Below are positions 1 to 64,000 of a DNA stretch of 64,000 nucleotides, piece after piece. The notes below the pieces were generated by a model. It had not been told where the DNA came from, did no database searches, and was given only the letters and a program-made list of their open reading frames with translations. Made by a program: the position numbers and the translations under genes. Position 1 is the first letter of the stretch, and every line of letters starts with the position of its first letter. Source of the stretch: Thermaerobacter sp. PB12/4term (GTDB lineage: Bacteria; Bacillota; Sulfobacillia; Thermaerobacterales; Thermaerobacteraceae); the NCBI RefSeq assembly GCF_003403315.2, contig NZ_CP048407.1:1054001-1118000 (forward strand). Reading direction: 5' to 3'.

Positions 1-30
1 CCCGGGGCCGGCTCCTTCCGGCCGGCTTGA
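1..30 (+). CDS. C-terminal end of an upstream dcw gene (partial)
   Basis: A frame open from base 1 ends at TGA 28-30, giving a last peptide reading PGAGSFRPA. The position just ahead of a class B PBP is where ftsL normally sits, so this may be the tail of an FtsL-like protein. Too little is visible to identify it. Confidence 0.25.
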   Translation, partial: PGAGSFRPA

Positions 31-78
31 AGGGGTCCGGGGAACGACGGCTTGGTACGAAGCAGGAGGCGGTTCGGG

Positions 79-2235
79 ATGGGCCGGACGGCGCCAGGCT
101 TTCCGGCCGTTCGTATGCCCGGGATGGGGCTGCGGCGGCGGATCCTGCTGGTCTTTCTCGTGTTCACCCTGGCGCTGGCCGTACTGGCCGGCCGGCTGGT
201 GACCATCCAGGTGGTCCGGGGCGAGGCGTTGCGACAAAAGGCGCTGGACATGCGGCTCTGGCAGGTGCCCGTGCAGGCCCGCCGGGGCGACATCGTCGAC
301 CGCAACGGGCGGCCGCTGGCCACCAGCACCGACGTGGACACCGTCTACGTGGCGCCGGCCGAGCTGCAGGAAGCGGCCCGCAAGGGCCAGGTCGACATCG
401 AGCAGGCCGCCCGGGACCTGGCCCGCGTGCTCCACATGGACCCCCAGGAAGTCTACGAGAGGCTGACAGTGCCCCACGCCTTCTGGTACGTCAAGCGGCG
501 GGTTACCGACGCCGAATCCAGGGCCGTGCGCCAGCTCGACATCCCCGGCGTACACATCACCCAGGAGGCGCGCCGGTTCTACCCCAGGGGCGGGCTCGCC
601 GCCCACGTCCTGGGCTTTGCCGGCGTCGACAACCAGGGCCTGGAGGGCATCGAGGCCTACTACGACGAGAAGCTGTCGGGCAAGGACGGCTACATCGCCA
701 CCGAGTACGACGCCCTGGGCCGGCCCATCCGGCTGCCCACGGTCCAGGCCCGCTACGTGCGGCCGGTGCCCGGCCTGACCCTGCGCCTGACCATCGACGA
801 GACCATCCAGTACATCGCCGAGCGGGAGCTGGAGCGGGCGGTGATCCAGCACGGGGCCAAGGGCGGGGTCATCGTGGTGATGGACCCGCGCACGGGCGGG
901 ATCCTGGCCCTGGCCTCCCGGCCCACCTACGACCCCAACCGGTTTGGCGACTTCCCCCGCCAGAACTGGCGGATCAAGCCGGTGGCCGATGCCTTCCCGC
1001 CGGGGTCGATCTTCAAGATCATCACCGGTTCGGCGGCGGTGGACGCGGGCAGGGTCACCCCCGACACCATCGTGGACGATCCCGGCTTCCTCACCGTGGG
1101 CGGCGAGACGATCTCCAACTGGAACCAGGCGGGCCTGGGGTCCGTGCCCTTTCGCGAGGGGTTCGCCCACTCGTCCAACGTGGTGTTCGGCAAGATGGCC
1201 CTGGCCCTGGGCAAGCCGCTCTTCTACCAGTACCTGGACCGGTTCCACATCGGCCAGCTGACGGGGATCGACCTGCCCGGCGAGGCGACGGGCATCGTGC
1301 CGCCCATGGACCAGGCGACGCCCCTGGACCTGGCCATCATGGGCTTCGGCCAGACCCTGACCACCACCCCCATCCAGATGGCGGCGGCGGTGGCCGCGGT
1401 GGCCAACGACGGGATGTGGCAGACGCCCCACCTGGCCCAGGCGTGGCTGGATCCCGAGGGGCAGGTGGTGGAGGAGGTCGAGCCCGCCGAGCGGCGCCAG
1501 GTGATCAAACCCGAGACGGCCCGTACCATCCGCGAGCTGATGCGCGGGGTGGTGGAACAGGGCACCGGCAGCCGGGCCCGGATTCCCGGCTACGACGTGG
1601 GCGGCAAGACGGGCACGGCCAACAAGGTGGAAGAGGGCCGGGTGGTGCAGAAGTACATCGGCTCCTTCGCGGGCCTGGTGCCTGTGGAGGAACCGCGCCT
1701 GGCCATCGTGGTGTCCATCGACGAGCCGTCGGGCATCTACTACGGCGGCTACGTGGCGGCGCCGGTCTTCCAGGCGGTGGCCCGGGACGTGCTGCGCTAT
1801 CTGGGCGTGCCCCCCACCCGGGAGGAACGGACCGACCCCAAGCGCCTGCGGCAGGTGCCCAACCTGATGAACCTGACCCGCCAGGAAGCCCGCCAGCGGG
1901 CCCAGGCGGCCGGTTTCGAGGTGACCTTCGAGGGCGGCGGCCCGCGGGTGGTGGGCCAGTTCCCCGCCGCCGGCGCGCAATTGGAACAGGGCAGCACGAT
2001 CATCCTCTATACCGAGGCGGCTTTCCGGCAGGATGAGGAAGGCCGGGTGACGGTGCCCGACCTGCGCGGCCTGGACTATGCGGCCGCCGCCGAGCGGCTG
2101 GCGGCGGCGGGCCTGCAGATGGAGGCGCGGGGCGACCGGGAGGGCGTAGCGGCAGGCCAGCAGCCGGCGGCCGGCACCCGGGTTCCCATCGGGTCGGTGG
2201 TGACGGTGATCTTCCGGGCGCCGGCATCGCGGTAG
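79..2235 (+). CDS. spoVD: class B penicillin-binding protein with PASTA domains (SpoVD/FtsI type)
   Basis: A peptidoglycan transpeptidase that cross-links stem peptides outside the membrane, 718 aa. ATG 79 is chosen because AGGAGG (64-69) lies nine bases upstream; an in-frame TTG at 52 has no such site. A single N-terminal membrane anchor lies at about residues 21-38, followed by the PBP dimerisation region. The transpeptidase motifs are all present: SxxK at Ser310-Lys313, SxN at Ser365-Asn367 and KTG at 510-512. Two C-terminal PASTA repeats lie at about 591-650 and 657-716. It opens the visible cluster ahead of murE. Spore formers often have both pbpB and spoVD here; only one is visible, so division and spore-cortex roles cannot be separated from sequence. 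Confidence 0.9.
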   Translation: MGRTAPGFPAVRMPGMGLRRRILLVFLVFTLALAVLAGRLVTIQVVRGEALRQKALDMRLWQVPVQARRGDIVDRNGRPLATSTDVDTVYVAPAELQEAARKGQVDIEQAARDLARVLHMDPQEVYERLTVPHAFWYVKRRVTDAESRAVRQLDIPGVHITQEARRFYPRGGLAAHVLGFAGVDNQGLEGIEAYYDEKLSGKDGYIATEYDALGRPIRLPTVQARYVRPVPGLTLRLTIDETIQYIAERELERAVIQHGAKGGVIVVMDPRTGGILALASRPTYDPNRFGDFPRQNWRIKPVADAFPPGSIFKIITGSAAVDAGRVTPDTIVDDPGFLTVGGETISNWNQAGLGSVPFREGFAHSSNVVFGKMALALGKPLFYQYLDRFHIGQLTGIDLPGEATGIVPPMDQATPLDLAIMGFGQTLTTTPIQMAAAVAAVANDGMWQTPHLAQAWLDPEGQVVEEVEPAERRQVIKPETARTIRELMRGVVEQGTGSRARIPGYDVGGKTGTANKVEEGRVVQKYIGSFAGLVPVEEPRLAIVVSIDEPSGIYYGGYVAAPVFQAVARDVLRYLGVPPTREERTDPKRLRQVPNLMNLTRQEARQRAQAAGFEVTFEGGGPRVVGQFPAAGAQLEQGSTIILYTEAAFRQDEEGRVTVPDLRGLDYAAAAERLAAAGLQMEARGDREGVAAGQQPAAGTRVPIGSVVTVIFRAPASR

Positions 2236-2637
2236 AACCGGGCCCGCGGGCGGGCGGCCGGCGGCGGGCGCCGGGCCGGCGGATAGCCCGCCGGCCTGGG
2301 GTGCCGGACCGGTCCCCGGCAGGCCACGGGGCCCCGGACCGGTGGTAGGAGGCACGGGGCCCCGGGCCGGTCGCGGCAGGCCAGCGGGGTGTCATGGCCA
2401 GGGAGAGTTGCTATACTTCGGTCCGGCCCCCAAGGGGCGTTCCCCCGCAGCCGTTCCGCCCGGGCGAGTCCGTCCCGGCGCCGGCGGCCGGCGGGACCCG
2501 GGCCGGCTGGGCCCCGGCAGCCCAGGCGGGACGCCGGGGTTCGGGCCGCCGGGGCCGGGCGCCTCGGCGGGGCGGCTCGGCCGCCGGTTCGCCCCAAGGC
2601 AGCGAGCCTTCAAACCGCAGGGTAAGGAGACGGGCCC
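2236..2637 (+). promoter_or_regulatory. candidate sigma-A promoter and leader of murE
   Basis: A 402-base gap of very GC-rich sequence. The clearest signal is TATACT (2412-2417), preceded by TG at 2409-2410 (extended -10 form), with GTGTCA (2389-2394; 4 of 6 matches to TTGACA) exactly 17 bases upstream. This would start a transcript near 2424 and leave a leader of about 215 bases before murE. No coding ORF or riboswitch was recognised. Confidence 0.5.
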
Positions 2638-4140
2638 ATGGTGAACCTCCAAGACCTGATCGCCGTGCTGCCCGACAGAACCGTGACCGGTCCCGCCGGC
2701 CGGCCGATCCAGGGCATCACCTACGACTCCCGGCGCGTCGAGCCGGGATTCCTGTTCGTGGCCATCCGCGGCCTGCGTTACGACGGCCACTCCTTCATCG
2801 CCGAGGCCGTGGCCCGGGGAGCCGCCGCGGTGGTGGGCGAGCGCCCCCTGGCGCTGGAGGGCGTGCCCTACGTCCAGGTCCCCTCCAGCCGCCTGGCCCT
2901 GGGGCTCCTGGCCTCGGCCTTCTACGGTCACCCCAGCGCCAGCCTGGTCATGGTGGGGGTCACGGGGACCAACGGCAAGACGACCACCACCCACCTGATC
3001 CGCTGGGTGCTGGAAGCGGGCGGCCACCCCACGGGCCTCATCGGCACGGTGCACAACATCATCGCCGGCCGCTCCCTGCCGGTGGAACGCACCACCCCCG
3101 AGGCGGCGGACCTGCAGAAGCTGCTGGCCGCCATGCGGGACGAGGGGATGACCCACGCGGTGATGGAGGTCTCGTCCCACGCCCTGGCGCTGCAGCGGGT
3201 GGCGGGGTGCGCCTTCGATGTCGGCGTTTTCACGAACCTGACCCAGGACCACCTGGATTTCCATGCCTCCATGGAGGACTACGCGGCCGCCAAGGCCCGC
3301 CTGTTTTCGCGCCTGGGCCGCAACGAGATCCCGGGCACCACCAAGCCCGGTCCCAAGGCGGCGGTGATCAACGCCGACGACCCCTGGGGCGAGTTCATGG
3401 CGGCCCGCAGCAACGCGCCGGTGGTCACCTACGGGCTGAACCGGCCGGCGGACATCACGGCCCGCCAGGTGGAGGTCGAACCCGGCGGGATCCGCTTCAT
3501 CCTGGTGAGCCCTCAGGGGGAGGCCCCGGTCCGGCTGCGCCTGACCGGCCGGTTCAACGTGTACAACGCCCTGGCCGCGGCCGGTGCCGGTCTGGTCCTG
3601 GGGCTGGATCCGGCCACGGTGGCCCGGGGCCTGGAGAGCCTCCAAGCGGTTCCGGGGCGCCTGGAGCGCATCGACCGCGGCCAGCCCTTCGCGGTCATCG
3701 TGGACTACGCCCACACGCCCGACGGGCTCGAGAACGTGCTCCGGGGCGTGCGCGAGCTGGCCGGCCAGGGCCGGGTCATCTGCGTCTTCGGCTGCGGCGG
3801 CGACCGCGACCGGGGCAAGCGGCCCCAGATGGGCGCCATCAGCGCCCGGCTGGCCGACTACACCGTGCTGACCTCCGACAACCCGCGCAGCGAAGACCCG
3901 GAGGCGATCCTGGACGACATCGAGACCGGGGTCCGGCGGGTGCCGGGCGCGGCCTACGAGCGGGTGACGGACCGGGCAGCGGCCATCCGGCGGGCCCTGG
4001 AGCTGGCCCGGCCCGGCGACGTGGTGGTCATCGCGGGCAAGGGGCATGAGGATTACCAGATTTTCGCCGACCGGACCATTCACTTCGACGACCGGGAGGT
4101 GGCGGCGGAAGCCCTGGCCGCCCTGGGTTACCGGGGGTGA
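2638..4140 (+). CDS. murE: UDP-MurNAc-Ala-Glu:meso-DAP ligase MurE
   Basis: Cytoplasmic Mur ligase that adds meso-diaminopimelate to UDP-MurNAc-L-Ala-D-Glu using ATP, 500 aa. The N-terminal uridine-nucleotide domain is followed by the ATP-binding loop TGTNGKTTTT with Lys114. The C-terminal domain carries DNPR at 414-417, the motif of DAP-adding MurE enzymes, as opposed to lysine-adding ones. ATG 2638 follows an AAGGAG site. The stop overlaps an in-frame GTG of the murF frame, although murF probably starts 27 bases later. It has its own candidate promoter at 2389-2417. Confidence 0.97.
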   Translation: MVNLQDLIAVLPDRTVTGPAGRPIQGITYDSRRVEPGFLFVAIRGLRYDGHSFIAEAVARGAAAVVGERPLALEGVPYVQVPSSRLALGLLASAFYGHPSASLVMVGVTGTNGKTTTTHLIRWVLEAGGHPTGLIGTVHNIIAGRSLPVERTTPEAADLQKLLAAMRDEGMTHAVMEVSSHALALQRVAGCAFDVGVFTNLTQDHLDFHASMEDYAAAKARLFSRLGRNEIPGTTKPGPKAAVINADDPWGEFMAARSNAPVVTYGLNRPADITARQVEVEPGGIRFILVSPQGEAPVRLRLTGRFNVYNALAAAGAGLVLGLDPATVARGLESLQAVPGRLERIDRGQPFAVIVDYAHTPDGLENVLRGVRELAGQGRVICVFGCGGDRDRGKRPQMGAISARLADYTVLTSDNPRSEDPEAILDDIETGVRRVPGAAYERVTDRAAAIRRALELARPGDVVVIAGKGHEDYQIFADRTIHFDDREVAAEALAALGYRG

Positions 4141-4166
4141 GGCGGGTCCACGGAGGGGGTGAGGGC

Positions 4167-5594
4167 ATGCGGCTTGCCATGGCGGAGGTCGCGGAGGCCA
4201 CCGGCGGGCGCCTGGTGGCCGGCGACGGCGGCGTGACCGTGGCCGGCGGTTCGGTCGACAGCCGGCGGGTCGAGGCGGGGAACCTGTTCTTCGCGCTGCC
4301 GGGACAGCGGGTCGACGGGCACCAGTTCGTCGAGCAGGCGCTGGCGGCGGGGGCCCGGGGAGCGGTGATCGCCCGCCCCCTGGCGGAGGTGCTGCCCGGC
4401 GGGCCGCCGCCGGGCACGGCGGTGGTGGAGGTGGCCGATACGCGCCAGGCCCTGGCCAGCCTGGCCCGCTGGGTGCGCCGCCGGCGGCCCGACCTGCGGG
4501 TGGTGGGGATCACGGGCAGCGTGGGCAAGACCACCACCAAGGAAATGGCCGCCGCGGTCCTGGAGCAGCGCTTCGCCGTGCTGAAGACGGCGGGGAACTA
4601 CAACACGGACATCGGCCTGCCCCTCACCCTGCTGGACCTGGAGGCCCACCACCAGGTGGCGGTGCTGGAGATGGCCATGCGGGGGCTGGGCGAGATCGCC
4701 CGGCTGGCCTCCATTGCCGAGCCCGACATCGGCGTGGTGACGGTGGTGGCCGAATCCCACCTGGAGTTCCTCGGCAGCCTGGAGAAGATCGCCCAGGCCA
4801 AGGGCGAGCTGGTGGAGGCGCTGCCACCGGAGGGCGTGGCGATCCTCAATGCCGGTGACCCCCGGGTGCGCTCCATGGCCACCCGGACCCGGGCCCGGGT
4901 GCTCACCTTCGGGCTGGAACGCGACGCCGCCGTCCGGGCGGTGGCGGTAGAGAGCCGGGGTCCCGGCACCCGGTTCCGGCTCGAGATTCCGGGTGGCGAC
5001 GCCGCCACGGTCGAACTGGCCCTGCCGGGGCCTGCGGCCGTGACCTGTGCCCTGGCGGCAGCGGCGGTGGGTGTGGTGCTGGGACTGGATGCGGCCACCA
5101 TTGCGGCGGGCCTGAGCCGGGCGCGGCCCGCGTCCCTGCGCAACGAGATCCGGCAGGCCGGTTCGTGGACCCTCTTCATCGATTGTTATAATGCCTCGCC
5201 AACCTCGACGGCTGCGGCCCTGCAAACCCTGCGGCAGGTGGCCGGGGACCGGCGGGCCGTGGCCATCCTGGGTGACATGTTCGAACTGGGGGACTGGGCG
5301 GAAGAGGGGCATCGCCAGACGGGACAGGCGGCCGCCCGCAGCGTCGATGTGCTGCTGGCCGTGGGCCGCTGGGCGCCGGCCCTGGTGGAAGGCTGGCGCC
5401 AGGCCGGCGGCGCGGCCGGGGCAGCAGCGGCGTATCCCGACAAGGCCGCCCTGCTGGCGGAACTGGACCGGTGGCTCCAGCCGGGCGACGCCATCCTGAT
5501 CAAGGGGTCCCGGGGCATGGCCATGGAAGAGGTGGCCGGCGCCCTGGTAGCCCGGGCGGGTGCTGCCGGTTCCGCTCCAGGGGCGGAGGGATGA
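4167..5594 (+). CDS. murF: UDP-MurNAc-tripeptide:D-Ala-D-Ala ligase MurF
   Basis: Adds D-alanyl-D-alanine to the UDP-MurNAc-tripeptide, completing the cytoplasmic pentapeptide precursor; 475 aa. It has the Mur ligase order: N-terminal substrate domain, central ATPase with TGSVGKTTTK (Lys121), and a C-terminal domain with the conserved DCYNASPTS segment. ATG 4167 is chosen because GGAGGGGG (4152-4159) is seven bases upstream. The longer GTG at 4137, overlapping the murE stop, lacks a comparable site. It lies 26 bases after murE and 34 before mraY, so these are probably one operon. Confidence 0.96.
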   Translation: MRLAMAEVAEATGGRLVAGDGGVTVAGGSVDSRRVEAGNLFFALPGQRVDGHQFVEQALAAGARGAVIARPLAEVLPGGPPPGTAVVEVADTRQALASLARWVRRRRPDLRVVGITGSVGKTTTKEMAAAVLEQRFAVLKTAGNYNTDIGLPLTLLDLEAHHQVAVLEMAMRGLGEIARLASIAEPDIGVVTVVAESHLEFLGSLEKIAQAKGELVEALPPEGVAILNAGDPRVRSMATRTRARVLTFGLERDAAVRAVAVESRGPGTRFRLEIPGGDAATVELALPGPAAVTCALAAAAVGVVLGLDAATIAAGLSRARPASLRNEIRQAGSWTLFIDCYNASPTSTAAALQTLRQVAGDRRAVAILGDMFELGDWAEEGHRQTGQAAARSVDVLLAVGRWAPALVEGWRQAGGAAGAAAAYPDKAALLAELDRWLQPGDAILIKGSRGMAMEEVAGALVARAGAAGSAPGAEG

Positions 5595-5628
5595 GGCGAA
5601 GGCTGGGACAGAAAGGAACGGGCCCTTC

Positions 5629-6624
5629 ATGACGATGGATCTCTGGCCGGTGCCGGTCCTGGCCCGGCTGGGCCTGGCGGCGGTGCTGGCGGCGGGGATG
5701 GCCCTGGTGCTGGGGCCGGTGGTCATCCCCTGGCTGGAACGGTTGCGCTTCGGGCAGACGGTGCGCGAGCAGGGACCGGCCCGGCACCGGGTCAAGCAGG
5801 GCACGCCCACCATGGGCGGGGTGATCTTCCTGGTCCCGGCCCTGCTGGTGACGGGCTGGCTGGCACCGCCCACCCCTGCCACCCTCCTGGTGCTGGGTGT
5901 GACCCTGGCCTTTGGCGCCGTGGGCCTGGTCGACGACTATCTCAAGGTCGCCCTGCGGCGTTCCCTGGGGCTGCGGGCGCGGGCCAAGCTGTTCTGGCAG
6001 GTGGCCGGGGCCGCCCTGCTGGTCTACCTGGCCCAGGTGTGGCTGGGGCGGGGGACCGCGGTGTGGGTGCCCTTCGGTACGGGATGGTGGGATCTGGGCG
6101 CCTGGTACTACCCCTTGGCCGTGCTGGCGGTGGTGGCCAGCGCCAACGCCGTCAACGAGACCGACGGCCTGGACGGGCTGGCCGCCGGGTCCACCCTGAT
6201 CGCGCTCTCGGTGTTCTTCTACGCGGCCGCCCGCTCGGGACGGTATGACCTGGCGATCTTCATCGTATCCTTGGGCGCGGCCCTGGCCGGGTTCCTCTGG
6301 TTCAACCTGCACCCGGCCCGGGTGTTCATGGGCGATACGGGGTCGCTGGCCCTGGGTGCCGCCCTGGGGGGGCTGGCCGTGCTGACGGGGACCGAGCTGG
6401 TGCTGCCGGTGGCAGGGATGCTGTTCGTGCTGGAGACCCTTTCGGTGATCGTGCAGGTGGCCAGCTTCCGGCTGACGGGCCGGCGCATCCTGCGCATGAG
6501 CCCGCTCCACCACCACTTCGAGCTCAGCGGCTGGACCGAGGCCCAGGTGGTGTATCGCTTCTGGGCCGCCGGCCTGGGCTTTGCCCTGGCGGGCTTCCTG
6601 GCCCTGGGAGGTTTTCCGGGATGA
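5629..6624 (+). CDS. mraY: phospho-MurNAc-pentapeptide translocase MraY
   Basis: Integral membrane enzyme that transfers phospho-MurNAc-pentapeptide to undecaprenyl phosphate to make lipid I; 331 aa, about ten membrane segments. Diagnostic motifs are the TMGG turn near the N-terminus, Asp102-Asp103 in VDDYLK, NETDGLDGLA, and the HHHFE loop near the C-terminus. ATG 5629 is preceded by AAAGGA; ATG 5635 is an alternative. The stop TGA overlaps the ATG of ftsW (ATGA), a sign of translational coupling. murD, usually next, is absent. Confidence 0.96.
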   Translation: MTMDLWPVPVLARLGLAAVLAAGMALVLGPVVIPWLERLRFGQTVREQGPARHRVKQGTPTMGGVIFLVPALLVTGWLAPPTPATLLVLGVTLAFGAVGLVDDYLKVALRRSLGLRARAKLFWQVAGAALLVYLAQVWLGRGTAVWVPFGTGWWDLGAWYYPLAVLAVVASANAVNETDGLDGLAAGSTLIALSVFFYAAARSGRYDLAIFIVSLGAALAGFLWFNLHPARVFMGDTGSLALGAALGGLAVLTGTELVLPVAGMLFVLETLSVIVQVASFRLTGRRILRMSPLHHHFELSGWTEAQVVYRFWAAGLGFALAGFLALGGFPG

Positions 6625-7775
6625 ACCTGGCCGCCGGCCGCGGTCACCGGCCCGGGGGCCGCTGGGGCCTGGCGACGGCCCCCGCCGGCCGGGCACGGGA
6701 GATGGACCGGACGATCTTCGCCGTCACGGTGATCCTGCTGGCCCTGGGCATTGCCATGGTCTTCAGCGCCAGCTTCGCCAAGGCCATCGACGACGCCGGC
6801 GATCCCTTCTACTTCTTGAAGCGGCAGCTGCTCTGGGCGCTGATCGGGGTGCCGGTGATGTGGGCCTTTTCCCACATCGAGTACGGCTACTGGCGGCAAC
6901 TGGCCCGCCCGGCCCTGTACAGCACCCTGCTGTTCCTGGTGGCGGTGCTGCTGGTGGGCGCCGCGCGGGGCGGCGCCGAGCGGTGGATCGACTTCGGGTT
7001 CTTCAGCTTCCAGCCGTCGGAATGGGCCAAATTCGGGCTGTGTATCTTCTTTGCAGACTATTTCACGCGGATCGGGCCGCGGGTCCAGGACTTCTGGCGC
7101 GGGCTCGGCCCGTGGCTGCTGGTGGTGGGCCTGGTGGCGGGGCTGATCATGTTGCAGCCCGACCTGGGCACCACCCTGGCCATCGGGGGCATGGCGGTGC
7201 TGATGGCCTTCCTGGCGGGAGCCCGCCTGGGGCACCTTGTGGGGCTGGCCGCGGTGGCCGTTCCCCTGCTGATCGTGGCCGTGACCCAGTCGGAGTACCG
7301 CTGGAAGCGCATCACCGCCTTCATCGACCCCTGGGCCGACCCCCAGGGCACCGGCTACCACCTGATCCAGGGCCTTCTGGCCCTGGGCTCGGGCGGATGG
7401 TTCGGGCTCGGCTTCGGTCTCAGCCGGCAGAAGATCTGGTACCTGCCCGAGCAGCACACCGACTTCATCTTCGCCGTCCTGGGGGAGGAACTGGGCCTGC
7501 TGGGCACCCTGACGGTGCTGGCCCTCTACGCGGTCCTGATCTGGCGCGGTTTCCGTACCGCGGCCACGGCGCCCGATACCTTCGGCGCCCTGCTGGCGGC
7601 CGGCATCACCTCGATCATCGCCATTCAGGTGGTGGTGAACGTGGGGGTGGTGACGGCCACGCTGCCCATCACCGGGATCACCCTGCCGCTGCTGAGTTAC
7701 GGGGGTTCATCCCTGGTGGTGACCCTGGCGGCCATCGGCATCCTGATCAACATTTCTCGGCATTGCCCGCAGTAG
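6621..7775 (+). CDS. ftsW: SEDS-family lipid II polymerase FtsW (or SpoVE)
   Basis: Polytopic SEDS glycosyltransferase that polymerises lipid II at the septum together with a class B PBP; 384 aa with about ten membrane segments. The first 30 residues are a cytoplasmic Arg/Gly-rich extension before MDRTIFAV. Family motifs visible include the AERWIDFG loop, QPSEWAKF, LQPDLGTT, and ELGLLGTL followed by NVGVVTATLPITGITLPLLSYGG-type sequence near the C-terminus. ATG 6621 overlaps the mraY stop. SpoVE is a close paralogue and cannot be excluded. This gene sits directly after mraY where murD would be expected. Confidence 0.92.
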   Translation: MNLAAGRGHRPGGRWGLATAPAGRAREMDRTIFAVTVILLALGIAMVFSASFAKAIDDAGDPFYFLKRQLLWALIGVPVMWAFSHIEYGYWRQLARPALYSTLLFLVAVLLVGAARGGAERWIDFGFFSFQPSEWAKFGLCIFFADYFTRIGPRVQDFWRGLGPWLLVVGLVAGLIMLQPDLGTTLAIGGMAVLMAFLAGARLGHLVGLAAVAVPLLIVAVTQSEYRWKRITAFIDPWADPQGTGYHLIQGLLALGSGGWFGLGFGLSRQKIWYLPEQHTDFIFAVLGEELGLLGTLTVLALYAVLIWRGFRTAATAPDTFGALLAAGITSIIAIQVVVNVGVVTATLPITGITLPLLSYGGSSLVVTLAAIGILINISRHCPQ

Positions 7776-7904
7776 CGCTCGGGGCCTGGTGCCTGGAGCC
7801 CGGGTCCATGGGGTAAGGATCGGCGGGCCCGCCACGCCCTGGTGACGGGCTGACGCAGCGCCCGGGACGCACCGGGCGAGCCAGGGGGATTGGGGGAAGC
7901 AGGC

Positions 7905-9044
7905 TTGCGCGTTCTTCTGACAGGGGGAGGAACGGGGGGCCACATCTATCCGGCCCTGGCCATCGCCGCCGAGCTGAAGCGGCGGGTCCCGGGCTGCGAG
8001 ATGCTGTACGTCGGCACCCGCGAGGGCCTGGAAAGCCGCATCGTACCCCGGGCGGGCCTGCCCTTTGTCACCGTCAGTGCCCGCGGCCTCATGCGCAAGG
8101 GCCCGCGGGAGGTGGTGGCAGGGATCCTGTCCCTCACCCGGGGCCTCTGGCAGGCCGATCGCATCGTAGCCCGCTTCCGGCCCGACGTGTTGGTGGGCAC
8201 CGGTGGGTACGTGGCGGCGCCCGTGGCCCTGGCGGCGGTGCGCCGCGGGGTCCCGCTGGTGATCCAGGAGCAAAACGCCGTGCCGGGGGCGACGAACCGG
8301 CTCCTGGCGCGGTGGGCGCAGGCCGTCTGCGTTCCCTTTGCCGAGGCGGGCCGGTTCTTCCCCGAGGGAGCCCGGGTGGTGGTGACGGGCAACCCCGTAC
8401 GGCCGGAGATCCTCTCCGCCCGGCGGGACGAGGCCCGGGCCCGCCTGGGGCTCAACGGATCGGATCCGGTGGTGCTGGTGACGGGGGGAAGCCGCGGCGC
8501 CGAACGGATCAACGGCGCCGCCCTGGAGCTGGCCGTGGCCGTGGCGGGGTGGGCCCGGGGCGTGCTGTTGTGGGCGTGCGGGGAGCGCTACCACGGGGAG
8601 ATGGCCACCGGCCTGGCCCGGCGCCTGGCGGAGGCGGGGCGCGACCCGGGCCCGCGGGTGCGCCTTTTCCCCTACATCGACGACATGCCCACGGCCTACG
8701 CGGCGGCGGATCTGTACATCGGGCGGGCGGGGGCCACCACCCTGGCGGAGATCACGGCGCGCGGCCTGCCCGCGGTGCTGATCCCCTCGCCCCACGTGGC
8801 CCACCACGAGCAGGACGCCAACGCCCGGGTGCTGGAGCGGGCGGGGGCGGCGGTGGTGATCGCCGACGCCGAGCTGACGGGAGCCCGGCTGGTGGAGGTG
8901 GTGACCGGACTTCTGGAAGCGCCCGAGCGCCTGGCGGCCATGGCGCGGGCCAGCCGCCAGCTGGGGCGGCCGGGTGCCACGGCGGCCATCGTCGACCGGG
9001 TGCTGGCGGCGGCGGGCGTGCCGGTGGCCGCCGAGGGGAGCTAG
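7905..9044 (+). CDS. murG: lipid II synthase MurG
   Basis: Membrane-associated GT28 glycosyltransferase that adds GlcNAc from UDP-GlcNAc to lipid I, giving lipid II; 379 aa. The N-terminus is the typical MRVLLTGGGTGGH glycine loop. Further signatures are QEQNAVPG, TGGSRGAERING and the donor-binding segment around RAGATTLAEI. TTG 7905 is chosen since GGGGGA lies seven bases upstream and the product then begins exactly at the family's start; TTG 7890 is an alternative. It follows ftsW after 129 bases. murC, often the next gene, is absent. Confidence 0.95.
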   Translation: MRVLLTGGGTGGHIYPALAIAAELKRRVPGCEMLYVGTREGLESRIVPRAGLPFVTVSARGLMRKGPREVVAGILSLTRGLWQADRIVARFRPDVLVGTGGYVAAPVALAAVRRGVPLVIQEQNAVPGATNRLLARWAQAVCVPFAEAGRFFPEGARVVVTGNPVRPEILSARRDEARARLGLNGSDPVVLVTGGSRGAERINGAALELAVAVAGWARGVLLWACGERYHGEMATGLARRLAEAGRDPGPRVRLFPYIDDMPTAYAAADLYIGRAGATTLAEITARGLPAVLIPSPHVAHHEQDANARVLERAGAAVVIADAELTGARLVEVVTGLLEAPERLAAMARASRQLGRPGATAAIVDRVLAAAGVPVAAEGS

Positions 9045-9385
9045 AGCCGGCGCGGCGGGAACCGGAGCGCATGGGCGCGGGCCGTGCCCGCCCGGCAGGG
9101 GGCACCCGCCACACGGCCAAAACGTACATAGGGTGTGAAGCGGCGGAAACGTGGATAAGCGGGAAGGCGGGGGCGGAGGGTTGCACCCCGGCAACCTGGT
9201 CCGGGAAGGAACCGGCCCAGGGGACCGCCCCAAAGGGCCGGTCGAACGCCGGCAGAGGGGCTCGGCGACGGGGACCGGCGGCGCCGGGGACGGCTTTTCC
9301 AGGCGCCTTCAGACCGCCCGGCGGGCAAGGGACTGCAGGTTGGCATGACGGGAGGGCGCCGGCACCCCGCCGGCGGCAGGGGTCG
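9045..9385. other. 341-base gap between murG and murB
   Basis: GC-rich sequence with open frames only as read-through extensions of neighbours. One AT-richer patch around 9119-9165 (AAAACGTACATAGG and GTGGATAAGC) could be regulatory, but no -35/-10 pair with correct spacing was found. murC would sit here in many Bacillota, and no trace of it is visible. Confidence 0.4.
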
Positions 9386-10378
9386 ATGGCGGTGGATCGG
9401 GACGCCATGGCAAGGGAGCTGCAGGGCCTGGTTCAGGGCGCGGTGCGGGTTGCCGAGCCCCTGGCCCGCTACACCACCTTTCGCATCGGTGGGCCGGCGG
9501 AGCTCATGGTGGAACCGGCAGCCGAGGACGACCTGGCGCGGACCTTGACCTGGGCCCAGGAGCGCGGGCTGCCCGTCACCCTGCTGGGCGGGGGGAGCAA
9601 CGTGCTGGTGCCCGATGAGGGGCTGCCGGGGGTTGTGGTGCGGTTCGGGCTGGACGGCATCCACTGGGAGCCGCCCGATCCGCAGGGCCGCCGCGGGGTG
9701 GTGGTGGGGGCCGGCACGGTGCTGGCCCGCCTGGTGCACGAGGCGGCCCGGCGGGGCTTCCGGGGACTGGAGCCCTGCGCAGGGATCCCCGGCACCGTGG
9801 GCGGTGCCCTGGTGATGAACGCGGGCACCCGCCACGGCAGCATCGGCCAGGTGGTGGACTGGGTCCGGGTGGTCGAACCCGGCGGCCGGGTGGCCCGGTG
9901 GTCCCGGGAGGAATGCGGTTTTGCCTACCGGTCCAGCCGCATGCAGCAGGAGGCCGTGCCGGTGGTGGCCGCCCGGCTCGTTCTGGAGCCGGGCGACCCG
10001 CGGGTCATCCTGGAGGAGATCCGCCGCCACACCGCCTACCGCCAGCGGACCCAGCCCCTGCGCTACCCCAACTGCGGCAGCGTGTTCAAGAACCCGCCGG
10101 GGGACGCCTCGGGGCGCCTGATCGAGGCCTGCGGGCTCAAGGGGTTGCGGCACGGCCAGGCCCAGATCAGCGAGCAGCATGCCAACTTCATCATCAACCT
10201 GGGCGGCGCCCGGGCCGAGGACGTGCTGGCGCTGATGACCACCGCCTGGCGCTGCGTGCGGGACCGGTTCGGCATCGCGCTGGAACCGGAAGTGCGCCTG
10301 CTGGGATCGCTGGCCCGCCGCTGGCCACCCGAGGCTCCGGGACGGGATACCGCCTCCGGGGCCACGGAGCCGGCCTGA
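9386..10378 (+). CDS. murB: UDP-N-acetylenolpyruvoylglucosamine reductase MurB
   Basis: FAD- and NADPH-dependent reductase that turns UDP-GlcNAc-enolpyruvate into UDP-MurNAc; 330 aa, cytoplasmic. FAD-domain motifs: [16 protein letters not shown] and [15 protein letters not shown]. The active-site segment is CGSVFKNP, whose Ser is the proton donor, and ISEQHANFI holds the conserved Glu. The loop YRSSRMQ and the size fit MurB of the Bacillus/Thermus type. ATG 9386 follows a GGCAGGGG site. The frame is open for a kilobase upstream, but that part overlaps murG and is not coding. Confidence 0.95.
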
Positions 10379-10420
10379 GACCCTGGGGGGCCGGGCGGGG
10401 GAGAACGGGGGAGACCGCGG

Positions 10421-11350
10421 GTGCTGGGCGAAGGGACAAGCCTCTGGGCACAGGAGATGCGGCAAAGGCGGCTGCGGGTGCGGCGCGCAGCGTTGCTGGC
10501 CGTGCTGGCGGCAGCACTGCTGGGGCTTTACCTCTTCATGCGCTCGCCCTACTTCGCCCTGGACCACTTGCGGATCCGCGGCTACCAGCGGCTGGATCCG
10601 GCCACCATCCGCGACTGGGCCGGCATTCCCCCCGGCACCCTGATCTGGCGGGTCGATCCCGGCGCCGTGGCCCGGCGCCTCGAGGCCCACCCGCGGGTGG
10701 CGGGCGCGGAGGTGCGGTGGGAGTGGCCCCGGGGGCTCATCATCGAGATCCAGGAACGGCCTGCCGTGGCCGTGCTGGTCGACCCGGCGGGCCGGCACTG
10801 GGCCGAACTGGACGCCCAGGGCCGCATCCTCGGCGCCGGCCGGGGCACGCCCGCGCTGCCGGCGGCGGTGGAGGCGGGCGCCACCCCGCCGGCCGGGGAC
10901 GGGAAGGGGGGCGCGGGCGGGGGCGAGCCCGGTTCCCCGCCCGGTTCGCCCGTCCCCCTCCTGACCTGGGCGGAAGAAGGCGGGGCGGGCGGCGCCGGGA
11001 TACCGCCTCTGAACCTGGAAAGCCCCCTGGTCTGGGATCCGGGCCGGTTCGTCCCCGCGCCCCTGACCCAGGCCGCCGGCGTGGCCGCGGTGCTGGCCCA
11101 GGCCGGCCTGCCGGACCCGCCCCGGCGGCTGGTGGTGGGGCAGGGGCCCGTCCTGGTGATCCAGCTGGCCAGCGGGGTCCCCGTGCGCTGGGGGTTGCTG
11201 GATGGCGAGGTGGTCCCCAGGGTCCGGGCGCTGGCGGCGGCCCTGGTGGCCCTCCAAGGGGAGGCCGGGCCGGAGGCCCCGGCTTACATCGACGTGACCG
11301 ATCCCGACCGGCCCGTTCTGGGGCCACGCCGGGCGGACCCCGGTCGCTGA
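10421..11350 (+). CDS. ftsQ: cell division protein DivIB/FtsQ (POTRA domain)
   Basis: Bitopic divisome protein, 309 aa. A short cytoplasmic basic region leads into one membrane segment (about residues 25-43), then an extracellular POTRA domain beginning at [14 protein letters not shown] and ending near [12 protein letters not shown], followed by the FtsQ/DivIB beta domain. A Gly/Pro-rich insert of about 45 residues (roughly 145-190) interrupts the beta domain. GTG 10421 follows a GGGGGAGA site. It lies between murB and ftsZ as in Bacillus, but ftsA is not between it and ftsZ. Confidence 0.85.
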
Positions 11351-11541
11351 CCCGGCGGGCGGCCGGCAGGGAACCGGGCGGCTCTGTGGAACTCAAGCTA
11401 GAAGTTTGTCCCGCGGTTCAACCGAACGAGGTATCGCAACGATATAGGGATCGAAGAGCCCTTGTCCCGGGATCGCAAACCCCAGGGGGACCGGGCGATC
11501 CGGGAGGGTGCCGGCCCACCGGCACCGGGGAGGTTTGGAAC

Positions 11542-12603
11542 GTGCTTGAGTTTGATATGGAAAACCAGCCCTTTGCCGTGATCAAGGTGGTGGGGGTCGG
11601 GGGTGGGGGCAACAACGCGGTCAACCGCATGATCGAAGCGGGCCTGCGGGGCGTGGAGTTCCTGGCGGTGAACACCGACGCCCAGGCCCTTTCCGCATCC
11701 CTGGCCTCGGAGAAGATCCAGATCGGCCGCCAGGTCACCCGCGGCCTGGGTGCCGGCGCCGATCCGGAGATCGGCCAGAAGGCGGCGGAAGAGAGCCGGG
11801 AGGAAATCAAGGAGCGCCTCAAAGGCGCCGACATGGTCTTCATCACGGCCGGCATGGGCGGCGGCACGGGCACCGGCGCTTCTCCCGTCATCGCGGAGAT
11901 CGCCACGGAGGTCGGCGCCTTGACGGTGGGCGTGGTCACGCGGCCCTTCTCCTTCGAGGGGCGCAAGCGGGCGGCCCAGGCGGAGATGGGGATCAACAAC
12001 CTCAAGGCCAAGGTGGACACCCTGATCACCATCCCCAACGACCGCCTCTTGCAGGTGGTCGACAAGAAGACCTCCATCCTCCAGGCCTTCCGGGTGGCCG
12101 ACGACGTGCTCCGCCAGGGCGTGCAGGGCATCTCGGACCTCATCGCGGTACCGGGGCTCATCAACCTGGACTTCGCCGACGTCCGCACCATCATGATGAA
12201 CACGGGCTCCGCCCTGATGGGGATCGGCGTGGGGCGGGGCGAGACCCGGGCCGTGGACGCGGCCCGGGCGGCCATCTCCAGCCCCCTCCTGGAGGCATCC
12301 ATCGAGGGCGCCAAGGGCGTGCTGCTGAGCATCACCGGCGGCACCGACCTGGGCCTGTACGAGGTCAACGAGGCCGCGGAGATCATCGCCCAGGCGGCCG
12401 ATCCCGACGCCAACATCATCTTCGGCGCGGTGATCGACGAGAACCTGGAGGACGAGATCCGGGTGACGGTCATCGCGACGGGGTTCGACCCCAAGCCCAC
12501 AACGCCCGGGCCCGAACTGGACGACCTGCCCATCAAGCCCTTCACCGGGGACGACCTGGACATCCCCCACTTCCTGCGCCGCCGGCCGCGGCCGGCCCGC
12601 TGA
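11542..12603 (+). CDS. ftsZ: cell division GTPase FtsZ
   Basis: Tubulin homologue that forms the cytokinetic ring at mid-cell and the polar septum; 353 aa. The N-terminus reads [10 protein letters not shown] then [15 protein letters not shown], close to Bacillus FtsZ. The tubulin signature GGGTGTG is at 106-112, and the T7-loop region follows [11 protein letters not shown]. The tail ends in [11 protein letters not shown], the conserved peptide that binds SepF and FtsA. GTG 11542 is chosen from GGGGAGG (11527-11533) eight bases upstream. With ftsA missing here, SepF (20363) is a likely membrane tether. Confidence 0.98.
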
Positions 12604-12621
12604 ACCGGGGCGCGGCCACAT

Positions 12622-12655
12622 CTCGACATGTTTCCCAGTCCACGGGGCGTATAAT
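12622..12655 (+). promoter_or_regulatory. spoIIG-type promoter: 0A-like box, -35 and perfect -10
   Basis: TATAAT (12650-12655) is a perfect -10 box. A -35-like TCGACA (12623-12628) lies 21 bases upstream, longer than the usual 17. Overlapping it, the minus strand reads TGTCGAG (12622-12628), one mismatch from the Spo0A box TGTCGAA. The B. subtilis spoIIG operon is known to use a sigma-A promoter with a 22-bp spacer that needs Spo0A-P bound at the -35 side. The same arrangement in front of spoIIGA here suggests the same control. Confidence 0.6.
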
Positions 12656-12657
12656 CA

Positions 12658-12686
12658 GACCGCCGGCAGCGGGGCTGCCGGCGGTC
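12658..12686 (+). terminator. strong hairpin between ftsZ and spoIIGA
   Basis: Perfect 12-bp inverted repeat GACCGCCGGCAG/CTGCCGGCGGTC with loop CGGGG, starting three bases after the -10 box. No T-run follows. It could end ftsZ transcripts or form the very 5' end of the spoIIGA mRNA. Confidence 0.55.
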
Positions 12687-12789
12687 GTCGCCTCCAGGGC
12701 GGCTTGCCGCCCCGCCCGGGGCCCGTTCTACCGCCCGGGGGACCGGCATAGGCATGCCATTGTGGCGATGCGCAGCGGGGGCGAGGCGG

Positions 12790-14001
12790 GTGCCGTACGT
12801 CTACCTGGACCTGTTCGTCCTGGTCAACGCGGTGGTCGACTACGCCCTCCTGGCCGCCACGGCCCAGGCCACCCAGGCCCGCACCAGCCGCGGGCGCCTC
12901 GCGCTGGCCACGGCCTGGGGGACGGCCTTTGCCTGTGCCGTTACCCTGCTGCCCCCCGGTCCCTGGCGCAGCCTGCCCGCGGTGCTGCTGGCCTCGGTCC
13001 TGATGCTGCTGCTGGCCTTCTGGCCCGTAACGCCCCGGCGCCTGCTGGCCCTGACCGCCTGGTTCTACGGCCTGGCGTGCTTCGTGGCGGGAGGCGCCCT
13101 GGCCGTGCTCTCGCTGGCGGCGGGCGGCGACGGGCCGGGGACGGTTCCCCGGGTGTCGCCCGCCCTGGCGCTGGTGCCGGCGGTAGGGGCCGCCGTGGCG
13201 GCCGGCCGGTTCTTCTGGCAGGCCTGGCGCCGGCGGTCCCTGCCGGGACCGCTGTACGTCACCCTGCGGGTGGCCTGTGAAGGGCGCTGGCTGGACCTGC
13301 CCGCCCTGGTGGACACGGGCAACCAGCTGCGGGACCCCCTGACGGGCCTGCCGGTGGTGGTGGTGGAGGAACAGGCCGTGGCGCCCCTGCTGCCACCGGT
13401 CCTGCGGCAGGCGGTGGCGGCCGGGGACGACATCGCCGCCTGGGCCCGGGCGGCCGCCGGTGCGGGTTGGGTGGAGCGGCTGCGCATCGTGCCCTTCGCC
13501 TCCATCGGCCGGGAGCGGGGCTTTCTGGCCGGGTTCCGCCCCGACGCCCTGTGGCTGGCCGTGCCGGGCGGGGACGAAGACCGGCACCGCCGGGAACGGG
13601 GTGCAGGCGCTGCGCTGCCGGCAGTACCGGCCCCATCCCCGGACGGGCCGCCTGCGCCGCGGCTGCCCGCGGGGGGGCCGGCCCTGGCAGGACCGGCGGC
13701 GAGCCGGCTCGCCGCCGGGACACCCGTGGAGCCCGAGCGGGATTGGGCCGCGGCCGCCACCACCGACCCGGGGGCGGAAACGCCCGGCGAGCCGGGCGCT
13801 GGCGGCGAGACGGCGGCGGCGCCAGCGGCGGCGGATCACTCCGTGGAGCCCCCAACCGGCCGGTGGCGCCCGCTGGGACCGGCGGTGGTGGCCGTCTTCC
13901 CCGGCCGCTTCACCGGGGATCAGCATTACGTGGCCCTTCTGCCCATCGCGTTGCTGGAGGCCCCGCCCGCCGGCCGGCAGGCGGCGGCGCGGGTGTCCTA
14001 G
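12790..14001 (+). CDS. spoIIGA: sporulation sigma-E processing protease SpoIIGA
   Basis: Mother-cell membrane aspartic protease that removes the pro-peptide of sigma-E after the SpoIIR signal from the forespore; 403 aa. The N-terminal half has about five membrane segments beginning [15 protein letters not shown], typical of SpoIIGA. The protease half contains the DTGN active-site motif with Asp175. A Pro/Ala/Gly-rich insert of about 95 residues (260-355) sits late in the protease domain, making the protein longer than the roughly 310 aa of Bacillus SpoIIGA. GTG 12790 aligns with the family start; ATG 12754 would add twelve residues. sigE follows after 28 bases. Confidence 0.88.
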
Positions 14002-14029
14002 ACCTGTCGGGAGGGAGGACCGGCAAGAG

Positions 14030-14764
14030 ATGCGGCATCAGTGGCTCCGGTTGAAGTGGTCCGTGCGGCTGGCCATCCTGCGCTGGCTCTTGCGCAGCGG
14101 TGCGGCTTGGCTGCCCGTGCATTACATCGGCGGCAGCCAGGCCCTGCCGCCGCCGCTGACGGCCGACGAGGAAGAACTGCTGCTGGACCGCCTGGACGAG
14201 GACGATCCGGCGGTGCGCCACACCCTGATCGAGCGCAACCTGCGCCTGGTGGTCTACATCGCCCGCAAGTTCGACAACACGGGCATTCCCATCGAGGATC
14301 TGGTGTCCATCGGCACCATCGGCCTGATCAAGGCCGTGAACACCTTTGATCCCTCCAAGCGGATCAAGCTGGCCACTTATGCATCGAAGTGCATCGAGAA
14401 CGAGATCCTCATGCACCTGCGCCGCACCAGCCGGACCCGCTACGAGGTGTCGCTGGACGAACCGCTGAACGTCGACTGGGAAGGCAACGAACTGCTTCTT
14501 TCCGACGTGATCCCCGCCACCGACGGGGACGTGATCTACCGCGACCTGGAGGCCAAGGTGGACCGGCACCTGCTCCACCGCGCCCTGGCGCGGCTCACCC
14601 CGCGGGAGCGGCTGATCATGGAACTGCGGTTCGGCCTGGTGGACGGCATCGAGCGCACCCAGAAGCAGGTGGCCGACCATCTGGGGATCTCCCAGTCCTA
14701 CATCTCCCGGCTGGAGAAACGGATCATCAACCGCCTGCGCCGGGAGATCCGCAAGATGGAGTAG
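14030..14764 (+). CDS. sigE: RNA polymerase sporulation sigma factor SigE
   Basis: Mother-cell-specific sigma-70 family factor, made as an inactive precursor; 244 aa. The first 28 residues are a basic, hydrophobic pro-sequence with [10 protein letters not shown], followed by [14 protein letters not shown] near the cleavage region. Region 2 is clear ([32 protein letters not shown]), and region 4 ends in a helix-turn-helix around [20 protein letters not shown] 14030 follows GAGGGAGGA. It is the likely substrate of the adjacent SpoIIGA, and both are probably read from the promoter at 12622-12655. Confidence 0.97.
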
Positions 14765-14886
14765 CTGGGGGAAGCAAGGGGGCCGCCACCCGGGCGGGAT
14801 CCTATTGATAACCTTTTTCAATTGGTGACGGCGGTCACAGTGGGCCGGCCGCGGCCGGTGCATCCTGGAACCGGGAGGTGGTCCCG

Positions 14887-15225
14887 ATGCCAGGGACACC
14901 GGCGGTCACGGTGGCGCTGTCCGAGCGGGAGATGGCCCTCCTGCGGAACGTTGCCGACTTTGCCGGTTTCGGCTGTGACATCCACGCCGTGGAGGTCGAA
15001 CCGGCGGTCGAACCGCAGGAGCTGGAGGAACTGGTCGATACCCTGGATGCGGCCATGGAGGCCGGGGAGGCCCCGGTGCTGACGCGCCGGCAGCTGGAGG
15101 TGGCCTTCGGGCTGCTGGACTATCAGCAGTGGCAGTGCCCGCTGGCCACCTGGTGTGAAGTGGACGACGCGACCCAGGATGAGCTCGACGCCTTGCGGGA
15201 GAAGATCCAGGAAGCCCTCACCTGA
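14887..15225 (+). CDS. small protein of unknown function between sigE and sigG
   Basis: A 112-aa cytoplasmic, strongly acidic protein that I do not recognise. ATG 14887 has GGGAGG eight bases upstream. The predicted protein is helical with no signal peptide: an N-terminal strand TPAVTVALSE, a central acidic helix PQELEELVDTLDAAME, a segment LLDYQQWQCPLATWCEVDD, and an acidic C-terminal helix. Cysteines near the end (QCPLATWC) and one in FGCDIH could bind metal or form a disulfide, but no known motif is complete. It ends 17 bases before a strong terminator. sigE and sigG are usually adjacent in Bacillota, so its insertion here is notable. It is probably real, judging by its start signals and balanced composition. 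Confidence 0.65.
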   Translation: MPGTPAVTVALSEREMALLRNVADFAGFGCDIHAVEVEPAVEPQELEELVDTLDAAMEAGEAPVLTRRQLEVAFGLLDYQQWQCPLATWCEVDDATQDELDALREKIQEALT

Positions 15226-15242
15226 TCCTCGCAGTGTTGTTT

Positions 15243-15278
15243 GCAAAAGCCCCGCAGCCTGTGCTGCGGGGCTTTTGC
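15243..15278 (+). terminator. intrinsic terminator after the sigE cluster
   Basis: Perfect 15-bp stem GCAAAAGCCCCGCAG/CTGCGGGGCTTTTGC with loop CCTGTG, followed by TTTCTTCCCTT. The A-run on the left arm would also let it work for minus-strand transcripts. It separates spoIIGA-sigE from sigG. Confidence 0.92.
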
Positions 15279-15470
15279 TTTCTTCCCTTCAGATTTGATT
15301 GCAGACTTGTCACCTCTTTGTCACCCATCGATGGCCGGTTCGTCCCTGCCGTGGTGCGGACCCGCAGGTCACCGGTGCGGCCCGTTCCGGTGCGGGCGGA
15401 ATGGGGCTCCCCAACGCATGCCCAACGGCGCGCCGGGGAACGTTATGACGAATGATCCGGGCGTCGCCGG

Positions 15471-15500
15471 TGAATAACGGCTTCCAGCCACGCGCATACT
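15471..15500 (+). promoter_or_regulatory. sigma-F/sigma-G type promoter for sigG-spoIIR
   Basis: TGAATA (15471-15476) and CATACT (15495-15500) are separated by 18 bases. In Bacillus the forespore factors sigma-F and sigma-G recognise a GNATR-type -35 and a CATNNTA-like -10 at this spacing, and sigG itself is transcribed by sigma-F and sigma-G. The pair lies 86 bases ahead of the sigG start and downstream of a terminator, so it is the expected position for this promoter. Confidence 0.65.
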
Positions 15501-15585
15501 CCCCGTTGCAGGACGAGCCCGGGCTGTGCGCACACAGCCTGCCGGCAAAGGCAGCGTCCGGCAGGCGGGAGGGAACCGCGTGCCC

Positions 15586-16365
15586 ATGAGCCGCATGATC
15601 AACAAGGTGGAGATCTGCGGGGTCAATACGGCCGAACTGCCGGTGCTGTCCAACGAGCAGATGAGGGTCCTGTTTCGCCGCATGCGCGAGGGCGACGAAG
15701 AGGCCCGCCAGCAACTGGTGCAGGGCAATCTAAGGCTGGTTTTGAGCGTCATTCAACGTTTCAATCACCGGGGCGAACCGGTGGACGATCTGTTTCAGGT
15801 GGGATGCATCGGCTTGATGAAGGCCATCGACAACTTTGACCTGGAACAGAACGTCCGCTTTTCCACCTATGCCGTGCCGATGATCATCGGTGAGATTCGC
15901 CGGTACCTGCGCGACAACACCCCCATCCGGGTCAGCCGTTCCCTGCGCGACGTGGCCTACAAGGCCTTGCAGGTGCGGGACCAGCTGACCCACCGGCACG
16001 GGCGCGAACCCACCCTGGAAGAGATCGCCCAGGAGCTGGGCCAGCCGCGGGAAGAGGTGGTCCACGCCCTGGACGCCATTCAGGACCCGGTGTCGCTGTT
16101 TGAGCCCATCTACCAGGACGGCGGCGACCCCATCTTCGTGGTCGACCAGGTCAGCGACGACAAGCAGCGCGACGAGCGGTGGCTCGAGACCATCGCCGTG
16201 CGCGAGGCCATGTCGCGCCTGGATGAGCGCGAGCAGCTGATCATCACCAAGCGCTTCTACCAGGGCAAGACCCAGATGGAGGTGGCCAACGAGATCGGGA
16301 TCTCCCAGGCGCAGGTGTCGCGCCTGGAAAAGGCCGCCCTGCAGCGGATGCGCAAGTACATGTGA
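15586..16365 (+). CDS. sigG: forespore sigma factor SigG
   Basis: Late forespore-specific sigma factor, 259 aa, nearly the length of the Bacillus protein. The N-terminus MSRMINKVEICGVNTAELPV is a hallmark of SigG; in Bacillus this segment is bound by the anti-sigma factors. Region 2 contains DDLFQVGCIGLMKAIDNF and VRFSTYAVPMIIGEIRR. Region 4 ends with the helix-turn-helix around NEIGISQAQVSRLEK. ATG 15586 is preferred, with GTG 15580 closer to the GGGAGGG site as an alternative. spoIIR follows after 13 bases on the same strand. Confidence 0.96.
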   Translation: MSRMINKVEICGVNTAELPVLSNEQMRVLFRRMREGDEEARQQLVQGNLRLVLSVIQRFNHRGEPVDDLFQVGCIGLMKAIDNFDLEQNVRFSTYAVPMIIGEIRRYLRDNTPIRVSRSLRDVAYKALQVRDQLTHRHGREPTLEEIAQELGQPREEVVHALDAIQDPVSLFEPIYQDGGDPIFVVDQVSDDKQRDERWLETIAVREAMSRLDEREQLIITKRFYQGKTQMEVANEIGISQAQVSRLEKAALQRMRKYM

Positions 16366-16378
16366 AAGGGCGAGGGGC

Positions 16379-17446
16379 ATGGGCTTTGGAGACTGGCTGA
16401 ATCCGCCGGCCGGGCGCCGGGGACCCGGGCCGGCGGGCGAGGGTGGGCCCGGTGTCCATGGCTGCATCGTCGCGCCGACCGAGCGCGGTATGGTGATGGC
16501 AACCCTCCGGTGCACATGGGGGCGCTGGCTCAGGGTGCTGGGATGGCTGGCCCTGGCCACGGTGGTGGCCGCCGGCCTGGGGCCCCGGCTGGCGGGGCAC
16601 GGGCCCGCGGGGGCGAGTCCTGCCCGGCCCGCCGGGCTTGCAACTCCGGCCGGGGTCGCCGCCTCCATGGCGGCGGCACCCGCGCAACCTGTGCCGCCCA
16701 TCCTGAGGCTGCACATCGTTGCCAACAGCGACGATCCCGAGGATCAGGCCGTCAAGCTCCAGGTGCGGGATGCGCTGGTTCCCGTTCTGGCTCAGGTGGT
16801 GGCCGGAGCCACCACCCCGGACGATGCCCTGGCCCGGGTGGACCGGCAGGCGGAACGGCTGGAGGCGCGGGCCCAGGCCGTCTTGCGGTCGGCGGGCTTC
16901 CACTACGGCGCGCGGGTGGAGACGGGCCGCTTTCCGTATGCGGCGCGGCGCCTGGGAGAAACGGTCTATCCTGCGGGCGTCTATCCCGCCGTGCGGGTCG
17001 TCCTGGGCGAGGGGGCGGGGCACAACTTCTGGTGCGTCCTCTTTCCGGGGCTCTGCTGGCTGGGCGACGGCGGCTCCGCCGCAGCCGGCACCCCCGCAGG
17101 TTCGGCCCAGGATCCGGGCGGTGCCCTCCCCGCGTCGGAGGCGGTGGCCCCTGCGGCACCCGGGGGTGGGGAAGGAGCCGGCGTGACGCCCGCACCGGCA
17201 GGAAGGGACGGTACGGCCGGGGTGCCACACCCTGCGGGCGGTTCGGGCGCTGCGGAGGTTGCAGGGGCCCTGGCGGCTCCCGGGGCGGCTGCGCCCGCCT
17301 GGTCCCCGGTTCCGGCGGGCAGCGGCGGGACGGCCTGGCAGGCGGCGCCGGCCCCGCGCTGGTTCCTCCTGGAATGGTGGCAGGCCCGCATCGGCCGCTG
17401 GTGGGCGTCCCTGGGGTGGGCCCAGCGGGCCTCCGCATCCCATTAG
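16379..17446 (+). CDS. spoIIR: stage II sporulation protein R (SpoIIR)
   Basis: Secreted forespore signal protein that triggers SpoIIGA in the mother-cell membrane; 355 aa as called. A hydrophobic signal segment lies at about residues 50-66. The conserved domain begins RLHIVANSDDPEDQAVKLQV (from about 110) and includes GEGAGHNFWCVLFPGLCWL. After that motif comes a Gly/Pro/Ala-rich stretch of about 95 residues not found in ordinary SpoIIR, then a short conserved-looking C-terminal helix. ATG 16379 follows GAAAGGG; ATG 16490 would start right before the signal segment but lacks a good ribosome site. It probably shares a transcript with sigG. Confidence 0.9.
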   Translation: MGFGDWLNPPAGRRGPGPAGEGGPGVHGCIVAPTERGMVMATLRCTWGRWLRVLGWLALATVVAAGLGPRLAGHGPAGASPARPAGLATPAGVAASMAAAPAQPVPPILRLHIVANSDDPEDQAVKLQVRDALVPVLAQVVAGATTPDDALARVDRQAERLEARAQAVLRSAGFHYGARVETGRFPYAARRLGETVYPAGVYPAVRVVLGEGAGHNFWCVLFPGLCWLGDGGSAAAGTPAGSAQDPGGALPASEAVAPAAPGGGEGAGVTPAPAGRDGTAGVPHPAGGSGAAEVAGALAAPGAAAPAWSPVPAGSGGTAWQAAPAPRWFLLEWWQARIGRWWASLGWAQRASASH

Positions 17447-17714
17447 GCTCGCCCGGGCGCCGGTTCAAGGGACGCGCCACCTCCGCCGCACGCGCCGGCC
17501 GCCACGGATCGCCCCCGGTTCACCGGCCGCCAGGGGGACGGCGGGACAACGCGTTCCCGCCCGGCGACGCGGGCATGCACGACGCGGGCATGCTCCAGGC
17601 GCCGGGGCGTGCCACCCCAGCCGGACAATGCCGGTGGGCGGGCCTCGGGGGGACACGGGCGCCCGTCCCGGCATACCCTGATCGCGGGCGGCATGAGCTG
17701 CGGGGGTGAGCGCC

Positions 17715-18011
17715 GTGCTGAAGACCTCCGACCTGCGCACCCGCGACGTGATCAACATCGTGGACGGGCGGCGGCTGGGCTGGGTGGGCGATGTGGAGAT
17801 CGACCTCCAGACCGGGCGCATCCAGGCCATCGTGGTGCCCGGGCCTGCCCGCTGGTTCGGCCTGTTCGGGCGTGACCGGGACTACGTGATCCCGTGGGAG
17901 CAGATCGTCCGCTTCGGCCAGGACGTGATCCTGGTCAACGTGCCGGGTTTCGTCGACATGGAAGGGGCCGCGGGTTCCGGCCGCGAAGGGATGCAGGCGA
18001 GCGCCGGTTGA
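17715..18011 (+). CDS. PRC-barrel protein of the YlmC/YmxH sporulation family
   Basis: Small PRC-barrel-fold protein, 98 aa, function unknown. The body is the typical YlmC/YmxH sequence: KTSDLRTRDVINIVDGRRLG, then GDVEIDLQTGRIQAIVVPG, RDYVIPWEQIVRFGQDVILV. Family members are found in spore formers near sigG or ylm genes, which agrees with the position here. GTG 17715 is chosen because GGGGGTGAG (17702-17710) sits just upstream; GTG 17706 is possible but has no ribosome site. Confidence 0.88.
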   Translation: MLKTSDLRTRDVINIVDGRRLGWVGDVEIDLQTGRIQAIVVPGPARWFGLFGRDRDYVIPWEQIVRFGQDVILVNVPGFVDMEGAAGSGREGMQASAG

Positions 18012-18248
18012 GGGGTGCCGGGCGGCGGTACGAGGACGGCCCTGCGGCTGCGGCGAAGGGGCTGCGGCCGGCCGGGCGGGCCGGCCCTGGAAAGGGCCCG
18101 GCAGGCCCATGCCCAGGGGCTTCGATCGGGCGGGCGGGCCGATCCGCGGAAGGCGACCGGCCTGGCGGGGCGGGCCCGTTCGCGGCAAGGCACCGCCCCG
18201 GTGCCCGCGTCCGGCGCAGCATGATTGTGCCGGCGGGGAGGGAGCAGC

Positions 18249-19121
18249 GTGGCCCCTGAAGGCGCGGTCCCGGAGGCCGGGCAGCAGGCCGGGGCCGTCA
18301 TGCAGCGGCAGCGGGTGGACGGGGTGGAGTGGCTCGTTCCTTCCGGTGCGCCGTCCTGGCTGTTTTTGGCCTTCACCACGCGCCGGGGAGGCGTCAGCCG
18401 GGGCCCTTGGGCGGAACTCAACCTGGGCCGCTCCACCGCGGACGAACCGGCCCGCGTCGAGGCCAACCGGCAGCGGGTGCTGGCCGCCGCCGGTCCGGAG
18501 TGGCAGTGGGTCGCCATGCCGCGCATGGTCCACGGCGCAGCGGTGGCCGTGGCCCGGGCCGGCGAGACCTGGGCGCCCGGCAGGGGGCCGGAGGCCGATG
18601 CGCTGGTCACCACCGACCCCGGCGTCCTCCTGTGGGCGACCTTCGCCGACTGCGTGCCCGTTTTCCTCTGGGGCAGCGCCACGGCATCCCGCAGGGGCGT
18701 GGCGCTGGCCCACGCCGGCTGGCGCGGTACCCTGGCGGGGGTGGCGCCGGCGGCGGCCCGGGCGCTGGCCGAGACCCTGGGGACCGGGCCCGAGCGCCTG
18801 CACGCGTTGATCGGACCCTCCATCGGCCCCTGCTGCTTCGAGGTGGACGAGCCTGTCCTGGAGTCCCTGGACCGCCGCCTGCCCTGGGCGGAGGAAGTGC
18901 TGTTCCCCTCCCCCCGGGGAGCCGGTTACCGGCACTGGGACCTGTGGGAGACCAACCGGCGGCTGCTGGTGGAGGCGGGCCTGGATCCGCGGCACATCGC
19001 CGTGGCGGGGCTGTGTACCGCCTGCGACACCGAGACTTTCTTCTCCCACCGGGCCAGCGGCGGCCGCACAGGGCGGATGGCGGGCCTGATCGGCATCCGC
19101 CCCGGGGCCCCCGCGAGCTGA
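18249..19121 (+). CDS. pgeF: peptidoglycan editing factor PgeF (YfiH/YlmD laccase-domain family)
   Basis: Member of the YfiH/PgeF family (DUF152), 290 aa. E. coli PgeF removes L-Ser wrongly built into the peptidoglycan stem peptide, and other members show laccase or purine nucleoside activities in vitro. The three predicted metal ligands are present: His95 in VHGAAV, Cys135 in ADCVPV and His155 in HAGWRGT. GTG 18249 follows GGGGAGGGAG. It lies at the head of the ylm gene group (pgeF, ylmE, sepF, ylmG, divIVA), consistent with a cell-wall role. Confidence 0.92.
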   Translation: MAPEGAVPEAGQQAGAVMQRQRVDGVEWLVPSGAPSWLFLAFTTRRGGVSRGPWAELNLGRSTADEPARVEANRQRVLAAAGPEWQWVAMPRMVHGAAVAVARAGETWAPGRGPEADALVTTDPGVLLWATFADCVPVFLWGSATASRRGVALAHAGWRGTLAGVAPAAARALAETLGTGPERLHALIGPSIGPCCFEVDEPVLESLDRRLPWAEEVLFPSPRGAGYRHWDLWETNRRLLVEAGLDPRHIAVAGLCTACDTETFFSHRASGGRTGRMAGLIGIRPGAPAS

Positions 19122-19657
19122 AGCGCCCCGGGGCCGCCGGGGCCCTTTCGCGCCGCCGCGCCCGCGGCCCAGGGGCTAGGGCAGCGCCGGGGGCGATGTG
19201 AGCAATACCGCAGGGCGAGCCATGGGTCCGGTGCGGGGGAGCGGCCGGTCCCGCCGCCGGCACAGGGCCCCGGTAGAGCTCGCGGCTCCCTTCAGGCTCC
19301 GGCCCTGCATGCCGCGCCGCCCGCCCCCACGCCATACCGCCCACACCCCGTCACGCCCATGTCACGCTGCCAGCGGCGGCCACGCCATCGCCCGCCAAGA
19401 ATGTCGAAACCGGCAGGAGACGCGCCGCCCGGTATGGAATCGCCCTGCTACACTGGAAGGCTGGCGGCGCGTTCCGCGGCCCGCGGCCGGGCGGGCCCGC
19501 CCCAGGTGCCGGGGCCGGCCCGTGCCGGATCGCCCGCAGCAGAGTTGCTTGCCCGCGCAGCGGGGCGGAAGGCGGCACCGGCCGGCCCGCCGCCCGGTGC
19601 CGGGTCCTTTCAGGGCGCGGCCCGGCCGCCGGCATCATCCGGGGAGCGACAGCATCC
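19122..19657. other. 536-base gap between pgeF and ylmE with one promoter candidate
   Basis: No convincing gene. The only regulatory-looking signal is TGCTACACT (19446-19454), an extended -10 form (TG, one base, TACACT), without a good -35 at 17 bases. If used, it would give ylmE-sepF a leader of about 200 bases. The rest is GC-rich with low-complexity frames. Confidence 0.35.
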
Positions 19658-20350
19658 ATGACCATTGCCGAGCGGGTGGCGGCCGTGCGGGACCGCATCG
19701 CCGCCGCGGCGGCCCGGGCCGGGCGGGATCCCGGTGACGTGACCCTGGTGGCCGTGAGCAAGACGGTGCCCGTGGCGGCCATGCGGGAGGCGTACGCCGC
19801 CGGCATCCGCGATTTCGGAGAGAACCGGGCCCAGGAGGCCCGGGACAAGTTTCCGGCCTTCGGCGAGGACGTCCGCTGGCACTTCGTCGGCCGCCTGCAG
19901 ACCAACAAGGTCAAGTACATCGCCCGGCACTGCCACCTGCTCCACTCCCTCGACCGCCTGGCCCTGGCCCAGGAGGTCGACCGGCGGGCGGGCCGCTGCG
20001 GCCGGGTCCTCCCGTGTCTGGTGGAAGTCAACGTGGCCGGGGAGGCCACCAAGGCCGGCCTGCCGCCGGAGAAGGTGGTCCCCTTCCTCCAGCAGGTGGC
20101 CGGCCTGAAGGGTTTGCAGGTGGTGGGGCTCATGACCGTGGCGCCCCCGACCGATGATCCGGAAAGGGTGCGGCCCGTCTTCCGGCAGTTGCGCCAGCTG
20201 GCCGAGGAGGCCGCCCGGCAGTGCCGCGGTCTGCCGGGCATCGAGCTGCGCCACCTGTCCATGGGGATGACCGACGATTTCGAGGTGGCGGTGGAGGAAG
20301 GCGCCACCATCGTGCGCATCGGCCGGGCCATCTTCGGCGAGCGTGGATGA
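19658..20350 (+). CDS. ylmE: PLP homeostasis protein YlmE (YggS/PROSC family)
   Basis: Pyridoxal-phosphate-binding protein that keeps free PLP balanced; it has a single-domain TIM barrel and no known catalysis. 230 aa, typical length. Lys35 in LVAVSKTV is the PLP lysine. [34 protein letters not shown] and [23 protein letters not shown]-type segments are all family signatures. It overlaps the sepF ribosome site by spacing only: its stop is at 20348-20350 and sepF starts at 20363. Confidence 0.95.
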
Positions 20351-20362
20351 GGAGGAATGCCC

Positions 20363-20821
20363 ATGGGGTGGATGGACCGGCTGCTGTCCCTGATCGGCTT
20401 CGAGGTGGAGGAGGAAGTGGTGGAGGTGCCGGCGGGGGAGGAACCGCAGGCTGCTCAGGCGGCTCCGCGGCGCCGCGACGGTCGCCCGCACCGGGAGCGG
20501 GGGGAGGGCGGCCCGGGACCCCGGCCGGGCCAGCTGGTACCCCTGGCGGCGGGGGGCCGCTCCCAGCGGGTGGTGATCGCCCGCCCGCGGTCCTTCGACG
20601 AGGTCCAGGAGATCGCCGAGCACCTGAAGAACCGGCGGCCCCTGATCCTCAACCTCGAGGACACCGACAAGGAGACGGCCCAGCGCATCCTCAACTTCCT
20701 GAGCGGCACGATCTACGCCTTGAACGGGGAGATGCACCGCATCGCCAACGGCGTGGTGTTCTTCGCCCCGCAGAACGTGGAGACCGTGGTCGACCGGCCG
20801 GACTTCCTCACCCGGGATTGA
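20363..20821 (+). CDS. sepF: cell division protein SepF
   Basis: FtsZ-binding septum protein that forms rings and anchors FtsZ to the membrane through an N-terminal amphipathic helix; 152 aa. That helix is [14 protein letters not shown] charged linker (about 15-60) leads into the conserved SepF domain, [20 protein letters not shown] to [22 protein letters not shown] 20363 is chosen because GGAGG (20351-20355) is seven bases upstream; ATG 20357 is too close. With ftsA absent from this cluster, SepF may be a main tether for FtsZ. Confidence 0.95.
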
Positions 20822-20939
20822 TGCGAGGCGGCGGCAGCGGCGCCGGGGGTGATGGCCTCCGGCGGGCATCACCGGCCGGCCTCACCGAAGGGTAGGCAAC
20901 CCGGGACCGGACCCGGGCGCGGCCGTAGGAGGGTGAGCG

Positions 20940-21230
20940 TTGACCGATTTGCTCGTCCTGTTCCTCGTGCGATTGATCCAAGGGCTCGCCACGGCGTTCT
21001 TCTGGCTCTTGCTGATCCGGGTGATCATGTCGTGGTTCATCCAGGGTAACTACAACCGGACGTTTCACGATATCTACCGTGTACTGGTCCAGTTGACGGA
21101 ACCGGTCCTGGCGCCCATCCGGCGGGTGATGCCCGCCACCGGGCCCCTGGATCTGTCGCCCCTGGTCGCCATCCTGCTGGTGCAGCTGGTGGAGTGGATC
21201 CTGGTGCGGCTGTTGCGGTTGCTGGCCTGA
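20940..21230 (+). CDS. YggT/YlmG family membrane protein
   Basis: Small membrane protein of 96 aa with two hydrophobic segments (about residues 5-32 and 65-95) flanking the conserved loop YRVLVQLTEPVLAPIRRVMP. The family (YggT, YlmG) is linked to membrane or division-site organisation in bacteria and plastids, with no defined biochemical activity. TTG 20940 follows GGAGGG closely. It lies between sepF and divIVA; the S4-domain gene ylmH, usually here, is absent. Confidence 0.92.
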   Translation: MTDLLVLFLVRLIQGLATAFFWLLLIRVIMSWFIQGNYNRTFHDIYRVLVQLTEPVLAPIRRVMPATGPLDLSPLVAILLVQLVEWILVRLLRLLA

Positions 21231-21298
21231 CGACGGCGCCGCCGGTTGCCGGGACCCGGCAGGCTACCCGGCGGGCGCCGATCCCGGGAGGTGGAACA

Positions 21299-21937
21299 AT
21301 GGCCCTGACCCCTCTGGACATCCACAACAAGCAGTTTCCCCGTTCCTTCCGCGGCTACAACGAGACCGAGGTCGACGAGTTCCTCGAGCAGGTGGGCCGC
21401 GAGTTCGACCAGGTGCTACGGGACAACGCGGCCCTGCGCGAGCAGGTCGAGGCCCTGAACGCCAGGCTCGAGCAGTACCGGCAGCTGGAGGACACCCTCC
21501 ACAACACGCTGGTGGTGGCCCAGGAGACGGCGGAGGAGGTCAAGGCCAGCGCCCAGAAGCAGGCGGAGCTCATGATCAACCAGGCGCGGCTGGAGGCCGA
21601 GCAGATCGTGCAGGCCGCCCGGGCCAAGGCCGAGGAGATGGAGCGCCGCTACCAGGAGCTGCTGAGCAGCATGAAGGCTGCCCGGGCGCGGATGCGTGCC
21701 CTGCTGCTGGCCCATCTGCAGCTGCTGGACGAAGAGGCCGGGGACGGGAGCACGGACGAAGGGGCCGCCGGTGAACGTGGGGACGGGGAGGAGGCACAGG
21801 AGCACCGCGGCGATGCCAAGGACGGTGCCGGGCGCGGTGTTCCTGCCGGAACGCGGGATCCGGCACCGCTGGGTGCCCCGGCGGCGTGGGGTGCACGCGA
21901 AGCGGCTGCCGCCCGGGACCGGGCGGGGGGCGTGTAA
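21299..21937 (+). CDS. divIVA: DivIVA cell-pole and septum scaffold
   Basis: Coiled-coil protein that binds curved membrane at poles and septa; 212 aa. The N-terminal lipid-binding domain is MALTPLDIHNKQFPRSFRGY followed by EVDEFLEQV. A long coiled coil spans about residues 30-135. The last 70 residues are acidic and Gly/Ala-rich with little predicted structure, unlike the compact tails of most homologues. ATG 21299 follows GGGAGGTGG. It closes the ylm gene group. Confidence 0.94.
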   Translation: MALTPLDIHNKQFPRSFRGYNETEVDEFLEQVGREFDQVLRDNAALREQVEALNARLEQYRQLEDTLHNTLVVAQETAEEVKASAQKQAELMINQARLEAEQIVQAARAKAEEMERRYQELLSSMKAARARMRALLLAHLQLLDEEAGDGSTDEGAAGERGDGEEAQEHRGDAKDGAGRGVPAGTRDPAPLGAPAAWGAREAAAARDRAGGV

Positions 21938-22342
21938 CCCCCGTCCCGGTGAGGGGACGCCGCCGGCAATACGGGCCCCGGGACGGGTCGTGGGGCCATA
22001 GAGACGGGTTCCGGCCCGCCGGCACGGCCAGTCGTCGGCAAGAGGGCGGGCCACGGTCGGGGCCGCCGCCAGGTCATGCTCCGCCCTGGCGGCGGCCCTG
22101 CCGTTTGCAGACGGCGGTCATCGCCTCCGATCGCCTTCTCCCTTCCTGGGACAGGTCGGCGACAAACGGTCGTTTGGGACCGTGGTCGGACTCCCGTGGG
22201 ACCTCCGTTCGATTTTTCGCGTCGCGTCCGTTCCGACACGCACAAACGGCCTCACTTGTCCGAAAATGATGGTCGAACAGGTGGATGTGGCCGGGGCTGC
22301 GTGAACCCCTGCCCAGAAATCCGGGAATTGGGAGGTGCAGCC
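21938..22342. other. gap after divIVA: hairpins and an AT-richer upstream region
   Basis: A strong hairpin at 22061-22097 (13-bp stem GGCCGCCGCCAGG/CCTGGCGGCGGCC, 11-base loop) probably ends divIVA transcripts, although no T-run follows. At 22163-22176 there is a small inverted repeat CAAACG-GT-CGTTTG, and CAAACGG recurs near 22242. The stretch 22140-22300 is clearly less GC-rich than its surroundings and is a likely regulatory region for the acidic secreted protein, but no promoter with correct spacing was identified. Confidence 0.45.
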
Positions 22343-23716
22343 ATGGGTCGGAGCCGATGGTTCCGACGGGCCGCTGCAGCGGGCGTCCTGGTGTGTTTCG
22401 TAGCCCTGCCCCAACTGGCTCTCGCCAGCGGGGATCCGCCGGGGGCGACGCCGTCGGGAGCGACCACCGGAACCAATGAGGCCGGTACCGTCGCCACCGG
22501 AACCGCAGCGTCCTCTGGCGGGCAGAAGATCGATCCGGGAACGTTGTTCGCCGTTCGCTACTATGTGCAACAGCTGATCGAGGACCTGCGGCTGCTGGTC
22601 ACCCTGGACCCATCGGGTGACGCCAAGCTCCTGGCCGAATTCGCCAAGGTGCGGGCCGACATCCTGGCGGATCTCGATCCCCAGTCGGAATGGTACGACC
22701 GCCTCGCCGGGGAGATCGCATCCAACCTGCGATTGGCCCAGGAGCGGGTGGTAGAGGCCCTGGCGGAGGGCCAACCGACGGACGAAGCGGTGGCGGCCAT
22801 CAAGGACGCCGTGCAGCGTCTCCAGGAGCTGGCCGCTCAGCTCGAGCAGGCGACGGAGGCCGCCGAGCCCAACAGCAGCCGCCCCGAGGGCGACGCCTCC
22901 GCGGGTCGAGACACGGGGACCGCAGGCGACCAGGGAAGCGACTCGGCACCGGGCAACGCCTCCTCGCCCGGCGGCGGGACGGGCCACGGTGCCCTGGACG
23001 ATGCCTTGCAGGCGGCTGAGGAGGCCGACCTGGCTGTCGCCGCCGTGGCGATGATCGACCCGGCCGTGGTGCGGGCGCTGCGGGACCAGGGTTACGGTTA
23101 CGGCCAGATCGCCCTGATGTACGCCGCCGCCCAGCGGATTTCCGCGCAGACCGGCCAGGACGTCACCGTGGGGCAGGTGGCCGACTTGGTGGCGCAGTCC
23201 GGCGGTGAACAGGGCGGCCGCCAGGGGTTCGGCAAGAACCTGCGGGCGGTGCTGGCCCAGTTCGGCGTCGAGCGCCAAGACGTCAAAGCCGGGACCTCGG
23301 TGGCGGCGCCCCGGCGCGAAGGGGACGGGGGCGACAAGGCCCAAGCCAGGGCGGCAGCCGAGTCCGAGGAGAAAGTCGAGCAGAAGCCCGAATCCGCTGA
23401 TGATGCGGATCGCGCGGTGGGGAAAGGTCGAGACGAGAAACGCCGTGACGACACGCAGGGGTATGAGGACCGGGGTGGCGACCAGGACGACCAGGACGAT
23501 CGGGACGAGGAAGACGTGGACGACGAGGACGAAAACAACCTGGATGAAAACAGCGTGGACGAAGACGATGAAGATGACGGTCAGCATGGCGACTTGCAGC
23601 AGGATGACGATGACAACGGCGATGCGGACGAGGATGCGGGCGATCACCAGGAAGGTGACGAGGACCAGGACAGCCAGCATGACCAGGGACCGAGCGGTGA
23701 GGACGAGAGCGACTGA
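22343..23716 (+). CDS. secreted DUF5667-like protein with Asp/Glu-rich tail
   Basis: 457-aa exported protein. The signal peptide MGRSRWFRR plus a hydrophobic core ends near ALASG (about residue 29). A helical domain at about 60-180 (VRYYVQQLIEDLRLLVTLDP, then LAEFAKVRADILADL) resembles DUF5667, seen in secreted proteins of Bacillota and Actinobacteria. A second helical segment lies at about 215-310 (ALRDQGYGYGQIALMYAAAQ). From about 350 to the end the chain is dominated by Asp and Glu with some His, Gln and Asn, giving an extreme negative charge. ATG 22343 follows GGGAGG. Function unknown; the tail suggests cation binding or a wall-associated role, which is inference. Confidence 0.8.
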   Translation: MGRSRWFRRAAAAGVLVCFVALPQLALASGDPPGATPSGATTGTNEAGTVATGTAASSGGQKIDPGTLFAVRYYVQQLIEDLRLLVTLDPSGDAKLLAEFAKVRADILADLDPQSEWYDRLAGEIASNLRLAQERVVEALAEGQPTDEAVAAIKDAVQRLQELAAQLEQATEAAEPNSSRPEGDASAGRDTGTAGDQGSDSAPGNASSPGGGTGHGALDDALQAAEEADLAVAAVAMIDPAVVRALRDQGYGYGQIALMYAAAQRISAQTGQDVTVGQVADLVAQSGGEQGGRQGFGKNLRAVLAQFGVERQDVKAGTSVAAPRREGDGGDKAQARAAAESEEKVEQKPESADDADRAVGKGRDEKRRDDTQGYEDRGGDQDDQDDRDEEDVDDEDENNLDENSVDEDDEDDGQHGDLQQDDDDNGDADEDAGDHQEGDEDQDSQHDQGPSGEDESD

Positions 23717-23746
23717 GCGGCATGGACATCGAAGCGCCCGGCTGCC

Positions 23747-23775
23747 TTGACGGCGGGCGGCGGTGCTTCTACAAT
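23747..23775 (+). promoter_or_regulatory. sigma-A promoter of the ileS T-box transcript
   Basis: TTGACG (23747-23752), 17-base spacer, TACAAT (23770-23775): five of six matches at each box. A second -10-like CATAAT lies at 23780-23785. Transcription would begin near 23782, about 47 bases before T-box stem I. Confidence 0.8.
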
Positions 23776-23792
23776 GTGCCATAATCCGATGG

Positions 23793-23819
23793 GGCGGGCG
23801 CCGGCAACCGGCGCCCGCC
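23793..23819 (+). other. 12-bp hairpin at the 5' end of the ileS leader
   Basis: Perfect inverted repeat GGCGGGCGCCGG/CCGGCGCCCGCC with loop CAA, lying just downstream of the predicted start site and upstream of T-box stem I. It could be a 5' stabilising hairpin or the end of transcripts from the upstream gene. No T-run follows. Confidence 0.6.
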
Positions 23820-23828
23820 GGCTACGGC

Positions 23829-24278
23829 GATGACGGGGCGAGTAGGGCCGGTCGCCCAGCCGGTACCAGAGAGCCCGGGCCACAGGCTGCGAGCCCGGCA
23901 CCGGTGACGGTCCGAAGATCACCCTGGAGCCGCCCACCGAACCGGCCGCCGGCTGGCGGGGACCGACGTTGCCCCGCCGGATGGGGGCCGCAGTAGGCTG
24001 GGTCGCCTGGCCCCCGTTAACGGGCTGCAGAGCGCCCGGCGGTGGACCCGCGGGGTTCGGTCGCGCCGGGGTGGCCGCCCTGGTTCAGGACCCGCTCCGG
24101 CAAGGCGCCTTGCGGCCCTCGCCGGCCCGGGTGGGAGTTTCCCCGGCGGCCAACCGCTGCAGCCGGAGCGGTCGACGCCGGCGGAGACATCCGGGAATAC
24201 CGGCGGGGACAACCGGGAACAAAGGTGGTACCGCGAAGCAACCCCTTCGCCCTTTGGCGAAGGGGTTGCTTGGCTTCT
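23829..24278 (+). promoter_or_regulatory. T-box riboswitch, isoleucine-specific, upstream of ileS
   Basis: Complete T-box leader. Stem I motifs are in order: GAUGACGGGGCGAGUA (AGTA at 23841-23844), AGAGAG (23868-23873), GGCTGCGAG (23885-23893), then the specifier loop GAAGATCACC with codon ATC at 23918-23920, which reads isoleucine. The T-box sequence GGTGGTACCGCG is at 24224-24235; its TGGT pairs with a tRNA ending ACCA. The terminator is a 14-bp stem (24238-24251 with 24256-24269, loop CTTT) followed by TTGGCTTCT. Uncharged tRNA-Ile would favour the antiterminator and allow ileS transcription. Confidence 0.93.
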
Positions 24279-24442
24279 GCGGCCCGACCGATCCGCCAGG
24301 GCCGGCGTCGCGGGAAGCGGAACCGGCGGTGGGCGAAGACCGGCCTGCCAGGGAGCGCAGCCCCGCAGGCCGGGCCGGCGCCGGAGACGTTCTTCGGTGA
24401 AGTCCCAGGCCAGGAAGTTCGAGGCGACAAGGAGGGGAAGGC

Positions 24443-27262
24443 GTGGACTACCGCGCAACCTTGAACCTGCCCAAGACCGACTTCCCCATGCGGGCGAACC
24501 TGCCCCAGCGGGAGCCCGAGATCCAGCGCCGCTGGGACGAGATGGGCCTCTACCGGCGGCTGCGCGAGGCGCGCCGCGGGCGGCCGCGGTTCGTCCTGCA
24601 CGACGGGCCGCCCTACGCCAACGGTGACATCCACGTGGGCACGGCCCTCAACAAGATCCTCAAGGACGTGGTGGTGCGCCACGCCTCCATGGCGGGCTAC
24701 GACGCGCCCTACGTGCCCGGCTGGGATACCCACGGACTGCCCATCGAACGCCGGGCCCTGGAGGTGCTGGGCGTCGACCGGAGGGCCATCTCCCCGGTGG
24801 AACTGCGCAACCGCTGCCGCGCCTATGCCCTGGACCAGATGAACCGGCAGCGCCAGCAGTTCCGCCGCCTGGGCGTGCTGGGGGACTGGGAGCGGCCCTA
24901 CCTCACCCTGGAGCCGGAGTACGAGGCGAAGCAGATCGAGGTCTTCGGCGAGATGGCCCGGCGGGGCTACATCTACCGCAACCTCTACTCGGTCTACTGG
25001 TGCCCCGTGGACGAGACGGCCCTGGCGGAGGCCGAGATCGAGTACCGGGAGAAGACGTCGCCTTCCATCTTCGTCGCCTTTCCCGTGGTGGACGGCCGCG
25101 GCCGGCTGCCCGAGGGCGCGCGGCTGGTGATCTGGACCACCACCCCCTGGACGATCCCGGCCAACCTGGCCATCGCCGTGCACCCGGAGGCGCGCTACGT
25201 GGCGGTGGAGACGGACCGGGAGCTCCTGGTGGTGGCCGAGCCCCTGGTGGAGCGGGTGCTCCAGGCTGCCCGGCTGGACGAACGCGGCCGCTTGGGCCCG
25301 TGGACCGGGGCCGAGCTGGAGGGGGTCACCTACCGCCACCCGCTGTTCGACCGCACCTCCCCGGTGGTGCTGGGCGAGCACGTCAGCATGGAAGAGGGGA
25401 CGGGCCTGGTGCACACGGCGCCCGGCCACGGCCAGGAGGACTTCGAGGTCGGCCGCCGCTACGGCCTGCCTGTGCTGAGCCCGGTGGACGACCGCGGCCG
25501 CTTCACCGAGGAGGCGGGGCCCTTCGCCGGCCTGTTCTACGCCGACGCCAACCCCCACATCGTCCGCGCCCTGGAGGAGGCGGGAGCACTGCTGGCTCAG
25601 GGCACCATCCGGCACCAGTACGCCCACTGCTGGCGCTGCCGCCAGCCGGTGATCTTCCGGGCCACCACCCAGTGGTTCGCTTCGGTGGAGGGCTTCCGCC
25701 GGCAGGCCCTGGAGGCCATCGAGGGGGTGCGCTGGATCCCCGAATGGGGCCGGGAGCGGATCCACAACATGATCGCCGACCGGGGCGACTGGTGCATCTC
25801 CCGCCAGCGGGCCTGGGGCGTGCCGATCCCGGTCTTCTACTGCGAGGCCTGCCAGGAGCCGGTCATCACCGAGGAGAGCATCCGGGCGGTGGCCGCGCTC
25901 TTCCGGCGGGAGGGGTCCAACGCCTGGTTCCTGCGGGAGGCGGCCCAGATCCTGCCCGAGGGCTTCGCCTGCCCCCACTGCGGCAGCCGGCAGGGCTTCC
26001 GCAAGGAGACCGACATCATGGACGTGTGGTTCGACTCGGGGTCGAGCCACGCCGCGGTGCTGGAGACGCGGGAGGAACTGGCCTGGCCGGCCGATCTCTA
26101 CCTGGAGGGCTCGGACCAGCACCGGGGCTGGTTCCAGTCGTCCCTGCTGACGGCGGTGGCCACCCGCGGCCGGGCGCCCTACCGGGCGGTGCTGACCCAC
26201 GGCTTCGTGGTCGACGGCGAGGGCCGCAAGATGTCCAAGTCTCTGGGCAACGTGGTCGACCCCAACGACGTCATCCGGCGCTACGGGGCCGACGTGCTGC
26301 GCCTGTGGGCGGTCTCGTCGGACTACCGGGGGGACGTGCGGATCTCGGAGGACATCCTCAAGCAGATGGCCGAGGTCTACCGCAAGATCCGCAACACCCT
26401 GCGCTTCCTGCTGGCCAACCTGGGGGACTTCGACCCGGCCCGGGACGCCGTGCCGTACGGGGAGCTGGGTGAGCTGGACCGCTGGGCGCTGGCCCGGCTG
26501 GCCCAGGTGACGGAGCGGGTGCGGCGGGCCTACGAGGAATACCAGTATCACCTGGTCTACCACGCCGTGCACAACTTCTGCGTCACCGAACTCAGCGCCT
26601 TCTACCTGGACGTGCTCAAGGACCGCCTCTACGCTTCCCTGCCCGCCGACCCGCGGCGCCGGGCGGCCCAGACGGTGCTCTACCAGCTGGCGCGCCACCT
26701 CACCCTGCTGCTGGCCCCGGTACTCTGCCACACGGCGGAAGAGGTCTGGGACCACCTGCCCCGGCTGGAGGGCGATCCGGAGAGCGTCCACCTGGCCCTC
26801 TTGCCCGAGCCTGCCGCCGCCTGGCGGGACGAGGAGCTGCTGCGCCGCTACGAAGTTCTGTTCGAGGTGCGGGAAGCGGTCTACCGCGCCCTGGAACAGG
26901 CGCGCCAGGAGAAGGTGATCGACGTGCCCGCCGAGGCCCGCGTGGTCATAGCGGGAGGCCGGGGTGAAGCGGCCCGGGTCCTGGAGGCGCTGTCCGCGGA
27001 CCTGCCGGAGCTGTTCCTGGTGGCCGAGGTGGTGGTCGAACCCGGCCCGGCGGCCGGCGCCGCGGGGGAAGGGGCCGGGGGCCCGGGGCAGGCCGCGGGC
27101 CAACCGGCCCGGGATCCGGCGGTCCGGGTGGAGCGGACGGCCCTGGCCCGCTGCGCCCGTTGCTGGCGGCACGTGCCTGGCGTCGGCGGCGATGCCGCCC
27201 ATCCCGACCTTTGCCCGCGTTGCGCGGCCGTGGTCCACGAGCTGGAGGCGGCGGGCGCCTGA
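24443..27262 (+). CDS. ileS: isoleucyl-tRNA synthetase
   Basis: Class I synthetase charging tRNA-Ile, with editing of valine; 939 aa, normal length. The HIGH motif is HVGT at 64-67, and KMSKS is at 596-600. The CP1 editing domain lies in between ([15 protein letters not shown], then the [16 protein letters not shown] segment). A C-terminal zinc finger has Cys904, Cys907, Cys924 and Cys927. A Gly/Ala-rich linker of about 30 residues precedes that finger. GTG 24443 follows AAGGAGGGG. It is controlled by the T-box leader just upstream. Confidence 0.98.
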
Positions 27263-27602
27263 GAGGGCGGCGGCGGGACGGGCGGGCCGGGGGCTGGCAG
27301 GCGACCAGGACCGGACGGGCGGCCCGCGTCCTGGGCACCTGTCCCGCGGCCGGTGCATAGACCGTCGGTGCGGCGACCCTACCGTACCCGGCTGGCTTCC
27401 GGACCCGCCCGCCCCCGTGGGGAACAGTCCCTGGTCCCTGGCCCGCCGGGTGCCCGGCAGGGGAAAGGGCCGGGCGGACCCGGGGCAGGAGGGCCCGCCG
27501 GCCCGTCGAAGCAACAGGTCATTCTGCCGGCGGCCCCTGCCCCGGGGGAGGAACCCGGACGGGGCGGGTCCTGGCCGCTGGCCGCCGGAGGCCCGATGGA
27601 CG
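27263..27602. other. 340-base gap between ileS and the racemase gene
   Basis: GC-rich, with only low-complexity frames. No promoter, terminator or RNA element recognised. Confidence 0.4.
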
Positions 27603-28493
27603 ATGACGAAGCCTTCACAAAGGATCTCCACCAACGGTTTTGCGCCCAACGGCCTCCCGGCCGGGATGCCGGCCGCCCCAGCCGCCGGCATGCCCGCGCC
27701 GGGACCCGGCGACGACTATAGCGTGCGGGCGGCGGCGGCCGGCCGGCCCGGCGATCCGGGACCGGCCATCGGCATCTTGGGCGGCATGGGGCCCGAGGCC
27801 ACCGTCGACCTCTTTGCCAAGATCGTCCGCGCCACTCCGGCGCGGGTCGACCAGGACCACGTGCGCATCGTCATCGACAACAACCCCAAGATCCCCGACC
27901 GGACGGCCTTTTTGCGCGGCGCGGGGCCCGACCCGGTACCGGCCATGGTGGCCTCGATAAAGGGGCTGGTGTCCCTGGGGGCCAGCCTGATCCTCATCCC
28001 CTGCAATACGGCCCACGTCTACTTTGACCGCCTGCAGGCCGCCAGCCCCGTGCCCATCCTCCACATCATGCGGGAGGTGGCCCGGGCTCTGGTGGCCGGA
28101 GGGGTGCCCGGCCTGCCGCCGGTCGACGGCCCCGCCGGCCTTCTGGCCACGGAGCTTACGGTGGAGAGCGGCCTCTATCACCGGGCCCTGGCGGAGGTGG
28201 GGCTGGAGGTGGTGGTCCCGGCGCCCGAATACCAGGCCGAGGTGACGCGAGCCATCTTCGGCGCCGACGGGATCAAGGCCGGCGTCTATGGGCCGGCCCG
28301 CCAGCGGCTGCTGGAGGCCGGGACCCACCTGGTGGAGCGGGGCGCCCGGGTGCTGATCGCCGGCTGCACGGAGCTGCCGCTGGTGCTGCGGCCGGGGGAC
28401 TTTCCCGTGCCCTGGGTCGACCCGGCGGAGATCCTGGCGCGGGCGGCCCTCCGGCGGCTGCTGGGGGCGCCGGCGGAAGCCGCCCGCCGCTGA
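27603..28493 (+). CDS. aspartate/glutamate racemase family protein
   Basis: PLP-independent amino-acid racemase of the aspartate/glutamate racemase (RacX/YgeA) family, 296 aa. The family start AIGILGGMGPEATVDLF is at about residue 55. The two catalytic cysteines are present: Cys134 in LIPCNTAH and Cys255 in IAGCTELPL. Residues 1-54 are a Gly/Ala/Pro-rich leader of doubtful function; ATG 27603 has GGAGG eleven bases upstream, but a later start is possible. Likely substrates are aspartate or glutamate (D-Glu for peptidoglycan), but the family includes enzymes with other substrates. Confidence 0.85.
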   Translation: MTKPSQRISTNGFAPNGLPAGMPAAPAAGMPAPGPGDDYSVRAAAAGRPGDPGPAIGILGGMGPEATVDLFAKIVRATPARVDQDHVRIVIDNNPKIPDRTAFLRGAGPDPVPAMVASIKGLVSLGASLILIPCNTAHVYFDRLQAASPVPILHIMREVARALVAGGVPGLPPVDGPAGLLATELTVESGLYHRALAEVGLEVVVPAPEYQAEVTRAIFGADGIKAGVYGPARQRLLEAGTHLVERGARVLIAGCTELPLVLRPGDFPVPWVDPAEILARAALRRLLGAPAEAARR

Positions 28494-28541
28494 GGGGCGG
28501 GCACGTTCCGGTGGACGGGGTGGTCCGGAGGAGGTTTTGTC

Positions 28542-30203
28542 GTGCCTGTGGGTGCTTCCAGTGAGGTGGCGGCGGGAGGGGACCATGGGGCGGCCTCCGG
28601 TCGCGTTCTCGTGGGGCGCATCGTGCCCGCGCCCGGCAGCGGGGTGCGGCCGGCGGAGGCCGTGTTCTTCCGCGGGGGGCGGGTGGAAGCCCTTGGTTCC
28701 GAGGCGGCGGTGCGGGCGGTGGCGGGACCCCGGGCGGAGGTGGAGGTGCTGCCCCGGGACGCGGTGGTCCTGCCCGGGTTCGTGGACGGGCACTGCCACC
28801 TGCTCTGGTGCGGGCAGGTGGCCACCCAGCTGGATCTCCGGGACGTGACCTCCCTGGACGAGCTGGCGCGGCGGGTGGCGCGGCGGGCCGCCCAGCTGCC
28901 GCCCGGCACCTGGATCGAGGGCTACGGCTGGGACCAGAGCCGGTTCGACCCGCCGGCCTGGCCGGACCGGGCCTTGCTGGACCGGGCGGCACCGCAGCAT
29001 CCCGTGCTGCTCCACCGCGTGTGCCGGCACGTCGCCGTGGCCAGCAGCGCGGCGCTGGCGGCCGCCGGCGTCCACCGGGACACCCCCGACCCGGCGGGCG
29101 GGCGGTTTGGCCGCCATCCGGTGACCGGGGAACTGACGGGTTTGCTTGAGGAAACCGCCATCGAACGGGTGGCGGCCGCCCGGCCGGCGCCCGGCCTTGA
29201 GGAGCGGCTGGCCGGTCTGCTGGAGGTGATCCGCTCGGCCCATGCCGCGGGGATCACCGCCGTCCACAGCCACGACGTCCACCAGCCGGGCGAGCTCGGG
29301 AACGTGCTGGCCCTCTACCGGGCCGCCCGGGAGCGGGGGCGGCCCCTGCGGGTGGCCCTGGACGTGGGCTGGGAGGCCCTGGACGACGCCCGCGCCTGGC
29401 TGCCTTCGGGCCACGGGGACGCCTGGCTGCGCATGGGGTCGATCAAGTTCTTTGCCGACGGGTCCCTGGGCGGGCGGACGGCGGCCCTACGGGACCCGTA
29501 CGCCGACGGGGACGGCCGGGAGCGGGGCCTGCTGCGCCACAGCCCGGAGGAACTGGCTTCGCTGGTTGCCGAAGCAGCGGCGGCCGGCTACCAGGTGGCC
29601 ATCCACTGCATCGGCGACCGGGCGGTGGACGCGGCCCTGGCGGCGGTGGAGGCGGCCCGGCGCCGGGCCGGTCCGGGGCGGCACCGGCTGATCCACGTGC
29701 AGGTCATGGCGCCCGAGCATCCCGCACAGCTGGCGGCGGCCGGAGTGGTGGCCGAGATCCAGCCCCGGTTCCTGGCCTCGGACCTGGCTTTCGTGGAAGA
29801 GCGGCTGGGGCCGGGGCGGAGCCGCTGGGCCTACGCCTGGCGCAGCCTGCGGGAAGCCGGGGTGCCGCTCTCGGCGGGATCCGACGCCCCCATCGAGCCG
29901 CTGGCGCCCCTCGAGGGGATCCAGGCGGCGGTGACCCGGGACGACCTGCAGGGAGACCCGCCGGGCGGCTGGCATCCCGAAGAGCGGCTGGCCGTGGGGG
30001 AGGCCCTGCAGGCCTACACGGCCGGCGCGGCCTGCGGGGCCCTGGCGGAAGGACTGTGGGGCAGCCTGCTGCCCGGCGCCATGGCCGATGCGGTGGTGCT
30101 GGGTGCCGATCCGTGGCGGGTGGCCCCCCACGAGCTCCACCACATCCCCGTGCTGGCGACCTACGTGGACGGCGAGCCCGTTTACCGCCGGCCGGCCGGC
30201 TGA
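28542..30203 (+). CDS. metal-dependent amidohydrolase (YtcJ-like, amidohydrolase 3 family)
   Basis: Predicted metal-dependent hydrolase, 553 aa. The N-terminal beta-sandwich leads to VVLPGFVDGHCHL with metal ligands His84 and His86, then IEGYGWDQSRF typical of the YtcJ group. Other landmarks are SIKFFADGSLGGRTAAL, VAIHCIGDRAVDAAL and GSDAPIEPLAPLEGIQAAV. Substrates in this group are mostly unknown (amides or N-acyl compounds). GTG 28542 has GGAGGAGG seven bases upstream. It follows the racemase by 48 bases, so the two may be cotranscribed. Confidence 0.88.
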   Translation: MPVGASSEVAAGGDHGAASGRVLVGRIVPAPGSGVRPAEAVFFRGGRVEALGSEAAVRAVAGPRAEVEVLPRDAVVLPGFVDGHCHLLWCGQVATQLDLRDVTSLDELARRVARRAAQLPPGTWIEGYGWDQSRFDPPAWPDRALLDRAAPQHPVLLHRVCRHVAVASSAALAAAGVHRDTPDPAGGRFGRHPVTGELTGLLEETAIERVAAARPAPGLEERLAGLLEVIRSAHAAGITAVHSHDVHQPGELGNVLALYRAARERGRPLRVALDVGWEALDDARAWLPSGHGDAWLRMGSIKFFADGSLGGRTAALRDPYADGDGRERGLLRHSPEELASLVAEAAAAGYQVAIHCIGDRAVDAALAAVEAARRRAGPGRHRLIHVQVMAPEHPAQLAAAGVVAEIQPRFLASDLAFVEERLGPGRSRWAYAWRSLREAGVPLSAGSDAPIEPLAPLEGIQAAVTRDDLQGDPPGGWHPEERLAVGEALQAYTAGAACGALAEGLWGSLLPGAMADAVVLGADPWRVAPHELHHIPVLATYVDGEPVYRRPAG

Positions 30204-30343
30204 AGCCCGCCGACCGCAGGCCGCGGCGCGCTCCCGGGCCGCTCCCGGCTCCCCGGCAAGCCCGCGGGCCCGACAGCGGCCGGTTTCCCCAGGACCTCGG
30301 ATGCCCTGGGACCTCCCTGCAATGTAGGAATCTACCACGCCCC

Positions 30344-30376
30344 TGTTGAATTGGCTGGCGGGAAGGCCGTTCAACA
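30344..30376 (+). promoter_or_regulatory. inverted repeat upstream of the fbp gene
   Basis: Arms TGTTGAA (30344-30350) and TTCAACA (30370-30376) with a 19-base spacer, in an AT-richer patch between two genes. A second imperfect palindrome GTAGGAATCTAC lies at 30324-30335. These could be regulator sites; no promoter boxes were found. Confidence 0.3.
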
Positions 30377-30424
30377 CCGGCCGCGATGCGCCCCTGGCGT
30401 CGCGGTCCGATGGGGGTTTGCGCC

Positions 30425-31537
30425 ATGGAGGTCACGGTCAGCGTCATCAAGGCCGACGTGGGCAGCGTAGGCGGCCACACCCGCCCCAGCGACGAGCTGC
30501 TGGCGGCGGTGCAGCAGCGGGTGGAGGCCGAGAAGGGCGGCCTGCTGCTGGACGCCCGGGTGTTCTACTGCGGCGACGACATCTCCATCCTCATGACCCA
30601 CCAGCGCGGGCCGGGCGACGAGGCGATCCACCGGCTGGCGTGGGAGGCCTTCCGGGCTGGTACGGAGGTGGCCCAGCGCCAGGGCCTCTACGGGGCGGGC
30701 CAGGATCTGTTGAAGGACGCCTTCTCGGGTAACGTGCGCGGCCTGGGGCCCCAGGTGGCGGAGCTGACCCTGCGCGAGCGGCCCAACGAGGCGCTGATGA
30801 TCCTGGCGGCCGACAAGACGGAGCCGGGCGCCTTCAACCTGCCGCTCTACCTGGCCTTCGCCGACCCCATGTACTCCCCCGGGCTGCTATTGTCCGAGGA
30901 GCTGCATGCCGGTTTCCGGTTCGTCATCATGGACGTCGAGCACACCGAGGGCGACCGGTCGATCACCCTGGATGCCCCGGAGCGGCTCTACGACATCGCC
31001 GCCCTGCTGCGCGACACCCACCGCTACGTCATCGCCGGCATCTGGTCGCGCAAGTACCCGGACGAACAGGCTGCCGCCGTCAGCACCACCCGCCTGCGGC
31101 AGATCGCCGGCCGCTATGTGGGCAAGGACGACCCCGTGGCCGTCGTGCGGGTGCAGAAGATCTTCCCGGCCACCGAGGAGTTCGGCCCGCCCTTCGCCCT
31201 GGGCGCTTTCGTGGCCGGCGACACCCGGGGCAGCCACAACCTGCCCCTGCTGCCGGTTCCCGTCAACACCCCGGCCAGCACCTTCTTCTGCCACCCCATG
31301 GTGACGGCCCTGGGCTTCTCCATGCACGAGGGCCGGCTGACGGGCCCGGTCGACCTGTTCGCCGACCCGGTGTGGGAGCCCATCCGCCACCGCATCGTGG
31401 CGAAGGCGGTGGCCATGCGCCAGCAGGGCTTCTTCCAGCCGGCCATGCTGCCCATCTCCGAGCTCGAGTACGGCGGCATCACCGCCCGGCTGCAGCGCCT
31501 GGACGCCGAGTTCCGGGTCGAAGCAACGGGCGACTGA
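30425..31537 (+). CDS. bifunctional fructose-1,6-bisphosphate aldolase/phosphatase (type V FBPase)
   Basis: Archaeal-type enzyme that both forms fructose-1,6-bisphosphate from triose phosphates and hydrolyses it, driving gluconeogenesis; 370 aa. Signatures: N-terminal VSVIKADVGSVGGHTRPS, metal-binding YCGDDISILM, PGAFNLPLYLAFADPM, and RVQKIFPATEEFGPPFALG, which holds the region of the Schiff-base lysine. It is common in archaea and in deeply branching or thermophilic bacteria. ATG 30425 has GGGGGT seven bases upstream. A strong hairpin follows the stop. Confidence 0.95.
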   Translation: MEVTVSVIKADVGSVGGHTRPSDELLAAVQQRVEAEKGGLLLDARVFYCGDDISILMTHQRGPGDEAIHRLAWEAFRAGTEVAQRQGLYGAGQDLLKDAFSGNVRGLGPQVAELTLRERPNEALMILAADKTEPGAFNLPLYLAFADPMYSPGLLLSEELHAGFRFVIMDVEHTEGDRSITLDAPERLYDIAALLRDTHRYVIAGIWSRKYPDEQAAAVSTTRLRQIAGRYVGKDDPVAVVRVQKIFPATEEFGPPFALGAFVAGDTRGSHNLPLLPVPVNTPASTFFCHPMVTALGFSMHEGRLTGPVDLFADPVWEPIRHRIVAKAVAMRQQGFFQPAMLPISELEYGGITARLQRLDAEFRVEATGD

Positions 31538-31593
31538 GCCTGGCCGGCACTGATGCGGCGAGCCGGCCCACCGGCGAGGGGATCCTGCGGCGC

Positions 31594-31633
31594 GCATTGC
31601 GGCGCCCCGCTGTCCAGCGGGGCGCCGCAATGC
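31594..31633 (+). terminator. terminator-like hairpin after fbp
   Basis: Perfect 18-bp stem GCATTGCGGCGCCCCGCT/AGCGGGGCGCCGCAATGC with loop GTCC. Only a short TTA follows, so termination efficiency is uncertain. Confidence 0.7.
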
Positions 31634-31936
31634 TTACAGGCCCGGCCGGCGCCGGGGTGCCCCTAGCGGGAATCCAGCGTTGCTTGGGGATGGCCGGGAC
31701 AGGCTAGAGAAGGGGAGTGCGCCCCGGCGTCCTGGGGCCCGGCGGGGCGGGGGCCGCCCGGCCCTGCCCCCGGGGGCGCGAGGAGGCAGGTGCCGCCCGC
31801 CCCTTTCACCGGGACCCGGGAGGGCCCGCCGCCGCCCCTTTCAGGCCGGGGACCTGGAGCCCGGGCGCTGCGGGGGGCCCGTAGCGCCCACCGCCCGGCC
31901 GGGCGCGCCGGCGACGGATGGGGAGGTCGGAAAGCC
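31634..31936. other. 303-base gap before the DUF5665-like gene
   Basis: GC-rich, low-complexity frames on all sides. An AGGAGG at 31782-31787 precedes GTG 31790 by only two bases and is probably not used. No promoter recognised. Confidence 0.35.
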
Positions 31937-32698
31937 GTGGCTGCGGGTGGAGAGGATGCCGCCGGGCCGGAAAAGCCCGGCCGCGCCGTGGGGTCCGGGC
32001 CGGCAACTGTCCAGAGCGGGCGGCCCGCAGCGGGCGGGCTCCCGCCGGCCCGTGTCCCCGCCCGCCGACCCCGGACCGGCGAGGGAGAGCCCCGGAGTGC
32101 CCCTCGGGGGGCCAAGGGGCGGGGCGACCGCCGTCCCCAGGAAGGTGCCCACCGGGCATCCCGCTCCTTCCGCCCGGGCGAGCCGGCGCCGGCGCCCGTC
32201 AGCCGGCGCAGTGCCGCCGGGGTGGCAATTCAGCGGGTGCCGGCCACCGTCCCGCATTCCCCCGGCCCGGTCCCGGCCTTCCCGGACCGGTGGCGCCTTC
32301 CGGGGGCGGGGGCGGGTGCGGGGACAGGACCGCGCGCCGGCGGCGGCAGGAGCACCGGGCGCCCCGGGCCGCCCCCGCGTACACTGCTGGCCGGCATCCT
32401 CCACCGGCTGGACGAGCTCACCTGGCGGTGGGAGCGGATCAGCATCGGCGAGTACCTGGCCCTCTTTCGCGACCCGGGCCGGCTCTTCTGGATGAACTTT
32501 CTGGCCGGGGTGGCCCGGGGGCTGGGGGCGGCGGTGGGGTTCACGCTGCTGGGCGCCCTGGTCCTTCTGGCCCTGCAGCGCGCGGTGGAACTGAACCTGC
32601 CGTACATCGGCAGCCTGGTGGCCGACCTCTTGCGCATCGTCCGCACCGAGCTGGACGGTGGCACGCCGGGGCCGGGCGGCGCCCCGCCCGGTCCCTGA
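31937..32698 (+). CDS. DUF5665-like membrane protein with long disordered N-terminus
   Basis: 253 aa as called. Only the last 105 residues look conserved: ILHRLDELTWRWERISIGEY, then a membrane region LFWMNFLAGVARGLGAAVGF running on through LLGALVLLAL, and LNLPYIGSLVADLLRIV. This matches the DUF5665 family of short membrane proteins found in spore-forming Bacillota. The preceding 150 residues are Pro/Arg/Gly-rich and may be partly untranslated. GTG 31937 is chosen from GGGAGG (31921-31926); a start closer to the domain cannot be excluded. It lies 32 bases ahead of the yteA-like gene. Confidence 0.65.
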   Translation: MAAGGEDAAGPEKPGRAVGSGPATVQSGRPAAGGLPPARVPARRPRTGEGEPRSAPRGAKGRGDRRPQEGAHRASRSFRPGEPAPAPVSRRSAAGVAIQRVPATVPHSPGPVPAFPDRWRLPGAGAGAGTGPRAGGGRSTGRPGPPPRTLLAGILHRLDELTWRWERISIGEYLALFRDPGRLFWMNFLAGVARGLGAAVGFTLLGALVLLALQRAVELNLPYIGSLVADLLRIVRTELDGGTPGPGGAPPGP

Positions 32699-32730
32699 GG
32701 GCGGCCGCCGGCTGACAGGGGGAATGGTCC

Positions 32731-33477
32731 ATGCGACCGGAAGTCCGCGAGCACTTTCGCCGGCGCCTCCTGGAGGAGCGGCGCCGCCTTGCCGGGGACC
32801 TGCGCTACAACAGCGACATCGGCCGGCCTTCCCAGCGGGAGTCCATCGGCGAGCTTTCCACGTACGACAACCATCCCGGCGACGTGGGCACGGAAACCTT
32901 CGAGATGGCCAAGGACATCGGTCGCCGGCGTGACATCCAGCGGGCCCTGCACGACATCGACGCCGCCCTGGCGCGGCTGGACGACGGATCCTACGGCTAC
33001 TGCCAGCGCTGCGGCCGGCCCATCCCGCGGGAGCGCCTGGAGGTCCTGCCGGCCACGCCCTTCTGCGCCGGATGCGCCACCGCCATGGCCGAGCGGGAGA
33101 AGAAGGTGCGGGGCACCGCCCGTCCCGTGGAGGAGGAGGTCCTCTCGCCGCCCTTCGCCCGCTCCTGGCGCGACGACACCGGCGAGATCGACTTCGACGG
33201 GGAAGACGCCTGGCAGTCGGTGGCCCAGTACGGCAGTTCCGACACGCCCCAGGACGTGTGGGAACCGGCCACCTATCCCGACATCTACGAGGACGCGGGG
33301 GACGACAGCGGGCTGGTGGAACACACCGACCGGCTGCTGGACCGGCGCTTCGAGTCGGCGGAAGACATCGTCGTCGCCCAGGAGGCCGTCAAGGCCCAGC
33401 GCCGGCAGAACACCGCCGGGGACGGCGAATTCGGCCGGAGCCCTGGCGGCCAGGGGAACGGAGCGGGTCCGGCGTAA
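32731..33477 (+). CDS. yteA: YteA-family sporulation-associated DksA/TraR-type zinc finger protein
   Basis: 248-aa protein of the YteA group. It has an N-terminal helical hairpin, then ELSTYDNHPGDVGTETFEMA, the family's diagnostic stretch, and a C4 zinc finger of DksA/TraR type with Cys91, Cys94, Cys112 and Cys115. The C-terminal acidic half ends in EDIVVAQEAVKAQ. DksA proteins bind RNA polymerase through its secondary channel; YteA proteins are found in spore formers with no proven role. ATG 32731 is preceded by AGGGGGA. Confidence 0.88.
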   Translation: MRPEVREHFRRRLLEERRRLAGDLRYNSDIGRPSQRESIGELSTYDNHPGDVGTETFEMAKDIGRRRDIQRALHDIDAALARLDDGSYGYCQRCGRPIPRERLEVLPATPFCAGCATAMAEREKKVRGTARPVEEEVLSPPFARSWRDDTGEIDFDGEDAWQSVAQYGSSDTPQDVWEPATYPDIYEDAGDDSGLVEHTDRLLDRRFESAEDIVVAQEAVKAQRRQNTAGDGEFGRSPGGQGNGAGPA

Positions 33478-33888
33478 GGCCGCTCGGCCAGGGCCCGCCA
33501 CCGGCTGGCGGAGGCACCGGTCCCGACGAACCGGCCCGGGACGGTCTCCCGAACCCGGGCCGGCTCCCCGAGCCCGGGGCGGCTGCCCGGCCCAGGCTAG
33601 CCGCCCGGGCTCCGGCGGGGTCGCAGAGGGCCTGAGCCAGGGCTTGGCGAGCCCGCCGCGGTCCGGGCGGGCCGAACGGCCCCGCCGCGCCCCGGACCTG
33701 GTTCTGGCCGGCGCTGCCGCGCCCCCGGACCGGGCCGGGCCGGTCCCGCTGCGCCTTGGGGTCCCGCTGCGCCCTGGACTCGAAGGCGGGGCGGCAGGGA
33801 TGACGGCAGGCATGGGGAATGTGATGGAGGAGAGCAGCCCGAAGGATCCCCGGCTAGCCGCCAGGCAACCGCAACAGGAGGCAACGGC
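33478..33888. other. 411-base gap before lspA, with a tandem repeat
   Basis: No gene or promoter recognised. It holds a 14-bp direct repeat GGTCCCGCTGCGCC at 33742-33755 and 33760-33773 (period 18). Confidence 0.4.
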
Positions 33889-34380
33889 TTGCTACCCGTC
33901 GGAACCGCCCTCTTGGTACTGGCCGCCGACCAGGCGACCAAGGCCTGGGTCTTGGCCCGGATCGCGCCCTGGGGCACCGTGCCGGTTCTTCCCGGTGTGG
34001 TGCAGTGGACCTACGTCCAGAACCGGGGCGCAGCCTTTGGTCTCCTGCAGAACCAGACCCTCTTCTTCATCGTGGTGGCCGTGGTGGTCATCGCCGCCAT
34101 CCTCTACTGGCTGCCCCGGCTGCCCGGCCGGGCGGGGTCGGCCCGGCTGGCCCTGGGCCTGCAGCTGGGGGGCGCCGTTGGCAACCTGATCGACCGGTTG
34201 CGCTGGGGATACGTGGTCGACTTCGTCGACCTGGAGTTCTGGCCGCTGCACCGCTGGCCGGTCTTCAACGTGGCCGATGCCGCGATCGTCACCGGCACCG
34301 CCCTCCTGGTCCTCTGGCTGCTGGCAGACCGTGACGCGGCGCCGGATCCGGTGCAGGGGCCGGGGGGAGGGGGGAACTGA
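33889..34380 (+). CDS. lspA: lipoprotein signal peptidase LspA
   Basis: Membrane aspartic protease that cleaves lipoprotein signal peptides after lipid attachment; 163 aa with four membrane segments. Motifs: AADQATKAW, NRGAAFGLL, GGAVGNLIDR, VVDFVD with catalytic Asp111, and FNVADA with catalytic Asp130. TTG 33889 follows AGGAGG by seven bases, and the protein then begins directly with the first membrane helix. It lies seven bases from rluD, so the lspA-rluD-pyrR order seen in Bacillus is conserved. The lipoprotein at 59271-59825 would be one of its substrates. Confidence 0.95.
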   Translation: MLPVGTALLVLAADQATKAWVLARIAPWGTVPVLPGVVQWTYVQNRGAAFGLLQNQTLFFIVVAVVVIAAILYWLPRLPGRAGSARLALGLQLGGAVGNLIDRLRWGYVVDFVDLEFWPLHRWPVFNVADAAIVTGTALLVLWLLADRDAAPDPVQGPGGGGN

Positions 34381-34386
34381 GCGACT

Positions 34387-36007
<1,621 letters not shown>

Positions 36008-36155
36008 GGTGGCCGGCGCAGCGGCAAGGGCGAGGGCCCGGGCAAGGGTTCGGGCCAGGGGCCGGGCTGGGGCAGCGGCCGGTCCGGGGGCAGGGCCGGG
36101 GAGCAGGGCAGGGAGGGCAGGGGGCAGGGCACGGGTGCAGGAAGCAGTCCGCGGC
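36008..36155. repeat. G-rich simple repeat between convergent pyrR and glycerate kinase
   Basis: 148 bases built largely from variants of GGGCARGG and GGGCCGGG on the plus strand, with many runs of three or four G. No ORF or symmetric terminator is visible. The G-runs could form quadruplex structures in plus-strand RNA or DNA. Confidence 0.6.
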
Positions 36156-37376
36156 CTATGCCCGGGGTTGTCCCGCCCGCGCAAGCCCTGCTCCAAGGCG
36201 CAGCAGCGCCAGGGCCCGGGCCGCCGCCGCCTCCACGTTGCGGGCGGCCTGGGCGATGGCCTGCCGCACCGGCATGGGCCCGGGGGTCGCTGCCAGGAGG
36301 GCGGCGATCCCCCGTTCCTTCAGGGCCGGTTCCACCTCCGGGTCGACGGCGCCGGAGATCACCACCACGGGGCGCCCGTGCCGGCGGGCCCGGGCAGCCA
36401 CCCGGGCCACCAGCTTGCCCGCCAGGGTCTGGGCATCGGTGCGCCCTTCACCCGTCAGCACCAGGTCGACCGCTTCCAGGTGCCGGTCGAAGCCGGCGGC
36501 GTCCATCACCAGCTCGGCACCGGGTCGGAGCCGGGCGCCCAGGAAGGCGATCAGGGCGAAGCCCAGGCCGCCTGCGGCGCCGGCGCCGGGTTCGTCCCGC
36601 CGGTCATGGCCCAGGGTGCGGGCCGCTACGCCGGCCAGGCGTGCCAGGCCCGCCTCCAGGATCTCCACCTGCTCGGGGGTGGCTCCCTTCTGGGGGGCGT
36701 ATACGCGGGCCGCGCCGCGGGGGCCCGTCAGGGGGTTGTCCACATCGCACGCCACCTCGATGGTGACCTGTCGCAGCCGCGGATCCAGGCCAGACAGGTC
36801 GATCCGTTCCAGGCGGGTCAAGGCGCCGCCCCCGGGCGGGAGCGGCCTCCCGGCACCGTCCAGGAACCGGGCTCCCAGGGCCGCCAGCATGCCCGTGCCG
36901 CCGTCGGTGGTGGCGCTGCCGCCGATGGCGACCAGGAGCCGGCGGCAGCCGTAGTCCAGGGCGTCCCGGATCAGCTCGCCCGTGCCGGTGGTGGTGGCCT
37001 CCAGGGGCCGGCGCTTCCCGGGTGGCACCAGGAGCAGCCCCGAGGCGGCGGCCATTTCCACCACCGCCGTCTGGCCGTCACCCAGAAGCCCCCACCGGGC
37101 CTCCACGGGCTCCCCCAGGGGGCCCGTCACCCGGCGCCGGATCCAGCGGCCGCCCGTGGCGCGAACCAGCACCGCCGCGGTGCCCTCGCCCCCGTCGGCC
37201 AGCGGCAGCTGGGTGGCCGCCGCCCCGGGCCAGCCGCGGGCCACGCCGCGGGCCATGGCGGCCGCGGCCTCCTCCGCCGTGAGGCTGCCCTTGAAGGAGT
37301 CCGGCGCCACCAGCACCCGCGGGGGCACCGGGTCCGGTACCCCGCCGGTCCTTCCGGATCCGGTTGCCTGCACCAT
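36156..37376 (-). CDS. glxK: glycerate kinase (GlxK/GarK type)
   Basis: Phosphorylates glycerate with ATP, feeding it into lower glycolysis; 406 aa. Family signatures: VLVAPDSFKGSLTAEEAAAA near residue 20, PLADGGEGTAAVLV, AIGGSATTDGGTGML, GLDPRLRQVTIEVACDVDNP, and VDLVLTGEGRTDAQTLAGK. The start at 37376 has GGGGAGGG six bases upstream on the minus strand. The product (2- or 3-phosphoglycerate) cannot be told from sequence alone. It lies 137 bases downstream of rqcH on the same strand. Confidence 0.94.
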   Translation of the reverse strand: MVQATGSGRTGGVPDPVPPRVLVAPDSFKGSLTAEEAAAAMARGVARGWPGAAATQLPLADGGEGTAAVLVRATGGRWIRRRVTGPLGEPVEARWGLLGDGQTAVVEMAAASGLLLVPPGKRRPLEATTTGTGELIRDALDYGCRRLLVAIGGSATTDGGTGMLAALGARFLDGAGRPLPPGGGALTRLERIDLSGLDPRLRQVTIEVACDVDNPLTGPRGAARVYAPQKGATPEQVEILEAGLARLAGVAARTLGHDRRDEPGAGAAGGLGFALIAFLGARLRPGAELVMDAAGFDRHLEAVDLVLTGEGRTDAQTLAGKLVARVAARARRHGRPVVVISGAVDPEVEPALKERGIAALLAATPGPMPVRQAIAQAARNVEAAAARALALLRLGAGLARAGQPRA

Positions 37377-37513
37377 GGTCCACCCTCCCCGCCCGATGGC
37401 CGCCCCGATCCCGCCGGCTACCCCCCTGGCCCGGTCCCCGCCGCTGCCCCGGAGGCCCCAGGGCGCCGGCGCAGGGCCGTCCCGGCATGGTGGTGCCGCC
37501 GGGGTCGGCGGGG

Positions 37514-39604
37514 TCATCCTTCCCGTCCCTGCGAAACCGCCGGGGCCCCTCCGCCTCCTTCCAGGGCCGCGGCGGGAGATTGGGCACCGCCGCGGCCGGG
37601 CTCCTCCGGACGGTCGCTGTCCTCGGCGCCCGCTGCACCGTCCTGCCCGCCGCGGGCAGCATCGGACCCCCCATCCAGCCGAGGGGGAAGCCCTTCCGGA
37701 TCGGGGGACACGAACAAGGTGCGGGCGTGCTCGTAGCGGACGAAACCGGGCCGGGCGCCCTTGGGCTTGCGCACGTGGCGTGCTTCGGTGTAGTCCACGG
37801 CCACCCGGCCCGAGCCCCGGGCCCTGCTGTGGTAGGCCGCCACCCGCGCCGCCGCCTCCAGCGCCTCCGCCGCCGGTTCCGCCTCCCGGTGGGCCAGCCG
37901 CAGGAGGACGTGGGAACCCGGCACCTGCCGGGCATGCAGCCAGATGTCCCACGGGTTGGCGACCCGGGTGACCAGGGCGTCGTTCTGCCGGTTGTTGCGT
38001 CCGGCCAGGATGAGCTCGCCTCCCGGCCCGCGGTACCGGAGGAACCCGGCCCCGTCGCCACCGGCGCGCCGGGCCGGGGAGGGCGGGCCTCCCGTGGTCG
38101 CCGGGTCCGGAGACCCGGCCGGGCTCCGGCCCCGGCCGCGCCCGGGATCCGCACCCCGGGGGCTTGACCCCTTCCCCGCGGGGGTGGAATGGGCGGCCAG
38201 GTTCGCAAAGGCCGGGGCGTAGCCCTGCTCCGCCAGCTCGGCGGCGATGGCCTCCAGGTCGCCGGCGGAGACGGCCTCGGCCAGGGCCTGTTCCACCGAC
38301 TCCAGGTACGCCATCTCCTCCCGGGCGGCCTCCAGCAGGGCGGCTGCCTGTTCCCGGCCGCGCCGGGCCTTCTGGTACAGGCGGAAGTAGCGCTGGGCGT
38401 TTTCCTGGGGGCTCAGGGCAGGGTCCAGGGGAATGGTCACGGTGGCGCCCTCCGGGTCGTAGTAGTTGGGCAGGGTCACCTGCCTGGCGCCCCGGGGCAC
38501 CTGGCCGGCGAAGGCCGTCAGGAGCTCACCGTAGATGCGGTAGGGTTCGGCCTGCTCGGTGCGGTCGAAGTCCTCTTCCCGCGCCTCCAGGCGCCGCCGG
38601 GCCCGGCTCAGGGCCTCCCGCAGCAGCTGCTCCAGCTGCTGGCGCAGGTGCTGGCGGGTGAGGGCGTCCAGGCGCTCTCGGTAAAAGGTGTCGCACAGGG
38701 GCCAGAGGGCGCCTTGCGGCCGTTCCAGCCGGCCCCCGGGCGGCGGCGTGACGGGGAAGGCGGTGAGGGCGATGGCGGCCCCGGCCGGGTCCCGCACCAG
38801 CACCGGGTCGAACCGGCCCTGCCGGGCCGCCGCCAGCCAGCCCAGCACCACCCTGGCCAGGGCCTTCCCCCGCCCTGCCCCCTCCGGGGCAGCGGTCGCC
38901 TCCGCGGGAAGGGGCCTGCCGGTCGCCGGATCCAGCCCCGCCCGGTGCAGGGCCTCCTGCGCTAGTTCCCGGCCCAGCACCGGCACCTGCTCCAGCAGCC
39001 TGCGCCACGCGGGCCGGGGCCCGCGGGAGCGGCCGCCGGCTGCCTCGGGGCCCGGCGCCGTGACGGCCTCCAGCCAGGTTCGGCCAAGGGAGCTTGCATC
39101 CCCGCCGGGGAGAGGCGTGGGAGCCGGCGGCGGCTGGTACCGGCTTCCCGGCAGCAGGGAGCGCGAGGCGGAGCCGGGCGTGCGCCGCAGGGCATCGAGG
39201 ATGCGGCCCTCGCCGTCCGTGAGCACCACGTTGGCGCGCCGGTCCAGGAGCTCGATGATCAGATGCCGGCGGCGTCCCGGTTCGTCCGGGCCGGGCGCAA
39301 CGAAGTCCAGCTGCACCCAGCGGTCGAAGGCCGGCCCCTGGCGGGCCGCCACCAGGCGCAGCGACTCCAGGTGCTTGCGCAGCAGCATGCAAAAGGCGGG
39401 TGGCGCCGGCGGGTTGGCCGGCGGCCGGGCCGTGAGGTGCAGCCGCGGCAGGCCGGGATCGGCCCCGATCAACAGGTGAACCTCCCGCCCGGCGTAGAGC
39501 CGCAGCACCAGCAGGTGGGGCTCGGGCTGGTAGATCCGCTCCACCCGGGCGGGCAGCAAGCCGCTCAATTCGTGCAGGACGGCGGCCAGGACCAGGCCGT
39601 TCAA
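37514..39604 (-). CDS. rqcH: RqcH, ribosome quality control NFACT protein
   Basis: NEMF/Rqc2-family protein that binds stalled 50S subunits with peptidyl-tRNA and directs C-terminal alanine tailing in Bacillota; often annotated as fibronectin-binding protein FbpA. 696 aa. The NFACT-N domain covers about 1-250 (MNGLVLAAVLHELSGLL, IYQPEPHLLVLRLY, LLDRRANVVLTD). HhH and coiled-coil regions cover about 300-480. The NFACT-R domain starts at GGELILAGRNNRQND (about 530), with VPGSHVLLR. A Pro/Gly/Arg-rich insert of about 45 residues separates the coiled coil from NFACT-R. TTG start with GGGAGGG upstream. Confidence 0.92.
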   Translation of the reverse strand: MNGLVLAAVLHELSGLLPARVERIYQPEPHLLVLRLYAGREVHLLIGADPGLPRLHLTARPPANPPAPPAFCMLLRKHLESLRLVAARQGPAFDRWVQLDFVAPGPDEPGRRRHLIIELLDRRANVVLTDGEGRILDALRRTPGSASRSLLPGSRYQPPPAPTPLPGGDASSLGRTWLEAVTAPGPEAAGGRSRGPRPAWRRLLEQVPVLGRELAQEALHRAGLDPATGRPLPAEATAAPEGAGRGKALARVVLGWLAAARQGRFDPVLVRDPAGAAIALTAFPVTPPPGGRLERPQGALWPLCDTFYRERLDALTRQHLRQQLEQLLREALSRARRRLEAREEDFDRTEQAEPYRIYGELLTAFAGQVPRGARQVTLPNYYDPEGATVTIPLDPALSPQENAQRYFRLYQKARRGREQAAALLEAAREEMAYLESVEQALAEAVSAGDLEAIAAELAEQGYAPAFANLAAHSTPAGKGSSPRGADPGRGRGRSPAGSPDPATTGGPPSPARRAGGDGAGFLRYRGPGGELILAGRNNRQNDALVTRVANPWDIWLHARQVPGSHVLLRLAHREAEPAAEALEAAARVAAYHSRARGSGRVAVDYTEARHVRKPKGARPGFVRYEHARTLFVSPDPEGLPPRLDGGSDAARGGQDGAAGAEDSDRPEEPGRGGAQSPAAALEGGGGAPAVSQGREG

Positions 39605-39905
39605 CGGTGTCCCTCCCGTGGCTTCTGCCGTTGGACCAGATGCTAGGTCGGGTTGGAGCCTCTTTCACTATACCGCGGCGGCCCGCCGGGAAACTGGTCG
39701 AAAACCCCGCCGGGGCCCGCGAAGGGATTTACCCGAAGCCGTCGAAGTCACCCATGACTCGACCGACCGGTCGGTCGGCGCCAGGCCCCGGGCCGAAACC
39801 GCTGTCGCTCCTGGTGGCTGGAGGACAGCCCGGGGCCGGGGGCGCTGTCACCGCCGGGCGGCGACGGCCGGAACGGGCGGCCGGACCACGATGGGAGGGG
39901 ACGCG
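39605..39905. other. intergenic region between divergent rqcH and the fad operon
   Basis: 301 bases. It contains the 18-bp palindrome annotated separately. A minus-strand -10-like TATAGT (39667-39672) could serve rqcH, but no -35 is visible. No clear plus-strand promoter was found for the fad operon. Confidence 0.4.
39760..39777. promoter_or_regulatory. 18-bp perfect palindrome, likely TetR-family operator
   Basis: CGACCGACCGGTCGGTCG is a perfect palindrome 128 bases ahead of the first beta-oxidation gene. Its ACCGACCGGTCGGT core has the form of operators bound by TetR-family repressors of fatty-acid or phenylacetate catabolism in other bacteria. No TetR gene is in this window, so the regulator would be encoded elsewhere. 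Confidence 0.6.
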
Positions 39906-42308
39906 ATGCCGAAGGTCTTTCGCCGGGTTGCGGTGCTGGGGGCCGGCACCATGGGCTCCCAGATTGCCGCCCACCTGGCCAACCAGGGCATTCCCGTCGA
40001 CCTGTTCGACCTCAGCCGGGAACTGGTGGAGAAGGCCAGGCAGCGCCTGGCGGAGCTCAAGCCTTCGCCGATCTACACCCGGGACGTGCTGGACCTCATC
40101 TCGCCGGCCTCCTTCCAGGACGAGGGGGATCTGGCGCGCCTGCGCGACGCCGAATGGGTCGTCGAGGCAGTGCTTGAGCAACTGCCCGTCAAGCAGCAGC
40201 TGTGGCAGCGGGTGGCCCCCTTCCTGCGGCCGGGGGGCATCTACAGCACCAACACCTCGGGCCTGTCCATCCGGGCCATCGCCAGCGCGCTGCCGGAGGA
40301 AGCGCGGCGGCGGTTCTTGGGGACCCACTTCTTCAACCCGCCTCGTTACCTGCACCTGCTGGAGCTGATCCCGACCCCCGAGACCGACCCGGCCGTGGTC
40401 GAGGCCATGCGCGATTTCGCCACGCGGATCCTGGGCAAGGGGGTCGTGCTGGCCAAGGACACGCCCAACTTCATCGCCAACCGCATCGGCTGCTACGGGC
40501 TCATGGTGACGGGTCGGGCGATGCAGGAGTTCGGCCTCGGCCCCGACGAGGTGGACGAGATCACCGGCGAGAACATGGGCCGGCCCAAGAGCGCCACCTT
40601 CCGCACCCTGGACGTGGTCGGCATCGACGTGATGAAGGACGTGGCCGACAACACCCGCGCCGCCGTCCAGGATCCGGAGGAACAGGCCGCCTTCACCCTG
40701 CCCGAGTTCATGCGCCAGCTGGTGGAACGCGGCTGGACGGGCGAGAAGGCCGGCCAGGGCTTCTACAAGCGGGTCAAGCAGCCCGACGGCAGCCGGGAGA
40801 TCCTGGTGCTCGATCCCGCCACCATGGAATACCGGTCGCGCCGGCGGCTGAACGCGCCGTCCCTGCAGGCGGTGCGTGCCATCGAAGACCCGTTGCAGCG
40901 GATCAAGACCCTGCTGGCGGCGGACGACGTGGCGGGGCGCTTCGCCTGGGAGATCACCCGGCGCAGCCTGGCCTACGCCGCCAACAAGCTGGGCGAGATC
41001 GCCGACGACGTGGCCAGCATCGACCGGGCCATCAAGTGGGGCTTCGGCTGGAACGCGGGGCCCTTTGAACTGTGGGACGCCCTGGGCGCGGCAGCGGTCC
41101 TGGAGCGCATGGAGCGGGACGGCGAGCGCCTGCCCGGCTGGCTGGTGGAGGCCATCAAGAACGGGCCGGGCCGGTTCTACGTGGAGCAGGACGGCCGCAC
41201 CCTGGCGCTGGCCGCGGGCGGCGAGTACGTCCCGGTGGAGGCGGACCCGCGCTCCATCGACGTGCCGGCCCTGCTGAAGGGGAACCGGGTGGTCGACCGG
41301 AACACCGGGGCCACCCTGGTCGACCTGGGCGACGAGGTCCTGCTTCTGGACTTCCACGGGCCCAAGCAGGCCATCGGCCCCGACTTCATCCAGATGGTGG
41401 AGAAGGCGGTGGCCGAGGTGGAGGCCAACTGGCGCGGCCTGGTGATCTCCAGCCACGTCAAGCCCAACTTCTCCGTGGGCGCCAACCTCATGCTGATGCT
41501 GCTGGCGGCGCAGATGGGCGAGTGGGACGAGATCGACGCCATGGTGCGCCGGTTCCAGTACGCCAACATGAAGCTCAAGTACGCCGCCCGCCCGGTGGTG
41601 GTGGCGCCGTACGGCATCACCGTGGGCGGCGGCTGCGAGGTGGCCCTGCACGGCGCCCAGGTGGTGGCGTCGGCCGAGACCTACATCGGCCTGGTGGAGG
41701 TGGGCGCCGGGGTCATCCCGGGCGGCGGCGGCACCAAGGAGATGCTGCTCAGGGCCATCGAGAACGTGCCGGAGGTCTTCTCGGGCAAGTACGCCCAGAC
41801 GCCCGGGCCGGCCACCACCGACGTGATGGGCCGGGTCAACCTGCAGGTGCTGGTCAACCGGGTCTTCGAGCTGATCGCCACGGCGCGGGTGGCCTTGTCG
41901 GCGGCCGAGGCGCGGCAGCTGGGGTTCTTCCGGAACACCGACCGCATCGTGACGAACCCGGACCATCTGATCTACGAAGCCAAGCAGGCGGTGCTGGCCC
42001 TGGACGACGCGGGCTACCGGCCGCCGGTGCGCCGGCGCATCCCCGTGGTGGGCGACAGCGGGCGGGCCCTGCTGGAGCTGGCGGCCATCAGCATGCACTG
42101 GAGCGGCTACGCCAGCGAGCACGATCTCAAGGTCGCCCGCAAGCTGGCCCACGTGCTGGCCGGAGGCGACGTGCCGCCGGGCACCGAGGTGGACGAAGAG
42201 TACCTGCTGGACCTGGAGCGGGAAGCCTTCCTCAGCCTGGTGGGCGAGCCCAAGACCCAGGCGCGGATGCAGCACCTGCTCAAGACGGGCAAGCCCCTGC
42301 GCAACTGA
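39906..42308 (+). CDS. fadN: 3-hydroxyacyl-CoA dehydrogenase/enoyl-CoA hydratase (FadN type)
   Basis: Bifunctional beta-oxidation enzyme: hydration of enoyl-CoA and NAD-dependent oxidation of 3-hydroxyacyl-CoA; 800 aa. The dehydrogenase comes first, with Rossmann motif [39 protein letters not shown] and [10 protein letters not shown]. The hydratase-like domain is C-terminal (about 475-700: [33 protein letters not shown]). This order matches Bacillus FadN (YusL), not E. coli FadB. ATG 39906 follows GGGAGGGG. fadA follows after 28 bases. Confidence 0.94.
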
Positions 42309-42336
42309 CACCACCCTCGGGAGCGAGGTGAGCGGC

Positions 42337-43515
42337 ATGCGTGAAGCGGTGATCGTAGCCGGTGCCCGGACGGCCATCGGCCGCGCCCAGAAGGGCGCCC
42401 TGAAGGACATGCGGGCCGACGACCTGGCTGCCCTGGTGATCAAGGCGGCTCTGGAGCGGGCGCCGGGCATCGAGCCGGGCGAGATCGACGACGTCATCCT
42501 GGGCTGCGCCTTGCCCGAGGGCGAGCAGGGGCTCAACATTGCGCGCATTGCGGCCATCCGGGCGGGCCTGCCGACCAGCGTGCCGGGCTTCACCGTCAAC
42601 CGGTTCTGCTCGTCGGGCCTTCAGGCCATCGCCATCGCGGCGGAGCGGGTGATGGTCGGCGGGGCGGACATCGTGATCGCCGGCGGCGTCGAGACCATGA
42701 GCCGGGTGCCCATGATGGGGCACAACCCGTCCCTGAACCCGGCGCTGGTGGCGGAGTATCCCCAGGTCTATATGGGCATGGGCCACACGGCGGAAGAGGT
42801 GGCCCGCCGCTTCGGCGTCAGCCGGGAAGACCAGGACCGCTGGGCCCTGGAGAGCCACCGCAAGGCTGCGGCCGCCATCGACGCGGGCCGCTTCAAGGAT
42901 GAGATCGTGCCCGTCACCGTGCGCCGGGTGCGGGTGGAACAGGGCAAGCGGCTGGAGGAGACCTTCACCTTCGACACGGACGAGTGCGTGCGCCGGGACA
43001 CCACCCTGGAGCGCCTGGCCCAGCTCAAGCCGGTCTTCCGCCGGGACGGGTCGGTGACGGCGGGTAACTCCTCGCCCACCAACGACGGCGCGGCGGCGGT
43101 GATCGTCATGTCGGCCGAGGAGGCCGAGCGGCGCGGGCTGCCCGTCAAGGCCGTCTTCCGGAGCTTCGCCGTGGGCGGTGTGGACCCCGACATCATGGGA
43201 GTGGGTCCGGTGGTGGCCGTGCCCAAGGCCCTCAGGATGGCCGGGGTGCGGCTGCAGGATGTGGATCTCATCGAGCTCAACGAGGCCTTTGCCGCCCAGG
43301 TGGTCCAGGTGGTGCGGCAGCTGGAGCTGGATCCCGCCCGGGTGAACGTCAACGGCGGCGCCATCGCCCTGGGCCATCCCCTGGGCTGCACGGGGGCGCG
43401 GCAGGTGGTCACCCTGATGCACGAGGCGGCCCGGCGCAAGGCCCGCTACGGCGTGGTGACCATGTGCATCGGCGGCGGCATGGGCGCGGCGGGCGTCTTC
43501 GAATTCGCCAGCTGA
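42337..43515 (+). CDS. fadA: acetyl-CoA acyltransferase (thiolase, FadA type)
   Basis: Thiolase that cleaves 3-ketoacyl-CoA with CoA to release acetyl-CoA; 392 aa. The catalytic set is complete: Cys91 in NRFCSSGLQ, His347 in [14 protein letters not shown], and Cys377 in [12 protein letters not shown] 42337 is preferred over GTG 42328 because the GGGAGCGAGG site then has proper spacing, and the product begins [16 protein letters not shown]. Middle gene of the fad operon. Confidence 0.95.
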
Positions 43516-43570
43516 CCCGGCCGCCCCGGAGACTCTGGAACCGGGAAGAGCCTTGGGAGGGATGAGGAGC

Positions 43571-45385
43571 ATGGCGGATGCGCAGCCCATGCCGGCGGGC
43601 GGCGAGGCCCGCGGGCGCAAGCCGCTGGGCGCGGGCTTCCTCGTGGAAGCCACGGCGCCGGAAGACATCTTCACGGCGGAGGACCTGAACGAGGAGCAGA
43701 AGATGATCGGCCAGGTGGCCCGGGACTTCGCCTGGCAGGAAGTCCGGCCCCTGATCGAAGAGCTGGAGCACGGGCACCACGAGCACTCGGTGGCCCTCTT
43801 GCGGCGGGCCGGCGAGCTGGGGCTGCTGGCCGTGGAGATCCCGGCCGCCTACGAGGGCCTCGGCCTGGACAAGGCCACGGCCACCCTGGTGGTGGAAAAG
43901 CTGGCGCCGGCGGGCTCCTTCGGCGTCACCTTCGGCGCCCACACGGGCATCGGCACCCTGCCCATCGTCTACTTCGGCAACCCGGAGCAGAAGCGCCGCT
44001 ACCTGCCCAAGCTGGCGACCGGCGAGTGGATCGCCGCCTACGCCCTGACCGAACCCGACGCGGGCTCCGACGCCCTGGGCGGCAAAACCCGGGCCGTGCT
44101 CTCGCCGGACGGCAAGCACTACATCCTGAACGGGCAGAAGCAGTGGATCACCAACTCCGGGTTCGCCGACGTGTTCGTCGTCTACGCCAAGGTCGACGGC
44201 GACAAGATGACCGCCTTCATCGTCGAGCGCAGCTTCCCCGGCGTCTCGGTGTCGGAGGAAGTGCGCAAGATGGGCATCAAGGGGTCGTCGACCCGGACCC
44301 TGTACCTCAACGACGTGCCCGTGCCCGTGGAGAACGTCCTGCACGAGGTGGGCAAGGGCCATCACATCGCCTTCAACATCCTCAACATCGGCCGCTGGAA
44401 GCTGGCGGCGGGCAACCTGGGGGCGTGCAAGGAGCTGATCGCCGTCGCGACCCAGTACGCCCAGAGCCGCAAGCAGTTCGGCCAGCCCATCGCCAGCTTC
44501 CCGCTGATCCAGCAGAAGCTGGCCGCCATGGCCGCCCGGACCTACGCCCTGGAGGCGATGGTGTACCGCACCGCCGGCGCCTTCGACGCCAGCCTGAGCG
44601 AGATCGACGGCGACGCGCCCGACGCGGGCCGGCAGGCCATCGCCGCCATCTCCGAGTACGCCGTGGAGGCGTCCATCAACAAGGTCTTCGGGTCCGAGAC
44701 CCTGGACTTCGTGGTGGACGAAGCCGTCCAGATCCACGGCGGTTACGGCTACATGCAGGAGTACGAGGTGGAGCGGGCCTACCGCGACGCCCGCATCAAC
44801 CGGATCTTCGAGGGGACCAATGAGATCAACCGGCTGCTGATCCCCCGGGAGCTGATGCGGCGGACCATGAAGGGCCAGCTGCCCCTCATGCAGGCGCTGA
44901 CCCGGGTCCAGAAGGAGCTGGCGGAGATGGCGCCCTTGGGGCCGGCCGGCGAGGCGGTGTCCGGCCCGCTGGCAGAAGAACAGGCCCTGATCGCCAACAC
45001 CCGGCGGCTGGGCCTCATGGTGGCGGGCCTGGCGGTCCAGAAGTACATGCAGCAGCTCGAACACGAGCAAGAGCTGCTGGCGGCCATCGCCGACCTGGCC
45101 ATCGAGCTGTACGCCATGGAGAGCACCGTGCTGCGGGCGCTGAAGGCCGGCGGCAACGGCCTGCACGCCGACCTGGCGCGGCTCTTCGTGGCGGGCAGCC
45201 TGGACCGGGTGGAGATCATCGCCCGCAACGCCCTGGCGGCCATCGAGCGCGGCGACACCCTGCAGGTGCAGCTGGGCGTCGTGCGGCGGCTGCTGCGGCG
45301 GGAGCCGGTCAACCGGGTGGCCCTGGGGCGTCATGTGGCGCGGGCCGTGCTGGAGGCGGGCGGGTACCCGCTGGCGACCCGCTGA
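43571..45385 (+). CDS. fadE: acyl-CoA dehydrogenase (FadE/YusJ type)
   Basis: FAD-dependent oxidation of acyl-CoA to trans-2-enoyl-CoA, the first step of beta-oxidation; 604 aa. It has the ACAD fold in residues 30-430: YALTEPDAGSDA, WITNSGFADVFVVYAKVDG and the catalytic-base loop IFEGTNEINRLL with Glu414. A C-terminal extension of about 170 helical residues, as in Bacillus YusJ and the VLCAD group, fits long-chain substrates. ATG 43571 is ten bases from GGGAGG; ATG 43562 is too close. Third gene of the operon, 55 bases after fadA. The electron acceptor (ETF) is not encoded nearby. Confidence 0.94.
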   Translation: MADAQPMPAGGEARGRKPLGAGFLVEATAPEDIFTAEDLNEEQKMIGQVARDFAWQEVRPLIEELEHGHHEHSVALLRRAGELGLLAVEIPAAYEGLGLDKATATLVVEKLAPAGSFGVTFGAHTGIGTLPIVYFGNPEQKRRYLPKLATGEWIAAYALTEPDAGSDALGGKTRAVLSPDGKHYILNGQKQWITNSGFADVFVVYAKVDGDKMTAFIVERSFPGVSVSEEVRKMGIKGSSTRTLYLNDVPVPVENVLHEVGKGHHIAFNILNIGRWKLAAGNLGACKELIAVATQYAQSRKQFGQPIASFPLIQQKLAAMAARTYALEAMVYRTAGAFDASLSEIDGDAPDAGRQAIAAISEYAVEASINKVFGSETLDFVVDEAVQIHGGYGYMQEYEVERAYRDARINRIFEGTNEINRLLIPRELMRRTMKGQLPLMQALTRVQKELAEMAPLGPAGEAVSGPLAEEQALIANTRRLGLMVAGLAVQKYMQQLEHEQELLAAIADLAIELYAMESTVLRALKAGGNGLHADLARLFVAGSLDRVEIIARNALAAIERGDTLQVQLGVVRRLLRREPVNRVALGRHVARAVLEAGGYPLATR

Positions 45386-45525
45386 CCCGTTGGCGCCCAT
45401 CTGCCGGACCGCGGCGCCTCGCGATGGGTGTTCTGGCCCGCCGGCCCGTCGCGGCGGTCCCATGCCGGTGCCGCGTTGTACCGGTCCCACGTCGCGGGTT
45501 CGGCGGCCAAGGACGAAGGAGACGG

Positions 45526-45553
45526 CGGGCGGGAGCCCGGTGGCTCCCGCCCG
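45526..45553 (+). terminator. hairpin after the fad operon
   Basis: Perfect 12-bp stem CGGGCGGGAGCC/GGCTCCCGCCCG with loop CGGT, about 140 bases after the fadE stop. No T-run follows. It may end the fad transcript or shape the leader of the next gene. Confidence 0.5.
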
Positions 45554-45609
45554 TGCCCGTTCCCAGGGGCGGCCGCCGTCAAGACCTGCTGAGCGAGGAG
45601 GCAAGATCC

Positions 45610-46674
45610 ATGGCAACCCCGGGCAAGGGTGCCGAGGCCCCGGCGACGGGGGTTCCGGCCCGGGTCCGCTGGGTCGACGACCGGGTTCTCTGCATCACTG
45701 TGCCGACCCCCTTTGCGGTCGGGGACGTCAACGCCTACGTCATAATGGGACGGGTGCCCACCCTGGTCGACGTGGGGCCCGGCGGGCGGCGGGGCCGGGA
45801 AGCCCTGGAGGCGGGGCTCGCCGCCGCCGGGCTGGACTGGAATCACCTGGCCCAGGTGGTGATCACCCACACCCATGCCGATCACTTCGGCCTGCTGCGC
45901 CGGTGGCCCGGGTCGAACCTGCCGCCCGTGCTGGCCCATCGCTGGGGGGCCCGCCACTTCCTGGGCGGGAACGATCCCGAGCGGGCTGCATTCTTCCAGG
46001 ATTTCGGGCGGGCGGCCGGGGTTCCCGCGGACCTGGCGGGCAGCATGCTCCAGGGGCTCCACCTGCTGATGGCGGCCGAGCCGGTCGCGCCCGTGGCACG
46101 CTGGCTGGAAGACGGCGACGAGATCGAGATGGGCGACGACCGGTGGCTGGTCCTGCACACCCCCGGCCACGCCCAGTCCCAGACCTGTTTCTACCGGGAG
46201 CGGGACGGGCTTCTCATCAGCAGCGACCACCTGCTGCCGGCCATCTCGTCCAACGCGCTGCTCGAGCCGCCGCCCCTCGACGAGCACGGCCGTCCGGTGC
46301 GCCCGGAACCGCCCCGCAGCCTGGTCGACTATCGCGTCTCCCTTCAGCGGGTACGGGCGCTGCCGGTCAGCCTCTGCCTGCCCGGCCACGGCGAGCCCTT
46401 CCGGGATCCCCACCGCCTCATCGACCGGCGCCTGGCGGCCATGGAGGACCGGGCCGCCCGGATTCGCGCCGCCCTGGCGGAACTGGGGGGTGAGGCGACC
46501 CTCTACCGGCTGGCCACGCACCTTTTCGGCAACGGGGATCCGGCCCACCTGCTGTTGGCCCTGTCCGAGGTCAACGGCCACCTGGAATGGATGGAATCGG
46601 AGGGCAGGGTGCGGCGGCGACTGGAGCCCGCCGCCGGGGACGGGGGTGTGGTCGCCCTCTTCGCACCGGCCTAG
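45610..46674 (+). CDS. MBL-fold metallohydrolase
   Basis: Metallo-beta-lactamase-fold hydrolase, 354 aa. The metal site is THTHADH with His87, His89, Asp91 and His92, followed by VLHTPGHAQSQTCFY, SSDHLLP and a late LPGHGEPF. A C-terminal winged-helix-like segment (about 270-345: IRAALAELGGEATLYRLATH) matches the C-terminal part of the LACTB2/RNase-Z-like subgroup. Substrate unknown; thioester or lactone hydrolysis is possible given the neighbouring beta-oxidation genes. ATG 45610 has GGAGG upstream. Confidence 0.88.
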   Translation: MATPGKGAEAPATGVPARVRWVDDRVLCITVPTPFAVGDVNAYVIMGRVPTLVDVGPGGRRGREALEAGLAAAGLDWNHLAQVVITHTHADHFGLLRRWPGSNLPPVLAHRWGARHFLGGNDPERAAFFQDFGRAAGVPADLAGSMLQGLHLLMAAEPVAPVARWLEDGDEIEMGDDRWLVLHTPGHAQSQTCFYRERDGLLISSDHLLPAISSNALLEPPPLDEHGRPVRPEPPRSLVDYRVSLQRVRALPVSLCLPGHGEPFRDPHRLIDRRLAAMEDRAARIRAALAELGGEATLYRLATHLFGNGDPAHLLLALSEVNGHLEWMESEGRVRRRLEPAAGDGGVVALFAPA

Positions 46675-46751
46675 CCCGAGCAGGCGAGCCGGCAGCGGCG
46701 CCTGCGGGACCCGTCGCCCCCGCCGCAGGAAGCGCCTTCGGAGGTGGAAAG

Positions 46752-47819
46752 GTGTTCCCCGAGCTCCTTCGTTCTCCCATTGTGCAGGCACCCATGGCCG
46801 GCGGCGTCTCCACGCCGGCCCTCGCCGCGGCCGTATCCCAGGCCGGGGGACTGGGGTTCCTGGCAGCCGGTTACAAGACGGCCGGTGCGATGAGGGAAGA
46901 AATCCGGGCGATGCGGGCGCTCACCGGAGCGCCCTTCGGTGTCAATCTTTTCGTCCCGCAGCAGGTTGACGTGGATCTCGCGGCCGTCCAGCGGTTCAGG
47001 GAGCGGTTGCGGGCGGAGGGCCGGCACCTGGGCGTCGAGCCGGGCGAACCGGTATGGGATGACGACGACTGGGAGGCCAAGCTGGAGGTTCTACTGCGGG
47101 AGCCCGTCCCGGTGGTGAGCTTCACCTTCGGTTGCCCGCCGCCGGATGTGATTGCGGAACTGAAGAGACGCGGCTCCTGTGTGGTGGTGACGGTGACGAC
47201 CCCTGAAGAGGCCGTCACGGCGAGCCGGGCCGGCGCCGATGCCCTGTGCGTCCAGGGCGTGGAAGCGGGAGGGCACCGGGCTTCCTTCGCCGATCACGAG
47301 TCCCCCGGAGGCGAGGATTACGGCCTTCTCGTGTTGTTGCGCCTGGTCCGGCAGGCGGTGTCCCTGCCGCTGATCGCCGCGGGCGGCATCATGCACGGCC
47401 GGGATATCGCCGCCGTACTGGTGGCGGGTGCTTGTGCTGCGCAAATGGGCACGGCGTTCCTGCGTTGCCCGGAGAGTGGGGCCCACCCGCTGCACAAAGC
47501 GGCCCTGGCGGATCCCCGGTTCACCGCGACGGCGTTGACCCGTGCCTTCACGGGCCGTCGCGCCCGCGGGCTGGTCAACCGGTTTGTGCGGGAATACAGC
47601 GCCGCCGCGCCGGCTGCGTACCCCCACGTGCATTTCCTGACCCGTCCACTGCGCCAGGCGGCGGCCAGGGCCGGCGACCCCGACGGGATGGCCCTGTGGG
47701 CCGGTCAGGGTTTCCGCCTGGCGAGGGAGATGCCGGCCGGGGAACTGGTACAGCAGTTGCGGGATGAGACGCAACGAGCGCTGGCCGAGGTTTCAAAACC
47801 GGGCGGGATCAAGTCTTGA
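46752..47819 (+). CDS. nitronate monooxygenase family protein
   Basis: FMN-dependent oxygenase of the 2-nitropropane dioxygenase/nitronate monooxygenase family, 355 aa. The N-terminus is LRSPIVQAPMAGGVSTPALA, with FMN-binding GGLGFLAAGYKT. The catalytic His is likely His175 in VEAGGHRA, followed by LPLIAAGGIMHG and AAQMGTAFL, which shape the phosphate site. Typical role: oxidation of propionate-3-nitronate and related alkyl nitronates. GTG 46752 follows GGAGGTGG. It lies 77 bases after the MBL gene. Confidence 0.9.
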   Translation: MFPELLRSPIVQAPMAGGVSTPALAAAVSQAGGLGFLAAGYKTAGAMREEIRAMRALTGAPFGVNLFVPQQVDVDLAAVQRFRERLRAEGRHLGVEPGEPVWDDDDWEAKLEVLLREPVPVVSFTFGCPPPDVIAELKRRGSCVVVTVTTPEEAVTASRAGADALCVQGVEAGGHRASFADHESPGGEDYGLLVLLRLVRQAVSLPLIAAGGIMHGRDIAAVLVAGACAAQMGTAFLRCPESGAHPLHKAALADPRFTATALTRAFTGRRARGLVNRFVREYSAAAPAAYPHVHFLTRPLRQAAARAGDPDGMALWAGQGFRLAREMPAGELVQQLRDETQRALAEVSKPGGIKS

Positions 47820-47833
47820 CAGGGGCGCGGCGG

Positions 47834-47866
47834 CGGTGCCGGGGCCGCCCGGCGGCCCCGGCACCG
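47834..47866. terminator. bidirectional terminator between convergent genes
   Basis: Nearly continuous 16-bp inverted repeat, CGGTGCCGGGGCCGCC against GGCGGCCCCGGCACCG, between the nitronate monooxygenase (plus) and the acyltransferase fusion (minus). No T-run on either side. Confidence 0.65.
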
Positions 47867-47894
47867 TCCGGCGGCCCGGGAACCGCGCTGATCC

Positions 47895-50843
47895 CTACCT
47901 TTCGTTGCTTTCGCCACCTTCGACCTTGATCCGCGCGTCCAGGATCCGGCAGCCCCGGCCCGGCTCGAACGCCTTCAGCGGGTTGATGTCCAGCTCGGCG
48001 ATCTCCGGAATCTCTTCCACCAGGCGCGAGACCCGCAGCAGCACGTCCTGGATGGCTTCCTGGTCCGCCGGGGGGTGACCGCGATAGCCTTCCAGCAGGC
48101 GGTAGCCGCGGATGCTGCGGACCATCTCGGTCGCGTCCACGTCGGTCAGCGGCGTGATGCGGAAGACCACATCCTTCAGGATCTCCACGTGCACCCCGCC
48201 CAGGCCGAAGGCGATCAGGGGGCCGAAGAGGGGGTCCTCCGTGACGCCGACCACCAGCTCGGTGCCGCCGGGCACCATCGGCTGGATCACGAAGCCGTCC
48301 AGCTCGCCGGCGCGGCCGGCGGCGGCGAGGCGGCTGCGGATACCCCGGCAGGCGGCCCGCACGGCATCGCCATCTTCCAGGTTCAACTGGACGCCGTCCC
48401 ACTCGGTCTTGTGCACCAGGGTGCGGGAGGCCATCTTCACCACCACCGGGAAGCCCAGCTCGGCGGCGGCCGCCACCGCCGCCTCCTCGTCCCGGGCGAA
48501 ACGGGTGGGGATCCGAGGCAGGCCGAAGGCGTCCAGCACCGCGTCGACTTCCGCCGCCGACAGCCACCCGCCGCCCCGGGCCGCCGCCTCCCGGCAGATG
48601 GTCCGAGCGCGCGGGATGTCCAGGTCGGGATGGGCCGGGATCCGGCCCAGGGGCCGCCGGCGCCAGCGGGCGTACTCGTAGGCCTTGGCCAGGGCTCGGG
48701 CGGCCGATTCGGGGAAGCGATACGAAGGGATGCGCTCCGCACCCACCGCCAGGGGCTGGCGCAGGCCGAGGGCGCTCATGAAGCACGCCACCACGGGCTT
48801 CTGGTGGCCCGCCTGCCGGGCCTCGGCCACCGCCTCCCGGACCGCCGCCGCGACCCCCTCGACATCGGCCAGGCCCACGGGGATGAAGATCACCAGGGCC
48901 GCGTCGAAGCCCGGGTCGGCCAGCACCGCCCGCAGGGTCTGGCGGTAGTGGTCGGCGGTGGCCGAGGCGATCATGTCGATGGGGTTGCCCAGGCTGGCGG
49001 CCGCAGGGAGGAACCGGCGCAGCGCTTCCCGGGTGGCCGGCGAGGGCTCGGGCACCTCGAGGCCCGCCGCTGCCAGGGCGTCGGTGGCCAGGATTCCCGG
49101 GCCGCCGGCGTTGGTGACCACCGCCACCCGCGGTCCCGCGGGCAGCGGCTGGTTGGCCAACAGGGCGGCGATGTCAAACATGTCTTCCAGGGTGTCGGCC
49201 CGGATGACCCCGGCCTGGTGGAACAAGGCTTCCACCGCCGTGTCGCTGGCGGCCAGGGCGGCAGTGTGGGATCCCGCGGCCTTGGTCCCGGCCGCCGTGC
49301 GTCCCGCCTTGACCGCCAGGATCGGCTTCTTGCGCCCGACCCGGCGGGCCAGGCGGGCGAAGCGCCGGGGGTTGCCGAAGGACTCGAGATACAAGAGGAT
49401 CAGGTCGGTGTCCTCGTCGTCCTCCCAGTACTGGATCAGGTCGTTGCCCGAGACGTCGGCCTTGTTGCCCACGCTGACGAAGGTCGAGAGGCCCAGCCCC
49501 AGGTCCCGGGCGTATTCCAGGATGGCCAGCCCCAGGGCCCCGCTCTGGGACGACATGGCCACCCGCCCGTGGGGCGGGAACACCGGCGAGAAGCTGGCGT
49601 TCATCCGCACGTCGGGGGCGGTGTTGATCAGCCCCAGGCAGTTGGGGCCGACCATGCGCATGCCGTAGCCCCGCACCTTGGCCACCAGGCGCTCCTGCAG
49701 CGCCCGGCCCTCGGCCCCCGTCTCCGCGAAGCCGGCGGTGATCACCACCAGCCCGCGCACCCCCTTGGCCCCGCACTGGTCGACCACATCGAGCACCGCG
49801 TCCCGGGGCACGGCGACGACGGCCAGGTCCACGGGACCGGGGATGTCCAGCACCGACCGGTAGGCCGGGATCGACCCGACCACGTCTGCCTTGGGGTTCA
49901 CGGGGTAGACGGGCCCCTGGTACCGGTTCATCACCAGGGCCTCCAGAATGCGGTAGCCGATGCTGCCGGGATCCCGGGAGGCGCCCACCACCGCGATGCC
50001 CCGGGGCCGGAAGAGGGGCCGCAGGGAGGCCACCGTGGCGATGCGGTCCCGCATCTCGCTGCGTTCCACGCTCTCCGGGCTGGGGTGCACATCCAGGCTT
50101 ACCACGACGTAGCCGTCCCGGTGGTGCTGTTCCGCTTCGAAGCCGCTGGCGCGCAGAACCTCCAGCATGCGGCGGTTGTCCGGCTGGGTCCAGGCGATGA
50201 AGCGGCGGATCCCGTGGCGGGCGGCGATCAGGGCCAGCCGTTCCAGCAGCAGGGTGCCGAGCCCCCGGCCCTGGTAGGCGTCTTCCACGAGGAAGGCCAC
50301 TTCCGCCGCGTCAGGGTCCCGTTCGTCCCGGACGTACGTGCCGCTGGCCACGATCCGCGGGTGGTCGGGGTCTCCCACCAGCACCAGCAGGGTGTAGCGC
50401 TCATCCGGTGGCCCCACCTGGAGCAGGCTTTCCACCGCCGCCTCGCGGGACTCGCCGGCGAAGAAGCGGCGCATGAGGGACTGGTCCGAAACCCGCCCGA
50501 GGAACTCGGCCACCAGGGGGCGGTCCCGGTCCCGGGCGGGGCGCAGGGTGGCGGCGGTACCGTCGCGCAACAGCACGCGCCCGGCTTCCAGCCCGTCCTG
50601 GGGGATGGGTGCCGGGTACAGGGCCGGCAGGGCGGCCAGGCCGGCGCGGCGGGGTGTCCCCCCGGTCCGGCGGTGGCCGGCATCGCCGGCGGCGGGTCCG
50701 GCGGCCTGACTCTCGCCCGTGCCGCGGCCAGCCGTCGCCGGGCCGCGGGAGCCATCCCCGGCGGGCGGCGCCGGGGATGGAGGCGGGGGGACGGTGGGCG
50801 AGGAACCGGCGGTCTCATCGCCATGGGGCGGCCGGCTGTTCAT
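47895..50843 (-). CDS. GNAT acetyltransferase fused to NDP-forming acyl-CoA synthetase
   Basis: 982 aa. After a Pro/Gly-rich head (1-85) comes a GNAT domain (about 85-240: LRDGTAATLRPARDRDRPLV, then VEDAYQGRGLGTLLLERLA, an acetyl-CoA-binding motif). Next is a CoA-binding domain (GIAVVGASRDPGSIGYRILE), a succinyl-CoA-ligase-like flavodoxin domain with GSHTAALAASD carrying the usual phosphohistidine, and a C-terminal ATP-grasp domain (LVHKTEWDGVQLNL). Homologues called Pat or Pka acetylate lysines of acyl-CoA synthetases; here GNAT is N-terminal, unlike E. coli. The start at 50843 has AAGGAGG upstream. Confidence 0.9.
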   Translation of the reverse strand: MNSRPPHGDETAGSSPTVPPPPSPAPPAGDGSRGPATAGRGTGESQAAGPAAGDAGHRRTGGTPRRAGLAALPALYPAPIPQDGLEAGRVLLRDGTAATLRPARDRDRPLVAEFLGRVSDQSLMRRFFAGESREAAVESLLQVGPPDERYTLLVLVGDPDHPRIVASGTYVRDERDPDAAEVAFLVEDAYQGRGLGTLLLERLALIAARHGIRRFIAWTQPDNRRMLEVLRASGFEAEQHHRDGYVVVSLDVHPSPESVERSEMRDRIATVASLRPLFRPRGIAVVGASRDPGSIGYRILEALVMNRYQGPVYPVNPKADVVGSIPAYRSVLDIPGPVDLAVVAVPRDAVLDVVDQCGAKGVRGLVVITAGFAETGAEGRALQERLVAKVRGYGMRMVGPNCLGLINTAPDVRMNASFSPVFPPHGRVAMSSQSGALGLAILEYARDLGLGLSTFVSVGNKADVSGNDLIQYWEDDEDTDLILLYLESFGNPRRFARLARRVGRKKPILAVKAGRTAAGTKAAGSHTAALAASDTAVEALFHQAGVIRADTLEDMFDIAALLANQPLPAGPRVAVVTNAGGPGILATDALAAAGLEVPEPSPATREALRRFLPAAASLGNPIDMIASATADHYRQTLRAVLADPGFDAALVIFIPVGLADVEGVAAAVREAVAEARQAGHQKPVVACFMSALGLRQPLAVGAERIPSYRFPESAARALAKAYEYARWRRRPLGRIPAHPDLDIPRARTICREAAARGGGWLSAAEVDAVLDAFGLPRIPTRFARDEEAAVAAAAELGFPVVVKMASRTLVHKTEWDGVQLNLEDGDAVRAACRGIRSRLAAAGRAGELDGFVIQPMVPGGTELVVGVTEDPLFGPLIAFGLGGVHVEILKDVVFRITPLTDVDATEMVRSIRGYRLLEGYRGHPPADQEAIQDVLLRVSRLVEEIPEIAELDINPLKAFEPGRGCRILDARIKVEGGESNER

Positions 50844-50921
50844 GGGGCTTGACCTCCTTGCCGGGGCCGGAGCCGCGGGGGCCCGTCCCGGAGCGAGTTG
50901 CAGTGTTTTCCTTAGTTTGCT

Positions 50922-50954
50922 GCGGGGATGCCTCCTGCCAGGGCAACTCCCCGC
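50922..50954 (-). other. hairpin upstream of the GNAT fusion gene
   Basis: Outer arms GCGGGGA/TCCCCGC with an inner TGCC/GGCA pairing, about 80 bases ahead of the minus-strand start and flanked by an AT-richer tract. Possible leader structure; no riboswitch class recognised. Confidence 0.35.
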
Positions 50955-51102
50955 CTGCCAGTGAACCCCACGACGCTGATGATCCCCTGAGACGGGGCTG
51001 AGATTTTCCGGTCCCGCACCGGGGGGACCGGCGGTGGCCACTGGCCGAGGCGGTGGCCATTGGCGGAGGCCTTGCGGTGGTCGCGGCCGCGCGGCCGGCG
51101 GG

Positions 51103-52572
51103 CTAGCGCCCCGTTGCCCCGGGCACCGCAGGGCCGGGTGCGGCCGGAGGGTTCGGTTCAGGGGGGAGCAGGCGGGCCACGTCGGAGGCAGCCACCGTCC
51201 AGAACCCGTCCTGGCGGGTCATGGGCCAGGTCAGGTCCAGCGCCGCCGGTGGCTGGTCACCGGCGTAGTAGATGGTTCCCCGGATCCGGACCCGGGCCCG
51301 CGGGCCTTGCACCGCCAGGGTCGCGGCCTGGTCGATCTCCACGAACTGCATCCGCGTGGCCAAGCGGCGCGCCAGAAGATCCCAGGCCGGGCCGCGGGGG
51401 TCCGTCACCATGTGGGCGGCCGTGGCCGCATCCCCGTTGGCCAGGGCCACCCACAACCAGGTGGCCGCCACGTGGGGCGGCGCAGCCTGCAGGTGGGCGG
51501 CCAGCTGGCCACTGCTCTTGAGGACCATCAGATGGTGACCGGGGTCGACCCGGTCGCCCACATGGGTCGTGGATGCCAGGGTGTGCACGCAGAAGTGCCC
51601 GTCGAAGCCATTGCCGGCCACAACCTGGTCGCCGTGGGGCATGCCGTTGATGGAGGCCGCGATCTTCCGGCCTGCGATCTCCAGGACCACGGCGCGGCGG
51701 CGCCAGCTCCAGCTGCCGCCGTAGAGGGAGCGGAGGATGGCGGTGTCTTCCCGGGTCAGGGGCTCGACGTCGGCGTGCTGGTAGCCGCCGTAGCGGGTCA
51801 CTCGCAAGGTCCGGCCCGTCTCCAGGTCCCGCAGCAGGGCGACCGCGTCCCAGGGCCACAGCCGGTCGACCTCGGACCACGGCAGCGGCTCGCCGAAGAG
51901 GTCCGCGGCCAGGCGGCGCGTGACCGGTTCCAGAGCGGCCCAGAGGGGACCGGTCCGGTCCAGATACCCCTGTTGGGGGTCGTAGAAGCGCCGGTCCAGG
52001 GAGACCAGCAGCCGGTGGGGGCGCCCGGCCCGGCCGGTCCAGTCCAGTTGCCAGTATGCGAAATGGGGACCCGGCGGTGGGGCGCCGCGCCCGCCCGGTG
52101 CCGGCCGGGTGCGGGCCAGGGCGCGGGCCAGGGCCTGGCGTTCGGACGCGGTGAGCACGACGCGGCCAGGGTATTCGGGCCACGCGAAGGACAGTTCGGC
52201 CCGCACCACCGCGCCCCCGGGGACGAGCCGGCCCGCCGGCCCCGAGCCGCCGCCCGGCCCCCGGAGCACGGCCCAGCCTGCCAGCAAGGCCAGGGCCAGC
52301 AGCACAAGCCGGGGGGCGTTCCGGAAGGGCTGGTCGCGCCAGGGGGGATAGCGGCCCGGAAGGCGGCCGCTGGTGCCAGAGCCGGGACGGCGGCCGATGA
52401 CCCTGGAGCCGTCGCCGGGGCCGGAGGGACCCGAGCCGGCCGGCGGCAGGGCGGGGACGGGAGCACTCCTGGACCGCTCCCCGGATACCGCGGGCGGTTC
52501 CACCGTGCGGCGGGTGCCTGGCCGGTTGTTCCGCCCGGCGGGGTCGGCCGGCGGCAGGCCAGCGGGGACCAT
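51103..52572 (-). CDS. membrane-anchored protein with MPHG...GHFC.H motif, unknown function
   Basis: 489 aa. Residues 1-85 are disordered and Pro/Gly/Arg-rich, then one membrane helix (RLVLLALALLAGWAVL, about 88-104) and an extracellular body. The most distinctive part is at about 308-340: INGMPHGDQVV, then GNGFDGHFCVHTLASTTHV with further His (DPGHHLMV). I recall similar motifs in Bacillota cell-surface proteins with copper-amine-oxidase-like stalk domains; the His/Cys cluster looks like a catalytic or metal site. A final domain (about 400-470) resembles a small NTF2-like or lipocalin-like module. The start at 52572 has GGAGGGAG upstream. Confidence 0.7.
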   Translation of the reverse strand: MVPAGLPPADPAGRNNRPGTRRTVEPPAVSGERSRSAPVPALPPAGSGPSGPGDGSRVIGRRPGSGTSGRLPGRYPPWRDQPFRNAPRLVLLALALLAGWAVLRGPGGGSGPAGRLVPGGAVVRAELSFAWPEYPGRVVLTASERQALARALARTRPAPGGRGAPPPGPHFAYWQLDWTGRAGRPHRLLVSLDRRFYDPQQGYLDRTGPLWAALEPVTRRLAADLFGEPLPWSEVDRLWPWDAVALLRDLETGRTLRVTRYGGYQHADVEPLTREDTAILRSLYGGSWSWRRRAVVLEIAGRKIAASINGMPHGDQVVAGNGFDGHFCVHTLASTTHVGDRVDPGHHLMVLKSSGQLAAHLQAAPPHVAATWLWVALANGDAATAAHMVTDPRGPAWDLLARRLATRMQFVEIDQAATLAVQGPRARVRIRGTIYYAGDQPPAALDLTWPMTRQDGFWTVAASDVARLLPPEPNPPAAPGPAVPGATGR

Positions 52573-52806
52573 GGCGGGTGCTCCCTCCGGATCGGGCCGC
52601 TGGTGGAGCCGGTCCGGTCTCGAACCTGGGGGGATCGGACGAGTTCAGGTCCAGACCCTGCCCCGGCCCTGCCCCATGGATATGCGGGCCGGTCCGGGGT
52701 ATGCCGCGGCGGGAGCCGGGCCCCCTCCCATCCGCCCGTGTCCGGCTACGGTCCGGGCCGGCCGGGTAGAATAGCGGCCGGAACCAGGGCGACGGGAGGG
52801 CGGGGT

Positions 52807-55530
52807 GTGGCACGCTGGGTTCGATGGCGCCGCCCCGGCGCGCATCTCCAGGGCGGATCGGCGGCAGGGCCCGCGCCGGGAGGCCCGGACGCGGCACCGG
52901 GTGCGCTGGCGGCGGGGAGGAAGCCGTTTCCTGGGCCGGGGACCGGTTCTGGCCCCGAAGGGACGACCCCTGACACTTTAGTGCCCGGGACGCGGGACGC
53001 CGAACCCCTGCAGGTGATCGGGAGCCGGGGGGCCGAGCCGGGACGGCCGCCCCGGCCCCGGGCCCGCCTGCGGCCCAGTCCCCGGGTGGCCCTGGCTTCG
53101 TCCCTGGCTCCCGAGCGGGAGCAGGCGGTCGAGGCCCGGGGCCCCCAGGCCCGCACCGGCGGCATGGCGGGCGGGGCAGGGCCGGCGTCCAGGGACCAGC
53201 GCGGAAGGAGTTCCAGTACCAGCACGGGCAGCTCCACCGCGGGGGGCCAGCGGCACCGGGATGCAGGGCCGCTGGTTGAAGCCCGGCGCTGGTTGCAGGA
53301 ACAGTTTGAGGCCGTCACCGGTCGCGGGGACGACGGGGCCGGGGACCGGGGGCAGCACGGCGGGAGCGGCGGGCAGGAAGTCCACCGCCCGCCCGGTGCA
53401 GGCCGGGGGATGCCGGCTGCGACCGCCGGGGCTCAAGGGCAAGGAGCGGGGGGCGGGACGGGCGCCGGGGCCGGGGCAGCCGCCGGCCGGCCTACCCGCG
53501 GCGACGGGCCCCGGGGGCGGCAGGACCGCCCCGGGACCCCGGACGGTCAGGACAACCATCAGCGGCGGGGCGACGGTACCCGCCACAGGACGGGTGATCC
53601 CGGGATGGCGATGAGGGGTGGCATGGAGACGGGCCAGGGGGGGCCGGTGGGGCCTGGAGGGTGGCCGCTGGTGGCGCCAGACGGGATGGCCGCGGTACCA
53701 CCGGCAGCGGGCGCGCTGCCGGTCCAGGGGCTGCCGCCTGCATCGTTCCCGTGGCCTGCCGTTCCCGCGACCCTCCTGGGGCCGGTGGGCCGGGGCAAGG
53801 AGGATGCGGGCAGCGGGAACCCGGCAGCCGCGGCCGGGCCGGGGGCCGTTACGCCTGCCCCTGGGCCGGCTTACGCCTCCGTCCTGCCAGCCGGTTGGCC
53901 CGTGACGGTGCCGTTGCCTGGTGGCCCGGGCGGAGTATGGGGGCCCGGGCTCTGGCCCGGTGCCCCGGGAGCAGCATCGCTTGTGGCAGCAGGCATTGCC
54001 GGGGCCACCGGGGAGGGCGGCGCCGGTGAAGGGGCGCAGGGAGGAGGCGCCGGCGTCCAGCGGGCGGCCGCAGGCCGGGAGAGCCGTGCAGCCCCCCGCC
54101 GGGTACGCCGCCTTGGCGGGGCCTTGGTCGACGACGGTGACCGGGGGCCGCGGGGCCGCAGGCAGGGTACCGGCCCGGCGGCTGCGGGCCAGGCGCTCGC
54201 CGGTTCGGATGGCCTAGGGGGCGGCCGGCAGGGCGTCCACCAGGGGGGAATGGAGGGCCTGGCTGCCCTGGGCGGTATGGCCGGCCAGGGCGGCGGTCGC
54301 GCCGGCGAGGAGCAAGGGGGTGGCCGCCAGGGCGGGAGCCGGGAGCGCTCCCGCCAGGCCGACTGCGGCCGGCGGCGCCAGGGCTGGCCGGGGGGTTGGG
54401 GCGGCGGCTTCCCTGATGGCGGCCTGGTGGCCGGTCCCGCCGGGACAGCGGGTACCGCGGGTTGGACGGGGCAAGGGGTGGCGCCCCCTTTCCCCGGGCA
54501 GGCCGGCGGGCCCGCCGCACCCGGGCTTTTCGGGTTTCCCGGCGCTGCCGCGCCGCCGTGGGTGTCCCGGATGGACGGGGCGGGCGGATCGCCCGGCCTG
54601 ATGCTCCACGGCCCCTGGGCAGGCCCGGTGGGAGCCCCGGGCTGGCCCGCCGGCCCGGGTGGCGGGCCGGCCGCCATGATGCCTTGGGTCCCGGGCGTCC
54701 AGCCGCTAGGCTGGCCGTTCACGGGGCCGGGAGCGGCCCGGCATCCCGCTTCCCCGGGACCCCGGGACGGCGGTGAAAACGCCCAGGACCAGCATGGTCA
54801 GGGGACGGTCCCTCCAGGGTACGCCGCGGTAGGGCCCACCGGGTCTCCGGTGCCGGGCGCCGGCGGCTGGCCGGGCAGCAGCCCGTGGCCGCTCGGCCTC
54901 ATGCCGGGCGGCTTGAACTGGTCCGGCGGGCCTGTGGGAGCCGCCGGCACGGCCGGGCCGGTTCTTCCGGCGGCCATGGTGCCGGCGGGTTGGACAGCCC
55001 TTCCGCCCGGGGCAGGAACCGCAATGCTTCCCGGGGCCGCGCCGGCCCACCCGATGGGCGTCGATCCGGCCTCGGCCGCGGGCGCCGGTACCGGTGGGGA
55101 GGGGGCCGACGACGGCGGGCAGCAGCAACCGGGGGGTGGCGAGGCGCCCGGCGGCCCTGGCGGCCGCAATCCGGCTCTCAGCCTGGTCAGCGCCCACCTG
55201 CAGCTGCGCCAGGACATGGAAAACAACCTCCGCAAGTTGCGGCAGGTCATCAGTGAGAGCCAGGCCATCGCCCAGCAGATGGAGCAGCTTCTGGCGGCTA
55301 CCTCCCAGTGGGGCGGCGGCGACAGTGGCCGCGCCCAGGGGGAACAGGGCGGGGATGGTGGCCAGGGCGGCGAAAGCGGCCTGGGCGGTGGTGCCGGGAA
55401 CGGCACCGGCTCTCGCCAAGGTAACGGCGGCCGCCATGCCCGGGGCGCGGCAGGTGGGGGGCCGGAGCAGCAGCAGGGAGGAGGGGGTCACGGGGGCGGC
55501 GGCCGCCGCCAGCCCGGTCCCCAGGCCTAG
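52807..55530 (+). CDS. 907-residue Gly/Pro/Ala-rich protein with C-terminal coiled coil
   Basis: No family recognised. GTG 52807 has GGGAGGGCGGG just upstream. Most of the chain is Gly, Ala, Pro, Gln and Arg with scattered Trp and Met (for example QGLPPASFPWPAVPATLLGP). Two segments look folded: VEARRWLQEQFEAVTG at about 157, and near residue 797 SLVSAHLQLRQDMENNLRKL followed by RQVISESQAIAQQMEQLLAA, a clear heptad coiled coil. No signal peptide is visible. Other frames are also open because of the GC content, but only this one yields a heptad pattern and a good start. It could be a structural spore-coat or surface protein; this is speculation. Confidence 0.55.
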   Translation: MARWVRWRRPGAHLQGGSAAGPAPGGPDAAPGALAAGRKPFPGPGTGSGPEGTTPDTLVPGTRDAEPLQVIGSRGAEPGRPPRPRARLRPSPRVALASSLAPEREQAVEARGPQARTGGMAGGAGPASRDQRGRSSSTSTGSSTAGGQRHRDAGPLVEARRWLQEQFEAVTGRGDDGAGDRGQHGGSGGQEVHRPPGAGRGMPAATAGAQGQGAGGGTGAGAGAAAGRPTRGDGPRGRQDRPGTPDGQDNHQRRGDGTRHRTGDPGMAMRGGMETGQGGPVGPGGWPLVAPDGMAAVPPAAGALPVQGLPPASFPWPAVPATLLGPVGRGKEDAGSGNPAAAAGPGAVTPAPGPAYASVLPAGWPVTVPLPGGPGGVWGPGLWPGAPGAASLVAAGIAGATGEGGAGEGAQGGGAGVQRAAAGRESRAAPRRVRRLGGALVDDGDRGPRGRRQGTGPAAAGQALAGSDGLGGGRQGVHQGGMEGLAALGGMAGQGGGRAGEEQGGGRQGGSRERSRQADCGRRRQGWPGGWGGGFPDGGLVAGPAGTAGTAGWTGQGVAPPFPGQAGGPAAPGLFGFPGAAAPPWVSRMDGAGGSPGLMLHGPWAGPVGAPGWPAGPGGGPAAMMPWVPGVQPLGWPFTGPGAARHPASPGPRDGGENAQDQHGQGTVPPGYAAVGPTGSPVPGAGGWPGSSPWPLGLMPGGLNWSGGPVGAAGTAGPVLPAAMVPAGWTALPPGAGTAMLPGAAPAHPMGVDPASAAGAGTGGEGADDGGQQQPGGGEAPGGPGGRNPALSLVSAHLQLRQDMENNLRKLRQVISESQAIAQQMEQLLAATSQWGGGDSGRAQGEQGGDGGQGGESGLGGGAGNGTGSRQGNGGRHARGAAGGGPEQQQGGGGHGGGGRRQPGPQA

Positions 55531-55552
55531 CATCGAGCGTGTCGAGGGATCG

Positions 55553-55583
55553 CGGGTGAAGGCATTCCGGGTGAAAGGCATTC
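55553..55583 (+). repeat. tandem repeat of a 15/16-bp unit
   Basis: CGGGTGAAGGCATTC (55553-55567) is followed at once by CGGGTGAAAGGCATTC (55568-55583), just after the stop of the low-complexity gene. Confidence 0.8.
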
Positions 55584-55633
55584 CGGGTTCGAGCCGGGCC
55601 CTTCTTCCCCCGGCCCTCCCCCGCTGATCGCCC

Positions 55634-55664
55634 TTGACAGCGTTTCCTCAACTTGCATACAATA
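55634..55664 (+). promoter_or_regulatory. strong promoter upstream of the B12-binding gene pair
   Basis: TTGACA (55634-55639), 18-base spacer, TACAAT (55658-55663): an almost ideal sigma-A promoter, in a locally AT-rich island. The same bases also read AC-16-CATACAATA, close to the consensus of the mother-cell factor sigma-K (AC, CATANNNTA). It would give the next gene a leader of about 570 bases. Confidence 0.75.
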
Positions 55665-55797
55665 TCATCGGGTTTCCCACGCTTCCCCGATCCCGCCATC
55701 GGGCTTGCGGAACACCACGCCAGTGCCAGCCAGCCGCCAGCCTGGGACGGGGTCAAACGCCGGGTGTCGGCCGGTCCGTGGTTGGTTTCCGAATTCT

Positions 55798-55812
55798 CCC
55801 TTGATTCAAGGG
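55798..55812. promoter_or_regulatory. 15-bp palindrome in the long leader
   Basis: CCCTTGATTCAAGGG has perfect 7-base arms around one T. In DNA it could be an operator; in RNA, a short hairpin. Confidence 0.4.
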
Positions 55813-55899
55813 CAGGCATCGCTGGCCACCCCGTGGCAGGTGGAGTGGCCGGGTTGGGGTGCCATCATGGGCACGTCCGGGGCTAGCGTGCCCGGGCCC

Positions 55900-56232
55900 C
55901 ATCGAGGTGCCTGCCGCGGTCCTGTCCCGTCGACCCCCCGTGCAGGTATGGCCAGCATAGGGGTGGCCCGCTGAAAAAGGCGACGCGCCCGCGGCCACGG
56001 CGGGGAAGGCTTGCCGCCGGGCGGAGCCGCTGGGCCGCCTTCAGCCGGTGCCTCCGGCCGCCGCGCCTTGCCGGATGAATCCCTGCGGGCCTGAGCGGCC
56101 TCGGTGCTGATGCTGGACCCATCGAACTTGCCTCGGGACCGGGCTGCCCGCGGGTCGCCGGGCGGGCGCCCGCTGGTCCCGCGGCCCGAGCTGGTGCCAG
56201 AGCCGCAGGTCAGGAGATGCCAGGAAGGAGGG
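55900..56232 (+). promoter_or_regulatory. candidate cobalamin-responsive leader (divergent)
   Basis: The segment AGGTCAGGAGATGCC (56207-56221) resembles the 3' B12-box of cobalamin riboswitches (AGTCAGGAGACCTGCC type), with a 9-base exact core GTCAGGAGA. It ends just before the ribosome site AAGGAGGG (56225-56232), as in switches that mask the Shine-Dalgarno. Upstream, GAGGTGCC (near 55905) and GGGGAAGGCTTGCCGCC (about 56003-56019) recall other core elements, but the full fold could not be established. The downstream B12-binding gene makes this worth testing. Confidence 0.35.
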
Positions 56233-56239
56233 ACCTTGC

Positions 56240-57346
56240 GTGCGGGTGCGACGCGTCGCCGTCATCGGTGCCGGTCACGGCGGCCAGGCCATGGCCGCGT
56301 ATCTGGGGTTGCTGGGCTTCCGGGTGGCTCTCTACAACCGGTCCGCCGCACCGCTGGAACCCATCGCCGCGGCGGGCGGGATCTTCCTTGAGGGAGAGGT
56401 GGGGGGCTTCGGGCCGGTGGAACGCGTCGCCTGCACCATCGGTCCCGAGCTGCGCCGCTACCGCCTGGTCATGGTGGTGGTCCCGGCCACCGCCCACCGC
56501 CAGGTGGCCCGCTGGTGCGCCCCCTTCCTGGGGGACGGCCAGGTGGTGGTCCTGCACCCCGGGCGAACCGGCGGGGCCCTGGCCTTCCATACCGCCCTCC
56601 GGGAGGCCGGCAACCGGGCCGACGTGCTGGTGGGCGAGGCGCAGACGCTGCTCTTCGCCAGCCGGGTGACGGGACCCGCCCGGGTGCGGATCTACGGATT
56701 CAAGCGCCAGGTGCGGGCCGCCGCCCTGCCTGCCGTCCGCAATGCGGAGCTGCTGGCGGCCTTGCGGGAGGTCCTGCCCCTCTTCACTGCTGCCGAGAGC
56801 GTTCTCGAGACCAGCCTGGACAACATCGGGGCCGTCTTCCATCCTGCCCCGCTGCTGCTCAACGCCGCCCGGGTGGAAACGGGCGAGCCCTTCGAGTACT
56901 ATCGCCAGGGCATCTCCCCCGCCGTGGCGCGGGTCGTCGAGGCCCTGGACGCCGAGCGCCTGGCGGTGGCCGGGGCCCTGGGGCTGCGCCTGCGCAGCGC
57001 CCGGCAGTGGCTGGCGGAAGCGTACGGGGCCTGGGGGCCCGGCCTCTACGAGGCCATCCAGGCCAATCCGGCCTACCGCGGCATCGGGGCGCCCCTTTCG
57101 GTGGAACACCGCTACCTCGACGAGGACGTGCCGGCCAGCCTGGTGCCCATGGCGGCCCTGGGACGCCGCCTGGGCGTGCCGACGCCGGTGATGGACGGCA
57201 TCATCCACCTGGCCGGCGCCCTGCGGGGAACCGACTACTGGCGGTCCGGCCGCAGTTTGGCGGAGATGGGCCTTGACGGGATGAGCGCGGAGCAGATCCA
57301 GCGCTGGGTCACCCTGGGTGAGATGGACGAGGCCATGGTCGTCTGA
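56240..57346 (+). CDS. NAD(P)-dependent opine/octopine dehydrogenase family protein
   Basis: 368 aa, cytoplasmic. N-terminal Rossmann fold with VAVIGAGHGGQAMAAYLGLL, then a helical C-terminal domain of the octopine/nopaline dehydrogenase family (LDNIGAVFHPAPLLLNAARV, where a conserved His commonly acts in catalysis; SVEHRYLDEDVPASLVPMAA, VPTPVMDGIIHLA). Opine dehydrogenases join or split amino acids and 2-oxoacids through a secondary amine. GTG 56240 has AAGGAGGG seven bases upstream. It is followed after 107 bases by the B12-binding gene and probably works with it. Confidence 0.85.
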   Translation: MRVRRVAVIGAGHGGQAMAAYLGLLGFRVALYNRSAAPLEPIAAAGGIFLEGEVGGFGPVERVACTIGPELRRYRLVMVVVPATAHRQVARWCAPFLGDGQVVVLHPGRTGGALAFHTALREAGNRADVLVGEAQTLLFASRVTGPARVRIYGFKRQVRAAALPAVRNAELLAALREVLPLFTAAESVLETSLDNIGAVFHPAPLLLNAARVETGEPFEYYRQGISPAVARVVEALDAERLAVAGALGLRLRSARQWLAEAYGAWGPGLYEAIQANPAYRGIGAPLSVEHRYLDEDVPASLVPMAALGRRLGVPTPVMDGIIHLAGALRGTDYWRSGRSLAEMGLDGMSAEQIQRWVTLGEMDEAMVV

Positions 57347-57453
57347 AGGGCACGATGCGGGCAGAACCGTTGCGGCGGACGCCGGCGGGCCCAACGAAGA
57401 AGCGGGGCGGTGGCCGGCCCTTGCAGGGCCTGTTGCCGCAGGAGGTGAGGCGT

Positions 57454-59136
57454 TTGGACCGGAAGCCGAAGATCCTTGGGGCGGCCGTGGGCGACTGCGT
57501 CCACGTCGCCGGGGTGGTGAACTTCCTGCACCTGGCGGAGGCCCAGGGGTACGAAACCTTCTGCCTGGGCCCGGCGGTGCCCGTGGACGAGCTGCTCGGC
57601 GCGGCCCTGGAAGATGATCCCGACATCATCGCCGTGGGCTACCGCCTGACCCCCGAGACGGGAGCCCGGGTCCTGGCGGAGCTGAAGGAAAAGGCCGAGC
57701 GCATGGGCCTGGCCGGCAAGCGCTTCATCTTCGGCGGTGTGGGGGCCGTGTGCGATCATGCCCGGCGCCTCGGCCTGTTCGAAGCCGTGTTCGACGCCGA
57801 CACCACCGTCGACGAGATCATCGCCTACCTGCGGGGGGGACCGGCGCGGCAGGATGCCGCGGACTACCCCCAGACCCTGGTGGAGCGGATCGAGTTCAAG
57901 CACCCCTATCCCATCCTGCGCCACCACTTCGGCCTGCCGTCGGTGGAGGCCACCATCCGCGGGGTCGAGGCCATCGCCGAGGCCCGCTGCCTGGACGTGA
58001 TCTCCCTGGGCACCGACCAGAATGCGCAGGAGCACTTCTTCCGGCCCGAGGAGATGGATCCCGACGAACACGGCGCCGGCGGCGTGCCCGTCCGCAGCCC
58101 CGACGACCTGCGGGCCATCTACCAGGCTTCCCGGCGGGGCAACTACCCCCTGATGCGGTGCTACAGCGGAACGCGGGACACGCTGAAGTGGGCGGAGATG
58201 CTGAGGGACACCATCAACAACGCCTGGTGCGCGGTGCCTCTCTTCTGGTACAGCCAGCTGGACGGGCGCAGCCGGCGGCCGCTGGACGAGTCCATCGCCG
58301 AGGCCCAGGCGCTCATGCGCTGGCACGCCCGCCACGGCATTCCGGTGGAGATGAACGAATCGCACCACTGGAGCCTGCGGGATGCCCCCGACACGGTGGC
58401 CGTGGCCGCCGCCTTCCTGGCAGCGTACAACGCCTACCGCTGCGGGGTGAAGACCTACGTCCAGCAGCTGATGTTCAACAACCCGCCGGGCACCTCGATC
58501 CAGATGGACCTGGCCAAGATGCTGGCCAAGCTGGAGCTGGTGGGCGAACTGGAAGGGGACGGTTTCCGCGTGCTGCGGGAGACCCGGACCGGCCTCTCCA
58601 GCTACCCGGCGGATCTGGACCGGGCCAAGGGCCAGATCGCCTCCTCGGTGCTGGTGCAGATGGCGCTGAAGCCCCACATCGTTCACGTGGTGGCCTACAC
58701 CGAGGCCAGCCACGCCGCCACCGCGGAGGACGTCATCGCCTCCTGCCGCATCGCCGAGCAGGCCATCCGCAACGCGGTGTTCGGCCTGCCCGACATGCTG
58801 CGGGACCCCGTCATCCAGGAGCGGAAGAACCAGCTGGTGGTCGAAGCCCGCCAGCTGCTGGAGGCGATCCGTTCCCTGGCTCCGGCCGGAGTCTCCGATC
58901 CCTGGACGGATCCCGGCACCCTGAAGCTGGCGGTGGAGATGGGGCTCATGGATGCGCCCCACCTCATGGGGAACCGGGCCGCCTGCGGCAAGGTGCGCAC
59001 CCGCATCGTCAACGGGGCCTGCGTCGCCGTCGACCCGGCGACCGGGAAGCCTTTGCGGGAAGAAGAGCGCATCGCCCGGGTCTTTGCCGACTACGAGCGG
59101 GCGGTGGCCGGTACCGCCCCGGCGACCCCGGCCTGA
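57454..59136 (+). CDS. cobalamin-binding protein with large C-terminal domain, candidate B12-dependent mutase
   Basis: 560 aa. The N-terminal 125 residues form a B12-binding Rossmann domain: GAAVGDCVHVAGVVNFLHLA, LGPAVPVDELLGAAL, DIIAVGYRLTPET and FIFGGVGAV. The usual DxHxxG ligand motif appears as DxxHxxG (D, C, V, H, V, A, G), with one extra residue. The remaining 430 residues look like an alpha/beta barrel (DVISLGTDQNAQEHFF, CYSGTRDTLKWAEML, FNNPPGTSIQMDLAKMLAKL). The domain order is N-terminal B12, unlike methylmalonyl-CoA mutase. The spacing LG..VP.EEL recalls lysine/ornithine aminomutase subunits. TTG 57454 is chosen from GGAGGTGAGG; ATG 57355 is in frame but poorly supported. Reaction unknown. 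Confidence 0.8.
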   Translation: MDRKPKILGAAVGDCVHVAGVVNFLHLAEAQGYETFCLGPAVPVDELLGAALEDDPDIIAVGYRLTPETGARVLAELKEKAERMGLAGKRFIFGGVGAVCDHARRLGLFEAVFDADTTVDEIIAYLRGGPARQDAADYPQTLVERIEFKHPYPILRHHFGLPSVEATIRGVEAIAEARCLDVISLGTDQNAQEHFFRPEEMDPDEHGAGGVPVRSPDDLRAIYQASRRGNYPLMRCYSGTRDTLKWAEMLRDTINNAWCAVPLFWYSQLDGRSRRPLDESIAEAQALMRWHARHGIPVEMNESHHWSLRDAPDTVAVAAAFLAAYNAYRCGVKTYVQQLMFNNPPGTSIQMDLAKMLAKLELVGELEGDGFRVLRETRTGLSSYPADLDRAKGQIASSVLVQMALKPHIVHVVAYTEASHAATAEDVIASCRIAEQAIRNAVFGLPDMLRDPVIQERKNQLVVEARQLLEAIRSLAPAGVSDPWTDPGTLKLAVEMGLMDAPHLMGNRAACGKVRTRIVNGACVAVDPATGKPLREEERIARVFADYERAVAGTAPATPA

Positions 59137-59178
59137 GCCCGGCCCCGACGCGGACTCCGGGGCCGTTCCGTACCAGCC

Positions 59179-59210
59179 CGGGGCCGCCCCCTGTCCGGGG
59201 AGCGGCCCCG
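59179..59210. terminator. hairpin between convergent genes
   Basis: Outer arms CGGGGCCGC/GCGGCCCCG with an inner CCCC/GGGG pairing and loop TGTCC, between the B12-binding gene (plus) and the lipoprotein gene (minus). No T-run. Confidence 0.6.
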
Positions 59211-59270
59211 CCTGCTGCCTGCAAGGTCGTGGAGGCCGGACCGGCGGCGAAAAGATGGTCCGGCCCGCGA

Positions 59271-59825
59271 CTACGGTGCCACCCGGACGGTCACCGAGGC
59301 GGCTGCCGGGCCGCCGCCCTGGTGGTAGAAGTGGACCTCCAGGACGTACTCGCCCGGTTCCTCCGGCGCGGGGATGGGACCCAGCTGGATTGACTGGCCG
59401 GCGGGCACCGGCACCAGGGCGCCGGTTTCCATCATGCCGTGCTCCCAGGGCCGGCGCTGCCCGCCGTCGACCCGCCAGGCCTTGAGGCCGCCCAGGCCGC
59501 CGGTGAGCTGGATCTCGGCCCCGCTGTCGTTGCGCACCGTGAGGGTGATGGCCTCTCCCGGGCGGTAGCGTTCCCGGTCGGCCGCCAGGCTGACGCCCGC
59601 CACCTCCGACGCTCCCTTCGTTGTCTTCGCCCCACCGGCCGCGTCACCGCCGGAGCCGGCATCCGGGCGCTGGCCGGCCTGCGGAGCCTGCGCCCCCAGG
59701 GCGGCGCACCCGGTCAGCAGGGCCGCCACCGCCATGACCGCCAGGATGGCGGAAGCGTATCGCCGCGTCCCCGGCCGCCACCGCCTCGGGCTCATCCCCC
59801 GCCCGTGTCCCTTGCCACGTTCCAT
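59271..59825 (-). CDS. lipoprotein with an Ig-like/BsuPI-type domain
   Basis: 184 aa. Signal peptide with lipobox LLTGC, so Cys40 is the lipidated residue after LspA cleavage. A Gly/Ala-rich spacer (45-75) leads to a beta-sandwich domain: SLAADRERYRPGEAITLTV, NDSGAEIQLTGG, PGEYVLEVHFYHQGG. This pattern resembles the BsuPI (intracellular proteinase inhibitor) and related extracellular Ig-like domains; no enzymatic residues are evident. The start at 59825 has GGAGGAGGGG upstream. Probably a surface-bound protein outside the membrane. Confidence 0.78.
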   Translation of the reverse strand: MERGKGHGRGMSPRRWRPGTRRYASAILAVMAVAALLTGCAALGAQAPQAGQRPDAGSGGDAAGGAKTTKGASEVAGVSLAADRERYRPGEAITLTVRNDSGAEIQLTGGLGGLKAWRVDGGQRRPWEHGMMETGALVPVPAGQSIQLGPIPAPEEPGEYVLEVHFYHQGGGPAAASVTVRVAP

Positions 59826-60334
59826 CGCAACCCCTCCTCCGGGGTGATCCTGCTGGTTGGCCGTCCATTGGACGCCTGCAGGGCGGTACCGGTTCCCGCC
59901 CCCGATCGCCCTTCACGGGCGGGCCCGGGGAAAGCACGCCGGCCCGCCCGGACATGCCCTTCAAGTCCTGTCCCTCATAGCCGCCCGGGCCTGTGCATAG
60001 GCATGGTGGCGCGGCACCGGGCGCCCGCTCGCCGCAGGCCGGGGACGGGCGCCCCGCCAGCGGGAGGAGGTAGGCCGTGGTTCGTCCAGGAAACGACCGC
60101 GCCAGCCGCCGGCCGGATCGGGTATCCTCCGCACCGGCCCCCGCCGGGCGGGCGGGCGGATTTGTGCCGGAACCAGGCTCCGGCAGGTCCCGGCCCGGCG
60201 ACCCGGGGGGGCTCCGGGGGACCCGTTCGACCCGATCAGTTTCCCTGCCGCCGGGCCGGAGCCCTGCCGGGGGCGGGGCGCTCCGACCCGGGGGAGGAGG
60301 CCATCGCGGCCGGGGGCGGGGGGAGGCACGGCAG
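59826..60334. other. 509-base gap between divergent lipoprotein and ATPase genes
   Basis: No convincing gene. The plus frame of the ATPase is open back to a GTG at 60077 with GGAGGAGG upstream, which would add 86 Arg/Gly/Pro-rich residues. No -35/-10 pair recognised on either strand. Confidence 0.4.
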
Positions 60335-63121
60335 GTGGCGTGGCATGCCCTTCCGCCCCACGAGTGCCTGGCGCTGCTCGGCACCGGGCCCGAGGAGGGC
60401 CTCCCGGCCGCCGAGGCGGCCCGGCGCCTGCGGCGCTACGGGCCCAACCGGTTGCGGGAGGCCCGCCGGGATCCGCTCTGGCGGAAGCTGGCCGTCCAGT
60501 TCCAGGACGCGCTGGTCCTCGTCCTGGTGGGAGCGGCGGCTCTGTCGGCAGCGCTGGGCGAGCAGGCCGACGCCATCACCATCCTGGTCATCGTCATCAT
60601 CAACGCGTTGCTGGGCTTCCTGCACGAGCACAAGGCGGAGCAGGCCCTGGAGGCGCTGAAGGCGCTGGCGGCCCCTCAGGCCCGGGTGATCCGCGACGGC
60701 CACCGCCAGGTGGTGGCGGCGGCCGACCTGGTGCCCGGCGACCTTATTCTGCTGGAGGCGGGCGACCGCGTCCCTGCCGATGCGCGGCTCCTGGAGTCCC
60801 ACAGCCTGGGCGTGGAAGAGGCGGCCCTGACGGGGGAGTCCCGGCCGGTCGGCAAGTCGGCCGCCGCCACCTGCGCGCCGGAGGCTCCCCTGGCCGAGCG
60901 GCCCACCATGGTCTACCAGGGGACCACGGTGGTCCGCGGCCGGGCCCGGGCGGTGGTGGTGGCCACGGGCATGGCGACGGAGATGGGCCGGATCGCCGGG
61001 CTTCTGGAGGCGGCGGAAGCCGAGCCCACGCCCCTGCAGCAGCGGCTGGCCCACCTGGGCCGGGTTCTGGTCAGTGCGGCCCTGGCGGTGTGCGCCGTGG
61101 TGGTGGTCCTGGGGGTGGTCCAGGGCGAGCGCCTGGCGTCCATGTTCCTGGCCGGCGTCAGCCTGGCGGTGGCGGCGGTGCCGGAGGGCCTTCCGGCCGT
61201 GGTCACCATCGTCCTGGCCCTGGGCGTCCAGCGGATGGTGCAGGCCAATGCCATCATCCGCCGGTTGCCGGCGGTGGAGACCCTGGGGTGTGCCACGGTG
61301 ATCTGCTCCGACAAGACGGGGACCCTGACGGAAAACCGCATGACGGCCCGCCGAGCGATCACCGCCAGCGGCCGGTTCGCCCGCACCGCCGAAGGGGAAC
61401 CCTGGAGGCCCGAGGCCGGCGGGGAAGAGGGGGAGGCCGGGGGGCCGGGGCGGCCGGTTGCCGGTGCCCGGACGCCGGCCCCGGCAGTGGGGGCCGGAGC
61501 CGGGGCCGGGCGGGCCGGTGGGCCGGGGGGCGGCCCGGCCGCGGAACTGCAGTTGCTTCTGGAAGCGGTGGCTTTGTGCAACAACGCGGTGCCCGTCAGG
61601 GCCGGGGACGACCCCACGGGGGATCCCACGGAGGTTGGCCTGGTCAAGGCCGCCTGGGCCGGGGGCATCGACGCCCGGCGGCTGCAACGGGAGCGTCCCC
61701 GGCTGGCCGAGCACCCCTTCTCCTCGGAACGGCGCCGCATGGCCGTCGTCTGCCGTGACGCCCAGGGCCGGGCCGTGAGCTACGTCAAGGGCGCGCCCGA
61801 GGTGGTGCTGGAGCGGTGCCGGTTCCTCTGGCGGGAGGGGCGGGCCGTCCCCCTGGGCGAAGGGGACCGGCACCGGATGGCCGCCGCGGCGGCGGCCATG
61901 GCCGAACAGGCCCTGCGGGTCCTGGCGGTGGCCGTCCGGGTGCTGGGGCCCGGGGACGACCCTGAGGACGAGGCGGTGGCGGAAGGGGACCTGGTGCTGG
62001 CCGGCCTGATCGGTCTGATGGACCCGCCCCGCCCCGAGGTGCCCGCGGCCATCGCTCGCTGCCGGCAGGCGGGCATCCGGCCGGTGATGGTCACCGGCGA
62101 CCACGCCCGCACGGCGGCGGCCATCGGCCGGGAGCTGGGCCTCCTGGCCGGCGGCGACCCGGTGCTGGAGGGGCGGGACCTGGACGAGCTGGACGACGAG
62201 CAGCTGGCCCGCAGGGTGGGCCAGGTGGCCGTCTTCGCCCGGGTGGCGCCGGAACACAAGCTGCGGATCGTCCGCGCCCTCAAGCGCCAGGGCGAGGTGG
62301 TGGGAATGACGGGGGACGGGGTGAACGACGCCCCCGCCCTCAAGGAGGCCCACATCGGCATCGCCATGGGCCGCACGGGCACCGATGTGACCCGGGAGGC
62401 GGCGGACATGATCCTGACCGACGACAACTTCGCCTCCATCGTCGGCGCCGTGGAGCAGGGCCGGGCCATCTACGACAACATCCGCAAGTTCATCCGCTAC
62501 CTCCTGGCGTGCAACACCGGGGAGATCCTGGTGATGTTCCTCGCCCTGCTGGCGGGCTTGCCTTTGCCGCTGCGCCCGATCCACATCCTGCTGGTCAACC
62601 TGGTCACCGACGGCCTGCCGGCCGTGGCCCTGGGCCTGGAACCGGCGGAACCCGACGTGATGAACCGGCCCCCGCGGCACCCCCGGGAAAGCCTCTTCGC
62701 GGGCGGCCTGGGGCGGCGGGTGCTGATCCGGGGGGCCGTCATCGGCGTCACCACCCTGGCCCTGTTCGTCCTGGGGTCGGCGGGCGGCGACCTGGAGCGG
62801 GGCCGGACCATGGCCCTGGCGGGGCTGGTCCTGAGCCAGATGATCCACGTCTTCGATTGCCGGTCCGAACGGCGATCCGCCTTCGACGTGCCCCTCTCCG
62901 CCAACCCCGCCCTGGTGGCGGCTGTGGCCTCGTCGGTGGCCGTGCTGCTGGCGGTGGTCTACTGGGAGCCCCTGGCCCGACATTTCTATACGGTGCCCCT
63001 GCGCCCGGGGGACTGGGTCATGGTGCTGGGCGGGGTCTTGCTGCCCTGGGTGGCGCTGCTGGTGCGCCGGTCGCTGGTGGGAAGCCGGCCCCAGGCCGCC
63101 GTGGGGTCGAGCCGAGCCTAG
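60335..63121 (+). CDS. cation-transporting P-type ATPase (calcium, P2A)
   Basis: Membrane ion pump, 928 aa. It starts MAWHALPPHECLALLGTGPE, the standard N-terminal domain of bacterial SERCA-like pumps; GTG 60335 has GGGGGGAGG eight bases upstream. Motifs: TGES in the actuator loop, AAVPEGLP in M4, phosphorylation site SDKTGTLT with Asp326, KGAPEVVLERC, MVTGDH, MTGDGVNDAPALK and NLVTDGLPAVALG in M6. The M4 and M6 residues point to Ca2+, but Mn2+ is possible. A Gly/Pro-rich insert of about 45 residues lies in the nucleotide-binding domain just after the phosphorylation site. An alternative start at 60077 would give 1014 aa. Confidence 0.92.
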   Translation: MAWHALPPHECLALLGTGPEEGLPAAEAARRLRRYGPNRLREARRDPLWRKLAVQFQDALVLVLVGAAALSAALGEQADAITILVIVIINALLGFLHEHKAEQALEALKALAAPQARVIRDGHRQVVAAADLVPGDLILLEAGDRVPADARLLESHSLGVEEAALTGESRPVGKSAAATCAPEAPLAERPTMVYQGTTVVRGRARAVVVATGMATEMGRIAGLLEAAEAEPTPLQQRLAHLGRVLVSAALAVCAVVVVLGVVQGERLASMFLAGVSLAVAAVPEGLPAVVTIVLALGVQRMVQANAIIRRLPAVETLGCATVICSDKTGTLTENRMTARRAITASGRFARTAEGEPWRPEAGGEEGEAGGPGRPVAGARTPAPAVGAGAGAGRAGGPGGGPAAELQLLLEAVALCNNAVPVRAGDDPTGDPTEVGLVKAAWAGGIDARRLQRERPRLAEHPFSSERRRMAVVCRDAQGRAVSYVKGAPEVVLERCRFLWREGRAVPLGEGDRHRMAAAAAAMAEQALRVLAVAVRVLGPGDDPEDEAVAEGDLVLAGLIGLMDPPRPEVPAAIARCRQAGIRPVMVTGDHARTAAAIGRELGLLAGGDPVLEGRDLDELDDEQLARRVGQVAVFARVAPEHKLRIVRALKRQGEVVGMTGDGVNDAPALKEAHIGIAMGRTGTDVTREAADMILTDDNFASIVGAVEQGRAIYDNIRKFIRYLLACNTGEILVMFLALLAGLPLPLRPIHILLVNLVTDGLPAVALGLEPAEPDVMNRPPRHPRESLFAGGLGRRVLIRGAVIGVTTLALFVLGSAGGDLERGRTMALAGLVLSQMIHVFDCRSERRSAFDVPLSANPALVAAVASSVAVLLAVVYWEPLARHFYTVPLRPGDWVMVLGGVLLPWVALLVRRSLVGSRPQAAVGSSRA

Positions 63122-63317
63122 CGGGGAGCCGGCCGGGATGCGGCAGGGCGCGGGCGCCCCGAGAGGCCTGCGCCCCCTGAGGAGGCTCCGGAGGGGAGGC
63201 AGGGCCGCCAGGCCCGGCGAGCCGGTGGCCTGTGGCCGCCGCTTGGCCGGGGGCGGCCCCTTGCGTTCCCGCTCGGCAAAGCCAGAGTATGTTAACATGA
63301 GGTGGGTGCGACCGCGC

Positions 63318-63348
63318 CGCGGCCCGGCCCCGTCGCGGCCGGGCCGCG
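63318..63348 (+). other. 12-bp hairpin in the dapF leader
   Basis: Perfect stem CGCGGCCCGGCC/GGCCGGGCCGCG with a 7-base loop, some 25 bases after an AT-rich patch (GAGTATGTTAACATGAGG, 63285-63302) that may hold a promoter -10 (TATGTT, 63288-63293; -35 candidate TTGCGT at 63261 with a 21-base spacer). Confidence 0.5.
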
Positions 63349-63482
63349 GGCCCCAGGCAGCCGGCCCGTCCCCTGGACCCTGGGGCGCGGGCTCCCCGCC
63401 TGCCGGCGATTCCCCCCGGCCGGCACACCCCGGGTGGGAACCCGAGGCAGGAGCCCGGCCGGAACGGCGGGCCGGCTCCGGC

Positions 63483-63510
63483 GGCGGCGCTGGCGGCCGC
63501 CTTTTTATTT
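63483..63510 (+). terminator. terminator or attenuator just upstream of dapF
   Basis: Stem GGCGGC/GCCGCC (loop GCTGGCG) followed by TTTTTATTT, ending only eight bases before the dapF ribosome site. The U-run is the best in this window. It could end upstream transcripts or attenuate dapF. Confidence 0.6.
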
Positions 63511-63530
63511 GCTTTGCGGGGGAGGTGGCC

Positions 63531-64000
63531 GTGGTGACGGCACGCCGGCCCATCCGGCTGACCAAGATGCACGGCCTGGGCAACAACTACCTGTTCCTGG
63601 ACGGGCTGGCCGAGCCCGTTCCTCCCGACGACGACCTGCCGGCTCTGGCCCGGGCGGTCAGCGACCGCAACTTCGGCATCGGCAGCGACGGGCTCATCCT
63701 GGTGCTGCCGCCCCGGGATCCCGGGGCCCGGTTCCGGATGCGCATCTTCAACGCCGACGGTTCGGAGGGCGAGATGTGCGGCAACGGCATCCGGTGCCTG
63801 GCCCGGCTGGTCTACGACCGGGGCTACACCCGGGAGACGGAGTTCGTCGTCGAGACGGGGGCGGGGCCCATCCGGCCCCGGCTGCACCTGGACGGAAACC
63901 GGGTCACGGGCGTCACCGTGGACATGGGCGTGCCCCGGCTGGAGCGGGGGATGATCCCCATGGCGGGACCGGCCGGGGAGCAGGCCGTAGAGGTGCCCCT
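63531..64000 (+). CDS. dapF: diaminopimelate epimerase DapF (N-terminal part)
   Basis: Converts LL- to meso-diaminopimelate for lysine and peptidoglycan synthesis; it uses two cysteines and no cofactor. The window ends inside the gene after about 156 codons. Signatures: LTKMHGLGNNYLFLDG, RNFGIGSDGLILVL and FNADGSEGEMCGNGIRC with the first catalytic Cys at residue 83. GTG 63531 has GGGGGAGG six to seven bases upstream; GTG 63534 is equally possible. Its product is the substrate of MurE encoded at 2638. Confidence 0.93.
   Translation, partial: MVTARRPIRLTKMHGLGNNYLFLDGLAEPVPPDDDLPALARAVSDRNFGIGSDGLILVLPPRDPGARFRMRIFNADGSEGEMCGNGIRCLARLVYDRGYTRETEFVVETGAGPIRPRLHLDGNRVTGVTVDMGVPRLERGMIPMAGPAGEQAVEVP

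Follow-up and report, generated by a model that had tools for sequence, protein, structure and literature searches.

A probable Spo0A-type spoIIG promoter with a conserved long spacer in Thermaerobacter, and a candidate sigma-E promoter downstream of it

The spoIIGA-sigE operon of this Thermaerobacter genome raises the question of what kind of promoter starts it: the two promoter-like elements upstream, here called P1, stand 21 bases apart, and they could reflect chance, an ordinary sigma-A promoter or the counterpart of the Bacillus subtilis spoIIG promoter, in which the long-spacer mechanism was worked out. The window, that is, the whole 64-kb stretch of DNA analysed, has a GC content of 73% and belongs to a genome (G000) of 2.82 Mb in a single contig. 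Within it ftsZ is followed by spoIIGA, sigE, a small ORF and sigG, in that order, and the ftsZ stop at 12603 leaves an intergenic stretch of 12604-12789 before spoIIGA. The genes concerned and the parts of P1 and its surroundings are the following.

12612-12618, minus strand: possible degenerate second half-site TGGCCGC, in tandem, 10 bp from the first box; weak
12622-12628, minus strand: 0A-like box TGTCGAG, six of the seven bases of the core TGTCGAA, overlapping the -35-like TCGACA
12623-12628, plus strand: P1 -35-like hexamer TCGACA, read from the letters
12629-12649, plus strand: P1 spacer of 21 bases, beginning with TGTTT in agreement with the T-rich tract that follows GACA throughout the class
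12650-12655, plus strand: P1 -10 element TATAAT, likewise read from the letters
12658-12686, plus strand: perfect 13-bp inverted repeat with a 3-base loop, lying at the predicted RNA start or immediately ahead of it
12790-14001, plus strand: spoIIGA (sigma-E processing peptidase), GTG start proposed
14030-14764, plus strand: sigE (sporulation sigma factor E), ATG start proposed
15586-16365, plus strand: sigG (sporulation sigma factor G), ATG start proposed

The spoIIGA product scores above the cut-off of Pfam PF03419 and matches NCBIfam spore_II_GA below the cut-off of that model. P1 lies upstream of spoIIGA-sigE, as expected of a spoIIG-type Spo0A/sigma-A promoter. Farther downstream, the ORF between sigE and sigG (14878-15225, 115 aa) is without a Pfam or NCBIfam match, and a strong terminator at 15243-15278 follows it, which should separate sigG from the spoIIG transcript. 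When the forespore-type promoter consensus is applied to the region upstream of sigG, a candidate promoter of its own appears at 15471-15501 (TGAATAA at 15471 and CATACTC at 15495), approximately 90 bases before the gene.

The original prediction described a perfect TATAAT and a TCGACA 21 bases apart, with TGTCGAG on the opposite strand over the -35. Letters and coordinates agree on both counts: a script re-check reads CTCGACA on the plus strand at 12622-12628, the position of the opposing box. A standard promoter scan with spacers of 16-18 returns nothing at P1, as expected, and the P1 letters show no TG one base ahead of TATAAT, as an extended -10 would have. No strict TGTCGA[AG] is found nearby upstream of P1, the nearest other upstream match to this strict pattern in the window being at 535. 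Only the TG of the possible second half-site is kept within the family, and class column -7 is C in a fraction of 0.66. From the position of the -10, transcription is expected to start at about 12659-12663.

Judging from the sequence, P1 is very probably orthologous to the spoIIG promoter of B. subtilis, i.e., a sigma-A promoter activated by Spo0A~P, in which the -35-like box doubles as a 0A box. A 21-base gap would exceed the usual grip of sigma-A on both elements and, the spacer being too long for sigma-A, P1 would be nearly silent until Spo0A~P occupies the box. Bound there, Spo0A~P would contact sigma-A, and RNA polymerase would then open the perfect -10, which would couple expression of spoIIGA-sigE to the sporulation decision. 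Once sigma-E is active, a candidate second promoter, P2 (12726-12755), might let it transcribe its own operon. By analogy with B. subtilis, we infer Spo0A binding, phosphorylation dependence and the transcription start at P1.

The P1 pair is not a product of chance. Over the 2.82 Mb of the genome there are 95 copies of TATAAT (52 on the plus and 43 on the minus strand) against 38 of its backwards control, and only two of the TATAAT copies lie in the window. Exact GACA-N14..26-TATAAT pairs number 10 in G000, 10 in G002 and 13 in G003, compared with 0, 0 and 4 for the controls. Their spacers are 16 (1), 17 (3), 18 (4), 21 (1) and 23 (1) in G000; 16 (1), 17 (5), 18 (3) and 21 (1) in G002; and 14 (1), 16 (2), 17 (4), 18 (5) and 21 (1) in G003. 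In each of these three Thermaerobacter genomes the sole exact GACA-N21-TATAAT is that of spoIIG, which therefore departs, with its spacer of 21, from the 16-18 of nearly all other promoter-like pairs in the same genome.

Conservation extends well beyond the genus. TCGACAT, TTT, the 21-base spacer and TATAATCAGACCGC are all kept in five of five family genomes (G000-G004), so that the outcome named beforehand as grounds for refutation, a 0A-like box missing from near relatives, is not seen. In the alignment of these five genomes, 16 consecutive columns, CGTATAATCAGACCGC, are invariant at a mean column identity of 66% overall; outside TCGACAT, TTT and CGTATAATCAGACCGC the intergenic remainder has diverged. 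Across the class, SpoIIGA is present in 130 of the 145 genomes searched, and 128 upstream regions were read (the 130 minus G045, G056 and G115, which have an absent or disrupted gene start, with G027 added). Under a strict rule, [CT]GACA with a TAnnnT that has at least four matches to TATAAT, 89 of the 128 regions carry a pair at 21 (59) or 22 (30), while a spacer of 23 occurs in one region, 25, 26 and 27 in two each, and 15-20 or 24 in none. Fifty dinucleotide shuffles gave a mean of 0.4 and a maximum of 3 regions in 128, and the reverse strand a single pair, at 21. At least one strict pair is found in 35 of the 46 class families.

Among the other 39 regions, which fail the strict rule, many preserve the spacing while differing in a letter, for example TTACA-N21-TATGAT in family f7, and 16 score above 11 with altered letters at this spacing by a weight matrix built from the 89 strict regions (threshold 11, spacer 21 or 22). 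The remaining 23 of the 128 stay under 11, and families f27, f33, f40 and f43 are without a clear P1. In a sample of the phylum, SpoIIGA was matched in 135 of 149 genomes and 70 of the 129 members outside the class were read, giving 42 strict pairs at 21 and 4 at 22. Matrix scores above 11 at 21 or 22 are reached by 105/128 class, 57/70 other phylum and 59/61 named Bacilli regions, to be read against a background at other spacers of up to 15/70 and 23/61 in the latter two, AT-richer sets. The spacer of 22 bp that had been stated for B. subtilis is borne out by the named Bacillus-group genomes, which read TTGACA-N22-TATACT at spoIIG; in the B. subtilis group a tandem CTCAACA box lies ten bases farther upstream. 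The original prediction had further proposed strong conservation of the activation mechanism in a distant, GC-rich genome, and this proposal gains support from the class and phylum geometry, from spoIIE and from an unchanged Spo0A helix. B. subtilis spoIIG also has a distal upstream 0A site, which is absent or varies among relatives and was therefore not taken as a requirement for a promoter of this type. Many genomes of families f8 and f47 (e.g., L091 and L095) carry a further TGTCG box approximately 34 bases upstream, oriented towards the one at the -35; this facing box is absent from the window. We found no report on conservation or spacing of the spoIIG promoter across the phylum in the open-licence literature consulted.

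The presumed activator and its other targets are in keeping with this geometry. Spo0A_C is found in 27 of the 28 genomes scanned, G000 included, and the G000 domain aligns with the solved Bacillus Spo0A structures 1fc3 and 1lq1 over 103 residues, with the stretch SRVERAIRHAIEVAW, which we take to be the Spo0A recognition helix, identical. Upstream of spo0A itself in G000 (L254), tandem 0A-like boxes read TGTCGGA-N3-CGTCGAC, which suggests that this gene may be autoregulated through them. One source (PMC12090719) counts both spoIIG and spoIIE among the sigma-A-dependent part of the Spo0A regulon. At spoIIE a pair at 21 or 22 is present in 18 of 20 genomes: G000 has CGACA-N22-TACAAT, and G003 and G002 have TGACA or CGACA-N22-TACAAT. 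With the long spacer also at spoIIE, it appears to be a mark not of spoIIG alone but of sigma-A promoters that Spo0A activates.

Could P1 instead be an ordinary sigma-A promoter that works from its perfect -10, with TCGACA incidental and the spacer irrelevant? TATAAT is rare and enriched in this genome (95 against 38), and a perfect -10 alone could suffice. However, such a promoter would hardly keep to a spacer of 21 or 22 bases in 89 of 128 regions, and to 15-20 in none, while most other pairs in the same genomes have 16-18, nor would it account for the many relatives of G000 that have weaker -10s and retain the box; we regard it as very improbable. Less probable again is that the box is read by a regulator other than Spo0A. 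It is true that just six of the seven core bases are matched and that the pairing of Spo0A with the box is made here from sequence, but TGTCGAG retains all of G2, C4 and G5, the letters at which the core TGTCGAA is contacted according to PMC3485338, a like motif precedes spoIIE and, in tandem, spo0A, and the Spo0A helix is unchanged.

The least probable of these readings places the cause of conservation downstream of P1, in the block 12656-12686, which would act on ftsZ read-through as a terminator or an RNA element. In G000 approximately 20 bases separate the end of ftsZ from the -35, this gap holds no terminator, and the inverted repeat, which begins two bases past TATAAT, is kept genus-wide with one compensatory change from an A-U to a G-C pair. 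Nevertheless, the hairpin is followed by no T-run and no terminator is predicted there, on which grounds we rejected it as a terminator; Rfam gives no match at this place, and its sole match (E 0.033, below the gathering score) was discarded since it falls inside ftsZ. The box and spacer are, moreover, kept in genomes that lack the hairpin. The fold of the stretch is ordinary for its composition (z -1.2); the hairpin might shield the 5' end of the RNA or act on early elongation. The Spo0A-activated orthologue of spoIIG is the reading of P1 that we retain.

Two results go beyond the original prediction: the phylum-wide conservation described above and a candidate sigma-E-type promoter, P2, between P1 and the gene. 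Its elements are as follows.

12726-12732, plus strand: P2 -35-like TTCTACC, found with a spoIVA-trained matrix; TTCTACG stands at the equivalent place before spoIVA of G006
12747-12755, plus strand: P2 -10-like CATAGGCAT, 14 bases past the -35-like element

Sigma-E promoters have the spacing CATA-N16/17-CATA. In the interval from P1 to spoIIGA, 23 of the 128 class regions contain CATA-N16-CATA and 12 contain CATA-N17-CATA; the reverse strand has neither. For a reference we turned to spoIVA, described as a sigma-E target in PMC3789822: spoIVA of G000-G004 carries CATATACAT with ACATATC 13 bases upstream, and that of G007 carries CATAGACAT, the very letters of the spoIIG element of G002. P2 has the form of a sigma-E promoter, with a CATAnnnAT -10 and a spaced -35 of the kind seen at spoIVA. 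A matrix trained on 16 spoIVA promoters (threshold 12) is exceeded in 50 of the 128 spoIIGA regions, in 1 of 128 on the reverse strand and in 1 of 125 stretches taken farther upstream. Five of the 50 (G008, G009, G090, G094 and G140) reuse letters of the P1 box, spacer or -10 as their -35 and were discounted, which leaves 45 regions in 12 rather than 16 of the 46 families. The window element, TTCTACC-N14-CATAGGCAT, scores 15.8 forward; when the spoIVA sites of its own family and order (f1 and f2) are left out of the training, it scores 15.3 forward against 2.7 in reverse.

P2 is not a universal feature. It is absent from G004, a member of the same family, and outside the class the matrix passes 12 in 27/70 forward and 18/70 reverse regions of the phylum set, for which we make no claim. 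In family f8 the P2 -35 mostly starts 8-15 bases past the P1 -10 (36 in G110). A loose sigma-E-like pattern has only two further matches in the window, at 59976-60004 on the plus strand, preceding a calcium-type P-ATPase (60077), and at 52703-52675 on the minus strand, preceding an ORF of unknown family (52572, minus strand).

If P2 is driven by sigma-E, then sigma-E feeds back on its own gene, and the occurrence of P2-like elements suggests that sigE may be autoregulated in this way in the class. Feedback loops on the own gene are described for sigma-F, sigma-G and sigma-K in those parts of the literature available to us. For sigma-E autoregulation of spoIIG we found no report in the open-licence literature consulted. 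We lean slightly towards a model in which, in this class of deep-branching spore formers, two successive promoters serve spoIIG: a Spo0A/sigma-A promoter of ancestral long spacer would start expression, and a sigma-E promoter behind it would lock it on in the mother cell. Such autoregulation through P2, if true, would change the mother-cell circuit as drawn for the class, and it is a testable prediction; P1 would be the orthologue of a known promoter and P2 is the novel lead. That a spacer unfit for sigma-A has nevertheless stayed at 21 or 22 bases in lineages as far apart as Bacillus and Thermaerobacter strongly indicates that the Spo0A dependence of spoIIG is an ancestral trait of sporulation in the phylum. 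The rule YGACA-N21/22-TAnnnT also locates the starting points of spoIIG and spoIIE in spore formers that have not been studied.

Comparison with known systems places both promoters. The nearest sister of P1, the spoIIE promoter, shares the long spacer of 21 or 22 and differs by an upstream facing box, TGTCGCAA, present at Thermaerobacter spoIIE (G000, G002 and G003) and missing at spoIIG of the window. P2 resembles the sigma-E promoters of spoIVA in its CATAnnnAT -10 and in the position of its -35, but reads TTCTACC rather than ACATATC, with a gap of 14 where the genus has 13. In Clostridioides difficile, a sigma-A promoter upstream of spoIIGA, mapped by RNA-seq, has comparable GTGACA and TATAAT boxes, and sigE expression requires Spo0A; the portion of that report available states no spacer length and describes no sigma-E promoter at this gene (PMC3789822). 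Measured against B. subtilis spoIIG, P1 has 21 rather than 22 bases between its elements, TATAAT rather than TATACT and CGACA rather than TGACA, the window is without a strict upstream box near P1, and a sigma-E-type promoter is added downstream. The gene, the direction in which the 0A-type box reads across the -35, the long spacer and the T-rich tract after GACA are nevertheless the same in both.

Follow-up and report, generated by a model that had tools for sequence, protein, structure and literature searches.

A conserved pair of opine dehydrogenase and B12-type mutase genes in Thermaerobacter: a candidate unit for the synthesis of a rearranged opine

What might an opine-type dehydrogenase and a B12 protein make together, when their genes stand side by side? 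The question is raised by two open reading frames (ORFs) of Thermaerobacter sp. PB12/4term, which lie on the same strand with few bases between them in a 2.82-Mb single-contig genome (Table 1); the window analysed here is a stretch of 64,000 nucleotides of that genome. A preliminary description of this DNA had read the ORFs as a gene pair of this kind, which their adjacency, common strand and matches to PF02317 and PF02310 confirm. It had also called the pair undescribed, and in this it has to be corrected. As far as the accessible part of the paper goes, Zhang et al. (2009, PMC2667541) predicted a B12-dependent family that is always adjacent to PF02317, has asparagine synthase and D-Ala:D-Ala ligase in its vicinity, and was then unassigned in function. 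Adjacency to PF02317, and AsnB and D-Ala-D-Ala ligase genes nearby, are found for the present pair as well, and the window mutase, matched by description rather than by comparison of sequences, would be a member of this family. No later report on the function of the family was found in the literature searched.

Table 1. Features of the locus (positions counted from the first letter of the window)
Feature	Position	Strand	Remarks
Promoter-like TTGACA-18-TACAAT	55634..55663	+	577 bases upstream of dehydrogenase; weak, consensus match only
Opine dehydrogenase ORF	56240..57346	+	368 aa; PF02317 Octopine_DH, E 2.2e-49; ArODH/1bg6-like; predicted NADPH-dependent
Mutase ORF, single chain: N-terminal B12 domain + glutamate-mutase-E-type TIM barrel	57355..59136	+	593 aa
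Shine-Dalgarno AGGAGGTGA	57440..57448	+	strong; precedes probable start TTG 57454
B12-binding (Rossmann-type) domain, residues 39-151, motif G-D-C-V-H-V-A-G	57469..57807	+	PF02310, E 1.5e-7
H50 codon, predicted cobalt axial ligand	57502..57504	+	invariant, 47/47
MutE-like TIM barrel, residues 165-593	57847..59133	+	profile alignment and structure match

Gene pair and its conservation

Residues 1-33 of the mutase ORF are without confident structure in the AlphaFold2 model and are missing from relatives, which begin near residue 35. Thus the true start is likely the TTG at 57454, which would give a product of 560 aa. No cobalamin riboswitch was found upstream of the window operon.

Is the pairing more than an accident of one genome? 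The neighbourhood survey proposed in the preliminary description was carried out on relatives from GTDB genomes, and the dehydrogenase was found in the same locus as the mutase in 77 of 80, adjoining the B12 gene in nearly all. Both gene orders occur: in Firmicutes, Bacteroidota and several archaeal MAGs the dehydrogenase precedes the mutase, and in most Chloroflexota and the MAGs of Thermoproteota it follows. Two of the three exceptions are near contig ends; in L089 the two genes stand apart with other operon genes between them, and in one genome (G310) they are about 196 kb from each other. The distance matrices of 74 pairs correlate with r = 0.88, a value reached by none of 2000 permutations. 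The mutase occurs in about 82 genomes of a 398-genome phylum sample, and the pair is spread over Firmicutes, Chloroflexota, Bacteroidota and MAGs assigned to archaea (L051, L055, L096, L100, L107). The pairing also recurs in two deeply divergent subfamilies, in one of which the B12 domain, the barrel and MutL are fused into a protein of 1214-1233 aa. The pairing is far from chance.

The subfamilies differ in their surroundings. In subfamily III loci the pair has as neighbours ABC transporter genes of the peptide type, a transporter of the CitMHS/DUF401 type and a C26 peptidase, while subfamily I loci have no consistent transporter. The setting of subfamily III, with its peptide transporters and peptidase, looks catabolic and is counted against the biosynthetic proposal made below; this subfamily may run a catabolic variant.

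Residues and predicted chemistry of the two proteins

What are the likely substrates of the dehydrogenase? Its nearest solved structure is that of the N-(1-D-carboxylethyl)-L-norvaline dehydrogenase of Arthrobacter (1bg6, E 8e-85). Among the 74 partners, the glycines G10, G12 and G15 of the N-terminal GxGxxG NAD(P) fold are invariant, and so is H201 of the catalytic dyad, while D296 of the dyad is kept in 72 and the active-site W257 in 73, all three aligned with 1bg6. R109 and G197 (ArODH positions 111 and 198) are likewise both present in 74 of 74, and are kept in subfamilies II and III. In the accessible part of their paper, Telek et al. (2024, PMC10787698) describe six hot-spring opine dehydrogenases that are related to the Arthrobacter enzyme and prefer L-aspartate and L-glutamate with pyruvate; there, an Arg/Gly pair sets the specificity, since exchanging it moved ArODH and mODH-582 from one of the two substrates, L-Phe and L-Asp, to the other. 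The same text gives mODH-582 a low kcat/KM on L-Asp (0.04 per s per mM), which is counted against our proposal. Because R109 and G197 correspond, by the residue positions given there, to the Arg/Gly pair of that study, specificity for L-aspartate with pyruvate is predicted. R34, kept in 68 of 74, stands at a position where Arg is, in the text available, a reported NADPH indicator. The window dehydrogenase is thus predicted from its residues to be specific for acidic amino acids and dependent on NADPH.

The B12 domain of the partner falls just below the Pfam cut-off in the window protein. It had been described as carrying DxxHxxG in place of DxHxxG, but the gap-free alignment of 47 relatives gives another picture. 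The motif is G46-x-C48-V-H50-V-x-G53, in which both glycines are invariant, H50 and G53 are each found in 47 of 47, 44 sequences have Cys and three have Asp at position 48, and position 47 varies among N, E and D. The D of the supposed longer motif is this variable position 47. Since H50 and G53 are constant and position 48 alternates between Cys and Asp, there is no extra residue, and the motif is DxHxxG with Asp replaced by Cys. The divergent subfamily II keeps the canonical DAHTLG. Such a change at the position that activates the His is unusual and is counted against the pathway proposed below. Homology supports the class, by which the fused protein would bind adenosylcobalamin with H50 as the axial ligand.

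To which class does the barrel belong? The preliminary description could not assign the C-terminal domain of about 430 residues to any known mutase. Several lines of comparison now place it with the E chain of glutamate mutase. The Pfam family Met_asp_mut_E matches the window protein just under its cut-off (E 5.7e-6); it also matches 10 of 14 relatives, the best of them at E 1e-14. The AlphaFold2 model of the mutase (mean pLDDT 90, pTM 0.87) has as its top Foldseek match in the PDB the glutamate mutase E chain 6h9e_B (E 7e-17; TM 0.67, normalised to the length of the target); after it come ornithine 4,5- and lysine 5,6-aminomutases and methylmalonyl-CoA mutase. In a profile-profile alignment with hhalign, residues 165-593 match MutE 1-432 with E 2.3e-11. 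A divergent TIM barrel of the glutamate-mutase E type is therefore well supported by the profiles and the model. In the kind of search that had been suggested, the barrel thus matches a characterised fold family, which is half of what the description itself had named as telling against its claim.

Residues mapped onto MutE by this profile alignment, at about 18% identity, give a different pocket. R66, R100 and R149 of MutE, which we take to be the arginine claw clamping glutamate, align with H191, Q225 and Y270, each invariant in 50 of 50. Other basic residues are invariant in the barrel (R189, R268, R305, R342, R411, H337, H444 and H453), and the invariant E450 aligns with a conserved MutE Glu, presumably near E330. 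Glutamate mutase itself was rejected as an identity, all three claw arginines being replaced, and for the same reason free glutamate is an unlikely substrate. The preliminary description had compared the pair with lysine and ornithine aminomutases and their dehydrogenases. That comparison fails: the segment carrying the PLP lysine, K629 of OraE, is absent from the mutase family, no conserved Lys is found in its B12 domain, and an ornithine or lysine aminomutase identity was rejected accordingly. With the claw replaced, another basic set invariant and the PLP segment missing, the fold has been kept and the substrate pocket rebuilt. What stands of the earlier reading is its core, an adenosylcobalamin-type mutase and an opine-type dehydrogenase acting on an amino-acid-derived substrate, which homology, pairing and predicted specificity support.

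Regulation and neighbouring genes in relatives

Is there any sign of when the pair is used? A c-di-AMP riboswitch (RF00379) heads the operon in about 31 loci, all distinct loci counted. The first Rfam matches 5' of the operon were in L034, L054 and L075, and more came with a wider search. A model built from 11 of these riboswitches (model R1) was used to scan 1.48 Mb and gave 21 matches, 19 of which lie directly 5' of the dehydrogenase; one of the others is 5' of an ATP-grasp ligase gene heading the operon, and one is directly 5' of the B12 gene on a Chloroflexota contig. The dehydrogenase of G310 has the riboswitch despite its separation from the mutase. The number of these riboswitches per genome was only 0 to 3 in the 13 genomes searched. 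No c-di-AMP riboswitch was found ahead of the operon in the window, with filters off too, and no divergent form in the leader rose above noise. The riboswitch is also absent from most Chloroflexota, Bacteroidota, Halanaerobiales and archaeal loci, and its absence here and there is counted against the proposal.

Note that a tandem Na+/c-di-AMP riboswitch controls ablA, a lysine 2,3-aminomutase gene for the osmolyte precursor beta-lysine (PMC9337991). Since the present pair is switched in many relatives by an RNA sensor of osmotic stress, it probably makes a salt-protective compound. Against this osmolyte reading it is counted that c-di-AMP riboswitches control cell-wall genes too. The context points less to the fermentation of amino acids than to a biosynthetic pathway under regulation, probably one that makes an osmolyte.

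Of the ligases nearby, an AsnB-like enzyme is the usual one and adjoins the pair in 24 loci, which come from several phyla; in part of these proteins the glutaminase Cys is lost or the glutaminase domain shortened. Where the catalytic loop is readable, it keeps the amidotransferase Glu (GEGADE). Beta-lactam synthetases have a Tyr in this loop, and a lactam synthetase role for the neighbour was rejected where the loop could be read. An ATP-grasp enzyme of the D-Ala-D-Ala-ligase type lies between riboswitch and dehydrogenase in three loci (L034, L196, L197) and adjoins the dehydrogenase in L089, and in two loci the gene between mutase and AsnB codes for a GLUCM-like protein (PF14336). The window genome has AsnB elsewhere. 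The predicted opine would agree with the amidation of a carboxylate of the aspartate type. MutL, which reactivates glutamate mutase, is operonic with the pair in L089, L100, L107, G362, G334, G313 and G218. In the window genome, MutL and a PduO adenosyltransferase are encoded at other places in the chromosome, which answers cobalamin supply as an objection. About a quarter of the mutase-bearing genomes are without a strong MutL match, and this is counted against the proposal. Besides AsnB, the ATP-grasp ligase, MutL and GLUCM, no other conserved neighbour showed a pattern across phyla.

A proposed pathway, its rivals and known systems

How could the two enzymes work together? We propose, at a probability of about one half, that they form a biosynthetic unit leading to a rearranged opine osmolyte, whose synthesis is shut off by c-di-AMP in many relatives. 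The dehydrogenase would join pyruvate to L-aspartate (or to some other acidic L-amino acid) and, with NADPH, reduce the imine to N-[(1R)-1-carboxyethyl]-L-aspartate, a step for which the conserved residues make a strong case. In the MutE-type barrel, a 5'-deoxyadenosyl radical would then abstract a hydrogen from this tricarboxylate and permit a 1,2-shift. Homology supports the class of this enzyme; by analogy, we infer its substrate, rearrangement and product. The most economical product would be N-(2-carboxyethyl)-L-aspartate, a secondary amine of the beta-amino-acid type, which is named here because the same compound would result whether the carboxyl or the amino group is the one that migrates within the 1-carboxyethyl unit. 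In some lineages only, an asparagine-synthetase-like or D-Ala-D-Ala-ligase-like enzyme may amidate a carboxylate. The product would build up and serve as an organic osmolyte; the riboswitch, where relatives have it, would turn synthesis off when the cell is without osmotic stress. This role, and the same use in Thermaerobacter, whose locus is without the riboswitch, are suggested by the relatives. That the mutase is a new adenosylcobalamin class converting N-(1-carboxyethyl)-aspartate to the N-(2-carboxyethyl) form, in an undescribed osmolyte pathway under c-di-AMP control, is a tentative idea.

Could the pair run in the other direction, or serve another end? In a catabolic scheme, the mutase would isomerise an opine or amino acid and the dehydrogenase would then oxidise it, as in lysine and ornithine fermentation. 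Opine dehydrogenases are reversible, and the transporters and peptidase of subfamily III would suit such a scheme. However, subfamily I operons hold ATP-consuming ligases in place of a consistent transporter, none of the genes next to the pair in the window was recognised as catabolic, and control by c-di-AMP is ill-suited to fermentation, so we think this quite unlikely. It is doubtful, though less far-fetched, that the order of steps is reversed, the mutase modifying an acidic amino acid which the dehydrogenase then couples to pyruvate, or that the product is a metallophore-like chelator. The homology to MutE and the acidic-amino-acid pocket of the dehydrogenase would agree with the former, but the replacement of the glutamate-holding arginines makes free glutamate an improbable substrate. 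N-carboxyalkyl aspartates can chelate metals and opine zincophores exist, as the latter would have it, yet the riboswitch points to osmotic state, and no recurring metal transporter or metal regulator was recognised in the loci.

A peptidoglycan building block has also to be considered, given the D-Ala-D-Ala ligase family genes in some operons and the control of cell-wall genes by the same class of riboswitch. This is very unlikely, as the pair occurs in the MAGs assigned to archaea, which are without peptidoglycan, and the ligase beside it is usually AsnB-like, not ATP-grasp. The replacement of Asp by Cys, together with the sub-threshold Pfam match, might even mean that cobalamin binding has been lost from the B12 domain and that the barrel works without the cofactor. 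We regard this as extremely unlikely, since the His and both Gly of the motif are invariant, three relatives and subfamily II keep the Asp, and several lineages have MutL as a neighbour or as a fused part.

If the proposed pathway is true, known B12 chemistry would be extended to an opine whose carbon skeleton or amino group is rearranged, and many anaerobes and thermophiles would have a new way of making a compatible solute. Through the new links the family gains substrates that can be tested, namely L-aspartate, pyruvate and NADPH; it gains a mechanistic class, the glutamate-mutase fold with its pocket rebuilt; and c-di-AMP and osmotic stress give it a physiological setting. The literature search found no paper joining the family to glutamate mutase, c-di-AMP or characterised dehydrogenases, and no report of a riboswitch-headed operon, an operonic or fused MutL, or the invariant Arg/Gly pair for it; an earlier listing of this gene association in the main c-di-AMP riboswitch papers is possible.

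How does the pair compare with known systems? For the family of Zhang et al. (PMC2667541), 11 bacteria were listed and a TIM-barrel-like fold was predicted at the N terminus, and the available part of the paper proposes no mutase class, regulation or substrate. The dehydrogenase shares the His-Asp dyad and the Arg at the NADPH position with mODH and ArODH (PMC10787698; 1bg6), and the Arg/Gly pair is a feature of the mODHs; these were studied as biocatalysts, in a text whose accessible part makes no link to a B12 enzyme or c-di-AMP. Glutamate mutase (MutS/MutE, EC 5.4.99.1; PF06368, 1cb7/6h9e) has in common with the window mutase the barrel fold, the type of B12 domain and the association with MutL, while the latter is a single chain with the B12 domain first, the claw replaced, Asp changed to Cys and an opine dehydrogenase as partner. 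D-ornithine 4,5- and lysine 5,6-aminomutases (3kow, 1xrs, 8t0v) are structural neighbours with a like architecture of adenosylcobalamin barrel and B12 domain, but their PLP-lysine insert has no counterpart in the window family. The last comparison is with osmolyte aminomutases. Those of ablA/eam operons are radical-SAM enzymes, whereas the window enzyme would depend on adenosylcobalamin and be coupled to opine formation. What the systems would share is the control by c-di-AMP of an enzyme that rearranges an unusual amino acid, as in the ablA/eam operons with their Na+ and c-di-AMP riboswitches (PMC9337991).

Translation start of the mutase

The annotated ATG start of the mutase in the window gives the protein 33 extra residues (57355-57453), for which there is no confident structure. 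The TTG at 57454 is preceded by a strong Shine-Dalgarno signal, and it is likelier than the annotated ATG to be the true start.

Neighbours of the pair

Relatives of the putative P-type ATPase-like gene downstream of the pair are present in 8 surveyed loci, and in one of these (L031) the relative sits immediately 3' of the mutase. Such a gene beside the pair may fit an ion/osmotic neighbourhood. Elsewhere in the genome that holds the window, a c-di-AMP riboswitch match was seen at G000:C1:610893-611128 (-), with a sub-threshold score of 27 bits.

In seven loci of relatives (L047, L058, L070, L082, L094, L096 and L109) the pair is adjoined by AsnB-like enzymes of 442-456 aa, in which the glutaminase domain is shortened and Cys1 is absent. 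These enzymes are candidate ammonia-dependent amide synthetases with an acidic substrate.

Divergent and separate relatives

Coordinates of the divergent mutase forms and the downstream gene
Feature	Locus	Position	Strand
B12 domain, MutE-like barrel and MutL reactivase, one-chain natural fusion	L145	1739-5383	
B12 domain, MutE-like barrel and MutL reactivase, one-chain natural fusion	L146	7306-11007	-
Subfamily II mutase in two overlapping frames	L148	8466-10369	
Downstream gene, putatively P-type ATPase-like and cation-transporting (sequence-based name)	window	60077-63121	+

Both fusions have a divergent opine dehydrogenase 5' of them, and they offer a helpful system for work on reactivase coupling. 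The split mutase is possibly a frameshift or a sequencing error.

A distinct MutE-like family of 405-434 aa was observed in other genomes of the same phylum (L152, L153 and L154). No dehydrogenase partner was found within the sequence stretches surveyed around these genes; the proteins have about 34% identity to MutE, the glutamate mutase E chain, across roughly 320-380 residues.
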